Shown here piece by piece: positions 1 through 64,000 of a stretch of 64,000 nucleotides of DNA. How positions within the stretch are numbered: the first letter of the stretch is position 1; each line of letters starts with the position of its first letter. The DNA is from a virus. The DNA is taken from positions 1 to 64,000 of IMG/VR virus record IMGVR_UViG_3300045789_000711; one strand, written 5' to 3'. The notes below the pieces were generated by a model that was given only the letters and a program-made list of their open reading frames with translations, was not told the origin of the DNA and did no database searches. Made by a program: the position numbers and the translations under genes.

Positions 1-3000
1 CTTTGTTGCTAAAGAGTTTACCAGACTTACCTTGTGGATCGTGAATGGCAATTACATCGCCCACAGGGAAATAACGCGCTGGGTTAGTGCGCCATCTACC
101 GCGTGATTGGTACTTGGTTGATGGCTGGTTTATCTCAACGCTATTAAGCTTGATTGTGATGCCATCAAATATGTCTTGGCTATTGATAGCTTCGTTAGAC
201 TTGGTGGCTTCATTTTCAAGGGTAGCGCGGAACGCCTCAACGGTTGCCGTGTCTTCGGTGCTGGTTTCCACTTCCGGCTCGGGTGTTACGGGGTTCAATA
301 CTTTGCTGATGGCGTCACGGTCAGCGTAAGTCTTCATAAGCAGCTCTTTGACTTTCGAGCCGAACTGGCCATAAACCAACTCACTTACACCCGCGTTAGT
401 ATCAAGCAGCTTTTCAAGCACGGCCAATGCGGCACCTTGCCAGTAATCGGCGCTAATGCCAGTAGCAAAGCTGTCAGCCTTAAGTAGATCAAGAACGATG
501 TCAGATCCACTCTTAACGACTTCATCAAATACCCAACGCGCCCACTTGTCCTTATCATCTTCGTTAGATGCTTCGGCCTGTTTGTAAGCAGCTTGTACAC
601 CCTTGGTAATAATGGCTTCGTTCTCGGCCTTTTTCTTTTCAGCCACAAGCTTGAGCGCTTCAAACTGATTACCGCCAGCGGCTTTAAAGGCTTCCCAGTT
701 ATCAAACTCTGCAGGCATTTTGCCACCGTAGAAGCGAACCCAACTGAAATCATAAGTACGCTGGCCCTTAACCATATCGTCAAAGTCGCTGGTGCCTTTT
801 TCAGTAGCAAGATAGCTGTCCATGGTAGTTTTCGCCCACTTAGAGATTTCAGCGGCGCTGGCAGCTTTGCCGTGTTCTTCTATGTTGGCGTCCCATTTGT
901 TACCCAATATGGCTTCGTAGAATGAAATGGCCGTGCCGCTTGAGTTGGTGCGCTCTTTGCGGTCAGCTAGAATCCATACGGACAAATCACGTTTAAGTGT
1001 TTCGTTATCAGGATCAGGATAAACAAGTGTCTCGCTTAGTTCTTTCTTCACTGCTTCGTAATTGGCAGAAACAAAAGCAAATCCGGTACCGTCACGCAAC
1101 AAGAGTATTTTACTGCTGCTGTAACTGTTGCCAATGCTGGCAGCGCTGATAGTAAGCAAGCCCTTACCAATGGCCCACCTGAACTTTTCTTCTGTCATGA
1201 GCGACTTGATAGATCCTGTTTTGATGCTATCAGTAAGCGCATTCTTAAAGTCAATTTCTGACTGGGCTATCGTTGTTTCATTTCTAAGTGAGCCTAAGCT
1301 GATATCGGTTTCTTTGCCGAGTTTCGTTTGGCCATAGCTTGACGAAGAGTAAAGCAATTCACCCTTGGCAGTTTTGAAATTGAAATCGATAGAGTTGATC
1401 CGGTAGATGAGGTCAGTTCGACCGCCATGCTTTGAGAAATCAGCGGCTTCGTACTGCTTACCAACGGCTAAGGTTTTACCCTCAAACACAATGAACTTGT
1501 CGCCATGATCAAGTACAGCTAAATCGATGTCACCAATAAGGCCAGTCTCAATCGCTTTCTTCACAGTAGGGCGTAAGCGCTTAAGCTGTGCGTCAGCGTT
1601 ATCGATACGGGTCTTTAATCGCTCTAATGCAACTTGCTTGCTGCGTTGTGATGAAGCGATGGCCATAAGCCCTACTAACTCTTTGCGCGCGTCCTTTGCT
1701 TCACTTAGGTAGTAGTTGCGCATGGTGCTTTCTTTGTCTTCTGACAACGTGGTATAGCGCTCTAAATTGCCTTTGACACGTTCAATGTCGGCAAGGGCTT
1801 TGCTTAATTGACTGTTAGCACTGGCAAGGTCTTTGGCAACGACTTCTTTGTTAGCAGATCCATCGTGTGAGGCTTTGATGTAATTGTTTAAATCAATCTT
1901 AGCTCTAATCGTTTGGGCTGCTCGTACTTTATCTAATGCCTTTTGCTGATTAGCCGCTATACGTGCTTCACGTTCGCCAGCGTCTTTAGCAAGTAGCAAG
2001 CTCATTTCTTCATTGTTGCTAGCGTCGGCATTGTCCATACGATCTAGGTCAGAAGTGAATAGCTCATTCATCCATTCAGCTTTACGCTTAAGTGATGATA
2101 AGCGGAACTCATCAAATGAGCCTTTGCCGACATAGTAATGCGCTCGTACTTTCTTCTGGCTTGAGCCAACACGCGCACCACGGCCGTTACGCTGCTTGAT
2201 TGATGCAGGCGTCCAAGGCAATGTTAAGTGATGGATGTCAGTTGTTCCGTGGTGCAGGTTTACGCCTACTTCTGCCTTTTTGTTGGCAATAAGGATCTTA
2301 TGTCTGCCCTCGTTATATGCCAGTGCCACTTTTTCAAGTGAGGCTTGTTCGTTATCGGCGTCCTTACCGGATACCGTGTCAGCGTTAATGATAGCGATGT
2401 CGTTAGGCTCTAGGCCCAAGTGATTCACGATGATGCGAGCCAGTTTGTTGTGCTGGGTTTTCTCTTCGGTGAATATGATTTGTTTGCCGTCTTCTAGGCC
2501 TGCTTTGAGGTTTTCAATAAGGCGCGCGTACTTGGGTGTAATAGGGTGGCTGATCTCATTAGATTTAATGCCGAACTGTTCAACGAGTTTCATCACTTCG
2601 TTTTCAAATTCTTGATTAACAACTAACGTTACCGCGCTGTCGCTGGTGGCCACTTTGGCATTATGAGCAATGCTTAAGGCTGTTGTTTCAGCGTCTTCGT
2701 CGCCTTTGTCGTCATCTTTGACTTTCAGGTTTAGCGTTGCAGGCAAAGCCGCTACCAGCTTGTTAACTTGCTCGGTTTTATCTGCAGGGAAAACAAACGT
2801 CATTTGCTTGTTATACAAGTCGATGTCAGTTGTCACGCGATCCATTTCACGAATGATTCTAAACACGCTATCAACGGGTATACCTTGCGCCAGCATTAAT
2901 TCCTTGTCGGCTTGCGTAAGCTTACTTAACTCTTCTGCACGAACGCGCAACTCTTCATAGATAGCTTGCTGCTCATCGGTCATAGGGCATTCTTGCTCAA

Positions 3001-6000
3001 CGTCCACGATGTCGGGAATAGCAACGGTTTCAGACACGTCTTTAGCGGTCTTAAGGTTTACATGGCGGTGAAATAAGCTGCGCAAGCCGGATAGGTTTTT
3101 AAAGCCCACTAGCGCGGTTTTCATTTCTACTTCGCCCGATAGCTTCTGCACTGGCATTTCATCGGTTTCACCAAATACCCGCACAAAGTCGTCAACGTCA
3201 ACAATGCCTAACTGGCTCCACTGATCCGGTGTCATGACGTGAGATAGCATGTTAAAGATATCGGTCGGACTGTTTACGGTTGGTGTTGCTGATAGCAGCA
3301 CAACGCCACGGCCCCCGTTTTTCTCTTTAATCAATTGGCCTTTTAACGATAGGTCAACCGACACTTGAGCGCTGGCCTGTGTTGGCAGGTAAGCCAGTTT
3401 TGATGCTTCACGTCCCGCTTTGTAGCTGTTCCGGTAGTTATGGCCCTCGTCGATGATCACATTATCAAAGCCCATATCTTCAAAGTACGGCACGTCTTCG
3501 GCTTTCTTCGTTCCGGTATCGGCATATTTCTCTTTGAACTTGGCATTTTTAAGTGACTCGCGGTGCTTCTTAGCGTCAGCAACGTACTTACCGCCAAGCA
3601 TGCCAGCGTCAACCATTTTAGAAACGAACTCACCCACTGATTCAGGGCGCATAGGTATCGATGCGTACTGCTCTTTGGTCATAACAACCGTAGTGAAGTT
3701 TGAATGCGGGATCATGTTCAGTCGCGTTTTCACTTCTTTGCTTGAAAGCGCCTTAATTTTATCGCGTTGCATTGGTTGGTTAGTGTTGCGGTTTAGCTTC
3801 ACTTCGCCTTTTTCGTCAAGCACTGTTTCTTGCTCAACTTCGCCACCTTTTCCGATCACCGGTTCTACGCCAATAAATAAAATATTGCTCATGTTTTGGC
3901 GACCAAAAAACGCTTTGGACTCGTGATACCAGTTATCAATAACCGACTTAGGAACAACCAGTGCGGTACGACGTGCGCGGCCCAATTCAGTGTTATAAGC
4001 AATTAAACCTAAAGCCGTTGCTGTTTTACCTAGTCCGGTACCAAAACCGCAAATACCGCCGCCTGTTTCGCTTAAACGTCGGATTTCAGAGCATTGATAA
4101 TCAAAGTTAACGATTTCACCGGATGTGTTCTCAAGGCCAAGTGGTGCGCCTGAGTGTTCAATAGGGATAAAGCCATTAAACTTATCGTTATACAGGTTGG
4201 TGATTGGGTCGATGTCGTCGTGTTGACGGATCCAAATACCAAACTCGGCTTCTAGGTCTTTGATCCGGCTTTTGTAGGCCGATGCTGCTGCAGCGTCAGA
4301 GCTGCGCACGGGTAAGCCATTGAGGTAGTTTTCAATCTGGCGCTCAAACTGCTCATTTGTGCTGCTGCGCTTTTTGCCGTCACGTAATTGGTAGCCAGAA
4401 AATAGACCGTCATCGCCGTTGTATTCCTTATTATCAAATTGATTGCCTAATTCGTCCTCTTCAACGCGTGAGTATTCAAGCGATGAATAGCCGTTAGACT
4501 TTAAAAACTCAAGCACATAATTTCGTGGTACCCACTTTGCCGACATAGTGATGTCGATAGCGTCAACGTTCGTTCGCGTTCGTTTGCGTTCGATAGCGTC
4601 TAGCTGGGCTTGGTAGTTTTCCAAGATAGGTTTACTGGTTTCGTTGGCCATGGCAGCAAGTAAGCGCTCGCGGCCTGCAACGATGTTACCGCTAGTTGCA
4701 CGGTCAAGAGGGGCAAGCATGCCGTCAGGGGTGATAGCGATACCCTCAATGGCGGCTAGCTGTTCAAGTGTTTCAAGTGTTCCCGTGTAAACCTGCAAGA
4801 AGTCTTCAAGCGGTACGGGTACCAAGTCACGCACTGAAAACAAGTTAGCGACTGTTTGGGTTGCATCTTGTGGATCAAACGCAATGGTTTCACCTTTAAC
4901 GACTTCACCCTTTAGCAGTGCTGAGAACTCGCCATTTTTATCAAGTGATGCAGAAAAAGCATTCCAGTAATTAGCGTTGCGGCCAGTGAGTACAGTGAGT
5001 GATTTATTGTTGGCTGGGGTGCCATACTTTTGAGACTCGGCCAAGATAAGCGCACGGGCCTCGGCTAAAATCGTTTCGTCCGGCTCATCGCTATACTGCA
5101 GTGCTTGGATGCGCATACCAATGATAGAGCCACGGATCACTTGAGCCTTGTACTTATCATCAACGGTATTCGATAGCTTAATGAAATCACTGAGTAGCCC
5201 ACGGGTTAGGTAAGGGTAGTCGGTGTTGATGGCCATAAGCTGATCGTAAGACAGAGCTAAGGCACCTAGCGGGTTAGAAAGCATGCTATCAAGTGCGCCT
5301 AAGCTCGATGCACCGTAACGTTCAGCATTGATAGTGCCGTCGTCGTTTTCACGCTTAATCAGTTCCCAGTTACCGTTTACTAGTGACATCCAGCGGCCGT
5401 TAATCAGCTTTTCGTCACCCTCTGCATAAGTGATTGGTAGCGGTTCGGCTGCGTTCAGGCTGTCCCATTCGATGCGGGTTTCAAACTTGTGCGATAGCTT
5501 TTCTTTAAGTTGTAAGTTCGTTAGTGCGTTATTGTTGTTAACGACGAGCTTATTTTGAAAGCTTAAGCGTTCAGACTCGCCATGAACAAAGCGCTTGCCC
5601 TCGGCTACATCGAACCACTTACCACTAATGAACGTATCCCAAAGCACGTTAGCCGCTTTCAAATCAGCGTCTTTAAGTTTGGGTAGCTTCTGGGCCAAAT
5701 CGTCCGAGTGTTTACGCAAAAAGATAACGTCAGTCACAACGTCGGTACCGGAATCACTAAACACGCCTGATGGTAGTCGATGAGCGCCTAAGAACTCGGC
5801 TTTACGACTGATGAGGCGGCGCATTTTCTTGTTGTCTTTACCGCTTACAATGCGAGTAGGTACCACTAGGCCAATAAGGCCACCAGCTTTAACCTTATCA
5901 ATGACGCGCACGACAAAGTAATCAGCGATGTTAGTAAACTCTTTTGATGCTGGGTCAGAGTCCAATACAGCGGTTTCACCTCGGGCGGTACCAAATGGCA

Positions 6001-6658
6001 CGTTACCCACACAGCTATCAAACGTGCCGTCTTCGACTTCTGCAGCAAGCTTTTCAAAGGGCTGGTTAAGTACCATATCTTCTGGGTGAAGCAATTGGTT
6101 AACTGAGCTTGATGTCTGATCAATCTCACTGGCCGTCATGAGTACGCCTTGCGGCTTGCTCGCTTGGAATACGCCTGTGCCTGATGATGGCTCTAATCCA
6201 TTGCCACCAGTAAAGCCCATGGCTTTTAAGCCATCCCATACGCCCGATGCAATCTCGATAGGCGTGTAATACTCATGGATATGGCCACCTGTATTACTTA
6301 CTGTGTCGGTACCGCCAATGCCCGAGTAACGGCGCAATGTCTCGATGTCGCTTTCAGTAAGCAGGCTGTTGTCACCCTTAACACGTTCAATCACTTCGAT
6401 AGCAGCGGCGTTAGCCTCTTTTCTGAGTCGGTTTAATGACACGTTATCGACTTTATGCACCCCCATAATAGGCGCTTTATCTTCCGTGCTGGTGGCCGCT
6501 CCGGTGTCCGGTGCTTCGGGTTTTTCTGATGTATCCGGTGTGTCTATTGCTGGATCTGATGTGGCGGGTTCATTGAATGAGCTTTGCAGTATCGATTGGA
6601 TCTCGGCTGTCTGCTTTGCCCCCATAATTTTAGCGATAATTTCTCTGATTTCTAACAT
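1..6658 (-). CDS. darB: DarB-like antirestriction protein (methyltransferase-helicase), 3' end outside window
   Basis: One frame stays open for 2219 codons from the ATG at 6658 to the left edge, so the gene is partial. A strong GGAGG lies 7 nt before the start. In order: low-complexity acidic N terminus (about 15-75); an adenine-methyltransferase-like region with motif GNVPFG (about 218, in place of NPPF/Y); superfamily 2 helicase motifs GFGTGLGKT (about 872), DEGHN (about 1070), SATPT (about 1124) and QRNGRGARVGSS (about 1493); then a long charged coiled-coil C-terminal part. This is the architecture and size of P1 DarB and related Strawberry-notch-like phage proteins, which enter the cell with the DNA and protect it from type I restriction. 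Divergent from the portal gene. Function is inferred from family. Confidence 0.8.
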   Translation of the reverse strand, partial: MLEIREIIAKIMGAKQTAEIQSILQSSFNEPATSDPAIDTPDTSEKPEAPDTGAATSTEDKAPIMGVHKVDNVSLNRLRKEANAAAIEVIERVKGDNSLLTESDIETLRRYSGIGGTDTVSNTGGHIHEYYTPIEIASGVWDGLKAMGFTGGNGLEPSSGTGVFQASKPQGVLMTASEIDQTSSSVNQLLHPEDMVLNQPFEKLAAEVEDGTFDSCVGNVPFGTARGETAVLDSDPASKEFTNIADYFVVRVIDKVKAGGLIGLVVPTRIVSGKDNKKMRRLISRKAEFLGAHRLPSGVFSDSGTDVVTDVIFLRKHSDDLAQKLPKLKDADLKAANVLWDTFISGKWFDVAEGKRFVHGESERLSFQNKLVVNNNNALTNLQLKEKLSHKFETRIEWDSLNAAEPLPITYAEGDEKLINGRWMSLVNGNWELIKRENDDGTINAERYGASSLGALDSMLSNPLGALALSYDQLMAINTDYPYLTRGLLSDFIKLSNTVDDKYKAQVIRGSIIGMRIQALQYSDEPDETILAEARALILAESQKYGTPANNKSLTVLTGRNANYWNAFSASLDKNGEFSALLKGEVVKGETIAFDPQDATQTVANLFSVRDLVPVPLEDFLQVYTGTLETLEQLAAIEGIAITPDGMLAPLDRATSGNIVAGRERLLAAMANETSKPILENYQAQLDAIERKRTRTNVDAIDITMSAKWVPRNYVLEFLKSNGYSSLEYSRVEEDELGNQFDNKEYNGDDGLFSGYQLRDGKKRSSTNEQFERQIENYLNGLPVRSSDAAAASAYKSRIKDLEAEFGIWIRQHDDIDPITNLYNDKFNGFIPIEHSGAPLGLENTSGEIVNFDYQCSEIRRLSETGGGICGFGTGLGKTATALGLIAYNTELGRARRTALVVPKSVIDNWYHESKAFFGRQNMSNILFIGVEPVIGKGGEVEQETVLDEKGEVKLNRNTNQPMQRDKIKALSSKEVKTRLNMIPHSNFTTVVMTKEQYASIPMRPESVGEFVSKMVDAGMLGGKYVADAKKHRESLKNAKFKEKYADTGTKKAEDVPYFEDMGFDNVIIDEGHNYRNSYKAGREASKLAYLPTQASAQVSVDLSLKGQLIKEKNGGRGVVLLSATPTVNSPTDIFNMLSHVMTPDQWSQLGIVDVDDFVRVFGETDEMPVQKLSGEVEMKTALVGFKNLSGLRSLFHRHVNLKTAKDVSETVAIPDIVDVEQECPMTDEQQAIYEELRVRAEELSKLTQADKELMLAQGIPVDSVFRIIREMDRVTTDIDLYNKQMTFVFPADKTEQVNKLVAALPATLNLKVKDDDKGDEDAETTALSIAHNAKVATSDSAVTLVVNQEFENEVMKLVEQFGIKSNEISHPITPKYARLIENLKAGLEDGKQIIFTEEKTQHNKLARIIVNHLGLEPNDIAIINADTVSGKDADNEQASLEKVALAYNEGRHKILIANKKAEVGVNLHHGTTDIHHLTLPWTPASIKQRNGRGARVGSSQKKVRAHYYVGKGSFDEFRLSSLKRKAEWMNELFTSDLDRMDNADASNNEEMSLLLAKDAGEREARIAANQQKALDKVRAAQTIRAKIDLNNYIKASHDGSANKEVVAKDLASANSQLSKALADIERVKGNLERYTTLSEDKESTMRNYYLSEAKDARKELVGLMAIASSQRSKQVALERLKTRIDNADAQLKRLRPTVKKAIETGLIGDIDLAVLDHGDKFIVFEGKTLAVGKQYEAADFSKHGGRTDLIYRINSIDFNFKTAKGELLYSSSSYGQTKLGKETDISLGSLRNETTIAQSEIDFKNALTDSIKTGSIKSLMTEEKFRWAIGKGLLTISAASIGNSYSSSKILLLRDGTGFAFVSANYEAVKKELSETLVYPDPDNETLKRDLSVWILADRKERTNSSGTAISFYEAILGNKWDANIEEHGKAASAAEISKWAKTTMDSYLATEKGTSDFDDMVKGQRTYDFSWVRFYGGKMPAEFDNWEAFKAAGGNQFEALKLVAEKKKAENEAIITKGVQAAYKQAEASNEDDKDKWARWVFDEVVKSGSDIVLDLLKADSFATGISADYWQGAALAVLEKLLDTNAGVSELVYGQFGSKVKELLMKTYADRDAISKVLNPVTPEPEVETSTEDTATVEAFRATLENEATKSNEAINSQDIFDGITIKLNSVEINQPSTKYQSRGRWRTNPARYFPVGDVIAIHDPQGKSGKLFSNK

Positions 6659-6819
6659 GTAATGCCTCCGTTTTAAGGTGGCCGAATGCTACCACTGGCT
6701 AAATAGGGTCACTTAAAAACAGGGCATTTAAGCCCGTTTGGCGCTAATTCCCCTGTTTTTTCGTGGGTTAGGGTCGCGTTGGTATCATCCTCTGATTCTG
6801 TTAAAGAGCTGGGGTTAAT
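6659..6819. promoter_or_regulatory. Divergent control region between darB-like gene and portal gene
   Basis: This 161-base region separates two divergent late-type genes. It holds a perfect 10-bp inverted repeat, AAAAACAGGG at 6715-6724 and CCCTGTTTTT at 6751-6760, whose loop contains a second small hairpin (GGGC at 6722-6725, GCCC at 6732-6735). A TTAGGG sequence lies near 6768. It could be an operator serving both genes or a transcript-end hairpin; no convincing -35/-10 pair could be fixed by eye. Confidence 0.4.
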
Positions 6820-8487
6820 GTGGGCGACAAAGAAGAGACAAAAGGGCTGATATCTGTATTTAAGCAGCTCTTTTCAGGTTTTAAAGAAGAGGATAACGAC
6901 AACTACGGCATTAGTTTTGAGACGGGTAACGCTACCAGTTCTCGCTTTCCTATTGATAGCGGTGGCTTTGAGAGTGCCACCAACGGGGTAAAACTATCCG
7001 GTGCCAGTAACATACATTTAAGCGAATTTGTTTTGCCTGATGGCCGTATTGAGCGCTATTCCATTTATCAGGAAATGGCACGATCTGAGTTGGTATCGGC
7101 AAGCCTGCAGATGCACATTGCTTATGCACTGGCCCCCGATATGGAAACGGGCAATATCATCGAGATTGAATCGGATAATCCAGAGTATGCAGAATTAGCC
7201 AAAGAGGTTAACGCCGACTTAAGCAAGATGATTAACGCAAACATCACTAGCTGGGCTTGGTTGATGTGTATCTATGGCGTTCACTATATCCGGCCATTTG
7301 GTGAAGTAGGCAAGGGCATCACTGATATTGAGTCTAATTACTTCACGCTAGCCAAGCATATTAAAGAGTATATGCGGGGCGATAAGTTAAGCGGGTTCAC
7401 GTCGGAATACCTAAAAGAGAAAGATGGCCAAAACATTAGACTGGCCGAACCATGGGCCTTAGTAGCGCTTAAGGTGCCTTTTTGGTCGCCTAGTCTTGAT
7501 TGTGAACCGGATAACATGGGCGCTCATAAGTACAGCCTGTACACCGACTTACACCGCCGCTCACCCATTGAAACACAAAACTACGGGACATCATTTTTAG
7601 AGAACGCTTACACCTCTTGGGCTGAATTGTCCGAGTCAGTTAGATCGTTGCGTGGTTCCCGTTTTAATGCCAGTCGAGTAGACCGATTCATTGCCGTGAG
7701 TATGGAGGGCTTAGATCCGGCCGCGTCAGCTACCTATATGAACAAAGTCTCTTCACAAATGCGACAAGACGAAGAGGCTGAGGGCCGTATCGCCAAGCGT
7801 AAAGGCTTAATTGCTACCGTATGGAATAAGATTATTCCGGTGCATTCAGGCGGTAAGGGCGGTGTCACTATCGACACACAGCAAACATCACCTGATATCA
7901 ACGGCATTGAAGATACTTTGTTTAACCTTAAGCGCTTCTGTTCTGCCATGGGTATTGATCCATCACTCATTGGTTGGGGTGACTTGATGCAAGGTGGCTT
8001 AGGCGATGGTGGCTGGGCGAGAACAAGTATTATTGCTGCACTGCGCGCTAACTGGATACGCATTGGCATTCGAGAAATGACGCTACGCCTTATTGATATT
8101 CACTTGGCGTACAAATACCAAAAAACATTCCCGCAAAATCAATCGCCATTCGTTGTTAAGTTCCATTCAATTAACACTGCACTGGCCATAGAGAAAGCCG
8201 ACGAGCTGCAAGCAAAAGCAGATTTCACAACGTCAGTGGCCACTGTCTTGGACATGATCAACCAAGGCACCTTAAAGCATTCCAAAACATTCAAGACTAA
8301 TACGATGTCAGCACTGGGTATTAGTGACGACGATATTGAATTAATCCTGAAAGAGTTGGAAGACGCACCCAAAGAAGACGAGGGCGGCATGTTTGAGTCG
8401 GTTAGTGGGTTAAGCATTGAAGAGCGTTTAACAAGGCTCGTAAACAATAGATTATCTGAAATATTTGAGAGTAAAGACGATGAATAA
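6820..8487 (+). CDS. Portal protein
   Basis: A 555-aa protein starting at GTG (6820); the nearby ATG at 6818 is in another frame. Length, acidic character, absence of signal or membrane segments and position directly before a protease-like gene match a myovirus portal, the dodecamer at the head vertex through which DNA is packaged. A central stretch rich in Trp, Tyr and Arg (about 140-330) and a C-terminal acidic helical part (about 480-555) are visible. The last 8 nt overlap the next gene. No diagnostic short motif exists for portals, so the call rests on size, context and general resemblance. Its distance from the terminase (23.9 kb) and capsid gene (50.7 kb) is unusual. Confidence 0.6.
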   Translation: MGDKEETKGLISVFKQLFSGFKEEDNDNYGISFETGNATSSRFPIDSGGFESATNGVKLSGASNIHLSEFVLPDGRIERYSIYQEMARSELVSASLQMHIAYALAPDMETGNIIEIESDNPEYAELAKEVNADLSKMINANITSWAWLMCIYGVHYIRPFGEVGKGITDIESNYFTLAKHIKEYMRGDKLSGFTSEYLKEKDGQNIRLAEPWALVALKVPFWSPSLDCEPDNMGAHKYSLYTDLHRRSPIETQNYGTSFLENAYTSWAELSESVRSLRGSRFNASRVDRFIAVSMEGLDPAASATYMNKVSSQMRQDEEAEGRIAKRKGLIATVWNKIIPVHSGGKGGVTIDTQQTSPDINGIEDTLFNLKRFCSAMGIDPSLIGWGDLMQGGLGDGGWARTSIIAALRANWIRIGIREMTLRLIDIHLAYKYQKTFPQNQSPFVVKFHSINTALAIEKADELQAKADFTTSVATVLDMINQGTLKHSKTFKTNTMSALGISDDDIELILKELEDAPKEDEGGMFESVSGLSIEERLTRLVNNRLSEIFESKDDE

Positions 8488-9481
8488 AAAATTAGGCGTG
8501 TTAGATACAGTAACAAGTACGTTTAACCTTAAGGATCATGGCCGCTCTGATGGTAACGGCCGTGGCTACTTGGTTAACTCAGTAAGAAAGCTAATAGACT
8601 CTGTTCAATTTAAAGAGCGCTTAAAGCTGGGTGAGTTATACGGGTACTTTGGCCATAACTTAAGACAGTTAACAGGCAAGATGGATCTCGATGAGGTATC
8701 CGTTATTCAGTATAAGGGTAAGCCCGTTGTTATTGAGACGGTACCAAGTAACCGCACTATCCATTTTGATGTGAACGACGAGGGCATTGTTACTCACACT
8801 CAAGAGATTTTAGATACTCCGTCAGGCCGTGCTGTGAAAGCAATGCGGGATGCTGGCGTGGGTGGCTGGTCTTGGGCCGTTATGGGTGTGCCTACTGCAC
8901 TGGGCGCTATTGCTCGTTCATTCCATGGCTTTGACTTCGTTAAACACCCTAGCTATATCGACAATGACAAGATGCAGCAATTGTTTGAAAGCGTGGGCGT
9001 TAATGATGAAGACGCGCTATTAGAAAGCATGTTCGAGTCTGCGGGGTTTGATGCTGGCCAGTCAGCCAAGCTATTAGGGATCTTAAACAAGCGTAGCCCG
9101 TCAGTGGTTGAGTATGAAGAGATTACCCAAGACGTAATGATGCTTGAGTCTGCACTATCTAGTCGTGAGTCAGAACTAGCAGCGTTGTTAGCTGAAAGCG
9201 CTAATCGTTCTGTTCGTATGCTTGAAGCGGTAAGAGCATCACCAATCTTTACCAGTGAACGCCAGTTAGCGGCCCTATCTAATATGGCTACTGATGAAGA
9301 TAAAGAAATTGTTGCGGCATTCTTTGAATCATTATCTAAGTCTATTACTGATTTGCCTTTAGCTGGTGGCCAACGCTCAAGCTTAAGCATTAAAGAAAAT
9401 CGTCGTAATGATAGTGAAACAATGGCTCATGCCGTGTCGTTCACTGGCCTTAACAGCTCACCATTTGCACCGCGCAACTAA
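8480..9481 (+). CDS. Putative prohead protease, possibly fused to a scaffold-like tail
   Basis: The start is taken as ATG 8480, overlapping the portal stop by 8 nt; a TTG at 8465 would add five residues. The N-terminal half (about 30-150) has GELYGYFGH (possible catalytic His) and GVGGWSWAVMG (possible Ser), resembling the His/Ser layout of phage head-maturation proteases. The C-terminal half (about 160-300) is helical and Glu/Ser-rich, as in protease-scaffold fusions. It sits between portal and a small membrane protein, the usual place for a protease. It would cleave scaffold and capsid precursors during head assembly. Family assignment is tentative; the catalytic residues are read by eye. 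Confidence 0.5.
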   Translation: MNKKLGVLDTVTSTFNLKDHGRSDGNGRGYLVNSVRKLIDSVQFKERLKLGELYGYFGHNLRQLTGKMDLDEVSVIQYKGKPVVIETVPSNRTIHFDVNDEGIVTHTQEILDTPSGRAVKAMRDAGVGGWSWAVMGVPTALGAIARSFHGFDFVKHPSYIDNDKMQQLFESVGVNDEDALLESMFESAGFDAGQSAKLLGILNKRSPSVVEYEEITQDVMMLESALSSRESELAALLAESANRSVRMLEAVRASPIFTSERQLAALSNMATDEDKEIVAAFFESLSKSITDLPLAGGQRSSLSIKENRRNDSETMAHAVSFTGLNSSPFAPRN

Positions 9482-9494
9482 CAGGTAATTAATC

Positions 9495-9833
9495 ATGACT
9501 GAAAGTAATATTTTTTACCTCGCCATTATCGTGATCTCATGCCTGTACTTTGCTGCTAAGAAGCTACACGCCAGAAAGTTAGCGCTTGCCTATGTTGGTA
9601 ATGGTTATCAACGTTATCAAAGCAGGCCCATAGTTCGCTTGGCTTATCGTATTAAACTACGTGATGTCATCATGCCAGTGGATGAGACAACCAGCGAGAT
9701 AGCCATTGATGGTCAGATCGTCTGCTTTAAGCATTATCAAGAAGTGGTGGCGGGTGACTATGTGGTTAATAACGGTGAAAACGATATATATCATTGTCCG
9801 GCTACCGTGTTTTCTGATCGCAATATAGCGTAA
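9495..9833 (+). CDS. Small N-terminally anchored membrane protein, unknown function
   Basis: A 112-aa protein with one hydrophobic segment near the N terminus (about 6-22) followed by a basic stretch (KKLHARK) and a soluble part rich in beta-type residues, so the bulk is probably cytoplasmic. It follows the protease gene by 13 nt with AGGTAATTAATC as leader and is the last gene before a strong terminator, so it belongs to the portal-protease transcript. No family was recognised. Confidence 0.6.
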   Translation: MTESNIFYLAIIVISCLYFAAKKLHARKLALAYVGNGYQRYQSRPIVRLAYRIKLRDVIMPVDETTSEIAIDGQIVCFKHYQEVVAGDYVVNNGENDIYHCPATVFSDRNIA

Positions 9834-9850
9834 TAGGTACCGACAAAATA

Positions 9851-9886
9851 AAGCCCCCAGAGTAGTAACACTGGGGGCTTTTTTAT
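9851..9886. terminator. Bidirectional rho-independent terminator
   Basis: A perfect 10-bp stem (AAGCCCCCAG at 9851-9860, CTGGGGGCTT at 9871-9880) with a 10-nt loop is followed by a T run on the plus strand and by a T-rich stretch on the minus strand. It lies between the convergent genes ending at 9833 and 9883 and can serve both. Confidence 0.85.
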
Positions 9887-10158
9887 TGCTCTTGTGAAGC
9901 AATATTCTTTCTAAGCTCAATCATCCGGTCATTCTGTTGCTTGATAATCAGCTTTAACGTTTCGCTGTAGGCTGCTGCTTGTATCCACTGAGTCCCTAGC
10001 GGCTTTGGTATTTCACTAATTTGAATCAGGCTTGCTGGTGGCACTATCGGTACCCGCACTGTCTTTGTGATCACTATCGGCGCTGGTGTTGGTGGTGTCG
10101 AAGAGCATGCTGATAACGTTGTCAGGCATAGGGCTAAAACTGCAATTGTCTTTAACAT
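9883..10158 (-). CDS. Outer-membrane spanin lipoprotein (Rz1-like o-spanin)
   Basis: A 91-aa protein with a lipoprotein signal: basic start, hydrophobic run to about residue 17, lipobox LSAC with the Cys at about 18, then a Pro-rich stretch. Its first half overlaps the end of the upstream gene in another frame, the classic Rz/Rz1 arrangement. Together with Rz it forms the complex that fuses inner and outer membranes in the last step of lysis. The lipobox and the nested position make this a secure call for a Gram-negative host. Confidence 0.85.
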   Translation of the reverse strand: MLKTIAVLALCLTTLSACSSTPPTPAPIVITKTVRVPIVPPASLIQISEIPKPLGTQWIQAAAYSETLKLIIKQQNDRMIELRKNIASQEQ

Positions 10159-10474
10159 CTTTCTTTGTTTCCTGTAGCAAATTAGCGATACGCTGGCTTA
10201 GGTTCGTATTCTCTTTGTTAACCTGTTCAGCCATCGATTTAGATAGCTGCTGTTCCTGTGCGGCTTGCTTGGTAAGTCGCTTTATTTGATCTAGGTTATC
10301 CAGTGACAACGCCTTAGCGTCTTCAAGTTCACGCGTTAGCGCTTGCCTGTCGCCGTCCAGCGTTTGATTGATTGTTACCAGTTCAGCGTTTTTTTCCTGT
10401 AGGCCATCGACAAACAGATAAATCCCCAGACAAAGCGCTATCACCAGCAAGTACGGTAGTAATTTAAGGCTCAT
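10016..10474 (-). CDS. Inner-membrane spanin (Rz-like i-spanin)
   Basis: A 152-aa protein with one N-terminal membrane segment (about 5-22) and a long periplasmic coiled coil (about 25-110) rich in Glu, Gln, Leu and Lys, ending in a Ser/Asp-rich tail. AGGGGG lies just before the ATG at 10474. The o-spanin gene begins inside it and runs 133 nt past its end. It lies only 69 nt downstream of the replication-type gene on the same strand. No endolysin is recognisable in the window; a holin is not certain either. Confidence 0.82.
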   Translation of the reverse strand: MSLKLLPYLLVIALCLGIYLFVDGLQEKNAELVTINQTLDGDRQALTRELEDAKALSLDNLDQIKRLTKQAAQEQQLSKSMAEQVNKENTNLSQRIANLLQETKKDVKDNCSFSPMPDNVISMLFDTTNTSADSDHKDSAGTDSATSKPDSN

Positions 10475-10543
10475 GTATTCCCCCTTGGTTGTTTGAGAGG
10501 ATGAATATACCTAGGCCTAACCGTAATCGCTCAAAACAGGGGT

Positions 10544-11371
10544 TTATAAGGTCGCTGAGTATCGTTTGAATACTGCGTTACCCATGGTGCTTAACATCGA
10601 TTTAAACTTGCTTAGTTCGTTAAACATATCAGCGGTAAAGCCTGTCTTAGTGGCATTCCACGTCAGCAATGCGGTTTCTAGGCTGCGAACTTTGTCGTTT
10701 ACCTTGGCTGATTTCTCACGAATATGCGCTGTACGGGCTGCTAGGGCTTTTTTCATAGCGAGTGCGTCGTCAGAAAGGATTTCACCACGGTCAATGCGGT
10801 TTTTCTTAACAGCGGCTTTGTAGGCTGAATCTAATGCTAGCTTGCCAAGGTGAGTAATCTCTTCTTGAAGCGCTTTAAGACGTGTTTCTAAAAAAGCCCG
10901 TGAAGCGTTTTTCTTCACAGTGTTCTCTTTCTCTTTCTGTATTACTTTAGGAATACTGATAGTGAGATCTTTTCTCTTCGAGGCTAAGTGATCTTTTCGT
11001 GCTTTCTTTGCTGCAGCGGCGCGTAGTGTTTTCTTAGCTAAATTGAGCAGTTCGCCTAGCTTTGATTCAACGAAAGTGTAAACGCTAGATTGTCTAATCT
11101 GTTCACCATTTACGACGATGTTAGGGCGTCTTTTTGAAGTGATTACACCAAGCTCTTTAAGTTTCTTGATGTGAGTTACGATAGTGCGGCGGTCATTTGA
11201 TGTTAAGTCGGCTAGCCTATCTTGAGACGGGAATATCTCACCCTTTGGGTTCCAATGCATTGCGATAGCTTGGAGTGTCCGGCCTAATCCTTTTTTGAGG
11301 ATATTAGTTGCCATAATCTTTTCTATAGCGGCTATAAGGGGTGATGAGTGCCTGATCTTAAATTGTTTCAT
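10544..11371 (-). CDS. Winged-helix replication-initiator-like protein
   Basis: A 275-aa basic protein. Residues about 30-105 form a helix-turn-helix domain of the HTH_36 type common in plasmid and phage initiators: helix LQAIAMHW, then PSQDRLADLTSNDRRTIVTH, then a wing (GVITSKRR). The rest is Lys/Ala/Glu-rich and helical. Four 29-bp direct repeats lie 186 nt upstream of its start, the usual layout of an iteron-controlled Rep. It would bind the iterons to open the origin and repress its own gene. No catalytic domain is visible, so a plain regulator remains possible. Confidence 0.55.
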   Translation of the reverse strand: MKQFKIRHSSPLIAAIEKIMATNILKKGLGRTLQAIAMHWNPKGEIFPSQDRLADLTSNDRRTIVTHIKKLKELGVITSKRRPNIVVNGEQIRQSSVYTFVESKLGELLNLAKKTLRAAAAKKARKDHLASKRKDLTISIPKVIQKEKENTVKKNASRAFLETRLKALQEEITHLGKLALDSAYKAAVKKNRIDRGEILSDDALAMKKALAARTAHIREKSAKVNDKVRSLETALLTWNATKTGFTADMFNELSKFKSMLSTMGNAVFKRYSATL

Positions 11372-12050
11372 TTGTTATCCAATAAGTTAAAAGTTTATGG
11401 TTAAAAACTAAACTCAACTTGACGGAAACAGGCAGGGGTAATACAATTAGCGCGTAAATAGTTAGGGGGTGGTTCCCTTAGCCGCTCTGTCATTCTGCAA
11501 AGATTGGTCAGAAATTTGCGTTTTAATGAGGCCGTTTTATTTAGTTGCTACCCTTGGGTCTGTTTCTACCTAAGTTAAGTTTTTTGGTCTGTTTCTATCT
11601 AAGTTAAGTTTTATGGTCTGTTTCTATCTAAGTTAAGTTTTATGGTCTGTTTCTATCTAAGTTAAGTTTTATGATGAATTACGCTGTACTTTAGGGGGGA
11701 GGTTGTCGCCAATCCCCTAAGCATTCCCCTTATCGGGGTCAAATTGGGACTCTTTTGAGTCCTTTTTTGTTGTCTTTTTTTCCAGTCTCAACCGCTTGGT
11801 ATGCGATCATAAATTGGTCAATAGAACTTAGCGCGCGCTTATGATAGATCCGCAAAGCCCCGCCTGTCATCAACTAAATCAAGTTGCGATCAAAACTGTG
11901 AGAATAACGATCCCCGCAAGCCTTATCACTTCTAGCTATGCCGGAAGTCAATACCTTTTAAAATAATTACCCTAACGTATAGAATAAACAATTTTTTAAT
12001 CAAATAGGTTCGGTGTTAGGATGTAAACGCATCAAAACGCATAGGTGATT
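11372..12050. other. Candidate replication origin region
   Basis: A 679-base gene-free stretch between the divergent Rep-like and MT-A70 genes. It contains four iterons (11557-11672), three TTAGGGG boxes (11462-11468, 11691-11697 and, inverted, 11714-11720), a partial DnaA-box-like TTATCCAA near 11385, an A+T-rich block at about 11955-12005, and a GTTAGGATGT box at 12015-12024 just before the methylase gene. Iterons beside a winged-helix gene and an A+T-rich segment are the usual parts of an iteron plasmid origin. Function is inferred. Confidence 0.55.
11557..11672. repeat. Four tandem 29-bp iterons
   Basis: Direct repeats start at 11557, 11586, 11615 and 11644, exactly 29 bp apart. Each begins GGTCTGTTTCTA and contains CTAAGTTAAGTTTT; copy 1 differs from the others at one internal base and at its last bases. 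The perfect spacing close to three helical turns suggests cooperative binding of a protein along one face of the DNA. Confidence 0.9.
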
Positions 12051-12929
12051 ATGTCCATGGATCTAACAGATTTAGAGCTTACAGCGGAGGCCATTAAAAA
12101 GGCTTCTATGCTATCCACAAACGAGCATAAACGGTTTAAGGTGATCAGCGCCGATATACCTTGGAGCTACAAAGATAAGAAAATGAACCGAGGCGGGGCC
12201 GCTAGGTACTACGACACAATGACAATAGAGCAGATTAAATCTATTAACGTTGCTGATGTGGCCGATGATGATTGCCTGTTAATGCTTTGGGCCACTGCAC
12301 CGCTTTTGCCGGAAGCGTTGGACGTGATTAACGCTTGGGGCTTTAAGTATAAGACTGTTGGCTTTGTCTGGGTGAAACGTTCGGCTAACTACTGGACTAA
12401 CCTAGCCAAGCGCTTAAGGCGCGATTTCTCAACGTATTACAATCTATTCAAAGAGGTTGATGAGGGCAGTCCCTTTTCACCTGAGTCACTAAAAGCGTGG
12501 TTCGGTACCGACTGGATTAAATCAGTTACGACTGAAAAGGCACCCTATAACGTTGGCATGGGTTCGTATACTCGGGCCAATGCTGAATTTGTCTTGTTTG
12601 CGGTCAAAGGCAAGGGCGCTACATTGATTGAAGATCACAGCATTAGCCAGATTATCGATAGCTGCAAGATGGAACACTCAAGAAAGCCGGATGAATATCT
12701 CGAAACGGTTGAAAGCCTCACTTTTTCTTGCAGTAAGTTTGAGATGTTCGCGCGCCGTCGTCGTGAGGGTTGGGAGGTATTAGGCAATCAAGTCGATACT
12801 GACTACTTACTCGATGAACACTACAAACTAGTCAGGTTGTCAGAGCGTGTAAACGTCAATCATAAACCCACTGGCAGACCTTACGTTAGGAAGAACCCGA
12901 TCAAAATCGAAGAACTAAAAACGGCCTAA
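12051..12929 (+). CDS. MT-A70 family adenine-N6 DNA methyltransferase
   Basis: About 292 aa. The start is uncertain among GTG 12045, ATG 12051 and ATG 12057, all behind AGGTG. Near residue 32 is ISADIPWSYKD, the catalytic motif of MT-A70 enzymes (D-P-P-W, here D-I-P-W), followed by GGAARYYDTM and, further on, LLMLWATAPLLPEAL and FVWVKR, typical of the family. Near residue 180, GSYTRANAEFVLFAVKG matches the conserved end of the fold. It would methylate adenine in phage or host DNA, perhaps to evade restriction. GTTAGGATGT boxes lie on both sides of the gene. Confidence 0.8.
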   Translation: MSMDLTDLELTAEAIKKASMLSTNEHKRFKVISADIPWSYKDKKMNRGGAARYYDTMTIEQIKSINVADVADDDCLLMLWATAPLLPEALDVINAWGFKYKTVGFVWVKRSANYWTNLAKRLRRDFSTYYNLFKEVDEGSPFSPESLKAWFGTDWIKSVTTEKAPYNVGMGSYTRANAEFVLFAVKGKGATLIEDHSISQIIDSCKMEHSRKPDEYLETVESLTFSCSKFEMFARRRREGWEVLGNQVDTDYLLDEHYKLVRLSERVNVNHKPTGRPYVRKNPIKIEELKTA

Positions 12930-12955
12930 CGCTTTTTATTTTCCTTGTTTCTTGC

Positions 12956-13000
12956 TTTGTTAGGATGTAAATTCCACGGGATTAATTACATCCTAACAAA
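12956..13000. promoter_or_regulatory. Perfect 15-bp inverted repeat operator
   Basis: TTTGTTAGGATGTAA (12956-12970) is repeated exactly in inverse orientation (12986-13000) around a 15-bp spacer, 16 nt before the start of the next gene. The arms are the same box that recurs singly upstream of many other genes here, so this is likely a two-site operator for the shared regulator. Confidence 0.7.
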
Positions 13001-13015
13001 CAAGGTCACATTTTT

Positions 13016-14416
13016 ATGGAAGCCAACGAGTGGGTCGCGCGTTTTTCGCCAAAGCCAGATAGTCACAATTTCCTTGCTGCGCCTGAGATTGAAGAGCCGC
13101 AATCACCTGATGAAGTGCAAACATATCAAGTCGCTGGCCAAGTCGTTGAGGCGTGGTTTAATGGTGCTGATACTGCAGAGATTACCGCGTTTGATTTATA
13201 TGAATCGGTCATCAAAGGATTAAAAGCTAAAATTTTATCAGCTACTTTTTTATCTGATACATATAAAAAGCGTGTTGAAGTTTACAAAGAAAGTTACGAA
13301 AACCTATCAATTGAGCTAGATGCCGCTAGACAAAGCTTGGATGTGTTGTCAGGCGACATAATGCCATCGTTTCAGCCTGTTAGTTACAGCGATAATCAAG
13401 AGCTGCAATCTGTTAAGCGTGATTATGAGTCAGCCAAGCGCATGATTGCTGATCTCGAAAGCCAGTTATCTAATGTCGTCACTGTGCGCCAAAACCTAGA
13501 GTTAAAGCTAATTGCTGAGGGCCGTGCTATCTCAAGCCTTAAGTCAGAGTTAGTTGATGCTAAGGCAAAGGCTGTCACTGAGCTGTTATCTGTTCAGGTA
13601 AGCGCCGCTAAAGAGTTGGATACCTTAAGAGCTATCCATGACAACCAGCTAGCCACGGTTAACGGCCATCACAAAGATGCTATCAAGTCAGCTAACCAAG
13701 AAGCCTTATCGTTGTCAGGCAAGCTTAAGAAAGCAGAGCGTGAGCTAGAAGTGTCTACTGCAGATCTGAAAAAGCTTAAGGCCATTGTTTCAAGCAATAA
13801 AAGCGACAAAGAGAAAACGCTTGAGGTTATGCGTAAGTCTGTTGGCACTCTTAACGCTATGGAAAATGAGCTATGTGTTTTACGTAAAGATAGACGCTAC
13901 CTAACCATGATGGTTGATTGCCTTATTCATGAAGATATCTTCACTGCATACGAGGGTAGTGTAAGTATTTTCTCTTACCTAACCTTAAACGTATCGTCTG
14001 TTGAAGATGATTTTGTTGTTGATGAGGCTTTCCCTATTGCCTTGTGGATGGGTCGCAATGGTTTTAGTTGTGTACTGGGTGTGTCTGCTATCAATGCCAG
14101 TGGTGATAGAGACTTGGTTATGCCTAGCTCGCCAAAGGTATCAAAGCGCGCACTAGCAGAAGTATGTCCACCAGCTAAATATTATGCAGAGATTGTTAGA
14201 CGTATATCTGCTTTTGATGCAAGAGCCTGTGATGCTGCATTAGTTCGTTCACGCCATATCGTTTCAGAGCTTGCTATTCGTGGTGAGTTTGAAGAAAACG
14301 CCAAGCTAACCAACAAAGACCTTATAGCGACATCACGTAAGTATGTGGAGGGTCGCAATTCTTCTGTGTTGATCAACAAAACAAAAGCCAGTAGCAAGCG
14401 TAAGAAGAGAGGTTAA
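13016..14416 (+). CDS. Coiled-coil protein of unknown function
   Basis: A 466-aa protein. Residues about 75-290 form long heptad-rich coiled coils (many Leu, Lys, Glu, Ser repeats such as LKKAERELEVS). About 300-440 is a more globular domain with hydrophobic strands, and the end is strongly basic (KASSKRKKRG), which may contact nucleic acid. It is the first gene behind the inverted-repeat operator and is followed after 2 nt by a small membrane protein, so it is probably translated together with it. No family recognised. Confidence 0.6.
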   Translation: MEANEWVARFSPKPDSHNFLAAPEIEEPQSPDEVQTYQVAGQVVEAWFNGADTAEITAFDLYESVIKGLKAKILSATFLSDTYKKRVEVYKESYENLSIELDAARQSLDVLSGDIMPSFQPVSYSDNQELQSVKRDYESAKRMIADLESQLSNVVTVRQNLELKLIAEGRAISSLKSELVDAKAKAVTELLSVQVSAAKELDTLRAIHDNQLATVNGHHKDAIKSANQEALSLSGKLKKAERELEVSTADLKKLKAIVSSNKSDKEKTLEVMRKSVGTLNAMENELCVLRKDRRYLTMMVDCLIHEDIFTAYEGSVSIFSYLTLNVSSVEDDFVVDEAFPIALWMGRNGFSCVLGVSAINASGDRDLVMPSSPKVSKRALAEVCPPAKYYAEIVRRISAFDARACDAALVRSRHIVSELAIRGEFEENAKLTNKDLIATSRKYVEGRNSSVLINKTKASSKRKKRG

Positions 14417-14418
14417 TT

Positions 14419-14613
14419 ATGCCTGTCATTCTGCATTCGCTATTCCCATATTTTGCTTGCGCGGCGCTGGCTGTGTCGCTCGCAGGTTTGTTCTCTTCGG
14501 TCTACATGATGGCGGTGTGCTTTAACCCGCCAAAGATGGCCGCAAGTCTTATTTCGTTGTTCGGTGGTGCCTCAGTGCTTTTGTACTCAGTGCCAGTCAG
14601 TTGGTTTTTATAG
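14419..14613 (+). CDS. Small two-helix membrane protein
   Basis: A 64-aa hydrophobic protein with two likely membrane helices (about 8-32 and 40-62) joined by a short loop with PPKM. It starts 2 nt after the preceding gene and its stop touches the leader of rdgC, so it is part of that operon. Size and shape would fit a holin-like protein, but it is far from the spanin genes, so no function is claimed. Confidence 0.5.
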   Translation: MPVILHSLFPYFACAALAVSLAGLFSSVYMMAVCFNPPKMAASLISLFGGASVLLYSVPVSWFL

Positions 14614-14622
14614 GTGATTAAA

Positions 14623-15657
14623 ATGAGTTTATTCCCGCGTTCTATCTTGTTTTACACGCTTTCTAGCGATGCTGTTGTTGATATGGCCCAGTGTGAAGAA
14701 GCATTCAATCAGTTTTTATTTGCCCCGTGCTTACCTGAAAACTCGTACAGCATTGGCTTTACTAGTTTGATGAAGACTGCGCAAATCTGTCACCCAGTCG
14801 GTGATGGTGCGTTTGTTTTTCAGGTTCATTACCAAGAAAAAATCATCCCAAGCGATGAAATTAATCGGCTGGTGGCCGGACGAATGGAAAAGATAGAGGC
14901 CGAAGAGGGCCGCTTAGTTCGTTCAAAAGAGAAAACAGAGTTAAAAATTCAGATCAATGAAGAGCTGCGCTTAACGGCCCTTAGTCGCTACAAGAGTGTT
15001 GATGTCTTGTTTATGCCGCAAAGAAAGCGTGTTGCTGTATTGAGTTCAACGCCTAAGTTTGCCGACTCGGTTAACGCCTTTATCCGTAAAGCGCTAGGTT
15101 CGTACCCTATTATCATTTCTGAGCCTAAAAAGGCTATTAACCTGAATGATGTCTTAATGGGTAAGATCCATTCGCCTGCGTTCAGGCTGTTAGATGTCGT
15201 TAAGCTTGAGAATGATGCGAGTGCCAAGGCTAACTTTGATGGTTGTGATTTAGACGGTGCCAGAAAGATGCTCGAAGATGGCTTTAACGTGGTTTCTGTT
15301 CGCATGGGCTTTGGTGAACACTTTAGCTTCAAGCTGGATAAGACGTTAATGCCGTCTGCATTAAGCTGGCCTCAAGCGATGGTTGATAGTTTTGAGATAA
15401 GCGGTGCAGGTAGTTCGTCGGCTAGTAGTGATGAGGGCGACGCCCAAGAAGAGGCTAAACAGCTTTACCGCTTAAAGGCCTCGGCTGATATGCACCTTAT
15501 TCACGATAGTATTGCTCGGTTTGATGATTCGCTGGCTGGCATCACTGGTGGCTTTAAAGAGCATATCCGCAAGGTTGAAGACTTAGACGATGAAACGGCC
15601 AGTCTTGAAGATAAAATGGTGAATGAGATTGCCAGTATCGTTGAGGGGGCATTGTGA
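14623..15657 (+). CDS. rdgC: RdgC recombination-associated protein
   Basis: A 344-aa protein starting at ATG 14623, six nt behind AGGTGA; a GTG at 14614 would add three residues. It follows the RdgC pattern: N-terminal strand, then FAPCLPEN, a conserved EKIIPSDEIN block (about 75), KMEKIEAEEG-type helix with ELKIQINEEL (about 105), and a segment like KALGSYPI (about 160). RdgC is a DNA-binding ring protein that coats double-stranded DNA and limits RecA activity. Here it may protect or channel recombination of phage ends. The C terminus (about 260-344) is more acidic and longer than in the roughly 300-aa bacterial proteins. Confidence 0.8.
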   Translation: MSLFPRSILFYTLSSDAVVDMAQCEEAFNQFLFAPCLPENSYSIGFTSLMKTAQICHPVGDGAFVFQVHYQEKIIPSDEINRLVAGRMEKIEAEEGRLVRSKEKTELKIQINEELRLTALSRYKSVDVLFMPQRKRVAVLSSTPKFADSVNAFIRKALGSYPIIISEPKKAINLNDVLMGKIHSPAFRLLDVVKLENDASAKANFDGCDLDGARKMLEDGFNVVSVRMGFGEHFSFKLDKTLMPSALSWPQAMVDSFEISGAGSSSASSDEGDAQEEAKQLYRLKASADMHLIHDSIARFDDSLAGITGGFKEHIRKVEDLDDETASLEDKMVNEIASIVEGAL

Positions 15658-16157
15658 TGTTGCAACCAAGAACAAAAGCGGCCGTGATGAAAGGTGTTGA
15701 GCTTGCAGTTGAGCGCCTTGGTGGTGTTGCGTCAGCGGCTTTTTCGCTGGGTTTGAAGTATGAGCGTTTCAGCGGTGTGGTTGCTGGTAAGAGTGAAATC
15801 CCGCCTCAGTGGGTAGATGGCTTTATTGCTTATGGCGATGGCCGTGTTGGTGTTGATGGCTTTCTCGCTATGCGCAAGAAGTTCTTGCTTAGTCAGTCGG
15901 TTATGAGTGGCTTAAAGGCGGGTAAGGCTCGTGCTAAGGATTCAAAGACTGGCACCATTAAGCGTATGGCCGTAGAGCGCTATAAGCTTATTCAGATTGG
16001 CAGTGAATTAAGGTTGATTGAGCCAAATGCTGAGTTGCCTAAGAATGCTCGTTATCTTTATCGTTATGATAACCAGTCAGTGTATATGGAGGGCAAGCTT
16101 CGTTATCGCTTTCTTGCTACGCCATTATGCGAGCGTGAACGTATCGTTAAGTCTTAG
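15657..16157 (+). CDS. Unknown protein with Cro/CI-like N-terminal helices
   Basis: A 166-aa basic protein. Its ATG overlaps the rdgC stop (TGATG), so translation is coupled. The first 50 residues (VELAVERLGGVASAAFSLG followed by a helix with FSGVVAGKSEIP) look like a Cro-type helix-turn-helix that pairs an Ala-rich helix with a recognition helix. The remainder is Lys/Arg-rich with aromatic residues. A DNA-binding role near rdgC is likely but not proven. Confidence 0.55.
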   Translation: MLQPRTKAAVMKGVELAVERLGGVASAAFSLGLKYERFSGVVAGKSEIPPQWVDGFIAYGDGRVGVDGFLAMRKKFLLSQSVMSGLKAGKARAKDSKTGTIKRMAVERYKLIQIGSELRLIEPNAELPKNARYLYRYDNQSVYMEGKLRYRFLATPLCERERIVKS

Positions 16158-16163
16158 GGGTAT

Positions 16164-16433
16164 ATGGTGTCAGAAAATAAAAAGTTTGTAACAGAAGCGC
16201 GGTTAGATGCTATCGCTAGAGATTTAGTATCGGATCACATGGTTGATTGCATGACGCTATCAAGAGAGGATTCACTAGAAGCGCTTAGTGTTCGTACTCG
16301 TGACTTCATGATTAATTGCAACGCCAATACCGAAGAGGAAATAGAGATAGCCAGTGCAAAGGTTCGCGCTGTTACCCTTGAGGTGATGAGCGCAATCCTA
16401 AAAGGTGTAGAAGACGGCAAGGCTAAACAATAG
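16164..16433 (+). CDS. Small acidic helical protein, unknown
   Basis: An 89-aa protein, almost entirely helical and acidic, 6 nt after the preceding gene with TTAGGGG as ribosome site. It is the last gene before a terminator, closing the operon that began at 13016. Nothing in the sequence points to a function. Confidence 0.55.
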   Translation: MVSENKKFVTEARLDAIARDLVSDHMVDCMTLSREDSLEALSVRTRDFMINCNANTEEEIEIASAKVRAVTLEVMSAILKGVEDGKAKQ

Positions 16434-16527
16434 CAGCGCGTTAATTGCTGTTAAAATTGCTTTCAGCGTAGCGTTAATAGTATTTTTGCCACTCGGTCAA
16501 ATCCAGCAACCGAACTTACGAGACTAC

Positions 16528-16562
16528 AAAAGCCCCCCATAGTGATATGCGGGGCTTTTTTA
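16528..16562 (+). terminator. Rho-independent terminator
   Basis: Stem AAAAGCCCC (16528-16536) pairs with GGGGCTTTT (16551-16559), 14-nt loop, then T residues. It ends the 13016-16433 operon. Confidence 0.8.
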
Positions 16563-16592
16563 TATCCAAAATTTGCCTTTGCGTGTTCTGTT

Positions 16593-16679
16593 ACATCCTA
16601 ACACTTTTTAATTGTGTTACTTTAAAAAGGGTGTCAAAATCTGTCAGTGTTATTTTTGGCAGTGTAAAGGATCGGGTAT
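16593..16679 (+). promoter_or_regulatory. Operator box and recurring leader before gene at 16680
   Basis: ACATCCTAAC at 16593-16602, flanked as GTTACATCCTAAC, is a copy of the dispersed box. Downstream, TTTTTGGCAGT (16653-16663) and GGATCGGGTA (16669-16678) precede the ATG; the same pair occurs near 27655 and 43620. Confidence 0.55.
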
Positions 16680-17063
16680 ATGTCATTTAGTAAGAGTATT
16701 TTTGACCAAGAAAAAATGGTTAAGTTTGTCGATTTTAAAAAGTTCGTTGAGTACGGGGTAAAGGGCGCTGCTGGGCTTTACGGTGTTGATCTGGACTTTA
16801 ACGCTAATATCTTAATAGAACCCATAGCAGGCGATTCTGTGTCAGTTAATATCTTGAAAAAGATGCTTTCTATAGGGCTATTGGTAGAGACGACTATCAC
16901 AAGCAAGGCTAACCCTTTGTTTAAGGCGGTTGCTTATATCGTGGTCACTCATAAGGGCATAGAGATTGAGCTTGGTGGCTTTGGTACGGATAGAGCGCCA
17001 CTGAATGATGCTACGTTCTCGCTATTTATGTTTAACGCGTTACTGAGTGAGGTAGCAGCATAA
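16680..17063 (+). CDS. Unknown 127-aa protein
   Basis: A protein with an N-terminal Lys/Phe-rich helix, then alternating strands and helices; no Cys, signal or membrane segment. It starts two nt after the GGATCGGGTA element. Its last base is shared with the ATG of the next gene, so the two are translated together. No family recognised. Confidence 0.55.
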   Translation: MSFSKSIFDQEKMVKFVDFKKFVEYGVKGAAGLYGVDLDFNANILIEPIAGDSVSVNILKKMLSIGLLVETTITSKANPLFKAVAYIVVTHKGIEIELGGFGTDRAPLNDATFSLFMFNALLSEVAA

Positions 17064-17515
17064 TGAAGTATATGGACGACGTAAGTGTGGACTCGTTTGT
17101 TATCTTGCATTACCAAGGCCGCTATCTACTGTATTCGCTAGATAATGGTAAGCCTGCAGTAAGTAGTTCATTTACCGTTAAGCGCCTTACTGAGTACCTT
17201 ATTGATATTCAAGACGTGGAAGATGATGAAGACCGTATAGCGTTGATCGATGAGTGTATTGATAAGGCTACTCGTGATGGTGTGTTTGGTACGGATAAAG
17301 ACCTTAAAGAATGCATTAGTCTTAATACTGTGGGTATTGATGATGAGCCTATGGCCTATGAGCAGTTCATAACGGTTTACTTTCAAAAGGGCGCTAAAGG
17401 TATCTATCGGTGTGAGCATTGTAACGAAGTGGTAAAGGTGTCTGATGATGTAGAGTCATTCGCTGGTAATGGGGGAACGTTAATGGCCTCTGCATTTTGT
17501 TTTAGTTGTTCTTAA
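17063..17515 (+). CDS. Unknown protein with C-terminal zinc ribbon
   Basis: A 150-aa acidic protein. The last 40 residues carry YRCEHCNEVV and, 24 residues later, FCFSC: two CxxC pairs that would bind one zinc ion. The first 110 residues are strand-rich and Asp/Glu-rich. It is coupled to the gene before it by a shared base. Several other short zinc-ribbon proteins of similar layout lie in this window. Confidence 0.6.
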   Translation: MKYMDDVSVDSFVILHYQGRYLLYSLDNGKPAVSSSFTVKRLTEYLIDIQDVEDDEDRIALIDECIDKATRDGVFGTDKDLKECISLNTVGIDDEPMAYEQFITVYFQKGAKGIYRCEHCNEVVKVSDDVESFAGNGGTLMASAFCFSCS

Positions 17516-17527
17516 TTTTATTCTTTA

Positions 17528-17537
17528 ATATCCTAAC
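17528..17537. promoter_or_regulatory. Dispersed operator box
   Basis: ATATCCTAAC, one base from the consensus ACATCCTAAC, 24 nt before the gene at 17562. Confidence 0.5.
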
Positions 17538-17561
17538 AACGTTTTAATAAGAGACTTAATC

Positions 17562-17810
17562 ATGAACCTATTTAAAAACAAAGTTACAAAGATGCCACGT
17601 TCTAAAGCTGAATTAGATGCACAGATAGAAAAGCTAGGAATAGATGTAAAGCGTAAGTTCCTAAGTGAGCTGTCTAAAGGTTCACTGGGTAGAGCTAATG
17701 TGACTGCTGGTATTAACGATATGTGGGTAGCAGCAAGGCTTAATGTTCTATTGCTTAATCCCGCTTACCTGATAGCAGTTAAAGAGTCTGAGAGCGTAGA
17801 GCATGTTTGA
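17562..17810 (+). CDS. Small basic protein, unknown
   Basis: An 82-aa basic helical protein. It has its own operator box 24 nt upstream and overlaps the VRR-NUC nuclease gene by 8 nt, so it is the first gene of that unit. No family recognised; the pairing with a nuclease suggests a partner or an early DNA-related role, but this is only inference. Confidence 0.5.
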   Translation: MNLFKNKVTKMPRSKAELDAQIEKLGIDVKRKFLSELSKGSLGRANVTAGINDMWVAARLNVLLLNPAYLIAVKESESVEHV

Positions 17811-18510
17811 TAGCAAGTTCTTAGCAGATAGAGCGGCTAAACAAAGTGAATGGGCTAAGAAAGGGGTTAAGTCTGGTTCCGGTAGACCGTTTGCTGCTAT
17901 TGAAGTCTTCCCAAGCAAGCCAAGCCGTCCATTGTCTGTTGCTGGTGGCTTTGGTGGTAACGGTAAATTAAAAGGCTCTACTGCTGGCGGCTTTAATGTA
18001 AACACCAAGCCCGTTGGTTCGCCTCACTCTATTGCATTGGCAATATTGGCTAACAATCCTGAGTTAAGGACTGGCGGCATGTATAAGGGCCGTAAGATTA
18101 ACGCTAGTCACGAACACTGGGAACAAGTGATGGTGTTCGACTGGCTGTACCGTGTTATGGCTGAGTATTACGACGACTTTGCAGCGGTGCCTATGGGCGG
18201 CTTGCGCAACAAGAAGACGGCCAGTGACCTATTTGCTGAGGGGGCTAAGTCAGGCTATCCCGATATTACGGGGGATGTGCCAAAGGGTAAGTATCACGGC
18301 TTGTTCATCGAATTGAAGTACGGCAAGAACAAGCCAAGCGATAACCAAATAGAAGCGCTTAACCGTAAGACTGAGCGCTGCTACTTCGCTGCAGTGTGCT
18401 ATGGCCACGAAGAGGCGATTGAGGTTATTACAGAATACTTAGCCCTTACTGCTGGTGGCTCTATGGTGTGGGATAAAAACGTTGGTCTATGGGAGCGTGT
18501 TAATGATTAA
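17803..18510 (+). CDS. VRR-NUC domain nuclease
   Basis: A 235-aa protein. Residues about 100-225 match the VRR-NUC fold of the PD-(D/E)XK superfamily: helix with EHWEQVMVFDW, then AVPMGGLRNK, GYPDITGDVPKG (catalytic Asp), GLFIELKYGKN (catalytic E-x-K) and a helix with DNQIEALNRK. Such enzymes cut branched or flap DNA and occur in phages and as stand-alone repair nucleases. Residues 1-95 are basic and Gly-rich, probably flexible. With rdgC and the methylase nearby this is a DNA-processing cluster. Confidence 0.8.
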   Translation: MFDSKFLADRAAKQSEWAKKGVKSGSGRPFAAIEVFPSKPSRPLSVAGGFGGNGKLKGSTAGGFNVNTKPVGSPHSIALAILANNPELRTGGMYKGRKINASHEHWEQVMVFDWLYRVMAEYYDDFAAVPMGGLRNKKTASDLFAEGAKSGYPDITGDVPKGKYHGLFIELKYGKNKPSDNQIEALNRKTERCYFAAVCYGHEEAIEVITEYLALTAGGSMVWDKNVGLWERVND

Positions 18511-19222
18511 GTCTGTGGGTGATTTAATTAAGCGCTTAAGGCTGGAAGCGTCCGAGCTGGAAGAGTGCGGAAGCGTAGACCTTGCGTGTGGTATCTCTGC
18601 TGCAGTGCGCGTTATATCCGACGAACTAGGCCCGTTTGACGCGATAGGCGGCGATGTGGCCAGCGATGAGCCACCAGCAATAGACCACGCGCTAATCGAT
18701 GAGTTAACCGCTCTAAAGGCTGAGAATGCCACTCTAAAGGCCCAAAGTGCCGCCGTTATGGCCCAAAGTGCCACCATTGAGGCTGAATATGCCGCCTTGG
18801 TGGTTCGCCATGGTCATTTAATGTCATGTGCCGGAGCCGTTGAAGAGGGGCGTCAGGCGATGGTTGAGGCTGCTCATACTCACATGATGAGCCTACCTGT
18901 TTATTCAGATGTTCAGAAATTGGCTACCAAGATTGAGGCTGATATACGGCTACTGCCAATGTGCAAGACGTGTCGCGGCTCTGGTGTCGTTAAGCCAATG
19001 TTTCATGAGTTTGAATGTGATAGGTGCGTTGGATCAGGTTGTGACTTGTCGGAGCCGTTGGAATTGATAGTCGGTCAGCAAAAGCTTATCGGTGAGGCAA
19101 AGGCTATACAGGCCGTGATGTTGAAGCATATCTACACGCACGGAATTTCACAGGCTGAGAAAGAGGCCATGAGTGTGACTGAGTTTTACCGTGGGTCTAA
19201 AACCAATATGAGGGGTGATTGA
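18503..19222 (+). CDS. Coiled-coil protein with DnaJ-like zinc repeats
   Basis: A 239-aa protein; ATG 18503 overlaps the end of the nuclease gene by 8 nt and is preferred over an upstream start at 18455. After an Ala/Glu-rich coiled coil (about 65-110, with repeated AQSA), CKTCRGSGV and CDRCVGSGC (about 152-178) give two CxxCxGxG motifs, the zinc-binding repeat seen in DnaJ and in some phage early proteins. No J domain is present. Function unknown; zinc binding is the only solid prediction. Confidence 0.6.
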   Translation: MIKSVGDLIKRLRLEASELEECGSVDLACGISAAVRVISDELGPFDAIGGDVASDEPPAIDHALIDELTALKAENATLKAQSAAVMAQSATIEAEYAALVVRHGHLMSCAGAVEEGRQAMVEAAHTHMMSLPVYSDVQKLATKIEADIRLLPMCKTCRGSGVVKPMFHEFECDRCVGSGCDLSEPLELIVGQQKLIGEAKAIQAVMLKHIYTHGISQAEKEAMSVTEFYRGSKTNMRGD

Positions 19223-19293
19223 TGCGTAAGCGATTCATGGCGAAAAGACGGGCGTTGTGTAAGTCGCGCCGCAAAATAGGCTTTTACAGTTGA
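19222..19293 (+). CDS. Possible 23-residue very basic microprotein
   Basis: An ATG overlaps the preceding stop (TGATG), with AGGGGTGATT as a good ribosome site. The reading frame is short (MRKRFMAKRRALC..., 23 residues, about half Lys or Arg). Coupling and leader support translation, but a frame this short may be chance. Confidence 0.3.
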   Translation: MRKRFMAKRRALCKSRRKIGFYS

Positions 19294-19396
19294 TACAGGC
19301 AATAAATAAACAACTTAACAAAATTAGAGAAGAAAGTTTTGTTAGGTTGTTTTTTCCGATGTAAGATGTAGTCACATATTTAATAAAGGTGTTTCC

Positions 19397-19972
19397 GTGG
19401 CTACATTATCACACATAATCAAAAGCATTGACCTCGGTCATGGCGACCTCGTGCTAACCCGCAACTATCCAACACGCAAGATGGCAGGCGGCAACGCTTT
19501 GTTGAGCCATAAACATGTGCTTGCTAAATACTGCGATGAAGTCGATGCGTTTGTTGTTGTTTATGGGATCCAGCATAAGGCCATGGACTCGCTGCAGAGT
19601 AAGGGGCTGTTGATTAAGCGGGACTTTGATAGTTATGGCTTGCATGAGTGCTATGAGCTGGCCGAACACCCGCGCTACGATGATTTAGTTGCAAGAGGCT
19701 GTAAGTTCGAGTTGGACTATCCCGCGACATACGTTAATGTCAGCATGATTGATGGCATGGCTGGTAAGTACGGCTACAGGCTTAAGTCGCTTAGAGCTAT
19801 CAAGGCTTTCAAGCTTGAGCCGGACGGAACAAATCCAAAGGCGAAAGAGCTAAAAAACCCTTATATCCACGGCATCTATCGCATATCAGATCTTGATTAC
19901 GTTGGTTGGGTAAAGATGATTACTGAAACATTAAAACGAGAGGGTGTTATTCGTGAAAAATCCAGCAAGTGA
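19397..19972 (+). CDS. Unknown 191-aa protein
   Basis: Starts at GTG behind AAAGGTG. A compact mixed alpha/beta protein with many Tyr, His and Lys residues and no signal or membrane segment; the pattern LKREGVIREKSS at the end is helical. A one-mismatch copy of the dispersed operator box (GTTAGGTTGT, 19341-19350) lies 46 nt upstream. It overlaps the following gene by 20 nt. No family recognised. Confidence 0.55.
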   Translation: MATLSHIIKSIDLGHGDLVLTRNYPTRKMAGGNALLSHKHVLAKYCDEVDAFVVVYGIQHKAMDSLQSKGLLIKRDFDSYGLHECYELAEHPRYDDLVARGCKFELDYPATYVNVSMIDGMAGKYGYRLKSLRAIKAFKLEPDGTNPKAKELKNPYIHGIYRISDLDYVGWVKMITETLKREGVIREKSSK

Positions 19973-20324
19973 TTCTGAGTCAGCAAGGCGTCAACGTGCG
20001 ATGCGCGTTCGTGATAAGGCTCGTGGTATTAAGGGGCTAAAACTTCGCTGTACGACTGGGGAAAGCGCGCTTATTGATAATGTAAGCTTGGCTATGTCTC
20101 TTAAGCGTTCAGAAGCTTGTATGACGTTATTCTTTAATGAAGCCGAACGTCTAGGTATTGACACGTCACAGGTAAAGCCTGCAGCGGCAACCATTAGAAC
20201 ACCTAAAAATTCACCTGCACTAACGATACTCAATGAGCTATCGGAAGAGCTAGGCTTACCCGTATCAACGGTATTGCTGAATGCATTATCTGAATACAAA
20301 TCTTTATGTCAAAAAACATCCTAA
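19953..20324 (+). CDS. Small basic protein with helical C terminus, possibly DNA-binding
   Basis: The GTG at 19953 is chosen because GAGAGGG stands 8 nt before it; the GTG at 19944 has no room for a ribosome site. The 123-aa product begins with a very basic segment (ARRQRAMRVRDKARG) and ends in two helices (ALTILNELSEELGLPVSTVL). This could be a small regulator, but no fold was identified. Confidence 0.5.
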   Translation: MKNPASDSESARRQRAMRVRDKARGIKGLKLRCTTGESALIDNVSLAMSLKRSEACMTLFFNEAERLGIDTSQVKPAAATIRTPKNSPALTILNELSEELGLPVSTVLLNALSEYKSLCQKTS

Positions 20325-20325
20325 C
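20316..20325. promoter_or_regulatory. Dispersed operator box
   Basis: ACATCCTAAC overlapping the end of the preceding gene, 25 nt before the gene at 20351. Confidence 0.5.
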
Positions 20326-20350
20326 ATCGTACTAAAAGGAAAACTTAAAA

Positions 20351-20608
20351 ATGTCAGAACGTGACCAAAACTTAGCGCCACTATGTACTATTGATGATGC
20401 TCGCAACCTTGCTAGCTACTTCATTGGCCAATACTTGCAGATGTGCCGTGCTGTGACCAATGATGATGCATTGAAGTGTATTGAAGTCTTAGTAAGTGAG
20501 ACTGCGCGCGTTAAGAGTGGTGTTGAAGAGTTGATAGCGAAAGCTACCCAAGAAGCGGCCAGCGCTAAAGAGGCTATCCCTGAATTAATTCGCGCCCCGC
20601 AGGCGTAG
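20351..20608 (+). CDS. Small acidic helical protein, unknown
   Basis: An 85-aa all-helical acidic protein with an Ala/Glu-rich second half, starting after AAAAGGAAAA. It has its own operator box and is followed one base later by a zinc-ribbon protein, so the two form a unit closed by the terminator at 20801. Confidence 0.5.
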   Translation: MSERDQNLAPLCTIDDARNLASYFIGQYLQMCRAVTNDDALKCIEVLVSETARVKSGVEELIAKATQEAASAKEAIPELIRAPQA

Positions 20609-20609
20609 T

Positions 20610-20801
20610 ATGGATAGTAAGGGTAAGCGGTACAAAGAGTGTGTTAATCCTTGCTGTAATACCATTGGCGCTAACTCTGCTGAGTTGCTTATGTTCCCAG
20701 CGGTGTATTACTGCCAAGACTGCGCCAAGCTTAGGAATGACGAGAGCTTGCGGTATAACAAAAAAGCGACGTGTATCGTAAAACCTAATCAAGTGAAATA
20801 A
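20610..20801 (+). CDS. Small zinc-ribbon protein
   Basis: A 63-aa protein with CVNPCC near residue 8 and YYCQDC near residue 35, which can hold one zinc ion. The rest is basic. It ends at the terminator shared with the ParM operon. Zinc binding is likely, role unknown. Confidence 0.55.
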   Translation: MDSKGKRYKECVNPCCNTIGANSAELLMFPAVYYCQDCAKLRNDESLRYNKKATCIVKPNQVK

Positions 20802-20832
20802 AAAAAGGCCTGCAATTTAGCAGGCCTTTTTT
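20801..20832. terminator. Strong bidirectional terminator
   Basis: A perfect 13-bp stem AAAAAAGGCCTGC / GCAGGCCTTTTTT with a 6-nt loop between convergent genes; T runs on both strands. Confidence 0.9.
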
Positions 20833-20833
20833 A

Positions 20834-21208
20834 TTACTGTCCTAAAGTGGGGATAACCGCTTTAGGTTTAGCTTGTACGGGTTCCGGTGCTGGTACAGGT
20901 TCCGGTTTATCTGCCTTGGCGGCTGGTTTTCCGGTACTGGCCTGCTCGATACCTATGCTCGCGGGAGCCAGAACGGAAATCAGCTTATTGCGCTTTTCAA
21001 TGGCTGATAGGCTGTTAAAGCTAGGGTCTGCATCAAGCATTTTAATGACGTCAGTAAAGCCCGTCTCTTTCATGATGAAGCCTACCGATAGGCAGTCACC
21101 AACAAATGTGCTTTTGCCATAGGCACCTTTGGCATGAGCATCAATGAAACGCGCCTCTGCGGCCCCGTGTTCACTCTTTGCTGTGTAGCGTATTTCCTTT
21201 TCTGACAT
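20834..21208 (-). CDS. Putative ParR-like adaptor of the ParM system
   Basis: A 124-aa protein 6 nt downstream of the actin gene in the same operon. The first 80 residues are mixed helical with basic patches; the last 40 form a Pro/Ala/Lys/Glu-rich tail (EPVPAPEPVQAKPK). In type II partition loci the gene after the actin encodes the DNA-binding adaptor that links centromere repeats to the filament. Sequence likeness to known ParR proteins is not visible, so the call rests on position and size. Confidence 0.5.
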   Translation of the reverse strand: MSEKEIRYTAKSEHGAAEARFIDAHAKGAYGKSTFVGDCLSVGFIMKETGFTDVIKMLDADPSFNSLSAIEKRNKLISVLAPASIGIEQASTGKPAAKADKPEPVPAPEPVQAKPKAVIPTLGQ

Positions 21209-21214
21209 AACTAA

Positions 21215-22270
21215 TTAAACCTTTTGAGTATGTAGTAGTTTGCGAACGCCGCGAACGATGGCCATTTCTGGCTGTTCCGGTATGTCGATAGTGTGGAACC
21301 AAGCTTGTGCGTGTTCTTGTAGCCAGTTAGCGCCGCCGCCAACAAACACTATGCGGGTTAACGTGCTTAGGTTTGAGTCTGTTAGCTTCATCATATCGCT
21401 GTAAACAAGGTCAGCAAGGTATTGAGCGGCCTCGTTAACCAAGTCTGACACGTCTATACGCGCCTTTACGGCACTTTCTTTGTTACTGGTAGATCCAATA
21501 TAGCCTAAATCGATAATGATTCGCAGATCTGAGTTTGAGAGCGCCTTGGTTGCGCCTAGGCCCAGTCTGTCAGCATTGCGATTAAGTAGCGTCTTGAAGT
21601 GTTCAAACATCTTGTGTACGCCGTTCTCACTCGTTGCGTAGTCGATAACTTCAAAGCCGCGACCAATAATCGCTAAATCATTTGAGAACTGGCCAAGGTC
21701 AATCACCAGCGTCTTAATGTCGTGTTCGTATTCTTCGTTAAATGAGCCGTTATCATCAATGGCCACGTAGACGTAAGCGGGTATGGCTTCTGGGAATACT
21801 AATATCTTATTAAGTATCGGCGCTGCAGTGGTGCCGTTGTAGCTGGTCACTGGTGAGTTAAGTGAAGCTTTCTTCTTTTCGATAAGGTCGGTATTGATTG
21901 GTGACTGACTATCGCCTTTGTTGTAGTAGTGGCTTGTCGGTACCGTGCAACCAATAATGATTTGTTGGCCATCAAGTCCGGCGTTGGCCAGTGTGTTGTT
22001 TACCAGTACGCGGTTAGCTTCTGATACTTGGTATTCACGGTAGCAAGTATCTTCTGGGTTAGATGATGCGTGTCGAACCGTATAAGCGTTGCCGCTTTCA
22101 CATACCCAAGCTGAATCGCTGATACCTGATAAGTCCATTAGTGCGCCTTTTTCGATGATAGACGGGTTATGGCCCTCGATAAGTGTGCCGTCTGGATCCA
22201 AAAATGAGTAAGCAATGTTTCCGGATCCATCATCAATTGCGACTAAAGGTATAAAATTTTCGTTGTTCAT
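21215..22270 (-). CDS. parM: ParM/StbA-type actin-like partition ATPase
   Basis: A 351-aa actin-fold protein with the ParM signatures in order: IDDGSGN (phosphate 1, about 12-18), CTVPTSHYYNKG, IEKKKASL and VFPEAIPA, all collinear with plasmid R1 ParM, then DLGQFSND (phosphate 2, about 192) and VFVGGGANW (adenosine motif, about 314). ParM polymerises with ATP into filaments that push plasmid copies apart. Its upstream region contains 11-bp repeats that could be the centromere parC. Finding it beside the terminase genes, in a genome that also has a ParA locus, is unusual. Confidence 0.85.
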   Translation of the reverse strand: MNNENFIPLVAIDDGSGNIAYSFLDPDGTLIEGHNPSIIEKGALMDLSGISDSAWVCESGNAYTVRHASSNPEDTCYREYQVSEANRVLVNNTLANAGLDGQQIIIGCTVPTSHYYNKGDSQSPINTDLIEKKKASLNSPVTSYNGTTAAPILNKILVFPEAIPAYVYVAIDDNGSFNEEYEHDIKTLVIDLGQFSNDLAIIGRGFEVIDYATSENGVHKMFEHFKTLLNRNADRLGLGATKALSNSDLRIIIDLGYIGSTSNKESAVKARIDVSDLVNEAAQYLADLVYSDMMKLTDSNLSTLTRIVFVGGGANWLQEHAQAWFHTIDIPEQPEMAIVRGVRKLLHTQKV

Positions 22271-22588
22271 ATATAAATCCCCGATTATTAATAAATGCCA
22301 AAAAGCGCGTATAAGTTACCATAAACACCCTAACAATAAACCATAAATACGCTAGTTTTGTGCGTATTTGTTCTGTTTAGCTGTTATTTGATCAGTCGCC
22401 TGCCTTGTTAATGTCATTTATCTGCCTGTAACCTGCTTACAACTCGCTTAAAACCTGCTTATTAGTGCGGTGGTTAACTGGATCCACAAATCGTGTGATA
22501 ACCCATTTCCTTTATGCGTTGCGCTCGCTTCTAATGTACGATAAGCCCAATTTGTTAGGATGTAGTGGATCGGGTAAGAGCAAACAAG
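22271..22588. promoter_or_regulatory. Divergent control region of ParM and terminase genes
   Basis: 318 bases without a gene. It holds an ACACCCTAAC box near 22326 on the parM side, the 11-bp repeats, a GGATCC at 22480-22485, and a GTTAGGATGT box (22554-22563) immediately followed by GTGGATCGGGTA. The last segment joins the dispersed operator, one GTGGATC element and the GGATCGGGTA leader within 23 bp before the terminase start. Confidence 0.5.
22420..22463. repeat. Four 11-bp direct repeats, candidate parC centromere
   Basis: Units at 22420, 22431, 22442 and 22453 read ATCTGCCTGTA, ACCTGCTTACA, ACTCGCTTAAA and ACCTGCTTATT. The 11-bp period equals that of R1 parC, and the array lies upstream of parM as expected. 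Only four units are visible, against ten in R1. Confidence 0.55.
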
Positions 22589-23917
22589 ATGTCTAGCAGT
22601 TCAAAAGATTCTATTGATATTGACTGGTGTACGCACCGAGAAGACTTTGTGGTTAACCATGCCCCAAGTGGTACCAGTGCAAGAAAGTATCTATCGGAAC
22701 AAGGGCTTAACATCAATACAGGCCGTAAGCAGTTTGCAGCTATCGCCAAGCTTGAGGGTGATGGCTTGTCTTATGATGCCATTCGTAAAGCGCTATTTAG
22801 CAAGGCACCAGTCAAGGTTAAAAGTGGATCCAAGAGTGGATCTAAAAGTGGATCCAAGAGTGGATCTAAAAGTGGATCCAAGAGTGGATCCATAAAAGTG
22901 GATCCACCCGCTAGTAAGAATGCTAGATCCAAAACAACAAAGAAAAAACCCATAAAAAACAAAGATGTTACCGAGGGGAAAACAGAGCGAACACCCGTCA
23001 CGGAAAAGAAAAAAACCAAAACAACGAAACGGTTAACAAGTTCGTTACAACAAGTGTTCATTGACCGTTCGAGTGATATGCAAGCTGTGAATAGTGGCCG
23101 CTTCGCTGCAGGTAACACGGCGGCGGTTAAGACGGGTGCTTATATGAACTTGGTTCACGCACAAAGTGACATCGTTGAAACGGTATTGAATTGCCGTCTA
23201 GGTGATGTATCGGGCCTCGTTAAGCTTTCGGAAATTCGTTACATCCAAATGGAACGCTTGCTTGTTGATAGGTTGGTCACTATTGAGCAACGCGCGCTTG
23301 AGGGTAACTTACCGCGTGACCACAACAACGAAGTCATTAGTAAGGAGGATTTGGTTAGAGAGGCCTATTGGGGGTCGTCTTCTGTCTTAACGGGTTTGCT
23401 TGGCACGTTGACGATGGCCCATACCCAAGCCAGTAAAGCCGAAGTTGATAATGAAATCAAAATGGGCCGCTACTTAAAGGAAAAAGCAGATCGCGAGTTC
23501 CTTATCAGTTTATCCCAAGAGCGTGAAGCCAATGAAGATATGACCGCGCTAGAAATGGCGAGGCGCATTGAGGCTTATGGCTTGTCGCCATCCCCAATAA
23601 TTACAGCCGAAGCGCTGAAAGAAATCGAATTGATGCGTCCTAAAGTCGATACGTCCGGCATTAGTGAAGAAGAGCTTGATGCCAAAGTTGAAAGCTACAT
23701 GCAAAAAGTTAAAACCGATGTTGATGCTATGTCTTCGCGTCGTGGAATATTGGAAGAGCTTATGCTGCAGAGTAAGGCTGAACTTGAGGCTGGCGGCTTA
23801 GACGAAGAGGATTTCCAAAGTACAGCGTATTCCGGTTTGGAATATGACGAGAGTGAAGATGTTGAGTTTAGCGGGATAGATAGCGACGACATCGATAACG
23901 ACGAGTGGAGTGATTAA
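22589..23917 (+). CDS. Putative terminase small subunit (PacA-like)
   Basis: ATG 22589 is preferred; a GTG at 22565 would add eight residues but lies inside a control element. The 442-aa acidic protein has a helix-turn-helix-like region (about 35-70, with TGRKQFAAIAKLEGDGLSYD), then six KSGS repeats (about 80-103) encoded by the GATC array, a Lys-rich linker, and a long helical C-terminal part. Directly followed by the large subunit after 2 nt. Its size is near the 45-kDa PacA of P1, which recognises a pac site inside its own gene. Role inferred from position and architecture. Confidence 0.6.
   Translation: MSSSSKDSIDIDWCTHREDFVVNHAPSGTSARKYLSEQGLNINTGRKQFAAIAKLEGDGLSYDAIRKALFSKAPVKVKSGSKSGSKSGSKSGSKSGSKSGSIKVDPPASKNARSKTTKKKPIKNKDVTEGKTERTPVTEKKKTKTTKRLTSSLQQVFIDRSSDMQAVNSGRFAAGNTAAVKTGAYMNLVHAQSDIVETVLNCRLGDVSGLVKLSEIRYIQMERLLVDRLVTIEQRALEGNLPRDHNNEVISKEDLVREAYWGSSSVLTGLLGTLTMAHTQASKAEVDNEIKMGRYLKEKADREFLISLSQEREANEDMTALEMARRIEAYGLSPSPIITAEALKEIELMRPKVDTSGISEEELDAKVESYMQKVKTDVDAMSSRRGILEELMLQSKAELEAGGLDEEDFQSTAYSGLEYDESEDVEFSGIDSDDIDNDEWSD
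22821..22930. repeat. GTGGATC array, candidate pac site
   Basis: Eight GATC sites in about 100 bp: 22827, 22839, 22851, 22863, 22875 and 22887 are exactly 12 bp apart, then 22901 and 22926. Seven are part of GTGGATC followed by C or T. The copy at 22898-22904 is in a different reading frame from the other six yet keeps AAAAGTGGATCC, which argues that the DNA itself is conserved. P1 pac is likewise a cluster of seven GATC-containing hexamers in pacA that must be Dam-methylated before cutting. Confidence 0.65.
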
Positions 23918-23919
23918 TC

Positions 23920-25410
23920 ATGGCTGCTGTCGTTAAGTCTATTCGTACAGATCCACGCTGGGTCGAGTTGGTTGTCAAGTTTCGCTATAACTGGGTTATG
24001 GCCCCCATTCATCTAATGGGATTCGAGCCTGTACCTCACCAGTTAGAGCTTTTATCTGCAGCACAGAAAACGGGTTGCCGTGTGTCGGTGTCTTCTGGCC
24101 ACGGTACGGGTAAGTCATCACAGATAGCGATTGTCGTATTAATCTTTATGCTCATGTTCCCTGAGTCCCGTGTAATTCTGGTCGCCAACAAATTGGATCA
24201 GGTAAAGATTGCGGTACTGAAAAACATTAAGATTTATTGGCGACAAATGATTAAGTTTCATCCGTGGATAGAAGAGTATTTCGTCTTAACGGATACGACG
24301 TTTTATGAGCGCGCCAGTAAGGGCATTTGGGAGTTATCACCCAAGGCCTACAAGATAGGTAACGAAGAAGCATTAGCGGGTGAACACGCCAAGCACATGC
24401 TTTGGATCATCGATGAAGCGTCCGGTATCTCTGATAAAGCCTTTGGTGTGATTACAGGCTCGCTAACTGAGGCGAATAACCGCTTAGTGTTACTGTCCCA
24501 GCCAACGCGGGATAACGGGTTTTTCTGGCAGACACACAACGATCCGTCGATTATGCGCGATTGGATGTCGTTAATCTTCAATTCCGAAGACTCACCGCTT
24601 GTTACCGATTCCTTTGTCATGGAAAAATTCAGGCAGTACGGCAATGACCGTAACAGTCCTGAATACATGATTAAAGTGCGCGGGTTGTTCCCCAAAGACT
24701 TCAAAGGCTATTTGCTTACCTCTGACGATATGCTTAAGGCAACAAGGGCCAAGCCTCGGTTATCTAAGCACGAGTGGGGTTGGGTGTTTACCTGTGACGT
24801 TGGTAACGGCCGAGATAGCTCTGTTATCAATATTAACCGCGTGTCCGGTCACGGGCTTGATAGGCGTTCCGTTAACGTTGAGGTGATTGAGTATTCAGGC
24901 TCGATTGATCCGGTTAACTTTGGTCGTGAGATAGTCGCACTGGTTAAGACGGGTAATTACCCTAATGTGTCGGTTTGTATCGATGCCGACGGTGTGGGTT
25001 CGTCTACGTGTCAGATAGTGGAAGAAGCGGGGATCACGGTCACTCGCATACGCTGGGGTCAACCTTGTTTCTCTGACGAGGATAAGCTTAGGTTTATCAA
25101 TAAACGCGCCATGGCGGCTGTTTATACGAAAGATGCGATACGTTCGGGCCGTATGAGAATAGACACGAACCGTAAGACGCGCTTACAGGGCGCGCGTATA
25201 CCTTACTTGATAGATGATAAGGGTCGATTTGTTATTGAGAAAAAGAGTGTGATGCGTGAAAAGCTCAATATACCGTCGCCTGATAGATTCGACACTTACT
25301 GCTTTATTCAATTGGCCGATGTGACTCCGGCAAATGCTGAGGTAGATATTCATACTATGGAAGAGCGAGAAGCGCACGGCGGTTGGGCGAAAGAAATCAC
25401 CCAAGCCTAG
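23920..25410 (+). CDS. Terminase large subunit
   Basis: A 496-aa packaging motor and nuclease. Walker A SSGHGTGKSS (about 58-67), Walker B LWIIDEAS (about 163-170), coupling motif VLLSQPT (about 190), then the RNase H-type nuclease with TCDVGNGRDSS (about 290), VCIDADGVGSS (about 352) and SPDRFDTY (about 453) supplying acidic residues. It cuts concatemeric DNA and drives it into the prohead through the portal. The size matches P1 PacB (about 56 kDa). It starts 2 nt after the small subunit. Confidence 0.88.
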   Translation: MAAVVKSIRTDPRWVELVVKFRYNWVMAPIHLMGFEPVPHQLELLSAAQKTGCRVSVSSGHGTGKSSQIAIVVLIFMLMFPESRVILVANKLDQVKIAVLKNIKIYWRQMIKFHPWIEEYFVLTDTTFYERASKGIWELSPKAYKIGNEEALAGEHAKHMLWIIDEASGISDKAFGVITGSLTEANNRLVLLSQPTRDNGFFWQTHNDPSIMRDWMSLIFNSEDSPLVTDSFVMEKFRQYGNDRNSPEYMIKVRGLFPKDFKGYLLTSDDMLKATRAKPRLSKHEWGWVFTCDVGNGRDSSVININRVSGHGLDRRSVNVEVIEYSGSIDPVNFGREIVALVKTGNYPNVSVCIDADGVGSSTCQIVEEAGITVTRIRWGQPCFSDEDKLRFINKRAMAAVYTKDAIRSGRMRIDTNRKTRLQGARIPYLIDDKGRFVIEKKSVMREKLNIPSPDRFDTYCFIQLADVTPANAEVDIHTMEEREAHGGWAKEITQA

Positions 25411-25439
25411 TATCATCCCTGTTAATGCTTTGCTCGTCC

Positions 25440-26534
25440 TTATTCTTTAGGCTTGGTTCGCGGGGCTTTCTTCTTTGGCTTTACTTTGGACAATGCCAGA
25501 TCTGATTGCTTTTTAAGTAGTATTTTTTGACGTTCAAGGGCGCGCTTTTCAGCTTCGAGCTTATTCGCTTCGGCCTTAAGCTTCTTGGCTACGTCTTTGG
25601 CGGCTTGTTGTTCTGCTAGCTTACGCTTGGCTTCACTGTCCTTAAACTTAATTTCACGGTCAGTAATGGCTTGCTGCATTTTGTTAGCTGCGATGATTTT
25701 TTCTTTTTGGGCTTTGGCCACGCGTTCCTCGCGCTGCTTTACCTTAAGTGCTTCGGCGTCCTTAGCCTCTTGCGCTTTTCTGTCTTTTTCCTCAATGGCC
25801 GCGCGCCTGTCCTCTGCGGTTTTGGCCCGAGCATTAATCAAATCGGTTTCACGAAACAAAAAGCCTCTTGTCTGCAGTGAACACTGGATAATAGGCACCC
25901 CCAAGTCTTCTACACGGTCTGAACGAACAAAGTCGCGGCCCGAGTCAGGCATGTGGATAGCGCATAGGTTCTTAGGGTCGTAAATGAATACACCCGCAAA
26001 AGGAACCCTAACCTTATCGAGTTCTATATCACCCTTTTGGCGATGTAATAGCACAACCTCAGTGTATCCCTCTGTACGAATGCGATAGGTATTCTCTGGG
26101 TCGTCTTTGAAACGTTGGATCTCTTCTTCAAGCGCAATCACTTTGTCGCTAACGCCGCCGGATTGCTTTGTGACGCGTCGCAAGTCTCGCAGTCGTAGAA
26201 TAATCCTATCCTTAGAGATTTTACGGGTGCTGGTGGCCTTATTCACTTTAATGAATACATCGGCCTGCTTATGTAGAATGCGTGGCTCTGGGGAGAAGAT
26301 AATCGACTTCCTGTTGTATCGAGCAGGGTCGCCCTCACAAAGTTGGTCGGCCAATGAGTGCCAAAGGGCAATCATTTTATTTACCTTCCTTAGTTGGGTG
26401 TCGTCTCGAATCACCGATAATGGCCTAACCTTTTCGCCGTCCCTATCTTCTGAATAAACAGAATTAGATACCGCGTAAGCGATCAGTTCACTTCTTAGTT
26501 CGAGGAATTTATCGTAGAGGGTAAAGAGTTCCAT
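25440..26534 (-). CDS. Unknown protein with long charged coiled-coil tail
   Basis: A 364-aa protein. Residues 1-215 are a globular basic domain with no recognised motif; 225-345 form an uninterrupted Ala/Lys/Glu/Arg coiled coil, and the last residues are Lys/Pro-rich. Convergent with the terminase gene 29 nt away. A copy of the dispersed box (26563-26572) lies 28 nt upstream, so it is probably under the shared regulator. Possible roles include a structural or DNA-organising protein; none is supported directly. Confidence 0.6.
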   Translation of the reverse strand: MELFTLYDKFLELRSELIAYAVSNSVYSEDRDGEKVRPLSVIRDDTQLRKVNKMIALWHSLADQLCEGDPARYNRKSIIFSPEPRILHKQADVFIKVNKATSTRKISKDRIILRLRDLRRVTKQSGGVSDKVIALEEEIQRFKDDPENTYRIRTEGYTEVVLLHRQKGDIELDKVRVPFAGVFIYDPKNLCAIHMPDSGRDFVRSDRVEDLGVPIIQCSLQTRGFLFRETDLINARAKTAEDRRAAIEEKDRKAQEAKDAEALKVKQREERVAKAQKEKIIAANKMQQAITDREIKFKDSEAKRKLAEQQAAKDVAKKLKAEANKLEAEKRALERQKILLKKQSDLALSKVKPKKKAPRTKPKE

Positions 26535-26562
26535 AAGTCCTCAATTGTAGTTAATTGTCGTT

Positions 26563-26572
26563 ACATCCTAAC
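26563..26572. promoter_or_regulatory. Dispersed operator box
   Basis: ACATCCTAAC flanked as GTTACATCCTAAC, 28 bp upstream of the minus-strand gene starting at 26534. Confidence 0.5.
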
Positions 26573-26610
26573 GAAATGTGCAACAAGCTACAAGGGGGAG
26601 GGAGGGCTAT

Positions 26611-26622
26611 GTGAGCGCTCAC
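26611..26622. promoter_or_regulatory. Perfect palindrome GTGAGCGCTCAC
   Basis: A perfect 12-bp palindrome in the gap between two minus-strand genes. It equals the core of the symmetric lac operator, so it may bind a LacI-family host repressor. A TATAAT hexamer lies at 26633-26638. Confidence 0.45.
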
Positions 26623-26700
26623 TTGATAAACCTATAATAAAATCGCTGTAAATTTAGCGGTTTCCATAAAAGCCTATCAAGCGAGATAACTTTTTAAAGA

Positions 26701-27045
26701 TTAGTAAAGTTTTGTAAATCGTTTGATTAGCGCATCACAAGCTATAAGGGCCACCAGCATTCCTATGGTGTAAATGGTTATTTGATAGCTTTTGTCGGCA
26801 ACGTGCGCCGAGTAAGTCGTGGATAATGTTATCGTAAAGCAGGTTAGCATTAGCAATAACTCCAATCTTTTCACTTTTAGCACGGCTGCAAACTGCAGCA
26901 AAAATCCTACAATTAGAATGGCGAATGTCTCACACACGCCGTCAGGCATTTTTATCGTGAGAATGTTCATTGTTGCAATTCCAATCAAGGTGCCAGCTAT
27001 CATGCTGCTGATAAGCGCTGATGCTATTGGCTTGGCTTTGTTCAT
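26701..27045 (-). CDS. Four-helix membrane protein, unknown
   Basis: A 114-aa hydrophobic protein with four likely membrane helices (about 8-28, 36-55, 60-80, 87-105). Its ATG overlaps the upstream stop (ATGA), so it is translated with the gene before it. No family recognised; superinfection exclusion or envelope change are possible phage roles for such proteins, but there is no direct evidence here. Confidence 0.55.
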   Translation of the reverse strand: MNKAKPIASALISSMIAGTLIGIATMNILTIKMPDGVCETFAILIVGFLLQFAAVLKVKRLELLLMLTCFTITLSTTYSAHVADKSYQITIYTIGMLVALIACDALIKRFTKLY

Positions 27046-27284
27046 GAATAGACGATCTCATATTCTATCAAGGTTAAATACTCTGCGATCATGTGTGAGA
27101 TTGTTGCAATCTCAATCCTAAGTGTTGATGCATCGATTGTTGGGTTAAGGCCAATGATAAATGCTTGTAACATTTGGTTAAATGTCTGCTGGGGGTTCTC
27201 GTTTTTTTCTATAGCAATTTCAAAAAGGCTTTCAATATCGCACTCGCTAGCAGTGGTACAAAGCCCATTGTTGTGTTTTTCCAT
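27042..27284 (-). CDS. Small acidic helical protein, unknown
   Basis: An 80-aa acidic, mainly helical protein, first of a two-gene unit with the membrane protein (4-nt overlap). A dispersed operator box lies at 27377-27386, 93 nt upstream. No family recognised. Confidence 0.5.
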   Translation of the reverse strand: MEKHNNGLCTTASECDIESLFEIAIEKNENPQQTFNQMLQAFIIGLNPTIDASTLRIEIATISHMIAEYLTLIEYEIVYS

Positions 27285-27688
27285 TATCGTAATTGATCCG
27301 GTTAAGTTGATGATTCGCGCCTAAGCGCCCTCTAGCATTTGTTCCCCTAAAAAGGTGGTAATTGAAATTTGCGCTGACATCCTAACAGTATTTATTTTAA
27401 ATAAAAGCGCCAAAAAACCATCTACCAATAAATAATTATTCCTTGGTGAATATAGTTTTACCTCTTAATAGTCAGGTAAACCAACTCTATGCGCTTGTAA
27501 CCCGCTATTCGTCTGGACTAATACTAAATGATGTCTTTTTTTTGACGCGCCAATTAACTGATTAAGTATCGTTTTCGTTACTTTGTTAGGATAAATAAAT
27601 CTTGCTTACTTACCGTTTCGAGAGTATTTTTCCTTTTCCAGCATGAGGCTGGCACTTTTGGCAGAGTGAAATTAGGAGTAATCGGGTA
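27285..27688. promoter_or_regulatory. Divergent control region, no gene
   Basis: 404 bases, A+T-rich. Operator boxes at 27377-27386 (minus-side genes) and GTTAGGATAA at 27585-27594 (plus-side genes); a small hairpin CCAGC/GCTGG at 27638-27652; then CTTTTGGCAG (27655-27664) and TAATCGGGTA (27679-27688) right against the next ATG. No convincing coding frame was seen. Confidence 0.5.
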
Positions 27689-28312
27689 ATGAATGAGTTA
27701 GAAATGAGGGTATATCGTGATGGTGACGATATGCGTTATGTGTATGGTCAGTTAGTCGCAAAGGCTCGGCATAGAGAGGCTAGGATCGTGCAATTGGGTT
27801 GCAACGTGTCACTAAAGCCCAAAGAGTTAATATCGCTTAAATTTAGTCAGTTTGTTGTTAATTCCAGTGGAATGCGTTTTATTCGTGATGAATCGGCATT
27901 GCATCATATCGAAGTGGTTAATCGTGCCGCTTTGGAAGCCTACGACATTCGTCGTCGGACTCACCCCCGCAGTGAGTACCTATTTGAGAACGAGCGCATT
28001 TCATCGCGTGGTAACGTGCCAGTGAGCCGTCAGGTTGTCTCTTATGTATTCCGCTCAACTAATTGTAAGATTTTGTCAGGTGAAATGATGTCACTCGAAT
28101 TGCTTCGTAAAGTGTGGGCGCGTCGCTACCTTGTTAACGGTGGCAATATCCCTTTTCTACGGGAACGCTTCAATCAAGCGTCAAATGCGGCTACTGTTGA
28201 GTATTTAGGTCTGGTAGGGGTTGAGGGTGTCGATATGAAGCGCCACCAGCCAGAAGACGAACAACGTGTTTTATTATCAGTATCACCGCTTTACTTGAAC
28301 GAGGAATTTTAA
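27689..28312 (+). CDS. Degenerate tyrosine-recombinase-like protein
   Basis: A 207-aa protein collinear with the catalytic domain of tyrosine recombinases. The first box reads GCNVSLKPKELISLKF, with Lys43 where the catalytic Arg should be. The second box is SLELLRKVWARRYL, where Glu replaces the His of H-x-x-R but the Arg is kept. The usual LGH is FNQ, and a Tyr stands in TVEYLGL at about 171. Loss of Arg I and His makes strand exchange unlikely; it may have become a DNA-binding or regulatory protein, or an accessory factor of the intact recombinase at 42097. Confidence 0.55.
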   Translation: MNELEMRVYRDGDDMRYVYGQLVAKARHREARIVQLGCNVSLKPKELISLKFSQFVVNSSGMRFIRDESALHHIEVVNRAALEAYDIRRRTHPRSEYLFENERISSRGNVPVSRQVVSYVFRSTNCKILSGEMMSLELLRKVWARRYLVNGGNIPFLRERFNQASNAATVEYLGLVGVEGVDMKRHQPEDEQRVLLSVSPLYLNEEF

Positions 28313-28316
28313 CGTG

Positions 28317-28553
28317 ATGGATTATATTAAGTTAGACAGTGTGAGTGAGTATGAAATGGATTTTGTGCGTCGTCTTCGTTTCAGTAAGTGTCTTGATACA
28401 TTAGACCGCCAGTGTGAGCTATTAGAAGCCAGCCATAAGGGCCAGTTTAAAGCGCTTGCTGCTATTAACGTGGCTTGGTGTATTCGTGAGCAAGAGTTAT
28501 TGCGCGTTGGTGCGCCAGTCTTTAAAACAGGTAAAGTGAGGATGTCAGTATGA
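28317..28553 (+). CDS. Small protein, unknown
   Basis: A 78-aa helical protein with several Cys and Arg residues, ATG 28317 preferred over GTG 28314. Its stop overlaps the next ATG (ATGA). It belongs to the 27689-30972 chain of tightly packed small genes. No family recognised. Confidence 0.5.
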   Translation: MDYIKLDSVSEYEMDFVRRLRFSKCLDTLDRQCELLEASHKGQFKALAAINVAWCIREQELLRVGAPVFKTGKVRMSV

Positions 28554-29038
28554 TGAACGTACAAGAACGTATAGCGGCCCTTATGGAAGAGTTTAAAGTC
28601 GAAATTGATAAGCATGGTTTTACTGCCGTTGCTACTCAGGGGTTTGCTTATACCGTTGGTATGGCCAAGTACGGTTTACCTGAAATCATTGTTTCATCGC
28701 CTAACCCTAAAATGTCTCATACTTTAATCGCCATAGTTGCTAAGGTATTTATCTATGAGGGTAAATGCACTGAGGGGTTGATCGTTGATGCTGTGCCGCT
28801 AAGGGGGGATAAGTTCTTATCGCTTAATGTGGAACCTACCCAAAGTGATGGCGTGGTCATTGATCAGTATATCGTTCAGGCGGGTAACTTTTATCGTTCA
28901 TATCCCGAGTATCAAGTTAAACCTATGTCTGTCTGTCAGGTAGTGTGGCCTGATTCAAAAGGCTTGTTCCCGCGTGATGCTGGTTACGACTTTGATAAAT
29001 GCCCTCAGTACATCTTTAAGGATGTAGACCATGACTAA
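28550..29038 (+). CDS. DUF4262-like protein
   Basis: A 162-aa protein. The pattern HGFTAVAT..GFAYTVGMAKYGLPEIIV at about 21-48 matches the start of DUF4262 domains, whose members have a conserved YT-G-(L/M)...PE block. Members occur in phages, plasmids and many bacteria; the biochemical role is unknown. Translation is coupled to both neighbours (4-nt and 8-nt overlaps). Confidence 0.6.
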   Translation: MMNVQERIAALMEEFKVEIDKHGFTAVATQGFAYTVGMAKYGLPEIIVSSPNPKMSHTLIAIVAKVFIYEGKCTEGLIVDAVPLRGDKFLSLNVEPTQSDGVVIDQYIVQAGNFYRSYPEYQVKPMSVCQVVWPDSKGLFPRDAGYDFDKCPQYIFKDVDHD

Positions 29039-29411
29039 GGAAATTACTCATTACTTTGGCACACTACGGGATATGCCAGTGGCAACGCGGTTTTATGGTG
29101 TTAAGACAATCCGCAATCATGTATTGCATTATCTTTGTGAGCTGGTGGACGTGACCGAAAAAGGCTATGTGGTTGCATTGGTGATCAAAGAGGTGTCCCG
29201 CTCGGTGACTGGGCGAGTCAGGCCAAGCATGCTGCTGGTTAATGATGGCGTGTTACACCTTAGAGCGTCCAAGTGCTATCTCTATGCTGCACAAGTGGAT
29301 CTCCGCGCTACCGTTCAGGCGAGGCCGTCGGCCCATTGGTTTGAAAGTTTGGATAAGCCAGCGATATACAAAACGATGTTAGAGCCGCAACCGTTGTTAC
29401 GCGCTGGATAG
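29031..29411 (+). CDS. Unknown 126-aa protein
   Basis: A basic, strand-rich protein with no Cys motif, signal or membrane segment. It overlaps the DUF4262 gene by 8 nt. A short hairpin (AGCGCC/GGCGCT near 29429-29444) with a few T residues follows and may end the transcript. No family recognised. Confidence 0.5.
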   Translation: MTKEITHYFGTLRDMPVATRFYGVKTIRNHVLHYLCELVDVTEKGYVVALVIKEVSRSVTGRVRPSMLLVNDGVLHLRASKCYLYAAQVDLRATVQARPSAHWFESLDKPAIYKTMLEPQPLLRAG

Positions 29412-29459
29412 TTAACCCTTTTGTTTTAGCGCCTACGGGCGCTTTATTGGACGAATACC

Positions 29460-29927
29460 GTGAAAGAATTAATAACAGATAACCCAAGCTGCTCAATAGC
29501 CGATTACTTGGCTATGGGCGATATAGCCGTTAATTGCATGGCAGAAGAGACAAAGCATTCAGGGCTGGTGGCCAGTGATATAGAGCGCGTTTTTTATGAT
29601 GAAGACACGGGCCTTATTATCCATGTGTGTGAGTATTACCTTGATAAGCACAAGCCACACGCTCAAACGAGATTTGATGGCGTCATTACTAATCCCGTTC
29701 AGCGTTATTACTTTAATCTGACTGAGTATGAGTGCAGGCCTCAAGAAGAGATCAATGATTGGTTTGGCATTCACTACGTTGCGGTGAACTTTGGGACTAA
29801 ATGCTATGAGGTGTTGTGCTTAGATGGCCGCAATCATGATCGTGCTTCTGTCATTGCCAGCTACCCGAGTGCGTTTGATGCTATTGGTTATGCGGAAAAT
29901 ATAGATGGTGACGGCTATGTCTCTTGA
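29460..29927 (+). CDS. Unknown 155-aa acidic protein
   Basis: Starts at GTG 29460 and overlaps the following gene by 11 nt. The protein is acidic with several Tyr and Cys residues spread along it, not arranged as a zinc site. No recognised family. Confidence 0.5.
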   Translation: MKELITDNPSCSIADYLAMGDIAVNCMAEETKHSGLVASDIERVFYDEDTGLIIHVCEYYLDKHKPHAQTRFDGVITNPVQRYYFNLTEYECRPQEEINDWFGIHYVAVNFGTKCYEVLCLDGRNHDRASVIASYPSAFDAIGYAENIDGDGYVS

Positions 29928-30357
29928 TATGCCAGCAATTAAGCACGAGCTTTCAATAAACGCTAATCTCGACTTAGAGGCCACCATTAACGGTGAGGGT
30001 GATACTCGCTATAAGGTGCTTGCTGTTGATTTCTATTGGAACACGATCAAGATAGAGCGCAATGGCCATGAGTTGTTTCCTGTGGATATGGTGACGATTA
30101 TTGAAAAGCCCAAGCCCGAGGGGTTCTTTCGTGGTTGGTTGTGCAATGTTAGAAATTGCGGGGCTGATTATGGTTGCGTTCATGTGTGGACGGGCCTCTA
30201 TTGCCCTCATTGCCACTATGAAATGATTCGAGTCACAACGAGCGAGTATGCATTTTGCAGTAACCCAATGCCGGATAATTGCGATTACTCCGGCAAGGTG
30301 TCAGATAAGCTGTTTTTGTTTTCGCTTATCAAAATGAATGATGTTAATCAGCGATAA
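29917..30357 (+). CDS. Zinc-ribbon protein, unknown
   Basis: A 146-aa protein from ATG 29917, which has GGTGA before it; ATG 29905 would add four residues. After a strand-rich N-terminal half it carries CNVRNC (about 76-81), CPHC (about 97-100) and a further Cys pair in the last 35 residues, so one or two zinc sites are likely. Function unknown. Confidence 0.55.
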   Translation: MSLDMPAIKHELSINANLDLEATINGEGDTRYKVLAVDFYWNTIKIERNGHELFPVDMVTIIEKPKPEGFFRGWLCNVRNCGADYGCVHVWTGLYCPHCHYEMIRVTTSEYAFCSNPMPDNCDYSGKVSDKLFLFSLIKMNDVNQR

Positions 30358-30366
30358 GGAAATAAC

Positions 30367-30627
30367 ATGAAGCTATTAAAGCTATCGGTAGAGTTAAATA
30401 GCGGTACGTTTAGCACGTCAGTATTAGAAACGTTCGGGATAATCCCAATGGACGAAATGATTAATGCCGACGATCATGTATCTGGTGTATTGCCAACGCT
30501 GGACTATGGCGATGAGGATTACATGGAGTGCGAGGGTTATTCGGAAATTACTTTTAAAATCGAATGGGTTGAGGGTTCGGGCTATAACTGGACGATGATT
30601 GATTCATTTTATCACGCATTAATGTAA
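30367..30627 (+). CDS. Small acidic protein, unknown
   Basis: An 86-aa acidic, strand-rich protein beginning after AAGGAAATAAC, a good ribosome site. No family recognised. Confidence 0.5.
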   Translation: MKLLKLSVELNSGTFSTSVLETFGIIPMDEMINADDHVSGVLPTLDYGDEDYMECEGYSEITFKIEWVEGSGYNWTMIDSFYHALM

Positions 30628-30636
30628 GGCTGTTGA

Positions 30637-30972
30637 GTGACAACTAAAACGCTTAAGGCCGCACCGGAACCCAAGTACAAAAAGCTCTATTCTGAGGCCA
30701 AGCGAACCATTGCCAGTCTTGAGCTTGAGATTGAGGTGTTAAAGGATAAGGTTTATCACATAAGCAATATGGTATTAAGCGGTACCGTTGGCGATGTGGC
30801 CATTCAAAGCGGTCAGCTTGAAATCTCTGTTCCCAAGCATGTGGCCCAGTGGATGATTGAATATCAGTTACCATGGCAAGTGTTCAGGTGTGAAGAGCAT
30901 GGCCTGTGGATAGATGAGCTGGATAGCAGCTTTCCCTATCACATGGAATGTAGCAAATGCCCCAAGTGTTAA
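30637..30972 (+). CDS. Small protein with coiled coil and C-terminal zinc site
   Basis: A 111-aa protein from GTG 30637. A short coiled coil (about 15-45) is followed by a strand segment and, in the last 30 residues, CEEHG and CSKCPKC, which can bind zinc. It is the last plus-strand gene before a convergent terminator. Confidence 0.55.
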   Translation: MTTKTLKAAPEPKYKKLYSEAKRTIASLELEIEVLKDKVYHISNMVLSGTVGDVAIQSGQLEISVPKHVAQWMIEYQLPWQVFRCEEHGLWIDELDSSFPYHMECSKCPKC

Positions 30973-30982
30973 ACCCATCATA

Positions 30983-31014
30983 AAAAAGGGCGTTCCAATC
31001 GGAGCGCCCTTTTT
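30983..31014. terminator. Bidirectional terminator
   Basis: AAAAAGGGCG / CGCCCTTTTT stem, extended by TTCC/GGAG with wobble pairing, loop AATC; between convergent genes. Confidence 0.85.
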
Positions 31015-31023
31015 GTATCTGCC

Positions 31024-31332
31024 TTATTCGGCTTGTTCGTCCTGTTCGGCTCGCTTGGCGGTGATCTCGATACCCATTGCGCGGCCTTGCTCGGTCATCC
31101 GGTAAGAAAGCTTAAGCGATTTCATATCTCGTGAGCGCGCGATTAAGCCATGTTCTGCCAGTTTGTGCATAGATGCCCTAAACGATGAAGCAAACACGCT
31201 AGGGCTTCTAGCTTTGTTGATAAGGGCCAGTAATGCCACTGAGTCTATCGGCTTGGTAATGTCTCGGGCTTCAAGGGCCGTTAACAGGTAAAGCGTGTCA
31301 CTCTGCAGTGCTGATAATCTCATGTTAATCAT
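31024..31332 (-). CDS. Winged-helix DNA-binding protein
   Basis: A 102-aa protein with a helix-turn-helix and wing: helix LSALQSDTLYLLTAL, second helix SVALLALINKARS, recognition helix FASSFRASMHKLAEHGLI and wing SLKLSYRMTEQG. Its start overlaps the end of the 999-aa gene by 8 nt, so the two are one operon. It may regulate that operon. Resembles MarR/PadR-like small regulators in outline only. Confidence 0.6.
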   Translation of the reverse strand: MINMRLSALQSDTLYLLTALEARDITKPIDSVALLALINKARSPSVFASSFRASMHKLAEHGLIARSRDMKSLKLSYRMTEQGRAMGIEITAKRAEQDEQAE

Positions 31333-34324
31333 TGTTACCTGCCTTGATAGGTAGTGGCACGTTAAGCTCTGTATTGAGCAGCTTAATAAACGCTTTCTTG
31401 GTTTTTAATGTATCACTTTCACGTCTAAACATGGGTTCTGTACTCAACGGTGAATGACTTAGCGCCCGTTTTTGGCTGTAGATAAGGTGGTTTATGCTTT
31501 GCTTGGTTAAGCTGTCTGAATGCTCACCAAGGTATTGAGTGGCATCACCACGAGGATCAATGTCTTTAAAGTCCTTTAAGAATCTATCCCATCCAAGCAA
31601 TTCAAGCATGCTGTCGTTGATGTCATGCTCATAGGTTTTCTGGCTTATCTTGCTTAGGTTTGCAAACAGGAATGAGATTGCCCTTGGTAGGTTTATGCCA
31701 AAGCCTGAATACGATAGGTTGTCTTTGTGATCTGCACTGACTAGGTAAGCCGTGACACTTATGCCATAACCTACTTTGCTATTGGTTTGCTTGGTGTACT
31801 CATCCATTTCTTCTAGAGCATGGATCATTTCATTGATCGTTGTCATGATGGCTTCGTCTTTGTCTTCGTCGTCATCCATGGCGGTAACATGGCTTATCTG
31901 GTTAAGCATAAAGATAAGCTGCTGCTTGTTCTTACTGGCCATATTCCTTAGTGTCCGGTACTCGTTGCCGTTCAGTCTCTTTTCGCTAAGGTTAAAGCGC
32001 GCTAGTTCATCATGCAGCGCTTGGCTTACTGGGTAGGTTTGCACTTCTGAGCCGACAATCTCAGTGTTAGCTATGCTGCCATCAATGCCTAGCTGGTGGC
32101 ATGCAAAGAAAGGGGTAATGCTGTTATACATCTTAACGCCATAGCCGTTAATTAGGCGGCTAGAAGCAGCAATGATAAACACTTGAGCGCCTACCTTGCT
32201 CGCATACAGTGGGACATCACCCATTTCAACGATTAGCGCTGTAGCACGTTCGGTAGACGTCTTGTTAAAAGCCATCACCTTGTTATGGTTGTTCACTATG
32301 CTGGTGGCTGCAGCTTTAGCCTTAATTGGGCTAGTGCCGTCGTAATCTCGGTACCAGTCCATGATCATCATGTGCAAGTCGTCATCACTCATCATTGGGT
32401 AGTGTTCAACCAATATCGCTTTAATGTCAGCGGTTTGTGCCTGAATGGCCTTTATTGCCTGCCTAGCCTTAACTAAGAAGATCATAAGGTCATTACCAAA
32501 CAGTCTAGAGCGGTGAAGCTTTGAGTTGATAGCAGACTCAACGAACGACGGCTTAAGCGTCATAAGGTTAATGGCGCTTCGACTTCTGCAGGGGAACGCG
32601 CGAAAGTTCTTAGTGGTTGGTTTGGGCCAGTTCTTTTTAAGCTCAATCATGAGGATCGGTTCACCACTAAACAAAGTGATCCGGCCTAGGTTCAATGAGT
32701 CCACGCCAACAATGTAGCCTTGGCCTGCGGGTCTGCTTATTTCGTTGTCCGGCATATCCCAGTCAGAGCGGTAGTTCTCATCGTAATCAACTTTGAATGC
32801 GCTCGGTATGCATGACTGAGTAAAGAAATCTTTAGGTGAGTAAATCGCTATGTCACCTTTACTGAATAGCGGAAGCTCTGCAGCCTCTATAATCTCGATA
32901 GCAGGGCTTTTCTTGCCATCCCCTAGTAGATTGTCCTCGATATCAACAAAGGTGCAATTTTGCTTGATATAGGCCTCTTCTAACAACGACTTGCCTTGTG
33001 CTTCACGGGGGAAGTCACCAAACACAATCGCGCCGCCTGATAGTTGCCTATCTTTGACGCCTTGGAGTATGGCCACCAGCTTATGATAAGTGTCGCTCAT
33101 GGTCTTAAATTCGCGTTGCTTGTCTACTAGCTTGGTCGATCGTGAATAGACGTTATCAAAGAAATCATTCATTTCACTTTGAATAGGGAACAAACGGGCG
33201 TTATGTTCGACGGGTGAGTAAATGGCACTGATACGTTGGCCATCACGAACCATTAAGAAAGCGGCCTTGTTCATGCTGTTGCGTGTGGCCCATTGTGCAG
33301 CCGACATATCAGCGTAGTGCTTTTCTCTGCGAGTAGGTCTTATTGTGATAATGGCGCGTTCACTTGGAAATATGCGCTCTATCAATGATGGTGTTGCCTT
33401 AAGGTACTCAATGAAGAAATCAGCGTTAGAATAATCAAAGTCTTGGCTGTCTGTGTAAACCTCATTCACGGCTATCTCTTCATCCATGTAGACCATAGAT
33501 GAATACAAGCTAATCGGTTCGTTGCTGGTGGACACGTCGCCATCAATCAATGTCACTATCTCAACGTCTTCACCTAAGTAGTGCTTCATGATGTCGATTT
33601 TAATCATCACATTGCCTACTTTGCGTAGCATATCGTTAGACTTGCCCGTCATGGCCTTAGCGGTTTCCATCATAAGGCTGGTGGCCTTTTCAAGCGTGTT
33701 AGCCAGTTCTTTAGATTTAGATGCAGCCAGTTTGTTGGCCATGCGCCCTAACGTGGCTTGGTTCTCAAATCGTTTCTTGTGGTCTTGAACCACGCCCATG
33801 GTGCCTGCTTCCGGTATCAGCTCTTTGCTGCGTGAGCTGATTTGGTCGGGTGACGGTAGCCCAATAGCGCTATGTAGGTTTGCTTTCTCATCGGTCACAC
33901 TGCTGTCTTTGCTTTGTTCAAGCAATCTAAGCAGGGCGTTTGGATCGGTTAGTGCTAACTGGATGTCGGCTTGTATTGCTTCTGCGTCATGCTGCAGTGC
34001 GAGTAATTGCTGCTTTCTAATGGCCTCGGCTTCGCTCTTAGGTACTGGGGTGAAGTCACGGGTGAAACGTTCAAAGTCCAGTCTGATGCTTGAGCCTTGT
34101 GATATACGCTTGTTGGCATAGATCTCAACGGTCTGAATATCATTTGTAATTAGGTTTTCTAAAAGGTCAGTAATGATGTAGATTTCATTGCTAACTAATA
34201 GCGTTGTTCTTTCCTCGCTATCTTCGTTTACAGGGGTGTAGCGCCAATACTCACCGAACTCAAGCGATAGCAGGCGGTCTACGCGCTCACACTCGCTTTT
34301 AACGTCTTTACTGATGTTGCTCAT
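31325..34324 (-). CDS. Large orphan protein of 999 aa
   Basis: No family was recognised. Residues about 105-130 and 190-245 are helical and Ala/Lys/Glu-rich, 330-560 is a mixed alpha/beta region with many strands, and 760-1000 is helical with an acidic cluster (DDDEDKDE at about 840). There is no Walker motif, nuclease motif, signal or membrane segment. It has its own promoter region with a 33-bp-spaced direct repeat and is followed in the operon by a winged-helix gene. Size suggests an injected or structural protein, or a defence or takeover factor; none is proven. Confidence 0.65.
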   Translation of the reverse strand: MSNISKDVKSECERVDRLLSLEFGEYWRYTPVNEDSEERTTLLVSNEIYIITDLLENLITNDIQTVEIYANKRISQGSSIRLDFERFTRDFTPVPKSEAEAIRKQQLLALQHDAEAIQADIQLALTDPNALLRLLEQSKDSSVTDEKANLHSAIGLPSPDQISSRSKELIPEAGTMGVVQDHKKRFENQATLGRMANKLAASKSKELANTLEKATSLMMETAKAMTGKSNDMLRKVGNVMIKIDIMKHYLGEDVEIVTLIDGDVSTSNEPISLYSSMVYMDEEIAVNEVYTDSQDFDYSNADFFIEYLKATPSLIERIFPSERAIITIRPTRREKHYADMSAAQWATRNSMNKAAFLMVRDGQRISAIYSPVEHNARLFPIQSEMNDFFDNVYSRSTKLVDKQREFKTMSDTYHKLVAILQGVKDRQLSGGAIVFGDFPREAQGKSLLEEAYIKQNCTFVDIEDNLLGDGKKSPAIEIIEAAELPLFSKGDIAIYSPKDFFTQSCIPSAFKVDYDENYRSDWDMPDNEISRPAGQGYIVGVDSLNLGRITLFSGEPILMIELKKNWPKPTTKNFRAFPCRSRSAINLMTLKPSFVESAINSKLHRSRLFGNDLMIFLVKARQAIKAIQAQTADIKAILVEHYPMMSDDDLHMMIMDWYRDYDGTSPIKAKAAATSIVNNHNKVMAFNKTSTERATALIVEMGDVPLYASKVGAQVFIIAASSRLINGYGVKMYNSITPFFACHQLGIDGSIANTEIVGSEVQTYPVSQALHDELARFNLSEKRLNGNEYRTLRNMASKNKQQLIFMLNQISHVTAMDDDEDKDEAIMTTINEMIHALEEMDEYTKQTNSKVGYGISVTAYLVSADHKDNLSYSGFGINLPRAISFLFANLSKISQKTYEHDINDSMLELLGWDRFLKDFKDIDPRGDATQYLGEHSDSLTKQSINHLIYSQKRALSHSPLSTEPMFRRESDTLKTKKAFIKLLNTELNVPLPIKAGNND

Positions 34325-34359
34325 TGATTACCTACCCGATTAAATGACTGCTGTTAATG

Positions 34360-34403
34360 TTGCCACGCAATGATAACGAATATCTGTAATTATTGCCACG
34401 CAA
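34360..34403. promoter_or_regulatory. Paired direct repeat upstream of the 999-aa gene
   Basis: TTGCCACGCAA occurs at 34360-34370 and 34393-34403, 33 bp (about three helical turns) apart, each followed by a similar A+T-rich end. A TAATCGGGTA-like sequence lies nearer the start on the minus strand (about 34332-34341). Likely operator. Confidence 0.5.
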
Positions 34404-34415
34404 GAATAAGGATGC

Positions 34416-34439
34416 AAAAAAGCCGCACGATGGCGGCTT
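34416..34439 (-). terminator. Minus-strand terminator
   Basis: Stem AAGCCGC/GCGGCTT followed by six T residues on the minus strand; ends the operon 36458-34459. Confidence 0.75.
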
Positions 34440-34458
34440 GATTTAGTGGCTAATTGGG

Positions 34459-34818
34459 CTACTGCGCGGCTTCGTAGTCGTCTAACATTTCATAGAAGTC
34501 TTGGTATAAGTCCATTTTGTCGCAGTTATCAAATAGCGTCTTAACATCTACCTTGTTCTGGGCCACCAGCAAGCGCGCATTGATGTTATCCGGCCCTACC
34601 ATACCCATGTAACCCGCACACGCAAACGGCTGGCCCTCTTTGCTCTTATGACACGCCATTATCGTAAAGTAGCCGTTCTGGTCGCTGCCTCTTGGCGGTA
34701 CCGTGTTGGCTAGGTTGCGCATTAGCTCAATGCTAAAGTTGGGTATGTCTTCGCCTGTGGTCGGGTTTGCTTTGATCCACGGGCATGACGCGCAAGGCTT
34801 GGTATCACACATTTTCAT
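34459..34818 (-). CDS. DUF6283-like small Cys-rich protein
   Basis: A 119-aa protein beginning MKMCDTKPCASCPWIK: the C-x2-C-P-W block near the N terminus, then IPNFS, MACHKS and CAGYMG with further Cys/His are the pattern of DUF6283 proteins found in phages and actinobacteria. The Cys and His residues probably hold zinc or an iron-sulfur centre. Last gene of the minus-strand operon. Role unknown. Confidence 0.6.
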   Translation of the reverse strand: MKMCDTKPCASCPWIKANPTTGEDIPNFSIELMRNLANTVPPRGSDQNGYFTIMACHKSKEGQPFACAGYMGMVGPDNINARLLVAQNKVDVKTLFDNCDKMDLYQDFYEMLDDYEAAQ

Positions 34819-34829
34819 GATGGCTATTC

Positions 34830-35219
34830 CTAAAACTTAATTTGTTCAACGTCGCACTGGTAAAGGTTGGCAAAGCTTAATAGCGCCTTGGCTCGCTTTG
34901 CGCCGTTCTTTTCAAAGATGGCTACTGATGATTGCTTGATGTCCAGCGCCTTGGCTGCTGCAGCCTGTGTCATGCCTCGGTGAATGCGCCAAGCGGCCAG
35001 TGGTGTAACGCCTTGCGCGCGAATGATGTCTATCACTTCTTGCGGCTGCTCAATGACTGGCGTGTTATCCGGCAAGCGGTCTATCTCAGCCATGGCACCG
35101 CGTAATTTATTCGCTAAGTGAGCAATCCCCAGTGACGTACAGTAGGCGTTAAAGGCCTCTACTTTGCTTATTTTGCCACTGGCTAGGTCGCCAGTGATGT
35201 GCGTGGGTAAGTGCTGCAT
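34830..35219 (-). CDS. XRE-type helix-turn-helix regulator
   Basis: A 129-aa protein. The C-terminal part (about 70-125) is an XRE domain: PLAAWRIHRGMTQAAAAKAL, then DIKQSSVAIFEKNG as recognition helix. The N-terminal 65 residues are helical. An N-terminal extension before an XRE domain resembles antitoxin-type regulators of the HigA/MqsA kind, but no toxin partner adjoins it. It may control the operon in which it lies. Confidence 0.7.
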   Translation of the reverse strand: MQHLPTHITGDLASGKISKVEAFNAYCTSLGIAHLANKLRGAMAEIDRLPDNTPVIEQPQEVIDIIRAQGVTPLAAWRIHRGMTQAAAAKALDIKQSSVAIFEKNGAKRAKALLSFANLYQCDVEQIKF

Positions 35220-35229
35220 GAATAAACCT

Positions 35230-35418
35230 CTATGGTTCTGGGTAGTATTGATTATTGTAATAAGCGCCGTCCGGTACGTCGTAATGCGGCACTATCTCAC
35301 ACGGGCAGTCCCAGACATTCACAAAGTCAGCCTTTGCCGCCTCGGCGGCTTCTAGCGTGGCGAATGGCTTTGAATAGGTACTACAACCGCTTACCGTGAT
35401 TTGAAGCTTGTGTTTCAT
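35230..35418 (-). CDS. Small protein, unknown
   Basis: A 62-aa protein with a strand-helix-strand outline and aromatic-rich end (AYYNNQYYPEP). It lies between the DGQHR gene and the XRE gene in the same tight operon (gaps of 8-10 nt). No family recognised. Confidence 0.5.
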   Translation of the reverse strand: MKHKLQITVSGCSTYSKPFATLEAAEAAKADFVNVWDCPCEIVPHYDVPDGAYYNNQYYPEP

Positions 35419-35426
35419 AGTGGCCC

Positions 35427-36458
35427 TTATGCGCGGCTTCTAACAGCGCGAGTGATAACGGTTGCTGTCGCTTGGATAGAGGCCGGATTGTTGATCATCT
35501 TACCCGTCTCGCTCACACAAAAGTTAACCCACTTGTCACGACGCCAAAATGTGTCATTGCGTAGCTTATCAAACAATTCAGGCTTGATGTCGCGTGTGAT
35601 TGCAAAGTGGGCCAGTTCGGCCAGTGCCATAAGCGTGACATTGTGGCCCAGAACAAGCTCGGTTCTAAAGTCTTTGCCTGAGCCTGTAACGGTATAAGAG
35701 CGCATTAGGTAGCTGATGTTGATAGAAGAGAATAGCGTGTTGGTGTAGTTCTCAAGCACGGCTAACGCTTCGCCTTTGTCCTCAACAAAAGACATCACTT
35801 TAAGGGCGAACGCCTTAAGGGCTTTGATTGAGTAAATCTTGTCTGACTTACCGGACACGGCATTTTTCTCATACTCGATAGCATTACCAATCACTGAGCG
35901 CTTCATGATGTTAACGATTTCTTGGTCGCGTTCACTGCGGTCATTGTACGTCATACAGATAGCGGCCGATGGCTTGGCCTGAGTAAAGTTGATGTCATGG
36001 AACGCTTGTTGGCGCTGCTTAAGCGTGAGGTTATCAAATAGCATGATGCTTACCATTTGAGACGCAAAGTTAGCATCAACGTCGGCGCGCGCTAACAACT
36101 CTTTAATACCAGTTGCACGATGTTGGCCATCAAACAGCTTAACCAAAGCAGCCATAGGAATAGATAGCGTTCCGGTGTTTTCCATACCCGTAATAGGTGA
36201 GGCTGTGAACGTACACTCACTGCTAACGTGTCCAATCACCGGAGGGATGATGTAGAAGCCGTCTTTATTATCTTGGATGTAGTTAGCCACCTTTTTAGCG
36301 CGGATCTTGTTAACGATGCGCTGTGAACGCTCGTTAACGTCTTCGGCGTCGTCCAGTTTGAATAAGGCGGCAAGTGTTGAGAATGGGGCAATCGCTTGAT
36401 AGAAAACTCGACCGTTTTGCATGCCGCGTAAGGCTGGGATATTAAAACAATAGTTCAT
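35427..36458 (-). CDS. DGQHR-domain protein (DndB-like)
   Basis: A 343-aa protein with KLFDGQHRATGI (DGQHR at about 110-114), the hallmark of the DGQHR/DndB family, followed by FHDINFTQAKPS (about 153-164), another conserved block. In bacteria DndB regulates DNA phosphorothioation with DndCDE; in other settings DGQHR proteins accompany DNA modification or defence systems. No dndA, C, D or E gene is seen here, so this phage copy may act on host modification or serve as a regulator. First gene of its operon, divergent from parA. Confidence 0.75.
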   Translation of the reverse strand: MNYCFNIPALRGMQNGRVFYQAIAPFSTLAALFKLDDAEDVNERSQRIVNKIRAKKVANYIQDNKDGFYIIPPVIGHVSSECTFTASPITGMENTGTLSIPMAALVKLFDGQHRATGIKELLARADVDANFASQMVSIMLFDNLTLKQRQQAFHDINFTQAKPSAAICMTYNDRSERDQEIVNIMKRSVIGNAIEYEKNAVSGKSDKIYSIKALKAFALKVMSFVEDKGEALAVLENYTNTLFSSINISYLMRSYTVTGSGKDFRTELVLGHNVTLMALAELAHFAITRDIKPELFDKLRNDTFWRRDKWVNFCVSETGKMINNPASIQATATVITRAVRSRA

Positions 36459-36651
36459 GGTGATACCTCAAAAGCAATAAAAAATAGGGATAGGCGTTGC
36501 CTGTTGAGTCGAATGCTAAGCGTTTCCCTGAATTATCGCAATAGGTAAATATAGGTTTATATAGTTATTTATAGTCTTTTTAGGGAAAAGCCTAATAAAT
36601 ATAATTGATTGCTCGTTAGGGCGTTTTAAATTACTCTTTGGTTATCTTGGC

Positions 36652-36690
36652 GCGTAACCGATTAACGAACCGTTATCGTAACCGTTACCC
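36652..36690. promoter_or_regulatory. parA operator with inverted centromere motif
   Basis: GTAACCGATTAACG, the exact reverse complement of the iteron core CGTTAATCGGTTAC, stands about 60 nt before parA and is followed by a partial second copy (GTAACCGTTAC). The RHH protein probably binds both, coupling autoregulation to segregation. Confidence 0.65.
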
Positions 36691-36723
36691 GCCTATTCTC
36701 GTATGGAAATAATGAGGTTCAAA

Positions 36724-37356
36724 ATGGCAATAGTCGTTGTAGCAAGTGGTAAGGGAGGTGTCGGTAAAACGGCGCTGGTTACTAACATATTTGAGAAGCT
36801 TGGCGCTTCTGCAATTATCGATACCGACGTTCACGGCGGCTCAACGACAATGGACGGACTGCGGGAAGATAAGATCCCGTTCTTAGTCAGGGCCAAGACT
36901 GTTGCGGAGCTGGTACCGCTTTTAGAAATGGACTCAACGGACAGAATAACGCTAATTGATTGCGGCGGCTTCGACGATGATTTAACCCGTGTCGCGTTAG
37001 CCAATGCCGATATGATCATCGCCCCAACGAACGAGTCACCTATTGAGCGCGCGGCAATCAATAAGCTTAGTGGCATCATTGCAATGATTAGTGAAGAAGT
37101 AGGTCGAGAGGTTCGCGGCCATGTGCTGTATTGCCGATTCAATCAGAACAAGCGCAAGTTCGATAAGCTCGATGCAATGATAGAGTCGCTTGATAACATG
37201 ACAACGCTAGATGTCACCATACCTAGCCACCAGTCTGTTATTGCTGCGTCAGAGTTCGGTGAAAGAGTTAAATCAGGTGTTATGCCTGTAAAGTATGACC
37301 GTCTAGTGTCAATCATTCACAACTATTTAATTGAAACAGGGGCGTATAAGCCATGA
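36724..37356 (+). CDS. parA: ParA partition ATPase (type Ib)
   Basis: A 210-aa protein from ATG 36724, preceded by GAGG; an ATG at 36703 would add seven residues. Deviant Walker A GKGGVGKT (9-16), A-prime IDTDVHGGST (about 33-42), Walker B LIDCGGFDD (about 78-86). It has no N-terminal helix-turn-helix, which places it in the short type Ib group that pairs with a small ribbon-helix-helix protein. ATP-bound ParA coats the nucleoid and moves plasmid copies apart. The next gene overlaps by 4 nt. Confidence 0.88.
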   Translation: MAIVVVASGKGGVGKTALVTNIFEKLGASAIIDTDVHGGSTTMDGLREDKIPFLVRAKTVAELVPLLEMDSTDRITLIDCGGFDDDLTRVALANADMIIAPTNESPIERAAINKLSGIIAMISEEVGREVRGHVLYCRFNQNKRKFDKLDAMIESLDNMTTLDVTIPSHQSVIAASEFGERVKSGVMPVKYDRLVSIIHNYLIETGAYKP

Positions 37357-37673
37357 ACGAGCCAAAGAAAAGCATACTAACCCGTGTTGGCACCCCATCG
37401 GTAATAACGACAAGCCCACAAGTGAAGCGTGATGTTGTGCTAACTGTTGGCAAGTCGTCACTAACCAGCCGCAAGCCAAGACCAAGAGATAAGGTTAAAG
37501 ACGGCTGTGCTAACTACACGCTACGCAATTTACCAAAGGCCAGCAAAGTACGTTATGACGATATTATCGCTGCAGGGCTGTTTCGAGAGAGCTATACCCA
37601 ATTCATGCTTGATGCTATTGAGGAAAAGCTTAAGAAAATGGAACGCAAAATACAAAAAGAGGCGACTAAGTGA
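37353..37673 (+). CDS. ParB-type centromere-binding protein (ribbon-helix-helix)
   Basis: A 106-aa basic protein whose start overlaps parA (ATGA). The N-terminal 50 residues are disordered and basic (SRKPRPRDKVK); the rest has a strand (ANYTLRNL) and two helices (RYDDIIAAGLFR and YTQFMLDAIEEKL), the ribbon-helix-helix layout of ParG and Omega. It would bind the 24-bp repeats downstream and the matching site before parA, and stimulate ParA through its flexible N terminus. Confidence 0.7.
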   Translation: MNEPKKSILTRVGTPSVITTSPQVKRDVVLTVGKSSLTSRKPRPRDKVKDGCANYTLRNLPKASKVRYDDIIAAGLFRESYTQFMLDAIEEKLKKMERKIQKEATK

Positions 37674-37813
37674 TATCTATTTTTAAGAGTGCGCTTAGGC
37701 GTTCTCTTGTGATGCAGATGAGTAAATATATTAATAAGCTTATCGTTGTTGTAATAGGTTTTTTAATAATATACGCCTCAAGTATTTATAATTATTTTAG
37801 TTCAACTTTTTGA
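37670..37813 (+). CDS. Tiny membrane protein coupled to the par operon
   Basis: A 47-aa frame whose GTG start overlaps the parB stop (GTGA); AGAGG stands 7 nt before it. It has a basic N-terminal third and one hydrophobic helix (LIVVVIGFLIIYASS, about 25-39). The stop is just before a terminator, so the frame fills the end of the operon. Coupling, ribosome site and a clear membrane segment favour a real gene. A single-helix peptide here could be a toxin-like or membrane-anchoring product. Confidence 0.5.
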   Translation: MISIFKSALRRSLVMQMSKYINKLIVVVIGFLIIYASSIYNYFSSTF

Positions 37814-37831
37814 TTATAATTATTTTAAAAC

Positions 37832-37854
37832 AAACCCGTTAACTCGGGTTTTTT
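37832..37854 (+). terminator. Terminator of the par operon
   Basis: AAACCCG/CGGGTTT stem with a 6-nt loop and following T run. Confidence 0.8.
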
Positions 37855-37954
37855 ATTGCCTTAATTTTAGTAACTAAAATCGCTGTAAGCTTATGTTTGT
37901 TAATGGTTAATACGCCTTTACTTGTTGCCTTTGTGTTTGTTTTTATGGCTTATG

Positions 37955-38122
37955 TTTCGGCCCGTTAATCGGTTACGGTTTCGGCCCGTTAATCGGTTAC
38001 TATTTCGGGCCGTTAATCGGTTACTATTCCGGCCCGTTAATCGGTTACTATTCCGGCCCGTTAATCGGTTACTGTTTCGGCCCGTTAATCGGTTACTGTT
38101 TCGGCCCGTTAATCGGTTACGT
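37955..38122. repeat. Seven tandem 24-bp iterons, candidate parS/centromere
   Basis: Seven units begin at 37955, 37979, 38003, 38027, 38051, 38075 and 38099, each about TTTCGGCCCGTTAATCGGTT plus AC and two variable bases. They follow the ParA/RHH operon, and their core is found inverted before parA. This is typical of a centromere for a ribbon-helix-helix ParB; a second replication origin is less likely. Confidence 0.8.
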
Positions 38123-38706
38123 CACTTGTTGGTAATAACGCCCAATACCCGCCAGTAACCCGCCATAAACCCGCGTGTGTTTATTTCACAATTAATAGGT
38201 ATATCGGGGGGGATATATCTATTTAATTAACGGCAATTATGGCCGGACATCCTAAAAGTGAACGTGGTGAAACACCGCGCGCGTGAAACACAATGGCAAA
38301 ATTGTCAATGGTGTAATTGGTGATCTGGTGATAATTAATAAAATGCGCCATTCCCTGTTTTATTGTTGCCTAGGTCAATAATTCATGAATGATATTTAGC
38401 GCGTCGCTACGTGAATACTTTAGATTCTGCTTGGCCATTGCACCCAAACATTTAAGCAGCGCATACATTAGGTTCAAGAATACCTATTCTAGAACCTAGG
38501 CGGTTCAAGCTTATAAAATAGGATACCTATTAAAAACAACGGCTTACGTCATAAAACACCCGCTTAACTGTCCTACTGAGCTTGACGCAAAACCCGCTAT
38601 TGGGCCTTGTTTTTGGCCCTAACAGGTGAACCCACTTGAACCAACACGTTTACACGCGCATAATGGTCGAGTTAGTTCAATTGGGTTCAATTAGAGAGGT
38701 GTCAAA
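38123..38706. other. Gene-free stability region with inverted repeats
   Basis: 584 bases with no convincing gene. It contains an ACATCCTAAA box (38247-38256), two direct GTGAAACAC copies around 38270-38291, a near-perfect inverted repeat AGGTTCAAGAAT-ACCT-ATTCTAGAACCT (38470-38497, one mismatch), a perfect AATAGG-ATA-CCTATT palindrome (38517-38531), and GTTCAATTGGGTTCAATT just before the antitoxin gene, likely its operator. Confidence 0.5.
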
Positions 38707-38940
38707 ATGCAAATCAACTTACATGAAGCAAAAGCAAAATTGTCGGCGCTGGTCGAAATGAGTGTCGAGGGTGAAGAGGTGATCATCGCCAAGGCGGGAA
38801 AGCCACTTGCTCGATTGGTTCGTTATGAGAAAGTGCAGCAACCAAGAACGCTTGGCATATTGGCAGGCAAGATAATCATTCCTGACAACTTCAATGATGA
38901 AGACCAAGACATTAACGATATGTTCTACGGGGCCAAATAA
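38707..38940 (+). CDS. Phd/YefM-family antitoxin
   Basis: A 77-aa protein starting MQINLHEAKAKLSALVE, the usual N-terminal fold of Phd/YefM antitoxins (strand, helix, then EEVIIAKAGKPLARLV). It would bind its own promoter, where GTTCAATT occurs twice, and neutralise the PIN toxin through its C-terminal part. Its stop shares a base with the toxin ATG. Close to the partition locus, it acts as plasmid addiction. Confidence 0.85.
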   Translation: MQINLHEAKAKLSALVEMSVEGEEVIIAKAGKPLARLVRYEKVQQPRTLGILAGKIIIPDNFNDEDQDINDMFYGAK

Positions 38941-39326
38941 TGAGACGTATTTTACTCGATACCCATGCATTTTTATGGGCGCTTTCTGATGATGAGAGCC
39001 TAGGTGATGTTGCGGCAAGTATCATTATTAACCCTGATAATCAGGTGTTTGTCAGTGCCGTTAGTATCTGGGAAGCTGGAATAAAAGTTAAACTAAACAA
39101 GCTGGTAGCGCCTGACAACCTTGATGAAGCTATCCAGCTATTAGGCTGCAAAGAGCTACCTATAAGTGCGTTCCATGGCAAGCAAGCTGCCAAGTTGCCA
39201 ATGCACCACGCGGATCCGTTTGACCGCCTGTTGATTGCTCAAGCTCAAGCTGAGGGGTTGGAGTTAATGACGTGTGATAGCGTGTTTCCCCTGTACGGGA
39301 TACAGCTCATTGATGCCAAGCGATAG
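38940..39326 (+). CDS. VapC-like PIN-domain toxin
   Basis: A 128-aa PIN-domain ribonuclease: LLDTHAFLW (Asp7), SIWEAGIK (Glu45), HADPFDRLLIAQA (Asp92/Asp95) and TCDSVF (Asp113) supply the acidic residues that hold the metal ion. VapC toxins cut tRNA or rRNA when the antitoxin is lost. The pair stabilises the plasmid state. Translation is coupled to the antitoxin by one shared base. Confidence 0.87.
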   Translation: MRRILLDTHAFLWALSDDESLGDVAASIIINPDNQVFVSAVSIWEAGIKVKLNKLVAPDNLDEAIQLLGCKELPISAFHGKQAAKLPMHHADPFDRLLIAQAQAEGLELMTCDSVFPLYGIQLIDAKR

Positions 39327-39374
39327 GGCCGTATTAAGTTCCGCTTGTGAGCTATCCTATTAAGGTGTAGTATT

Positions 39375-39407
39375 ATTTCACAGTATCATAAAATGATACG
39401 GTGAAAT
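39375..39407. repeat. 33-bp near-perfect inverted repeat
   Basis: ATTTCACAGTATCAT, AAA, ATGATACGGTGAAAT: 15-bp arms with one mismatch around a 3-bp centre, in the gap after the toxin gene. No T run follows, so a terminator is unlikely; an operator or recombination site is possible. Confidence 0.6.
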
Positions 39408-39460
39408 GTGGCAGTTTTCGTATTATCTCGGGTGAGATTTAACATTAGATGGAGTTTGCA

Positions 39461-40339
39461 ATGGTTGATAAACGTATTCAGTTCAGGGGTGTGTGTTGTG
39501 CTTGTGGCCGTGTTCATGCACTTAAGGGCGATATGATGGTGCAGCACGGTTATACCGTTGACTACGGGATGTTTAACGGCAGTTGCCAAGGCGTTGGCCA
39601 TCCCCATTATGGCCATGTTGACGCGCCTAAATACCTTAAGCAATTGATTGAAGAGAGCCATGATTTATTGGCTAGATTGCCTGCAATGATAGCGTGTTGC
39701 CGTGATGATTTGGCTCGCGCCGAAGCTGCCTATGAAAAAGCCAAGGCGATAAGCCGCACTGAGGGCCGTCAAGCGCTAGAGGCTCGCAATAATCTTAAAA
39801 ATCAACTTAAGGCGTGTATGTATGCCCTTAATGGTGGCGTAAAAGCTTCTATTGATATGTATGAAAAAATGCATAAAGAATGGGTTCAGGTTGAGCCGAT
39901 GGAAGTTGATTTAGTGGTTGAAGCTGCAGAGCAACGCGCCGCGCGTAAAGCGCTTGCCGATGCTAAGAAGCAGGCCAAAGCCGACGAGCAAGCCGCCAAG
40001 AAACGAGTTGCGGAAGAGCGTGAAGCCAAGGCTAATGAAAAGTTGGCCGCGCGCATGGCTGAGTTAGCGGCAGGGGCTTATTGTCGCCTGTATTATCGCG
40101 GTAAGTTGGTCAAAGAGTTTAAGCAATCTTTCGAGGATGAGCGCTCATTACTCAATGCTTATCACAGTACCCGCCAAGAGCATTACCTGACTATTTTCCC
40201 TGACACTAGCGAGCTGAATTGGAACTTAGGTAGTTACTTTTTTGAAGCTAGAGATAAGCCTGATGGTAAGGGTAAGCGCCTAGAGCATTATCTTCTTGGC
40301 GGCACCCCAAAGAGTTATTTCGAGGTTGATTGGGATTAA
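39461..40339 (+). CDS. Unknown protein with zinc-like N terminus and coiled coil
   Basis: A 292-aa protein from ATG 39461, six nt after GGAG; ATG 39449 would add four residues but lacks a ribosome site. The first 45 residues hold VCCACGRVH and GSCQGVGHPHYGH, a probable zinc site. Residues about 85-205 are an Ala/Lys/Glu coiled coil, followed by a globular end with aromatic residues (EHYLTIFPD). No family recognised. A Chi-bearing terminator follows. Confidence 0.55.
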   Translation: MVDKRIQFRGVCCACGRVHALKGDMMVQHGYTVDYGMFNGSCQGVGHPHYGHVDAPKYLKQLIEESHDLLARLPAMIACCRDDLARAEAAYEKAKAISRTEGRQALEARNNLKNQLKACMYALNGGVKASIDMYEKMHKEWVQVEPMEVDLVVEAAEQRAARKALADAKKQAKADEQAAKKRVAEEREAKANEKLAARMAELAAGAYCRLYYRGKLVKEFKQSFEDERSLLNAYHSTRQEHYLTIFPDTSELNWNLGSYFFEARDKPDGKGKRLEHYLLGGTPKSYFEVDWD

Positions 40340-40367
40340 GTTAGGCCAGCTAGTTTAAGTCATTCCC

Positions 40368-40399
40368 GCCGCCAGCAAGTGCTGGTGGCTTCATTTTTT
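40368..40399 (+). terminator. Terminator whose stem contains Chi
   Basis: GCCGCCAGC (40368-40376) pairs, with one G-T wobble, with GCTGGTGGC (40381-40389); loop AAGT; then a T-rich tail. The right arm is a Chi octamer. Confidence 0.7.
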
Positions 40400-40408
40400 G
40401 GAGGTTTT

Positions 40409-40693
40409 ATGTCAGTTCAAGTTAATGTAAACGGTAGAGTAAAGCAGTTCGACTATCTTACCTATGAGGCTAGTGGCCGTGGTGATTTCAATGTGCATGG
40501 CTGGGGTACCTATGATCGTAACTCAGTGTTAGCGGGACAGCCTAAAAAGCAGTTTATCGACACGCTCGATACAATCGAAGAGATCGAAGCGAACTATCCT
40601 GATGCCACGGGTAGCAACAAGTTTATGCAGCCTCAAAACAGCTACAATCATTTGCCTGATACCCAAGATGGCTATGATTGGGATGGTATCTAA
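40409..40693 (+). CDS. Small acidic protein, unknown
   Basis: A 94-aa acidic protein; ATG 40409 is behind GGAGG and is preferred over an upstream start in the terminator. Strand-rich beginning (VQVNVNGRVKQF) and a Tyr/Asp/Asn-rich end. Bracketed by two similar hairpins, so it may be its own small transcript. No family recognised. Confidence 0.5.
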   Translation: MSVQVNVNGRVKQFDYLTYEASGRGDFNVHGWGTYDRNSVLAGQPKKQFIDTLDTIEEIEANYPDATGSNKFMQPQNSYNHLPDTQDGYDWDGI

Positions 40694-40717
40694 CCTCGTT
40701 AATTAACCAATCTACCC

Positions 40718-40745
40718 GCCACCAGCAAGCGCTGGTGGCTTCTTT
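40718..40745 (+). terminator. Terminator formed by two Chi octamers
   Basis: GCCACCAGC (40718-40726) and GCTGGTGGC (40731-40739) pair perfectly around AAGC, then TTCTTT. Each arm contains a Chi site, in opposite orientations. Confidence 0.7.
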
Positions 40746-40758
40746 GTGAGATATAGCC

Positions 40759-40977
40759 ATGACGTCAGACCTAAGAACACCAATCGAATTAAGACCGCTA
40801 CGCCCTAACGAATGTCGTGTGTGTGGCATAGAGCATAAGCCGGAAGCGCCGCACGTACTTGACTCACTCTATTATGAGACTGAGTTTTACCACGAGCATG
40901 GCCGTCAAGTGACGATGCAAGATGCCGTTGCGCATTGTTCTGATAGCGTAAAAGCTAAGTACCTTAAGGGGGAATAG
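40759..40977 (+). CDS. Small Cys/His protein, unknown
   Basis: A 72-aa protein with ECRVCGIEHKPEAPH near residue 20 and HCSDS near residue 60, a possible zinc site. The next gene starts directly after its stop. No family recognised. Confidence 0.5.
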   Translation: MTSDLRTPIELRPLRPNECRVCGIEHKPEAPHVLDSLYYETEFYHEHGRQVTMQDAVAHCSDSVKAKYLKGE

Positions 40978-41523
40978 ATGATCTCATTAGACCGCTTTAA
41001 CCCTGACTTATTACCCGTCATTAAGCCGTTCACGGGTGCCGATGTCGTCGCGCTACGTGAGGCTATTGGTGTTAGCCAGTCAGTGCTGGCCCTTATCTTT
41101 AATGTGTCAGTATCAACGGTGAGAAAGTGGGAATATAGCGCCGAGAGTAATGCGCTCAAAGGTGGTGATCTGCTTATTGCTAACCAGTTGGCCAGCCAAG
41201 GCCTATCAGGCTATTTGCATGGCACGGTTAACGAGGGTGTTAGCTTTGACATTAAAGAGGCTATCTATTCAGTGCTAGCTAATTGTTCCGGCCAGTCTGG
41301 TGATCGTGTTGTTGTGAAGATGGACGCTATTAATGAGCTTAAGGCGAGTATGGGGCTGCGTTCCGTTGCCGATAGTCCGTCTATGATGATTAGACAAGAA
41401 AGGGCCAAGGCGCTGGGCGTGTTCGCTGCACAAGTGGGTGAGCTGATAGCCGCCTCTTCTACGGTTGAAGAGATTAAAGCCGGATTCAACGATTTATTAA
41501 TTAACAAAAGCACAGAGATTTAG
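40978..41523 (+). CDS. Helix-turn-helix regulator
   Basis: A 181-aa protein. Residues about 20-55 form an XRE-like helix-turn-helix (GADVVALREAIGVSQSVLAL, then VSVSTVRKWEY as recognition helix), as in HigA-type or NadS-like proteins. The rest is helical and Ala-rich. It may govern the small genes around it; it is not beside a recognisable toxin. Confidence 0.65.
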   Translation: MISLDRFNPDLLPVIKPFTGADVVALREAIGVSQSVLALIFNVSVSTVRKWEYSAESNALKGGDLLIANQLASQGLSGYLHGTVNEGVSFDIKEAIYSVLANCSGQSGDRVVVKMDAINELKASMGLRSVADSPSMMIRQERAKALGVFAAQVGELIAASSTVEEIKAGFNDLLINKSTEI

Positions 41524-41534
41524 GGGCGTTAAAA

Positions 41535-42053
41535 ATGGATTTAAACCTTATTACAATAGCTAACGATGGCCAGATGCTAGTTGATACGAACTACTTTGAT
41601 TCTGAGCCTGCAAAACATGGTTATACCTATCTTAGCTGGAACGTGGGCGCAATGCGTTTGCTGGTACCGGATCATTGCCATCACTTCTTGGAAGAAATGA
41701 AAACAGGTAAGCACATCACGGTATGTTATGGCCCGTTTGATGATTTTGAATCGCCTGATATGGCTAAGTTTGCTGCTGAGTTGGATGCACTGGCCACGGG
41801 TGAGGCTGATGAGGATATGACGCGCGGCTTTAATGGCAACGGTTTTGACATCGTGTTTGATGATGATACAGAAGCGCCGTTTTCAATCATTACGCATTCA
41901 GCGTTGAGTGATCGCATTATGCCAGCCAGCGATGGTCATTTTATGATGCCCGTACACATCTACACGCGCTTAGGCTTAATGATGACAATGCAAGGCTACT
42001 ACATTCCGGTAGATAAAATCCCTGCAGGCATTCCCCAGATAGACGTTGCTTAA
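41535..42053 (+). CDS. Unknown 172-aa acidic protein
   Basis: A very acidic protein with an Asp/Glu-rich middle (about 70-115) and hydrophobic ends; no signal, Cys pair or membrane helix. High negative charge would suit a DNA mimic, but this is speculation from composition. It follows the regulator by 11 nt. Confidence 0.5.
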   Translation: MDLNLITIANDGQMLVDTNYFDSEPAKHGYTYLSWNVGAMRLLVPDHCHHFLEEMKTGKHITVCYGPFDDFESPDMAKFAAELDALATGEADEDMTRGFNGNGFDIVFDDDTEAPFSIITHSALSDRIMPASDGHFMMPVHIYTRLGLMMTMQGYYIPVDKIPAGIPQIDVA

Positions 42054-42096
42054 CCAAAACAACTATTGGCAGTAGTTTGATTAACCGGAGGGCTTG

Positions 42097-42717
42097 ATGG
42101 CCTGTGTTAGAAGTATGCCGCCTCAGACGAAAGAGGCCTGCAGAAAGATACTTTCAGAAGTAGATAAGATTAATCCTGTTATCGCGCTCATGCTTGAGTT
42201 CTCGGCGTTAACAGGGCTTAGGTATAGCGACGTATCCCGTTTGAAGTTTACGGACTTGATGGTCAATGGTGTGATCCGCGACTCGATAGTTGTTATCCAA
42301 GTAAAGGCGTTCAATAAGCGTATAGCTGCAGGCATTAAAGCTGCAGTGGCCAAAGACCGCTCTAAGGTGACAATCTTTATTAACGAGCAGTGTAAGGCCG
42401 TGATAGAGGATGCATTGAGACTGGCCAATGATGATGCCAAGAAGCTAGCATTTGAGTCGTCCATTCGTGCTGGTATGCCGTACTCGGCCCAGTACGTTAA
42501 CCGGATACTTAAGGTTGTGGCTGTGAAGCTAAAACTTAACTTTGCATTGTCTACACATAGCTTTAGAAAGGCGTTCGCGCTCTTCTTGATCAACAACAAT
42601 GCTCGCATACATCAAGTGCGTGATGCGCTTGGTCAATCGTCGCTTTCATCTACTGATGCCTACCTACAAACCTTTATGTCAGATCATGAAGCGTTAGTGT
42701 CAAAAGTTGGCTTTTAG
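42097..42717 (+). CDS. Tyrosine recombinase (catalytic-domain-only)
   Basis: A 206-aa protein from ATG 42097, behind CCGGAGGG. Catalytic residues appear in order: Arg42 in TGLRYSDVSRLKF, a Lys in the beta hairpin (about 70-75), H-x-x-R in STHSFRKAFALF (about 153-156), and Tyr in TDAYLQTF (about 188). The second His is Gln (LGQSSLSS), a tolerated change. There is no N-terminal core-binding domain, as in FimB/FimE-size recombinases. Likely role: resolving plasmid multimers or site-specific inversion; the nearby inverted repeats are candidate sites. Confidence 0.8.
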   Translation: MACVRSMPPQTKEACRKILSEVDKINPVIALMLEFSALTGLRYSDVSRLKFTDLMVNGVIRDSIVVIQVKAFNKRIAAGIKAAVAKDRSKVTIFINEQCKAVIEDALRLANDDAKKLAFESSIRAGMPYSAQYVNRILKVVAVKLKLNFALSTHSFRKAFALFLINNNARIHQVRDALGQSSLSSTDAYLQTFMSDHEALVSKVGF

Positions 42718-42725
42718 TCAAACTC

Positions 42726-42755
42726 AATAGCGCTGCAGCCTGTAGCGCTATTTTC
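42726..42755 (+). terminator. Terminator after recombinase
   Basis: Perfect 9-bp stem AATAGCGCT/AGCGCTATT, 9-nt loop, short T run. Confidence 0.7.
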
Positions 42756-42792
42756 AATCAAATCGTTAAAAAAACAGCACTAGCCCTAAAAT

Positions 42793-42821
42793 TTGACAAG
42801 TGCTATAACTTACATCCTAAC
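42793..42821 (+). promoter_or_regulatory. Promoter-like element with operator box
   Basis: TTGACA (42793-42798) is followed by ACATCCTAAC (42812-42821), so the box would overlap the promoter region of the next gene. Confidence 0.45.
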
Positions 42822-42876
42822 AAGGTTGCGTTATTATTGTTTGCAGTAACGAAAGGTTATATCTGGAGATTTGACA

Positions 42877-43563
42877 TTGAATAAAGAGCTAAAGCCAGTG
42901 TATGAGAATGGGTTGTGGCGCATTGATAACGAGTTTATAAAAGCTGATAGGCTTGAATCGCTTAAAGAGCTTAATGAAGCTATCAGGCACATAGAAGCTA
43001 AAACGCTTGCAGCCAATAACGCTATCGCTGGTGGCCTTTATGCTGCAGATATAATGCTTAGGTTGCCTGAGTATCGATTACCCCGCTTAAATTTGTATTC
43101 CCGTAACGGCCTAATTACCCCAGAACGCGCGTGGAAGATAGCCCGTGATACATGGATTAATCTTGATAAGGTTTACCCGTATCGTGACGGCTGGTTAGCT
43201 TTCTTTGCTGCCATGATGCCGACTCGTGATCTCTTCATGACGCCAAAAGAGTTAGAACACTTGGCCATGCTTCCTGATGAAATCAAAATATACCGTGGCT
43301 ATGACCGTGCGCTAAGTCGTGCAGGCATTAGCTGGTCAATGAGTAAGATGATTGCGTCACAGTATGCAAAGCGTTTTAAGTCTAAGAAGCTGGCCCAAGG
43401 CTTAGTTAAGAAAGCTGATGTCGTGGGTTACATTACGGCCCGTGGCCATCATGAGATAGTGTTGCGTTCGGAATTGGCAGTATTAAATCAACGGGCAGTG
43501 AATACCGTTCGCGGTGATGAGGCTATGCGCTGGTTAATGCTTGGTGATGGTCAGTTCTTATAG
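42877..43563 (+). CDS. Putative ADP-ribosyltransferase
   Basis: A 228-aa protein; TTG 42877 is favoured because GGAG is 9 nt before it (TTG 42871 is too close). Read from there, IKIYRGY gives Arg140-Gly141, GISWSMSK gives Ser-Trp-Ser 152-154 followed by a helix with SQYAKRF, and GHHEIVL gives Glu193. Order and spacing match the R-S-E triad of the arginine-type ADP-ribosyltransferases, to which phage T4 Alt and ModA belong. Such enzymes modify host RNA polymerase or other proteins at infection. The residue two before the Glu is His, not Gln/Glu, so target or activity may differ. Confidence 0.55.
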   Translation: MNKELKPVYENGLWRIDNEFIKADRLESLKELNEAIRHIEAKTLAANNAIAGGLYAADIMLRLPEYRLPRLNLYSRNGLITPERAWKIARDTWINLDKVYPYRDGWLAFFAAMMPTRDLFMTPKELEHLAMLPDEIKIYRGYDRALSRAGISWSMSKMIASQYAKRFKSKKLAQGLVKKADVVGYITARGHHEIVLRSELAVLNQRAVNTVRGDEAMRWLMLGDGQFL

Positions 43564-43588
43564 TTCGACGCCCTACCCCAGAAAGAAC

Positions 43589-43616
43589 AAAAGCCCTCTA
43601 CGAATAGAGGGCTTTT
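43589..43616 (+). terminator. Strong terminator
   Basis: Perfect 12-bp stem AAAAGCCCTCTA/TAGAGGGCTTTT with tetraloop CGAA. Confidence 0.88.
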
Positions 43617-43703
43617 GCATTTTTGGCAGTAGTCGCGGATCGGGTAATCCTTGATTACGGGAAGAAGATTAAACAAAAGCGTGGTTGCTGTCCAGTTCAG
43701 GAC

Positions 43704-43740
43704 AAAAAAAAGCCCAAACCAAAATAAAGCGGTCTGGGCT
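43704..43740 (-). terminator. Minus-strand terminator without a minus gene
   Basis: On the minus strand, AGCCCAGACC pairs with GGTTTGGGCT (one wobble) around a 10-nt loop and is followed by T residues. No minus-strand protein gene lies upstream of it, so it may end a small antisense RNA. Confidence 0.5.
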
Positions 43741-43876
43741 ACCTGTAGTCAGTTTCTAAGGGACAGAGAAGAAACAGGGCTACCTAATACAACACAACTA
43801 ATCGACGTTAATATCCTAACAATTTGATCTTAAGAAAGCTAGATAGCTACCATTTAGTTTTTTTAAGGGCTTCGTT

Positions 43877-44488
43877 ATGAGTGATACGCGCATTATCGCG
43901 GTGAGCCTTGCTGTTAAGGCTACGCCGCTTGTTGCTATGGCAACGGCCACCAGCAACGCTTTACATATTATTTCAATTGAAAAGCTACCTCGCAACGTCG
44001 CAAAAATTAAAGAGCGATTAGCAGAGCTTAAGGCTAAAGCTTCCGAGGTCGGTGCTGAGTTGGTGATTGAGGATCAATCGGGCCTGCTTTCCGGTTTTGG
44101 TCGGCCGCTTCGATTAGATGGTAAGGGTATCAACGGGCAACCTGTTTTAGTTGAAGCAATGGAGCGCTACAACGCATTAACCAATGTTGGTGCCATAACG
44201 TACCCAGAGCAAAACAAATCCAGCATGACGCTATCTAGAAGCCTTTATAACATCAAGCATTCTGATGGTGGCTCGGTGTCATACGTTATCGACTGGGAAC
44301 AACTGCGCGACGAGCAACGAGTGATGCTTATCTGCTTGCATGCCGCCTTATGCCAGAGCGTATTCAATACCGGATTTATTGACCAGATGTTTGCTCATGC
44401 TGCCCCAGTGCGCCTGCTTGAGTCGGACGATAGCAAGCCTAACCCAAGAGTTAATCTTGGTAATGGCGGCAAGGTGGTACTGCTATGA
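43877..44488 (+). CDS. Unknown protein at head of tail operon
   Basis: A 203-aa protein. A helix with KIKERLAELKAKASEVG precedes ELVIEDQSGLL, a pattern seen in RNase H-type folds, but the other acidic residues expected there are not clear. It is coupled to the baseplate-type gene that follows (4-nt overlap), so a virion assembly role is equally likely. Confidence 0.5.
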   Translation: MSDTRIIAVSLAVKATPLVAMATATSNALHIISIEKLPRNVAKIKERLAELKAKASEVGAELVIEDQSGLLSGFGRPLRLDGKGINGQPVLVEAMERYNALTNVGAITYPEQNKSSMTLSRSLYNIKHSDGGSVSYVIDWEQLRDEQRVMLICLHAALCQSVFNTGFIDQMFAHAAPVRLLESDDSKPNPRVNLGNGGKVVLL

Positions 44489-44814
44489 CGGATTCTGCTG
44501 TGACATCCCGCCTATCGGATGAAAAGATTGAAGATGTGATCATTCGTTCATACCTGTATCGAGACATCCTTAAGTCCATTCGTGAAAACTCGGTAACAAC
44601 GACTGCTTATGAGCTTAAGCACGATGAAAAGTACCGTCCTGACTTGGTTGCGTTCCGCGTCTATGGCAATACGGCCGCTCGCTGGTTGGTTAAGTTGCTA
44701 TGCGATACCGAAGACGAAGAACGTGCGCTACCCGTCGGTACCACAATCCGGTTCCCTGACATTGCCTACGTTCGTGAGCGCATTCGCCACTTTGAAAATG
44801 GCGGTGGTATCTAA
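44485..44814 (+). CDS. Putative baseplate wedge protein (gp53-like)
   Basis: A 109-aa protein. The block YRPDLVAFRVYGNTAARWLV followed by LPVGTTIRFPD resembles T4 gp53 and LysM-type tail proteins, where a Tyr-Gly pair and an L-P-G-x-x-I-x-x-P element recur. Overlaps both neighbours (4 nt and 1 nt). Role in the baseplate is inferred. Confidence 0.45.
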   Translation: MTDSAVTSRLSDEKIEDVIIRSYLYRDILKSIRENSVTTTAYELKHDEKYRPDLVAFRVYGNTAARWLVKLLCDTEDEERALPVGTTIRFPDIAYVRERIRHFENGGGI

Positions 44815-46031
44815 TGCCAGTCAGAAAAGCCAAGAAAAACGAGCAGGGGATATATGACACAAAAGGGCTTAATGAAGCTCAATTCATCATGGCCTTTAAT
44901 CGGATCAAGGTTGAGCAGAATGAAAAGCGTCGAGAGGGTAAACGAACGCTTAAGCCTAGAGCATTAACAAGGCGAACAACACAAGACATAGCCCGTCTTG
45001 GTAATAAGGCCGATGGCACCCCCTTTACCGTTGACGACCTTAAACGCTTTGAAAAGATGTCTAAACGCTTTTCTAAGCGTCGTGGTACCTCGCAAGGCAT
45101 TACTTACCTAGAGGTTATTTCTCGTGGCCGTGCTATCGACGTTAAGCGCGCAAACAATAACGTCTCTGATGGCTCGGGGATTTCAAAAGCTTCATTGATT
45201 GCGCTTAGGGGCGGCAATGTGGCCCATGTACGCGTTAAAGCATCGTCTAAGTCTAAACACCAAGAACACATGGTAAGAGTGCGCTTTGAAGAGTGGGACG
45301 ACTCTATGCGCAATGCTGGTGGCCATGGCAAAGATAATGACGATGGCTTTATGGCGGCGGTTAAGGCTTCGTGTCGTGGCCGTATGTCCTTTGATTGTGA
45401 TTGCGGCCGTTACCAGTATTGGTATCGATACTTGGCCACGCTTGGCAATTACCAGTTATCACCCCCTAAAGAGTTCGCTTACACCAAGATACGTAACCCT
45501 AATTTGGTCGGTGTTGCCTGTAAGCACGTCACCAAAGCGCTAACCATGCTGCAAAGTCCGACTTGGCATAAACCCTTGTCGCTACAAATGCGCTTACAAG
45601 CGACACGTAACGGCTATGGCGATGATTACCGCAAGAACACCTATTTCAGCAAAGAAGAGCAAAAGGCCGCGAATAAAAACCGCAAGCTGACCGTCAATCA
45701 AGACAAAGCCCGTGAAGACTATAAGCGCTATATCTCACGACTTGGTGCTATTCAGCGAAAGCTAAAAGAAAACCCAGAGGCTAACAAGGCGATCCGTGAG
45801 CAGCTTAAACAGGTCAAGTCTGACCGTTCCAAATTGGCTAAAGAAAACACCCAGCTCAAGAAGCGTAACGCCCAGTTAGAGCAGATGGCCCGTGACGCTA
45901 TGCGAGTAAAGCTGAGTTCATTTATTGATGGTGCCAAGGTGGCAGGCTTAAGCGAGAGCAAGGCCGTTGACGCCTTTGCCAAGGCTAACAAGCTTACCCC
46001 CGAAGCGATTAAAAATCTAAGAGGTAAGTAA
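44814..46031 (+). CDS. Unknown structural-cluster protein with zinc-like site
   Basis: A 405-aa basic protein. Residues about 195-245 hold FDCDCGRYQYWYRY and VGVACKHV, a C-x-C...C-x-H arrangement like a SWIM zinc finger. About 285-360 is a Lys/Glu/Gln coiled coil. It is fused by start-stop overlap to both neighbours, so it is made with baseplate proteins. No family recognised; nucleic-acid contact is possible. Confidence 0.5.
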   Translation: MPVRKAKKNEQGIYDTKGLNEAQFIMAFNRIKVEQNEKRREGKRTLKPRALTRRTTQDIARLGNKADGTPFTVDDLKRFEKMSKRFSKRRGTSQGITYLEVISRGRAIDVKRANNNVSDGSGISKASLIALRGGNVAHVRVKASSKSKHQEHMVRVRFEEWDDSMRNAGGHGKDNDDGFMAAVKASCRGRMSFDCDCGRYQYWYRYLATLGNYQLSPPKEFAYTKIRNPNLVGVACKHVTKALTMLQSPTWHKPLSLQMRLQATRNGYGDDYRKNTYFSKEEQKAANKNRKLTVNQDKAREDYKRYISRLGAIQRKLKENPEANKAIREQLKQVKSDRSKLAKENTQLKKRNAQLEQMARDAMRVKLSSFIDGAKVAGLSESKAVDAFAKANKLTPEAIKNLRGK

Positions 46032-46663
46032 TGCCAGAGTTAACGCCAATGAAGCCTAAAGGGGCTGGCCATGATGCGTATACAAACAGAGTGCGCCAAG
46101 ACTGGGCCGCAGTGATTAAAGCTCATCCTGAGCGCTTTGATGCGCTATTACACAAGACCATAACGCATGAGGTAGCCGAAGCAGACGATCCCGCACTGTT
46201 TGGTAACGTCAACGAGCAGGTATCAGACATTGCTTATCAGGATCCCGTGTTGGTGTCGGCTGTTGAATCAAGCGGTGATGATGATGCCTTTATCAGTTCC
46301 TTTGATGGTGATGAGTCCATGGGGTACGGGGAAACGGCCATGATGATTATGCGCCTATCTGAATTTGATGTGCCGGAGGGGTCTATTGTCGAGTTTTTAG
46401 TGTCGCTATCTGATGGTGAGGTGCAACGCCAGTATTGGTATGTGCATCACTCGACCTCGCTTGGAAGTCCCGCCATTGGTTCAATTCACTATTGCATCCC
46501 GTGTGGTGATATCGAGCAGATAACGCTACCGGATATCAGCGAACCCGCACCGATTACCGAACCGATTACCGAACCTATTACCGAACCGGAACCCGCACCG
46601 ATTACCGAACCGGAACCCGAGGCCACCAGCACAGAGCCAAACGGCGCGCTATTTTCAGTTTAG
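46031..46663 (+). CDS. Unknown protein with Pro/Glu/Thr repeats
   Basis: A 210-aa acidic protein. The end (about 170-202) consists of EPIT/TEPE repeats encoded by near-repeated DNA at 46548-46620, likely a flexible linker or surface stalk. The first 160 residues are mixed alpha/beta. Its start overlaps the gene before it. Confidence 0.5.
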   Translation: MPELTPMKPKGAGHDAYTNRVRQDWAAVIKAHPERFDALLHKTITHEVAEADDPALFGNVNEQVSDIAYQDPVLVSAVESSGDDDAFISSFDGDESMGYGETAMMIMRLSEFDVPEGSIVEFLVSLSDGEVQRQYWYVHHSTSLGSPAIGSIHYCIPCGDIEQITLPDISEPAPITEPITEPITEPEPAPITEPEPEATSTEPNGALFSV

Positions 46664-46671
46664 AGGTTGTG

Positions 46672-47451
46672 ATGAGTACAGAATTAGAGATCCCCATTGT
46701 TGATATAGTTGTTAATACTGAGTCCGGTGAGCGTTACATATCCGATATTGGGGATATTGACGTTGGCTTTGGTAACTTTTTGTATCGGTTGCTCGACGGG
46801 CTTCGAGATATGAAGCCTGTGAAGTCGGCACCGTTTTATCAGTACACCCAGCGAGAGGGTAAGAAAAAGCTTTATGTGGCCACTGAAACAGATCCTAAGC
46901 GATTCGTTCGCATTGTTCGCAATCGCTTCTTTCCTAAGACGGATAGCAAGCAGATCCAAAGTGATCGCTCAACCTTGCCATTGGTTTACTTTCATCGCGT
47001 TCTGGGCTTCGACCAGTCAGTGACAGGTGAAGAAATCATAGAGAAAGACGTCGGGGCCATTTACGCAGAAGACGGCACTAAGGCCGCTATTGTTGATTCA
47101 TTGCCTGCAACGCTCAATTACATGGTTTATGTGCTTGCTTGGGATATGCCAACACTAGACAAGCTGGTGGCGGGGCTAACCTCTTCACTGGTCACAAGTA
47201 GTCGTGAGTTTCATTATCCAACGGATGTTATGGGCCATAGTGATGATGTTCAGGCCGCTATAACACCCGCTAATTCACTGTCATGGACGGACTTAAGCCC
47301 AGCCAATACAGAAGACCGTTTATTGGTTTATCAGGGGATGGTTGAAGTTAAGGCTCGTTACTTTCAAGCCAGATGCATTACCCAGTCAACGCTACGTTTC
47401 AAGCTTACGAGTCCAGTACCTATGTATGGAGTGAATAATCATGGCTTCTGA
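46672..47451 (+). CDS. Putative tail completion or sheath-stabilising protein
   Basis: A 259-aa protein from ATG 46672. The middle, with PLVYFHRVLGFDQS and LPATLNYMVYVLAWDMPTLD, loosely resembles T4 gp15-type tail terminators, which cap the sheath. It overlaps the hub gene by 11 nt. The family link is weak; the structural role follows from context. Confidence 0.4.
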   Translation: MSTELEIPIVDIVVNTESGERYISDIGDIDVGFGNFLYRLLDGLRDMKPVKSAPFYQYTQREGKKKLYVATETDPKRFVRIVRNRFFPKTDSKQIQSDRSTLPLVYFHRVLGFDQSVTGEEIIEKDVGAIYAEDGTKAAIVDSLPATLNYMVYVLAWDMPTLDKLVAGLTSSLVTSSREFHYPTDVMGHSDDVQAAITPANSLSWTDLSPANTEDRLLVYQGMVEVKARYFQARCITQSTLRFKLTSPVPMYGVNNHGF

Positions 47452-48424
47452 TGTCTTTTTGCAAAAGCTCATCATTGATGGTGAGGACGTGGGCGCTCAT
47501 TCCGTGCTGAGTATCACTTACATTGAACGGCTTAATTTAACTTGCCCTAAGTTGATGCTGAAAATCGTTGATCGTCAAAAGGTATTCCAAGATAACGCCA
47601 AGCTACAAGACGGCGCGCGTTTGGAGCTGGTGCTTGGTGATGCTACCGGACGAGGTGAAGAGCTATTCAAAGAGGCGTTTATTATTGGCGCTAACTGGGA
47701 AGTTGAGAATGACGCGCTAATGGTTGAGGCCATGCAAGAGGACATCTACCGGATTAAACAGCCTGTAGCTGTCCCTATGTTCTTTGTGAATAAGACGGTT
47801 AAGCAGATCTTAGGTGCCATATTCCCAAACCATGACATTGTGATGAGCGGCTATGAGTTTAAGTACACGTACCACGTACTGACTGGGGCCACTATTTCAA
47901 TGATGCTAGAACGCCTTAAATGGGATGCTGGGGCTGAAATCTATTTAATGCGTGGCAAGGTCTACTTTACGTTGCTTAAGTCGTTCAGCGACAAGGCAGA
48001 TTCGTTTCAGTTCGATTATCAGCGCAACTCTTCGAGTAACCCGACCATTATTGAGTACAAACGCAATAACCCGCGTGGTGCAGTGCTTAGGCGTGAGGCT
48101 CGGGATTATATGTGTTGGGACAGAACGCGGGGCATGATCAAGTTGGTCACGGGCAAGCCTCGGGAGTTCTTACCGTTCACTCATGAGTCTCATATCAAAA
48201 ACCATAACCTGAGTATTATCCCCATGATGGAATGCACCTTAGCGGGTGACGGCCGTTTCACGCCTGCCATGATGATTAAATTTGAGTTAAACAGAGCGCT
48301 AAAAGATTCAATCATTGATGAGTCGGTACCGTCACGCCAGCTTATGAGTGGCGTTCGTCACTTCCAAGAGGGCATGAAATACGTGTGTGCGTGTGAATTT
48401 AGTGAGGTTGTAGATGCAAACTAA
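47441..48424 (+). CDS. Baseplate hub protein (gp27/GpD-like)
   Basis: A 327-aa protein, strand-rich, beginning with LQKLIIDGEDV and a repeat of short strands, with VKQILGAIFPNHDIVM, TYHVLTGATISMMLERL and GAEIYLMRGKVYFT typical of the hub fold that binds the spike (T4 gp27, P2 gpD). It overlaps the spike gene by 11 nt, as these two often do. Confidence is fair from order and pattern. Confidence 0.6.
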   Translation: MASDVFLQKLIIDGEDVGAHSVLSITYIERLNLTCPKLMLKIVDRQKVFQDNAKLQDGARLELVLGDATGRGEELFKEAFIIGANWEVENDALMVEAMQEDIYRIKQPVAVPMFFVNKTVKQILGAIFPNHDIVMSGYEFKYTYHVLTGATISMMLERLKWDAGAEIYLMRGKVYFTLLKSFSDKADSFQFDYQRNSSSNPTIIEYKRNNPRGAVLRREARDYMCWDRTRGMIKLVTGKPREFLPFTHESHIKNHNLSIIPMMECTLAGDGRFTPAMMIKFELNRALKDSIIDESVPSRQLMSGVRHFQEGMKYVCACEFSEVVDAN

Positions 48425-49187
48425 TATCAGTAATTCTTTATTGTTCGGTGCATACCGTTGTGTTGTTGAAGATATCGCGCACCCAGACGGGTTAATGCTG
48501 GCCCGTGTTCGTATCTTAGGTGAGTGGGATAACGTGAACTTGGTTAACTTGCCATGGGCTGAATACATGCTACCTGTTGGCGCTCGACCTAATGACGGTG
48601 AGTTTAGGCCTGCACAAAAGGGCGATTATGTCTGGTGTGAGTTTGACCGTGGCGATAGTCGTTACCCGATCATCAAAGGCTCATGTTTTTATGCGCCTAA
48701 TGGTGTGCCAAATCTACCGCACGAATCATTTGCTGGTGGCCAGTCATTCACACACAAGCGCACAGCGGCCCAGCCAGTGCCGGACAGTGCCAAGTATCAC
48801 CGCGATATGGTATCGACTCAGTTCAACTTTATGATTGAACGTACCGCCACCGGAGCGCTAAGGGCTACGCATAAACCAACGGGTACCGCTATCGAGATAA
48901 CCAAAGATGGCCAGATGGTGCTGCATTCAGAAAATGATTCGTTTGAGTCAACAACACATAACAAATTGCTTGAAGCTGATCTGCAGATCACCGTCATAGG
49001 TAAGAAGCAGATTTCAATCACGTCAGTAGAGGCCAATGTAAAAGTTAATGCAGCCACCGAATGCACTATTGACGCCCCAAAGATTAAGTTTAATGGCGGC
49101 AGTCCAATCGTGACCACAGCGCATATCTGTCATTTTACAGGTACACCCCACGGTGATGGCTCAAGCACATGTACGGCAGGTAAGTAA
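48414..49187 (+). CDS. Central spike protein (gp5/GpV-like, OB fold)
   Basis: A 257-aa protein. Residues about 14-90 are an OB fold with ARVRILGEW and PAQKGDYVWCEFDRGD followed by YPIIKGSCF, the characteristic motif of VgrG/gp5/GpV spikes. The rest is a repetitive strand region (about 140-225) for a beta-helix, ending with AHICHFTGTPHGDGS, which may hold a metal ion at the tip. It would pierce the outer membrane. Confidence 0.7.
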   Translation: MQTNISNSLLFGAYRCVVEDIAHPDGLMLARVRILGEWDNVNLVNLPWAEYMLPVGARPNDGEFRPAQKGDYVWCEFDRGDSRYPIIKGSCFYAPNGVPNLPHESFAGGQSFTHKRTAAQPVPDSAKYHRDMVSTQFNFMIERTATGALRATHKPTGTAIEITKDGQMVLHSENDSFESTTHNKLLEADLQITVIGKKQISITSVEANVKVNAATECTIDAPKIKFNGGSPIVTTAHICHFTGTPHGDGSSTCTAGK

Positions 49188-49750
49188 TGCCGTTAAGTAT
49201 TGGCACGATGGAATGGCGCATCAATGACCGCCTAAAGAGCAGAGGCCTTAATCTTGATGGTGAGCATGCTCGCGTTGGTGTTTTGTCATTGGCGGTGGCC
49301 ACAGGCGTTGTTAATGAGATTTTATCGACGGCTAAAGTTATTGTTCCTACGCATGCTGGTGGCACTTATCCGGTTACAGGGCTTTCTGCTAGCGGTATGA
49401 GCGCCAAGATAAAAGCCTCGCTAGTATCACAGGGATTTGTTTATGGGGGCTTTTCTCGGGCGAACGTGATCAACGAGGCCATATCAAGCGCTGTAACAAG
49501 TGAGATTTTAGGCAAATGTACCGTCACTATTCCTTATGACGGTTCGGGTCAATTCTCGATAGTTGGCATGGATATGACAGCCTTAACGCTTGCTATCGAG
49601 GCTGAACTATCATCGCACGGCTTTAACCTTGGATCGGCAGATAGCGGCTTAATGGCTTCTTCTGTCAGTTATGGAGTGACGACAACCATGAACGTTGATG
49701 GCGTTGTTAATGGTGGCTTTGCTGGTGGCGGTGTGTTCCCAGTGCTTTAG
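49187..49750 (+). CDS. Three-repeat tail protein, unknown
   Basis: A 187-aa protein composed of three about 60-residue repeats. Each has a helix ending in a LxSxGF/LNL motif, a helix, and the pattern EILxxxxVxxP with a Gly-rich turn and P/I-V-x-G (for example TYPVTGL, QFSIVGM). The third copy is most diverged. It overlaps the spike gene and ends the hub-spike unit. It may cap or chaperone the spike. Confidence 0.55.
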   Translation: MPLSIGTMEWRINDRLKSRGLNLDGEHARVGVLSLAVATGVVNEILSTAKVIVPTHAGGTYPVTGLSASGMSAKIKASLVSQGFVYGGFSRANVINEAISSAVTSEILGKCTVTIPYDGSGQFSIVGMDMTALTLAIEAELSSHGFNLGSADSGLMASSVSYGVTTTMNVDGVVNGGFAGGGVFPVL

Positions 49751-49812
49751 TCAAATCACGAACAAACTTACGAACAACCTTAAAAAGTTACGAACAAGCA
49801 TTACGGATACAC

Positions 49813-49844
49813 AAAACCCACAGGCCAACGCTTGTGGGTTTTTT
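49813..49844 (+). terminator. Terminator after hub-spike unit
   Basis: AAAACCCACA/TGTGGGTTTT stem and T run. Confidence 0.8.
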
Positions 49845-49853
49845 ATTGAGGTT

Positions 49854-50111
49854 TTATGCATGAGCCGCTTTGTATATTAGTTCCGACACTTCACAAAAGC
49901 GGTTGTCAAAGTCGCTGATAGTAGAGGCGTTATTGGCTGCTAGCTCACATTTTATTGCTGCGGTTCTTACTGGGCCTTTGTGTTCGTATTCTGGCAGGGC
50001 TTGAAGTGCCGCCATTAATTCCCCTGCTGCCGTTCTTCTGCGCGACACTCTTTCGCTATCGTTAGCAAAAATACTGTAAGCGTTGCTGTTTCTGATTACT
50101 GAAAGGTTCAT
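49854..50111 (-). CDS. Small protein in reverse regulator pair
   Basis: An 85-aa mostly helical protein with a basic SRRRTAAGEL segment. It lies downstream of the helix-turn-helix gene at 50302 on the same strand, separated by 20 nt. No family recognised. Confidence 0.45.
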   Translation of the reverse strand: MNLSVIRNSNAYSIFANDSERVSRRRTAAGELMAALQALPEYEHKGPVRTAAIKCELAANNASTISDFDNRFCEVSELIYKAAHA

Positions 50112-50131
50112 ATTTAGTTTTCCTATTAGGT

Positions 50132-50302
50132 TTATTTTTTATCGGGCATTCCGTTGATGGCGTCTATGTCACGCTGTTTCCCTGCACTGGCTACCCGAGA
50201 CATTTGTCGCTCTGAGATCCCCCAGCGTTTCGCTATATCTTCAAACTTCCAGCCTTTGCCATTGGCTATTTCTTGGATCTTGGTAATTCTCTTTCCCGTC
50301 AT
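50132..50302 (-). CDS. Small helix-turn-helix regulator
   Basis: A 56-residue frame on the minus strand with GKGWKFEDIAKRWGISERQM, a textbook helix-turn-helix, and a basic end. AAGGTAG precedes the ATG. It is the first of two reverse-strand genes between the spike unit and the capsid gene, so it may regulate the late block. Confidence 0.6.
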   Translation of the reverse strand: MTGKRITKIQEIANGKGWKFEDIAKRWGISERQMSRVASAGKQRDIDAINGMPDKK

Positions 50303-50735
50303 TTATGGCTACCTTATCACATTCGCTTTACCCGTCAAATATGTCTAGTATATATTTTATTGCTGATATTGAAAGTTGAATATTAATAATTCTCTAGCGG
50401 ATACTAAAACGGTTACGTTACGTGTTACGAATACAGTTACGCAAAACCCACAAACCCATGCTTGTGGTTTTTTTTTGCCTCGCAGAAAGTCCACCAGCGT
50501 TAGCGCCTAACACTTCATTAAAAACGACAATCGTTAGCGCGTTAAAAATCAAATAAGTATCAGATAAAAAAGAATTTTTCTTAATTCCCCGTTTTTTTGA
50601 TTTAGCCCTATTGCCGCTCATAGACTCGCGCATGTTAGGGGGCTGTCCCCTGAAAAAATCGTTAGGGGATAGCCGCGACAAAAGCGCGCGCCATTCACAA
50701 CAAACCTAACCAAACTTGAATCAAGGAAAAAAAAG
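50303..50735. promoter_or_regulatory. Capsid gene leader region
   Basis: 433 bases without a gene. A terminator-like hairpin (50443-50477) is followed by an A+T-rich stretch, then TTAGGGG at 50635-50641 and 50662-50668. Between them a GGGG/CCCC hairpin (about 50638-50651) sits in what would be the capsid mRNA leader. AAGGAAAAAAAAG is the ribosome site of the capsid gene. Confidence 0.5.
50443..50477 (+). terminator. Terminator before capsid leader
   Basis: AAAACCCACAA pairs with TTGTGGTTTT, with one bulged C, followed by T residues. Confidence 0.65.
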
Positions 50736-52424
50736 ATGTCAGAAAAATATTTCGCTCGTAAATCCCAGATTGACCAAGTATCGGGCTTGGTTACTGCGGC
50801 GCTTGTTAATTCTCAAATCGACGGCAAAGGCTTTATTGCTAATGCTAATGATCGTGTTGAAGCGATTACTGATGCAGCAATGGCTAGCCCACTATTCGAG
50901 GGTATCGCTGATAACCGCGAAGCTGTGACTTTCATTGCTTCTGCTTGGGGTTCGTCTTTACAAGATTTCTGTAATACCTACGGTCACATGCCACGCGCTG
51001 ATCTATTAGCGTCTACTGGTGAGTCGTTAATGGCATTAACCAACGCACCGGAAGGTGTAAGCAAGTCAATGTTTGAAAGTGTTGGCGGTAAAGCTAACTT
51101 TTCAACTTCTGAGGGTATCGACATTCGCGCTAAGACTGCAGCGTTAATCATGCCTGTTGCTTTAGCTGCTACTACTAACGATGCTGCGACATTCGTTCAA
51201 GGTGGCCGTGATGAAGTTGAATGTTTTGAATTGTTCCGTGTAAGTAACACCTCTTTCGGTGACATCGCTAAAGGCGAAGTATTAGACGAGTTTTTCTATC
51301 AGCAATTCAGTGGTATGAAACAGTCTTATGCTTTACCAACTAAGCCTGATGCAACTAAAGAGCGTTACGTTGTTTACATCTACAACGAAGCCGCGCCTGC
51401 AGAAGACACTACCGCGTTAATCAGTGTATTGGCTAACCAAAACCCAAAGGGTTGCTCATTCGTTCCTAAATCGCTTGTTTTACGCGTTAACGGTAAGGCT
51501 GTTGCTTCTTCATTAGATAATGGCGATTTGTTCGGTCAGTTCGATTTAGGTGCTGAGTCTTATAGCGTTATGCCTGATAAGGCTACACATGATGCAACTA
51601 AGGGCCGTATTGGTTTCAAAGTAAGCCCAGCGTTACCTGCTAATGCATCAATGATCATCCAGTATGACGTGGACGTTGAGACTGGTAATGCTAATGGTGC
51701 ATTCCCTGAAATTAACCACACAATGGGTTCATTCAAGCTTAAACCGCACCAATCAATCCTATCTGCACAGCACACTATCCAGTCTTACTGGGGCATGAGC
51801 CGTGAATACGGTTTAGATCTTCGTTCTATGCAAACTGCCACTATGCGTAACGTGATGGCTTACGAGAAAGACATTCGTAACCTACGCGATATGATCGTTG
51901 CTTCTTCTGCTAACCCAACGTTGACTATCCCGTTAAAAGTGGCTGATGGCGCTTACTTCAAAGAGAAGTACGAAGAGCTACACGAACACCTATTACAGCT
52001 TTCAAACATTATGATGGTGTTAACCAAAGTGTCAGGCCTAGTCGGTCTTTACGCTGGTATTAACGCGTCTACCGTGTTCAAAGCATTAGGCGCGCCGTTC
52101 TTCGTACCTGCACCTAACTACCGTCAAGTTCCACGCGTTCACTTCTGCGGCATGTTATTTGGCAAGTGGAAAGTGTTTGAATGTCCGGTTGATCTTGACT
52201 ATGCAGGCCAAAAGCTTGGCGCTAACGATGCTATCGGTTATGCGCGCGGCGATGACTTTGCTCAAGCTGGCTTAATCGTTGGTGATGCTGTTTCTCCGAC
52301 TATGTACAAGCACAGCACTGACTCACGCATGTTTAACCGTGACACGTTATGGGAATTGTCATACGGCGATATCTCACCTCGCGGCGGTGAAAACTTCTTC
52401 CACAAGATCACTATCACCAAGTAA
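50736..52424 (+). CDS. Major capsid protein
   Basis: A 562-aa protein; size equals that of P1-type capsid proteins (about 560 aa). The N-terminal 100 residues are helical (a possible delta domain cut by the protease), the middle is strand-rich, and the end has FHKITITK. It has its own leader with a strong ribosome site and is followed by a terminator, as expected for the most abundant virion protein. Codons are markedly uniform compared with neighbours. No short signature can prove the HK97 fold. Confidence 0.65.
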   Translation: MSEKYFARKSQIDQVSGLVTAALVNSQIDGKGFIANANDRVEAITDAAMASPLFEGIADNREAVTFIASAWGSSLQDFCNTYGHMPRADLLASTGESLMALTNAPEGVSKSMFESVGGKANFSTSEGIDIRAKTAALIMPVALAATTNDAATFVQGGRDEVECFELFRVSNTSFGDIAKGEVLDEFFYQQFSGMKQSYALPTKPDATKERYVVYIYNEAAPAEDTTALISVLANQNPKGCSFVPKSLVLRVNGKAVASSLDNGDLFGQFDLGAESYSVMPDKATHDATKGRIGFKVSPALPANASMIIQYDVDVETGNANGAFPEINHTMGSFKLKPHQSILSAQHTIQSYWGMSREYGLDLRSMQTATMRNVMAYEKDIRNLRDMIVASSANPTLTIPLKVADGAYFKEKYEELHEHLLQLSNIMMVLTKVSGLVGLYAGINASTVFKALGAPFFVPAPNYRQVPRVHFCGMLFGKWKVFECPVDLDYAGQKLGANDAIGYARGDDFAQAGLIVGDAVSPTMYKHSTDSRMFNRDTLWELSYGDISPRGGENFFHKITITK

Positions 52425-52432
52425 TCACTCAC

Positions 52433-52462
52433 GCGCTAGTCCACACGGGCTAGCGCCTTTTT
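52433..52462 (+). terminator. Terminator after capsid gene
   Basis: GCGCTAG (52433-52439)/CTAGCGC (52450-52456), 10-nt loop, C then five T residues. It may lower expression of the following genes. Confidence 0.75.
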
Positions 52463-52471
52463 GGAGGTCTT

Positions 52472-52969
52472 ATGACTGATAAAAAAATCAAAATCAAAGT
52501 AGTTAATAGCTCGGGTTCAGAAGCCTTTAAAGCTGCTGGTATCGAGATCCCTCGAAGCTTTAACGATGTGTTAGAGCTGCCTTTTTACAAAGCTAACGAG
52601 CTGGTGGCCGCGTTATCAGGTATTGCTGCAGTAGAGACTTCGTTCGTTACTGATAGCTTGCAAAACGATGTGCAACAAAGCGTTGTAGATGTCGCTTTAC
52701 AAGATTTGGAAGTCGAAGTAGCAACGTTAAACCTTGCTATTGATGCAGAGCGTCAAATCAATGTTGAGCTAACAGCCAAGCTGGCAGAGCAGCAATTGTT
52801 AACCGACGGTCTAAAGGCCCAGATCGCAACACTAGAAGCGGTCAAGCCAGTAGAAGAAGAAACAACTAAGACTGCAGAAGTAGAAGCGGTTAAACCTGCA
52901 GAAGTAGAAGCGGTTAAACCTGCAGAAGTTACAGCGGCTAAAGCTTCAACTAAAAAGGACGTTAAATAA
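52472..52969 (+). CDS. Unknown protein with Ala/Val/Glu repeats
   Basis: A 165-aa protein: globular first 60 residues, coiled coil about 75-125, then repeats AEVEAVKP encoded by two 24-bp DNA repeats (about 52874-52922), and a basic end. It has GGAGGT before the ATG and shares its last base with the sheath ATG. Possibly a head or neck protein. Confidence 0.5.
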   Translation: MTDKKIKIKVVNSSGSEAFKAAGIEIPRSFNDVLELPFYKANELVAALSGIAAVETSFVTDSLQNDVQQSVVDVALQDLEVEVATLNLAIDAERQINVELTAKLAEQQLLTDGLKAQIATLEAVKPVEEETTKTAEVEAVKPAEVEAVKPAEVTAAKASTKKDVK

Positions 52970-54537
52970 TGAATATTCCAACGGGCTTAGGTCAAGCTGC
53001 TGGCGTTAGTGCTTCACCAGTCAATGCAAGCGCTACGGTTGCTGCTGGTGGTTCTGGTGGTCTATCTGTGTTTGCAGGTATGGTCATTGCCGATAAAGGC
53101 GAACCGTTCAAGTTACTACGCGTAACTAAAACCAACTGGCAATCAGTCTTAGGCCGTCCATTACGTCCAAGCGAGGGCGCTCATGCAGGCTCTTTACGTT
53201 GCGTCGAAGAAGCGTTAAATGGTGGCGACGGTTACGTTGTTCGTGTTGTGCCTAAGTCAGCTAAATACCCAGTTATTACCGTTCGCGCGGTAGACGGTGA
53301 AAGCGGCAAGAACACCACTACATCGACGGCCCTATCATTTGGTACTGCACCTATTCTAGCGGTTGATGACCTATTGGCCATTTACCCTAACGATGGTTCA
53401 GCGTCTTTACGCTCAATCTCATTAGTGGCTGTTGTAGGTAAAGCTGGCACGTTTACACTGTCAATTTTCGGCACTGATAGCGTGGGTACTGAATACTTAG
53501 AAAAGAGCTACCAAGTGTCATTCAGTCGTTCTGCGGTTGATGATGATGGTAAGCCACTATTCATCACCGACGTTCTATCTCGCGTTAGCGCAACCGTTAC
53601 TTGTATTACTACTGCTGATTTAGCACTAAGTTCAAGTATTGCAGGCGTTGATAAAACACCATTCGTGGGTGCCACCAGCGGTGTAGCAACTGAGATTGAT
53701 GCGTCAGACTGGGCTAAGGGTATTGCTGTATTAAGTAACGCCATGGTTGGTTTTACTGCGGTTGTTGGTCTTGGTATCACTGATGCGGCCGTTATCGAGC
53801 AACTTGCAGGCGTCGCGGCGGCTCGCCGTATCGATGCGTTTGCTGATGTTGCAGCGAATAACTATGCGGGTGCCGTGACTGCGGTTAAAGCGATGTCGCT
53901 TAACTATGACAACTTATGTCTTTACTTTTTCCCGTACAAGTCAAAAGACGCTCATTACAGCGTCCATGCTCATTGGGGCATTTCAGGTATTGCGTTTGCT
54001 GCTAAAGCGGCTGGCGTGGCTAAAGTCGATGGCGCTACTGGTGGTTGGCATTATTCGCCTGCAGGCGTTGAGCGCGGCATTATCGGCCGTAAAGAGCCTT
54101 TACCGTTTGATGGCTTGGATGCCCCAGACGAAGAGCTAATGTACAAGGCTCGTTTAAATAAACTGGGCTTGTCTGCTGGTGGCTTGTTGATGATCGATGA
54201 CGCTATCACTACCCGTCAAAAAGAAGATTACCTACGCTTCCAACACGTCTCTTCTGTAATGGGCGCTATCACTCGTGACTTCTATTCGCTTTCTAAGAAT
54301 ATGCAGCATGAGCCTGATGGTGTAACAGAGCGTGGCCTATTCACAGGCATGGCAAGTATTCTTGATGGCTATGTTGCTTCTGGTGCGCTTGTCGTGCCTC
54401 GTGATCCTGATGATGGCGATCAGCCTTACGTTGTAACAGTAACCCAAACAGAGTTCGACTTATGGACTGTGACTTGGGCGTGTTGCATTACTGGTACTAG
54501 TCGCCGTATTCAGGGTATCCCTGCAATTATTGGCTAA
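52969..54537 (+). CDS. Tail sheath protein
   Basis: A 522-aa protein with VEEALNGGDGYVVRVVP near residue 90, the conserved sheath pattern (G-G...Y-V-V-R-V), and a C terminus that ends CITGTSRRIQGIPAIIG, like the ARRI/IRI end of myovirus sheaths. The middle is Ala/Val/Asp-rich with strands. It contracts to drive the tube. Followed by tube and chaperone genes in order. Confidence 0.7.
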   Translation: MNIPTGLGQAAGVSASPVNASATVAAGGSGGLSVFAGMVIADKGEPFKLLRVTKTNWQSVLGRPLRPSEGAHAGSLRCVEEALNGGDGYVVRVVPKSAKYPVITVRAVDGESGKNTTTSTALSFGTAPILAVDDLLAIYPNDGSASLRSISLVAVVGKAGTFTLSIFGTDSVGTEYLEKSYQVSFSRSAVDDDGKPLFITDVLSRVSATVTCITTADLALSSSIAGVDKTPFVGATSGVATEIDASDWAKGIAVLSNAMVGFTAVVGLGITDAAVIEQLAGVAAARRIDAFADVAANNYAGAVTAVKAMSLNYDNLCLYFFPYKSKDAHYSVHAHWGISGIAFAAKAAGVAKVDGATGGWHYSPAGVERGIIGRKEPLPFDGLDAPDEELMYKARLNKLGLSAGGLLMIDDAITTRQKEDYLRFQHVSSVMGAITRDFYSLSKNMQHEPDGVTERGLFTGMASILDGYVASGALVVPRDPDDGDQPYVVTVTQTEFDLWTVTWACCITGTSRRIQGIPAIIG

Positions 54538-54541
54538 TCGC

Positions 54542-54566
54542 TGGCCCCAGATTATGTCTGGGGCCA
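54542..54566 (+). other. Perfect intercistronic hairpin
   Basis: TGGCCCCAGA/TCTGGGGCCA, 5-nt loop, without a T run; likely an mRNA processing or stability hairpin between sheath and the next gene. Confidence 0.6.
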
Positions 54567-54584
54567 CTTTCAAGTGGGTGAATT

Positions 54585-55271
54585 ATGAACTTTGAAGAGT
54601 TAGCAAAATCAGGCATGGACACGATGGCCATGTATGAAGCGGTAGGGAAAGTCGGCGCGCCAAAAGTGGCACCGAAGCCTGAACCCGTTATCCCAGCGGT
54701 AGACCAAGAGCTAGCAATGTATGAGGCAATCGAGCAGAACGCCCTTACTAACACTCGCGCCTTGGGTATGTCTGCAGTTATCGCATGGGCCACCTATGGC
54801 GAGCCAACGGCTGAGGATTTCGACGCTACCGCTCAAGGTATGTCTGATATCGACGAAGACGGCGAAGTGTCAGAGTTTGAAGAAGAGCAGTACAACGAAG
54901 TGCTTTTCTCTATGGCTCAAGCATTAATGTCTATGAACGTGAGTTCTGATGATGTTGCAGCGTTGCTAGATGGCGATGATCGTGCGGCTTCTGTTGCTTA
55001 TGTTGCGATTGCTGAAAAGGTTGAAAACAGCGACTTGTCGGAAGATGAGATTGTGGCTGAGTTTTCGGTTCAAGAAACAGTCATGACCGAAGCAAAAGTA
55101 AAGGTGATCCGTGACGGTCAGACTAAGTGGGTTAAAAAGCCACTTAAGAAGCGTCGCATGAGTGCAGCACAACGCGCAGCACTTAAGAAAGCCCGTATGA
55201 GATCAAACACTGCTGGTGCCAGAGCGAAGCGCAAGAAGTCTATGCGTAAGCGTCAAAGCGCTGGTTTATAA
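54585..55271 (+). CDS. Unknown virion-cluster protein with basic tail
   Basis: A 228-aa protein: acidic helical region (about 70-165) then a very basic Lys/Arg-rich end (about 185-228, with KPLKKRRMS and KRKKSMRKRQ). Contrast of acidic body and basic tail suggests DNA or scaffold contact. No family recognised. Confidence 0.5.
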   Translation: MNFEELAKSGMDTMAMYEAVGKVGAPKVAPKPEPVIPAVDQELAMYEAIEQNALTNTRALGMSAVIAWATYGEPTAEDFDATAQGMSDIDEDGEVSEFEEEQYNEVLFSMAQALMSMNVSSDDVAALLDGDDRAASVAYVAIAEKVENSDLSEDEIVAEFSVQETVMTEAKVKVIRDGQTKWVKKPLKKRRMSAAQRAALKKARMRSNTAGARAKRKKSMRKRQSAGL

Positions 55272-55289
55272 CAAGGGGTAGCTAATACC

Positions 55290-55874
55290 GTGATTAATGT
55301 TGGCATGACTCGGGACGACGGGATCAGTGGATTCCTTAAAGTATCAATCAACCAAGGCGGCGTTACGGTCATTGGCTACATCGGTGAGGGTGCGAGTAAG
55401 CAGCTTTCAAACTTTTGGCAAAACCCGTTTGAGGGCGACACGATAGGTCAAGCGGGTGGCGCTGGCTCTAAAGTGGCTGATTTGGCACAGGTACAAACGA
55501 GCGTAACAAGTAAAACCGTGATGAACACTGCAATCGTGTGGGAGGGGATTAGCCCACACGAACTAGTGCTACCCGTGTACTTCAAAGCTTACAAGAATGC
55601 TAAGTCAGAAGTGAACGACGCCATCATGTACTTGGAAAAGTTCTCTTCACCAGAGTTGAGTGAAAGCCTTGCAGGTGCAGGCGCAATCCCTCAATTGTGC
55701 GCTATTAACGTGGGCCGTCGCTTGATGATGCCGCGTTGCCAGATCAAGGACGTATCTAGCGAATTGGACGCACCGAAAACCAGTGATGGCTATATGACGC
55801 GTAACACTGTCCAGCTCAGTATCACGATGGACAGAATGACTAACCGTTCACAGATACAAAATCTTTATCAATAA
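55290..55874 (+). CDS. Putative tail or baseplate-tube protein
   Basis: A 194-aa protein from GTG 55290, behind AAGGGG. Strand-rich, with YIGEGASKQLSNFWQNPFEG near the N terminus and VNVGRR...MMPRCQIKDV-type strands near the C terminus, an outline like baseplate tube proteins. It stands between sheath and tube genes. Confidence 0.45.
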   Translation: MINVGMTRDDGISGFLKVSINQGGVTVIGYIGEGASKQLSNFWQNPFEGDTIGQAGGAGSKVADLAQVQTSVTSKTVMNTAIVWEGISPHELVLPVYFKAYKNAKSEVNDAIMYLEKFSSPELSESLAGAGAIPQLCAINVGRRLMMPRCQIKDVSSELDAPKTSDGYMTRNTVQLSITMDRMTNRSQIQNLYQ

Positions 55875-55904
55875 CCAATTAAGCAACCTAGTAAGGGGTT
55901 TTAT

Positions 55905-56405
55905 ATGTCAGGACACAGCAACACGAAAGGCGATACCGGCTTTTTGAAAAAACAGTACACACAGAACAAAAGCTTAGGCGAAAAGGCGATGGCTTTTGAG
56001 TTCAAGCTAACTGTTAAAGGGTACCCAAATTGGAGCGTACTTTGTCGTTCAACACAGTGGCCAGCAATGGGCCGTTCTGATGTTGAAGACTTTGGTGCTA
56101 GCGGTCTTAAGTTCGTTCAGCACGGCGCGTTAGAGAACTCAGGCGAAGTCTCTATTATGTGTGTTGAAACAATCAAAGGCGACATCATCAAAGATATGCG
56201 TGAAATCATTCGTACCAAAAAGTACGTTGATCTTGTGTTGGAATTAACGCCAGAGTCCACCAGCGGTAAAGCGGGTGAGGGTCAAACTATAGACTTGCTA
56301 GATTGTAAGTTACGTTCTGATGTTATTGAGTTTTCTACCGAAGATCAGGCCGCGTTAGTTAAACCAACTATCACTGCAATTTTCAACTACATCGATAACA
56401 TTTAA
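55905..56405 (+). CDS. Tail tube protein (first copy)
   Basis: A 166-aa protein with the strand-rich outline of gp19/Hcp-like tubes: AFEFKLTVKGYPNWSVL, then ...SSTQWPAMGRSD..., strands VSIMCVETIKG and a C-terminal strand (TITAIFNYI). Position after the sheath supports it. A second tube-like gene lies at 57004. Confidence 0.55.
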   Translation: MSGHSNTKGDTGFLKKQYTQNKSLGEKAMAFEFKLTVKGYPNWSVLCRSTQWPAMGRSDVEDFGASGLKFVQHGALENSGEVSIMCVETIKGDIIKDMREIIRTKKYVDLVLELTPESTSGKAGEGQTIDLLDCKLRSDVIEFSTEDQAALVKPTITAIFNYIDNI

Positions 56406-56423
56406 TAAGTAACAGGGGCAACA

Positions 56424-56990
56424 ATGAAGCTTTCAACAATCGTACAAACCGCAAAGGCCCGTTTTTCAGTCTTGCTTACTGATGATACACAAATAAGTGC
56501 TTACTTGGTGCAAGCGTTAACGACCTATCAAGACTTGGCGGGATGTTTGAGAACGACTGTGATTGATGCCCCAACGGTTGAGGCACTAACACTGCCTCAG
56601 TCGTTTTTAGCGCACTCTATGTGTTCTGATGTCTATGGCGACTTTGTGCCAGTGGAAGTATTGGAATTAGAGGACGGCACAACCACAATTTATATGCCTG
56701 CAGGCACTATCTATCCGGTTAAGTATGAGTTTTTAGTCAACCTTGCTTACTACGCTGCAGACTTAGAAAATCACATCCCCAATCGCATAGCAGGCATGGT
56801 CACTGATTATCTTGAATGCCTTATTGCAACGGACAATGACGACCGTATAGCCCGTATTGAGGCTGGTGGCAAAATGGATGCTTCACGCATGCCAACACGT
56901 CTTGACCGTATGGCACAAAAGACATCATTAGAAGAACAATTCAGGGCTAACCGCGCAATCGTATCAATGGCCAGTATTCACCCAATTTAG
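56424..56990 (+). CDS. Putative head-tail connector or completion protein
   Basis: A 188-aa helical acidic protein between the two tube-like genes. It lacks signals, membrane segments or metal motifs. Its placement among tail genes suggests a joining or completion factor; there is no family evidence. Confidence 0.4.
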   Translation: MKLSTIVQTAKARFSVLLTDDTQISAYLVQALTTYQDLAGCLRTTVIDAPTVEALTLPQSFLAHSMCSDVYGDFVPVEVLELEDGTTTIYMPAGTIYPVKYEFLVNLAYYAADLENHIPNRIAGMVTDYLECLIATDNDDRIARIEAGGKMDASRMPTRLDRMAQKTSLEEQFRANRAIVSMASIHPI

Positions 56991-57003
56991 GCAGTATCTA
57001 GCG

Positions 57004-57519
57004 ATGAAATTTAACGGTAAACCTTTAAAAAATCTCGCGCACAAAATGGTTACTACCCATTACCAGTTAGGCTGGCAGTGGGTTGTTGAGTTTACGGGGG
57101 CTGGTATTAGTCCCCCGTCAGACTTCGAGATTTTCGCTAAGTCAATCGAGCATGGCGGCGACACGATTGAATACGAAGAGAAGCAAATCGGCGCGAACAC
57201 AATCAACTCACCAGTACACAAGACGGCAGGCACTATCACGCTGATCATTCGTGATCATGAAGATGGCCGTTGTGAGAAGTTTTTCAAGACGCTCACTAAG
57301 CGCGTGGTTAACTCCGATGGAACGGTAAACCTACCTGCTGATTATCTCTTTCAGCTCAAGCTATATCGAGTGATGGATGATGATAGCAAGGTGTTAGATC
57401 GTGACTGGACAGTCTCAATGGCAGAGTACGGCAGCATGACTCGCTCACAAGAGCAAATCGGTGAGTTCGTTTCGTATCCGGCAGTGTTTAAAAAGTATCA
57501 AGCGTTTGAAAAGGAATAA
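57004..57519 (+). CDS. Second tail tube-like protein
   Basis: A 171-aa strand-rich protein with WQWVVEFTGAG, IEYEEKQIGANTINSPVH and LFQLKLYRVMDD, the tube subunit outline. One of the pair may be the tube and the other the baseplate initiator or a special end ring. Confidence 0.5.
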   Translation: MKFNGKPLKNLAHKMVTTHYQLGWQWVVEFTGAGISPPSDFEIFAKSIEHGGDTIEYEEKQIGANTINSPVHKTAGTITLIIRDHEDGRCEKFFKTLTKRVVNSDGTVNLPADYLFQLKLYRVMDDDSKVLDRDWTVSMAEYGSMTRSQEQIGEFVSYPAVFKKYQAFEKE

Positions 57520-57525
57520 TCATCA

Positions 57526-58335
57526 ATGTCTAACGTTCCCATTATTAAGTTACCTAGTTCTGGTAAGGCCGTTAAATTCCGTGAAGCCACGGTAGAAGAT
57601 TGCATAGCTTACTGTGATCTAAATGAAGCCTTTGATGAAGCTATGGCGACGGAATACTTAAACTCAGTGCAAGTAGGTGAGCTAAGTGATTCAAGCCTAT
57701 GGACGGCCCAAGATAGACGCCTAGCGCTATGGTGGATCTTCATTACAACTAGCACAGACACAACGATTGCTTATGAGTACCCGTGTGGCCATTGCGGTGA
57801 GCATCACACGCAGTTAGTTGACCTTGTTGATTTGGATGAAGAGGCCACCAGCTTACGTGTGAAGCCTTACATTGATGATGAAATCCAGTTTAATGATGTC
57901 ACCCGCAGAATAAGACTTCACCCGTACAACGGCTTGGCCATGATGCACATGGAGCAGCACAGTATTGACCATAGTGATCTCGAACCGGATACAACGGAAT
58001 ACCGCAAAGCTGCAGCAAGGTTAAAGCTGTTAGAAGTGGCCCATGCGTTCACCTTTACCGACGAAAAGGAAAAGGACTTCGACAAGGCGCTTGCTAAGAA
58101 GCTAGAGGCTATTTCAGTGATGAGCCGTACCAAAGAGTTCCCGTTACTTGTTGCTGCTGTGATATCAGCATTAGAGAAGCTTGAACACGGTCTTAATTGC
58201 CGTTTTGTCGATGGCCGTATCTCGATTGTGTCACCAGCAATGCCGTGTGAAACGGTAAAAGATGATAAGGGGGAAGCAATGTATTCACGATTGCTTATTC
58301 CATTTCAGTGTTCGGCTTTTATTCCGACGATATAA
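57526..58335 (+). CDS. Putative tail assembly chaperone
   Basis: A 269-aa acidic helical protein in the slot between tube and tape measure, where tail chaperones lie. Residue about 87 begins CGHCGEHH, a zinc-binding site like those of T4 gp26-type baseplate chaperones. The annotated end is TAA 58333-58335, but in the -1 frame the sequence after a G5 run (58269-58273) stays open to TGA 58347-58349, overlapping the next ATG, so a programmed frameshift is possible. Confidence 0.5.
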   Translation: MSNVPIIKLPSSGKAVKFREATVEDCIAYCDLNEAFDEAMATEYLNSVQVGELSDSSLWTAQDRRLALWWIFITTSTDTTIAYEYPCGHCGEHHTQLVDLVDLDEEATSLRVKPYIDDEIQFNDVTRRIRLHPYNGLAMMHMEQHSIDHSDLEPDTTEYRKAAARLKLLEVAHAFTFTDEKEKDFDKALAKKLEAISVMSRTKEFPLLVAAVISALEKLEHGLNCRFVDGRISIVSPAMPCETVKDDKGEAMYSRLLIPFQCSAFIPTI

Positions 58336-58348
58336 CTATCAATCGCTG

Positions 58349-58477
58349 ATGACCATTATTAAAAACTTAACGGTTTATGGTGGTCAGCCATTAGATAGCG
58401 TTGTTAAAGGCAGCATGAATATGATCGAGTTAATTAACGACGGTCTTATTGATAAGTTTAAGAAGAAAGGGCGGTAA
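58349..58477 (+). CDS. Small basic protein after chaperone, possible frameshift partner
   Basis: A 42-aa frame (ATG 58349) with a helical middle and basic end (IDKFKKKGR). It has no ribosome site of its own and overlaps a TGA in the -1 frame of the chaperone gene (TGATG), suggesting reinitiation. Its own frame is open upstream for 29 codons, so a +1/-2 shift fusion is another option. Confidence 0.45.
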   Translation: MTIIKNLTVYGGQPLDSVVKGSMNMIELINDGLIDKFKKKGR

Positions 58478-58480
58478 ATT

Positions 58481-61400
58481 GTGGACAAGACGATAGTTGA
58501 TCAGGTTGAGGTAAAAGAGGCAAGTATTGATGCTATCTCTTTGGACTCACTTACCGACCAAGAGACACTTGAGCTAGCTGATGTTGTGACCGCGATTAGA
58601 CGCGCGTCAGACAATGAGATCTCAACAATCAACCAAGGCTTTGACCAATTAAAGTCAGCCTTGGTTAATTCGTTCAAGAATATAGGCAAGCAAAAACCCG
58701 CCAATAACACGGCAAAAACCAGCGTAAAAGAAGCAACAAACACGGCAATACATAGCGAAGCCATCAACAACACAGATAGTCACGCCGCCACAACTGGCAC
58801 TAACCCGCGTAAAAATAGCGGCTTTACGGATAAAGTAAGCGGTAAAGATGCGGATACATCGCAATCTATCGCGCTTGCTGGTGGTCGGCCTATTCAGGGG
58901 GTTAATCCTCAGCACAACACTATTGCGGCCCCAGCGGCACGTAAAAGACGCCAATTAGACCTTGTTGAAGTCGCGCCGGAGTTGGCCAGTGTTAGCCCTC
59001 AAAACGCTAATCAAGACGTACAAAGCATTTCGCAGATAACCAATGTTGCGGGTGATGAAAGCAATGCGTCAAATGTCACGAACAAAACGAGTTCAGGTAA
59101 TCGCAACAAGATAATCAATAGCAGGGCCGAGTCGCGTCTATCTAAACGTTCAGCCATTATTGATAGCAGTGTGACAGAGCAATACAAAGTTGATGCTAAG
59201 GGCCGTTTACGTAATGAGCGTGGGGCTTATGCGTCAAAGGTAGAGCAGAAGCAATACAAAAAAGCTACCAAGGCAAAAGCTGATGAAGCCACCGATAGCG
59301 GCGATCAACCTCAAGAGTCAGTCAAGCAAACCTCACTACTAAAACAATTACTCTTTTCTAGTGCAAAGATAGCTACCCTTGGCGCTGGGTATGGCGTGGG
59401 CCGTAATGGGCTTGGGGATAAAGACGGCACTATTAAGAATACGGCAGGCATGGCCGTTGGCGGGTCTTACTTCTTAGCAGCGCAAGAAGTCGCAACCATG
59501 ATGAATGACATTAAGGATTCGTTTAAGGATTCTGGCATTGAGTCATTTGGTGATGCAGTTAATAAGGTAAAGGAAAAGGCCAAGGCAGCTAAGGACAGTT
59601 TAACGGGCTTTGGTGGTAAAACGGTCAAGATGGCCAAGGCCGTGCAGATGCGTGTCACTGGTAAAGATGACGTACCGCCAGTGCATAAGCCAGTAAAGCG
59701 CAATCCTATATCAATGTTAATGGCCAAGCTGGGTCTATCTAAAACGTCAAACGATAACGATACGGTACGTGAAAGTAATAACGTAGTACGTGAAAACGAT
59801 AACGTTAGCAGTGAAAAAACTAACGTTAAAAGTGCATCAAATGACGTAATCGTTACCAATAACGCCAATATTGGTGCATCAAACGCCCAAAACAGTGAAT
59901 TAAGCGGGGATAAGGGCGTACAGGCTCAGTTGTTCAATGGCAGTGATAGCCAGTCTCAAGGTGAGCAGATAAGCGCTATTGATGAGAGTTCGCAAAAGGC
60001 CGTAGTCAGTAACAAAGAAAAACCAGTTAATGCCGCCGCGATCAGTGGGCCTAATGCGTCAGTGGATGGCAAGGTAGCGCCTAAGTGGATCAAGGCTAAC
60101 ACTAACCCGTTGTTCCGCTTCTTTGCTCGCCTACAGCCTAAAGCCACTAAAACCGACGAGGCCATGTTAACGGCCTATAAGTCAGAGGCTAAAGCGGAAG
60201 AGCAGCGCCACCAAGAATCACTTATTGCCTTGGGTGACATTAAAGATGGCATTAAAGGCATTGAGGGCGGTGAGGGTGGTAGCGGCTTGCTTGGTGATGC
60301 GCTTGATTTCATGGGTGACAGGAAGAAGCGCAAAAAAGGCCGTAACGCTAAAGGTTCTCAACGTTCAGGTCGCTTAAGTGGCTCTAATGGATCATCAAGA
60401 CGTACAGGCAGCTTTGAGTTGCCGGAAAAGTCCGAGCGAGTTAATAACCGGACGCGTCGCGGATCTGCTTATGGCTCTGCAGGCCGTTCGGCTGCTTCGG
60501 TTGGTACCACTGGCCGTGCTATTGGTGGTTCGGTTGCTGGTGGCGCAGTTAAAGCGGGTGGTTCAATGGCTGGTGGCGCGCTTAAAGCGGGTGGCGCTGT
60601 ACTGTCTAAGCTTGCATTGCCATTAACCATTGCTATGGCTGCTTATGATGGTTTCCAAGGCTATAACGATACCGAGGGCCAAAAGGATGCGTTCAAGCTT
60701 AAAGAGGGCCAAGAGGCTAGCGTGGGTCAAAAGGCGTCTTCTGCTGCAGGCTCGGTGTTATCGCTTGGCGGCTTAACTGATTTCATTGGCATATCGAGCG
60801 CGGATATTAGCAAGGCTGTTTATAAATCATTTGGTGGCAGCATTGAGGGTGAAGAAAGCCCTATGCTAAATCTGATGACGCCTATAACGCTACTAACAAG
60901 TGCTATCTCATCGTTTTCAGCTATCACCGATACCGACAAAATCAAAAGCACATTTGGTGTAGATAAAGATACGGATGTCAGTACAGGTCAACGCGCGGCC
61001 AGTCTTGCGGGTTCCGCTTTATCCATGGGTGGTTTATCCAATTTGTTTTTTGATACAAATTCAGAGGACATATCTAAATCAATTTATTCTTTCTTTGGCG
61101 GCAAGGCTGCAGACAGCGCCAGCAATGAAGCCAAAGCAAAAGAGCAGACAGCAAAGACGGTTACGGATACGGTTACATTACCAGTCACGGACACGGTTAC
61201 AAATACAGTTACGCCACCAGCCAGTAAATCGGCTAGTGATTCGAGTGATAAGCCCGTCAGTGTCATAGTGAAAGATCCGACTACGCAACCAGCCACGAAC
61301 ACGGTTACTAAACCAGTTACGAATACAGTTACAAATACAGTTACGGACAAGTTAGTTAATAACGCAGCCACAACGCAGCCTGCAGCGATAACACAAGCTT

Positions 61401-61738
61401 ACCCTTTGGTGTCAGGACAAGCGCCAGCTCGCATAATTTCCAATAACAAACAAACTGAGGACATCGAGCAGATTGAATCAGTTAATAAGCTAAAAGAAAG
61501 CATAGGCAATAAAGAGCGAGACGCCAAAACAACAAACGTCACTAATTCCCAGCTAATTGGAAAGGGGGATCCAGAGATAGTTAAACTTCTTAAATCAATT
61601 GATAAGAAATTGGATTCAAAGAAAGATCCAGCGCCATTTAGATTTGGCGGCGGTAATACCAAGCCATCGAGTGCAACGGCTATACCAAAGGACTTTACGA
61701 ATGCCGATCAACGTCAACAAGCCAACAACCTAGGTTAG
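58481..61738 (+). CDS. Tape measure protein
   Basis: A 1085-aa protein from GTG 58481, behind AAGGGCGG. It is low-complexity and helical: Ser/Ala/Lys/Asp-rich until about 600, a Gly/Ala-rich hydrophobic stretch (about 680-720, with VAGGAVKAGGSMAGGALKAG) that could insert into the host membrane, then two similar about 85-residue segments (around 730 and 815, both with SLGGL or SMGGL) and a Thr/Val repeat tract (TVTDTVT-type, about 885-960). Position after the chaperones and before gp25 is the tape-measure place. At about 0.15 nm per residue it predicts a tail of roughly 160 nm. Confidence 0.65.
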   Translation: MDKTIVDQVEVKEASIDAISLDSLTDQETLELADVVTAIRRASDNEISTINQGFDQLKSALVNSFKNIGKQKPANNTAKTSVKEATNTAIHSEAINNTDSHAATTGTNPRKNSGFTDKVSGKDADTSQSIALAGGRPIQGVNPQHNTIAAPAARKRRQLDLVEVAPELASVSPQNANQDVQSISQITNVAGDESNASNVTNKTSSGNRNKIINSRAESRLSKRSAIIDSSVTEQYKVDAKGRLRNERGAYASKVEQKQYKKATKAKADEATDSGDQPQESVKQTSLLKQLLFSSAKIATLGAGYGVGRNGLGDKDGTIKNTAGMAVGGSYFLAAQEVATMMNDIKDSFKDSGIESFGDAVNKVKEKAKAAKDSLTGFGGKTVKMAKAVQMRVTGKDDVPPVHKPVKRNPISMLMAKLGLSKTSNDNDTVRESNNVVRENDNVSSEKTNVKSASNDVIVTNNANIGASNAQNSELSGDKGVQAQLFNGSDSQSQGEQISAIDESSQKAVVSNKEKPVNAAAISGPNASVDGKVAPKWIKANTNPLFRFFARLQPKATKTDEAMLTAYKSEAKAEEQRHQESLIALGDIKDGIKGIEGGEGGSGLLGDALDFMGDRKKRKKGRNAKGSQRSGRLSGSNGSSRRTGSFELPEKSERVNNRTRRGSAYGSAGRSAASVGTTGRAIGGSVAGGAVKAGGSMAGGALKAGGAVLSKLALPLTIAMAAYDGFQGYNDTEGQKDAFKLKEGQEASVGQKASSAAGSVLSLGGLTDFIGISSADISKAVYKSFGGSIEGEESPMLNLMTPITLLTSAISSFSAITDTDKIKSTFGVDKDTDVSTGQRAASLAGSALSMGGLSNLFFDTNSEDISKSIYSFFGGKAADSASNEAKAKEQTAKTVTDTVTLPVTDTVTNTVTPPASKSASDSSDKPVSVIVKDPTTQPATNTVTKPVTNTVTNTVTDKLVNNAATTQPAAITQAYPLVSGQAPARIISNNKQTEDIEQIESVNKLKESIGNKERDAKTTNVTNSQLIGKGDPEIVKLLKSIDKKLDSKKDPAPFRFGGGNTKPSSATAIPKDFTNADQRQQANNLG

Positions 61739-61741
61739 ATA

Positions 61742-62092
61742 ATGGAAATAAGAGAGATTGACTATTTAATGGATCTAAACGAGTCCGGTGTAATTACTTA
61801 TGCCGACTCGGATGCGACTGTTAACAACGTGCTTGAGTGGTTAGACACGCCAATGGGTACAGTCTATGGCCGTCCTGAGTGGGGGCATGACTTGATTAAG
61901 TTTAAGCATGAACCCACAGGATCCGCTATCACGGCCCAGAACATCGAATTTAGCATTGTCGATAAGATTGTTCAGGATATGCCAGATATTCAACTTCACA
62001 GTATTTACTGTGAGCCAAGCGCAGAGTTCCCAGACCTATACATCATTAGGATTGGGTTGTTAAACGGTGCCGTAGAAACAACTTTAAACTAG
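61742..62092 (+). CDS. Baseplate wedge protein (gp25-like)
   Basis: A 116-aa protein with VLEWLDTPMGTVYGRPEWGH, DLIKFKHEPTG and IVDKIVQDMPDIQLH, the pattern of the gp25/GpW-type wedge (GTV...PEWG...). It begins the baseplate unit right after the tape measure gene. Confidence 0.7.
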   Translation: MEIREIDYLMDLNESGVITYADSDATVNNVLEWLDTPMGTVYGRPEWGHDLIKFKHEPTGSAITAQNIEFSIVDKIVQDMPDIQLHSIYCEPSAEFPDLYIIRIGLLNGAVETTLN

Positions 62093-62105
62093 CAGGTAGC
62101 AAAGC

Positions 62106-63509
62106 ATGAGCGACAATACAGAATACAAAAACATCTTTGAAACAATCCTCACTCGCTATAGCTGGTGGTCACGATTACAGGGTTCACAGTTCGTTGAAAT
62201 GATAGCGACGTTTGTTGGCCAAATGGTCTACAAAGCCAATGCGGTATCAGTACGAAGCTTGCAAGAGGCCTTTTTGAGTACAGCCACCAAGCGCTCATCT
62301 ATTCTCGCTTCTGCAGAAGATAAGGGCTATATAGGCCGAAAAATCATGCCATCTACGGGTACAAGTGAGGTCGAAAACTTAACTAACGCTGTGATGTCAT
62401 TACCACGCAGTACACCGCTTATCTCTAATGCGGCTATTGAATACGTCACCATGGCTGCAGTTGAGATACCGCCATTTGGCAAGATTGAGATCCCCGTATC
62501 ACAGCTTGTGCTGAAAGTGCTTAAGACAACCGTCGATCAAGAAGACAAATTCTTAGAAGTCATTTTACCCAAGGCCATCACAACCAAGGCGCACAAAGTT
62601 GACGTTCTGGTATCAACGGCTTCTGGTGGTTATGACTTATGGCAAAAGAGCTATATGTTTAGACGAACTGGCGCGCGTGACAAGGCGTACACCGAGTTTT
62701 ACAAACCTACTGACCAGTTAGGCATTCGCTTTGGTAACGGCATTAACGGCAAAATCCCAAGTGCTAACTCTGAAATTACACTGAACGTGTGGACGACTGA
62801 GGGTGATACCACGCTAATTGATGACCAGCCACTTGAAATAACAGGTTCATTAGCTTACCTGAACGACTCAGTTAAGATTAAAACAGTAACGCCTATCGTT
62901 GGTGGTGCCTCTGCTGAAAGTGACGAAGAGACGCGCGCTGGTGCGTTGTACGTTACGCCATTTGATAATCAAATTGTGTGGGATGACGACTACAGCCATT
63001 ACATCAAGCAAAACATCGCTAACATCATTTGGGTGAATGCTTGGGGTGAGCAAGAACAAGAGAAGCAAGACGGTGTAAAAAACTTTTCCAATATCAATAC
63101 GATATTCATTAGTGCTTATTCAACAAAACTTGACCAAGAATCGTTAGGCGAAATCGTCAATGATTTACTTTCTGGTACTGACTACTTGAACAAGGTTTAT
63201 GTTTACAAGCCTGCAGTAGAGCGCCCGTTTACTATCACAATCAAAGGCAAGGCGTCAGGTGAAAAGGATCTTGTTCAGGTGGTAAAGGTTATTCGTGAAA
63301 CGATTGATTCAATTTACGGCAGCAAGCCTACTGGCGAACGCCCAGATAAGATATTAGAGAAAGACGTTAACGCCCTCGTTCGAGATCTTAATCTACTGCA
63401 CGATTTCTCGCTTGATTGGAGTGCATACCCGCAGAATATCATGCTAGAAGAGTACGTATTTATTGATGCGCTTACGTCTAACATCACTGTTAATTATGTT
63501 GAGGTGTAG
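62106..63509 (+). CDS. Baseplate wedge protein (gp6/gpJ-like)
   Basis: A 467-aa protein with the J-type outline: N-terminal helices, GARDKAYTEFYKPTDQLGIRF near 205 and FGNGINGKIPSA nearby, then EETRAGALYVTPF and a long C-terminal strand-rich region with an arm. Like gpJ, it follows gp25 and forms the ring of the baseplate. Its size is near the P1 baseplate protein BplA, an inference only. Confidence 0.65.
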   Translation: MSDNTEYKNIFETILTRYSWWSRLQGSQFVEMIATFVGQMVYKANAVSVRSLQEAFLSTATKRSSILASAEDKGYIGRKIMPSTGTSEVENLTNAVMSLPRSTPLISNAAIEYVTMAAVEIPPFGKIEIPVSQLVLKVLKTTVDQEDKFLEVILPKAITTKAHKVDVLVSTASGGYDLWQKSYMFRRTGARDKAYTEFYKPTDQLGIRFGNGINGKIPSANSEITLNVWTTEGDTTLIDDQPLEITGSLAYLNDSVKIKTVTPIVGGASAESDEETRAGALYVTPFDNQIVWDDDYSHYIKQNIANIIWVNAWGEQEQEKQDGVKNFSNINTIFISAYSTKLDQESLGEIVNDLLSGTDYLNKVYVYKPAVERPFTITIKGKASGEKDLVQVVKVIRETIDSIYGSKPTGERPDKILEKDVNALVRDLNLLHDFSLDWSAYPQNIMLEEYVFIDALTSNITVNYVEV

Positions 63510-63511
63510 CC

Positions 63512-64000
63512 GTGGCTAATAACTGGCTAAAAGACCAACTGACAACCTCAAAAAAGCTGAGTCCAATGTGGGCCGGATTTGCTGATGCGCTGCAGGCTAT
63601 TTTCGATGAGCAAGTCAAACCACTAACAGAGCGAGTGGCATCACTTAACTCATACTTTACGATGCACAAAGATGACTTACAAAAGCGCCTAGATGAGCTT
63701 GGCACGTTCTTCTACTTTGCGGGTAACGTTGCTCAAGAAGATATGCCGCTTGCGCTCATGCAGAAGCTTGACGAGGTGCATTTCAAACGAACCGACTTAC
63801 CTATCCAAAACGCGATTAGTCGTGAATTTCAGGGCTTACAGGTTGTCTGGGCACCACTTTATGCGCCCAAGATAATAACGCCGACAGATAGCACTGATTA
63901 CACTAAAAAGATGTTCCAAGGTCAGTTGGTTAACGCCTTGCGCACCAAGGTTGAGATAGAAGACGGTAAAGAGGATGTAGGCAATTACTTTCTAACGTCG
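63512..64000 (+). CDS. Baseplate or tail protein, 3' end outside window
   Basis: A frame starting at GTG 63512 is open to the right edge (163 codons). The N terminus has helices (MWAGFADALQAIFDEQ, then LTERVASLNSYF). By position after the gpJ-like gene it may be the gpI-type protein or a fibre-connector; only the first part can be seen. Confidence 0.5.
   Translation, partial: MANNWLKDQLTTSKKLSPMWAGFADALQAIFDEQVKPLTERVASLNSYFTMHKDDLQKRLDELGTFFYFAGNVAQEDMPLALMQKLDEVHFKRTDLPIQNAISREFQGLQVVWAPLYAPKIITPTDSTDYTKKMFQGQLVNALRTKVEIEDGKEDVGNYFLTS

Follow-up and report, generated by a model that had tools for sequence, protein, structure and literature searches.

A GATC repeat array within a divergent pacA gene as a likely pac site of a P1-related phage-plasmid

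The window analysed here (64,000 nucleotides, positions 1 to 64,000 of the IMG/VR virus record IMGVR_UViG_3300045789_000711) contains two adjoining terminase genes on the plus strand: a pacA-like gene for the small subunit (22589..23917, 442 aa) and a pacB-like gene for the large subunit (23920..25410). The small subunit was assigned from a match of its product (442-450 aa) to the terminase family phrog_1711 (E=1.3e-10), from an alignment and from an AlphaFold2 model. P1 PacA and D6 PacA fall in the same family (E=2e-201 and 3e-183, respectively). Identity between the window and P1 PacA proteins is only about 16%, and the N-terminal alignment places the window segment WCTHREDF...GTSARKYLSEQGLNINTGRKQF against a P1 segment beginning WDDHKKNF. 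The probable start codon, ATG at 22589, was taken from the equivalent ATG at 3670 of a related contig, L001. The large subunit was assigned by its identity to D6 PacB (50.6%) and P1 PacB (44.1%), in both cases over at least 95% of the length. The arrangement is P1-type: a PacA-like small subunit with an N-terminal helix-turn-helix (HTH) is encoded directly upstream of PacB, and a cluster of GATC sites lies within pacA, past the HTH-coding part. Judged by sequence homology, the locus is the P1 pacase operon, and the gene hosting the array is a divergent homologue of P1/D6 PacA. Because direct searches with window PacA gave nothing or weak matches (tblastn returned nothing among phages and two weak matches among plasmids, and scanning viral contigs directly gave no match), its relatives were reached through PacB.

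Adjoining pacA on the minus strand is a ParM/StbA-like plasmid segregation gene (21215..22270; PF06406, E=1.7e-17). Besides ParM- and ParA-like genes, the whole record (80,932 bp) encodes a replication helicase and members of tail sheath and baseplate families; given this combination of partition, tail and replication genes, the source is, on its gene content, a P1-related phage-plasmid. Downstream of the ParA-like gene (36703-37356), seven 24-bp direct repeats (TGTTTCGGCCCGTTAATCGGTTAC) at 37953-38120 are likely a partition or replication site. A DndB-like DGQHR-domain protein (PF14072) is encoded at 35427-36458, with no further dnd genes among the proteins scanned.

Eight GATC sites are clustered within pacA (22827, 22839, 22851, 22863, 22875, 22887, 22901 and 22926). 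The first six (22827-22887) are spaced by exactly 12 bp, and the last two follow after 14 bp and 25 bp. Seven of the eight form part of GTGGATC (starting at 22824, 22836, 22848, 22860, 22872, 22884 and 22898). The tandem array proper (22821..22905, plus strand) consists of six 12-bp units (AAAAGTGGATCC / AAGAGTGGATCT) and a frame-shifted seventh copy. Tandem Repeats Finder reports a 12-bp unit, with a 24-bp unit (AAAAGTGGATCC AAGAGTGGATCT) giving the better fit over 22819-22906. The seventh copy is a perfect palindrome (GTGGATCCAC, 22898..22907) and encodes Val-Asp-Pro, its codons being AAA GTG GAT CCA (KVDP) as opposed to AAA AGT GGA TCC (KSGS) in the remaining copies. The eighth GATC (22926..22929; CTAGATCC) has no GTG prefix and lies within GATCCAAAACAA, common to the window and L001 (4070-4081). 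Upstream of the gene are a forward GTGGATC (22565..22571), which is probably non-coding since the likely true start is ATG 22589, as in L001, and a reversed, non-coding copy (22481..22487, minus strand). The original prediction had correctly described the six regular sites with two more behind them, the seven GTGGATC, the reframed seventh copy and the word at 22565-22571; the reversed copy and the palindromic nature of copy seven are additional to it.

Across the 64-kb window, GTGGATC was counted 18 times where 4.5 would be expected (highest among 100 shuffles, 11), and 10 of these occurrences fall between 22481 and 22907. GATC itself shows no striking over-representation across the window (193 vs 173). 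The six forward copies represent a 24-bp tandem duplication and are not independent of each other, so the frame shift of copy seven is, by itself, weak evidence of selection on the DNA. With five array copies removed, five GTGGATC remain in 537 bp against 0.03 expected (0/2000 shuffles). Other 12/24-bp arrays, apparently coding, are present at 46545-46620, 52833-52929 and 61152-61354, and the genome seems prone to forming them.

The only close relative found was L001 (IMG/VR contig 3300037294_000424, 63.7 kb), with PacB 78-79% and PacA 63% identical to those of the window. As in the window, the word AGTGGATC occurs both in pacA and upstream: six copies lie within 420 bp (3571-3990), and the rest of the contig has only two more. 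The layout differs, with only two copies in tandem, one separate forward copy and two reversed ones, and the site positions are not those of the window. All three forward copies are in SGS codons, the two reversed copies encode A-D-P and R-S-T in two frames, and the sixth copy is non-coding, upstream of the gene. Leaving out one tandem copy, five AGTGGATC remain against 0.01 expected (0/2000 shuffles).

The AlphaFold2 model of window PacA, built from a 22-sequence alignment, comprises a confident helical N-terminal domain (residues 8-77, HTH), a very-low-confidence, disordered linker (78-189) and a helical C-terminal domain; a fold search of the model against the PDB gave no significant match. 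The array codons start at about residue 78, i.e. at the beginning of the linker after the HTH, which according to the model puts the DNA signal in the part of pacA least constrained by the protein. We compared the same region across 47 dereplicated loci, comprising 36 PacA genes with an N-terminal HTH and 11 without. At least four GATC in 120 bp were present in 28/36 HTH-bearing PacA genes, as against 1/11 of those lacking the HTH and 1/36 of the TerL genes accompanying the former. Adjacent GATC exactly 12 bp apart numbered 54 vs 17.8 expected (synonymous-codon permutation, maximum 29 of 300) and 0 in TerL; as the loci share ancestry, p-values should be read as nominal, and part of the 12-bp excess stems from tandem duplication. 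Per gene, the synonymous test is weak in many relatives (p=0.10 for P1 itself). The arrays encode different peptides, KSGS in the window, SGDH in Pantoea, SDQ in Leclercia and SDP in A. hydrophila, and each of the three reading frames is represented. Among P1-like elements of Shewanella, Vibrio and Tolumonas (L116-L121), PacA is short, without the HTH, and the genes mostly have no GATC array; the published description of the likewise P1-like Vibrio element pVv01 states that its PacA was not identified (PMC4132613). The pacA gene of A. salmonicida plasmid NZ_CP110646 (L012, 2541-3998) appears to be annotated too short, as the open frame with the HTH and the GATC array reaches some 640 bp further upstream than the annotation.

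Methylation control of a packaging signal has its textbook example in P1 pac. We consider it very likely, from these sequence comparisons, that the array and its upstream copies constitute the pac site of this P1-related phage-plasmid, bound by PacA and probably controlled by methylation as in P1. The site is placed here because the operon is homologous, not analogous, to that of P1. The array occupies the homologous place in the gene, the word is conserved at the level of the DNA, and 12-bp GATC arrays extend across the clade; PacA binding, cutting and methylation control of the predicted pac are what we infer. In concatemers fresh from replication, the repeated AGTGGATC words would be the binding target of the N-terminal HTH of the PacA-like subunit, and PacA-PacB would then cut near the words, with headfuls packaged from there. 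The words lie in the DNA coding for the disordered PacA linker, which tolerates peptide change, and the GATC adenine would probably be methylated by host Dam or the phage MT-A70 enzyme, controlling cutting as in P1. A GATC-based pac site within the small-subunit gene, as originally proposed, is thus well supported by L001 and by the conservation of a GATC array among PacA genes. The suggestion that it was built independently of P1 is not supported, both PacA and PacB being homologous to those of P1 and D6; what differs is only the repeat word.

Sensing of methylation by the predicted pac is plausible, and the window encodes a candidate source of GATC methylation in an MT-A70 family adenine methyltransferase (12045..12929, plus strand; PF05063, E=8.1e-22; DNA methyltransferase family phrog_359, E=1.8e-65). 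None of the methylase families PF02086, PF05869 or PF01555 occurs in the phage's own record. In both the window enzyme (12045-12929) and that of the L001 phage (L259, 235-1101), DIPW replaces the usual DPPW active-site motif. Four near-perfect 29-bp repeats lie upstream of the window gene (11557-11673). An MT-A70 gene is present in 8/8 members of the PacB clade containing the window (clade support 83/88, moderate), one of which, L081, has a D12 enzyme in addition. Of the ten further records sampled outside the clade, six have a D12-type methylase that is clear and two a PF05869 Dam; the remaining two, Xanthomonas phage Rb1 (no array) and L070 (array), have none of the three methylase families. 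Annotation as a GATC methylase is frequent among phage MT-A70 enzymes, and overproduced M.EcoGV does methylate GATC; however, an enzyme highly similar to M.EcoGV modifies 16S rRNA, and DNA need not be the substrate of a phage MT-A70 enzyme (PMC10810198). In view of this and of the DIPW motif, we treat marking of pac by the window MT-A70 as a hypothesis.

It is possible, if rather unlikely, that the pac site is recognised by sequence only, without methylation control. The extended word would be specific enough for this, methylation is unproven, and L070 keeps its GATC array in a record where none of the three methylase families was found. Against this, GATC stays constant while the flanks vary, 16/17 of the HTH-type records sampled encode an adenine methylase themselves, and P1 sets the precedent.

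A quite improbable explanation is that the array is a coding minisatellite, a Lys/Ser-Gly-Ser linker grown by tandem duplication in which GATC is a by-product of AGT-GGA-TCN codons. The 24-bp unit is indeed duplicated, the genome has further 12/24-bp arrays, and at least 119 stretches of viral contigs contain AGTGGATC-N4-AGTGGATC (three copies in 8), nearly all without PacA. Many of these matches evidently code for Ser-Gly-rich tracts in unrelated genes, and no PacA relative beyond L001 is among the matches listed. Forward copies alone are weak evidence, since such tandem arrays also occur in unrelated viral loci. A linker minisatellite should show the word only in the SGS frame and only in tandem, whereas the window and L001 both have other-frame, reversed and non-coding copies: copy seven and the upstream copies of the window are not SGS codons, and 12-bp GATC arrays persist in related PacA genes although other peptides (SGDH, SDQ, SDP) are encoded and other frames used. 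Retention of the KSGS tract with other codons, which would have spoken against a DNA signal, was looked for in L001, where AGT-GGA-TCN is kept. The original argument for selection on the DNA stands on the reversed and non-coding copies in L001 and on the PacA-wide arrays, the frame shift of copy seven being weak evidence when taken alone. Less probable still is that the array serves to regulate pacA expression, through PacA autorepression or SeqA/Dam-type control, and is not the cutting site; this would fit the two words upstream of the likely start codon, but most words lie within the gene, some 230-320 bp in, at the position that corresponds to P1 pac.

Returning to the predicted pac site, the words themselves differ between lineages within the window's PacB clade and are largely restricted to the pac region: AGTGGATC in the window and L001, AAGCGATC in L013 and L027, ATCTGATC in L012 and CTGATCAG in L081. 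Of the clustered sites outside this clade, 75% have T immediately before GATC, fitting the P1 hexamer TGATC(A/G). This suggests, at the sequence level, that packaging marker words change from lineage to lineage. More tentatively, MT-A70 may have replaced the Dam-type methylase in this P1-like branch and mark GATC in pac, with the PacA HTH and the pac word diverging together, such that lineage words (AGTGGATC, AAGCGATC, ATCTGATC) sit on a constant GATC, roughly 12-bp scaffold; this could stop co-resident phage-plasmids packaging each other's DNA. Among the papers searched, none was found that compares pac words between P1-like phage-plasmids. The series, with constant GATC and 12-bp spacing, changing flanks and exchange of methylase family, makes co-evolution of terminase and start signal testable, and pac sites become predictable in P1-like phage-plasmids, themselves vehicles of gene transfer among bacteria.

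In P1, pac spans 161 bp within pacA and contains seven TGATCA/G hexamers, synonymous changes to which cut the phage titre about nine-fold; it has been proposed that hemimethylated pac is bound and that further methylation promotes cutting (PMC10028697). The window shares with P1 the homologous PacA-PacB operon, the GATC array in pacA after the HTH-coding part and a 12-bp spacing between several sites, and phages of the P1 group commonly encode an adenine methylase. In contrast to P1, the window has an array of six copies regularly spaced at 12 bp, additional copies ahead of the gene and an MT-A70 methylase in place of a Dam-type enzyme. Its word, AGTGGATC(C/T/A), differs from TGATC(A/G), as had been anticipated, and we therefore regard the site as a variant of P1-type pac rather than a strict member. 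A layout of two clusters with an IHF site and the cut site between them is not evident in the window: an IHF consensus scan gave no match in the window region and one perfect match in L001 (3778), but is uninformative as it finds none in P1 either. D6 and the D6-like phage-plasmid (AY753669) resemble the window in PacB (51%), in the same HTH in PacA and in a GATC cluster within pacA; the D6 cluster, however, is loose (spacings 52, 28, 38 and 13) with mixed flanks. The Aeromonas/Leclercia phage-plasmids (NZ_CP110646, NZ_CP121796, NZ_CP102376) form the nearest clade in the PacB tree and share with the window an MT-A70 gene and pacA GATC arrays, at 12-18-bp spacings, but carry words of their own, ATCTGATC, AAGCGATC and GTGATCA.
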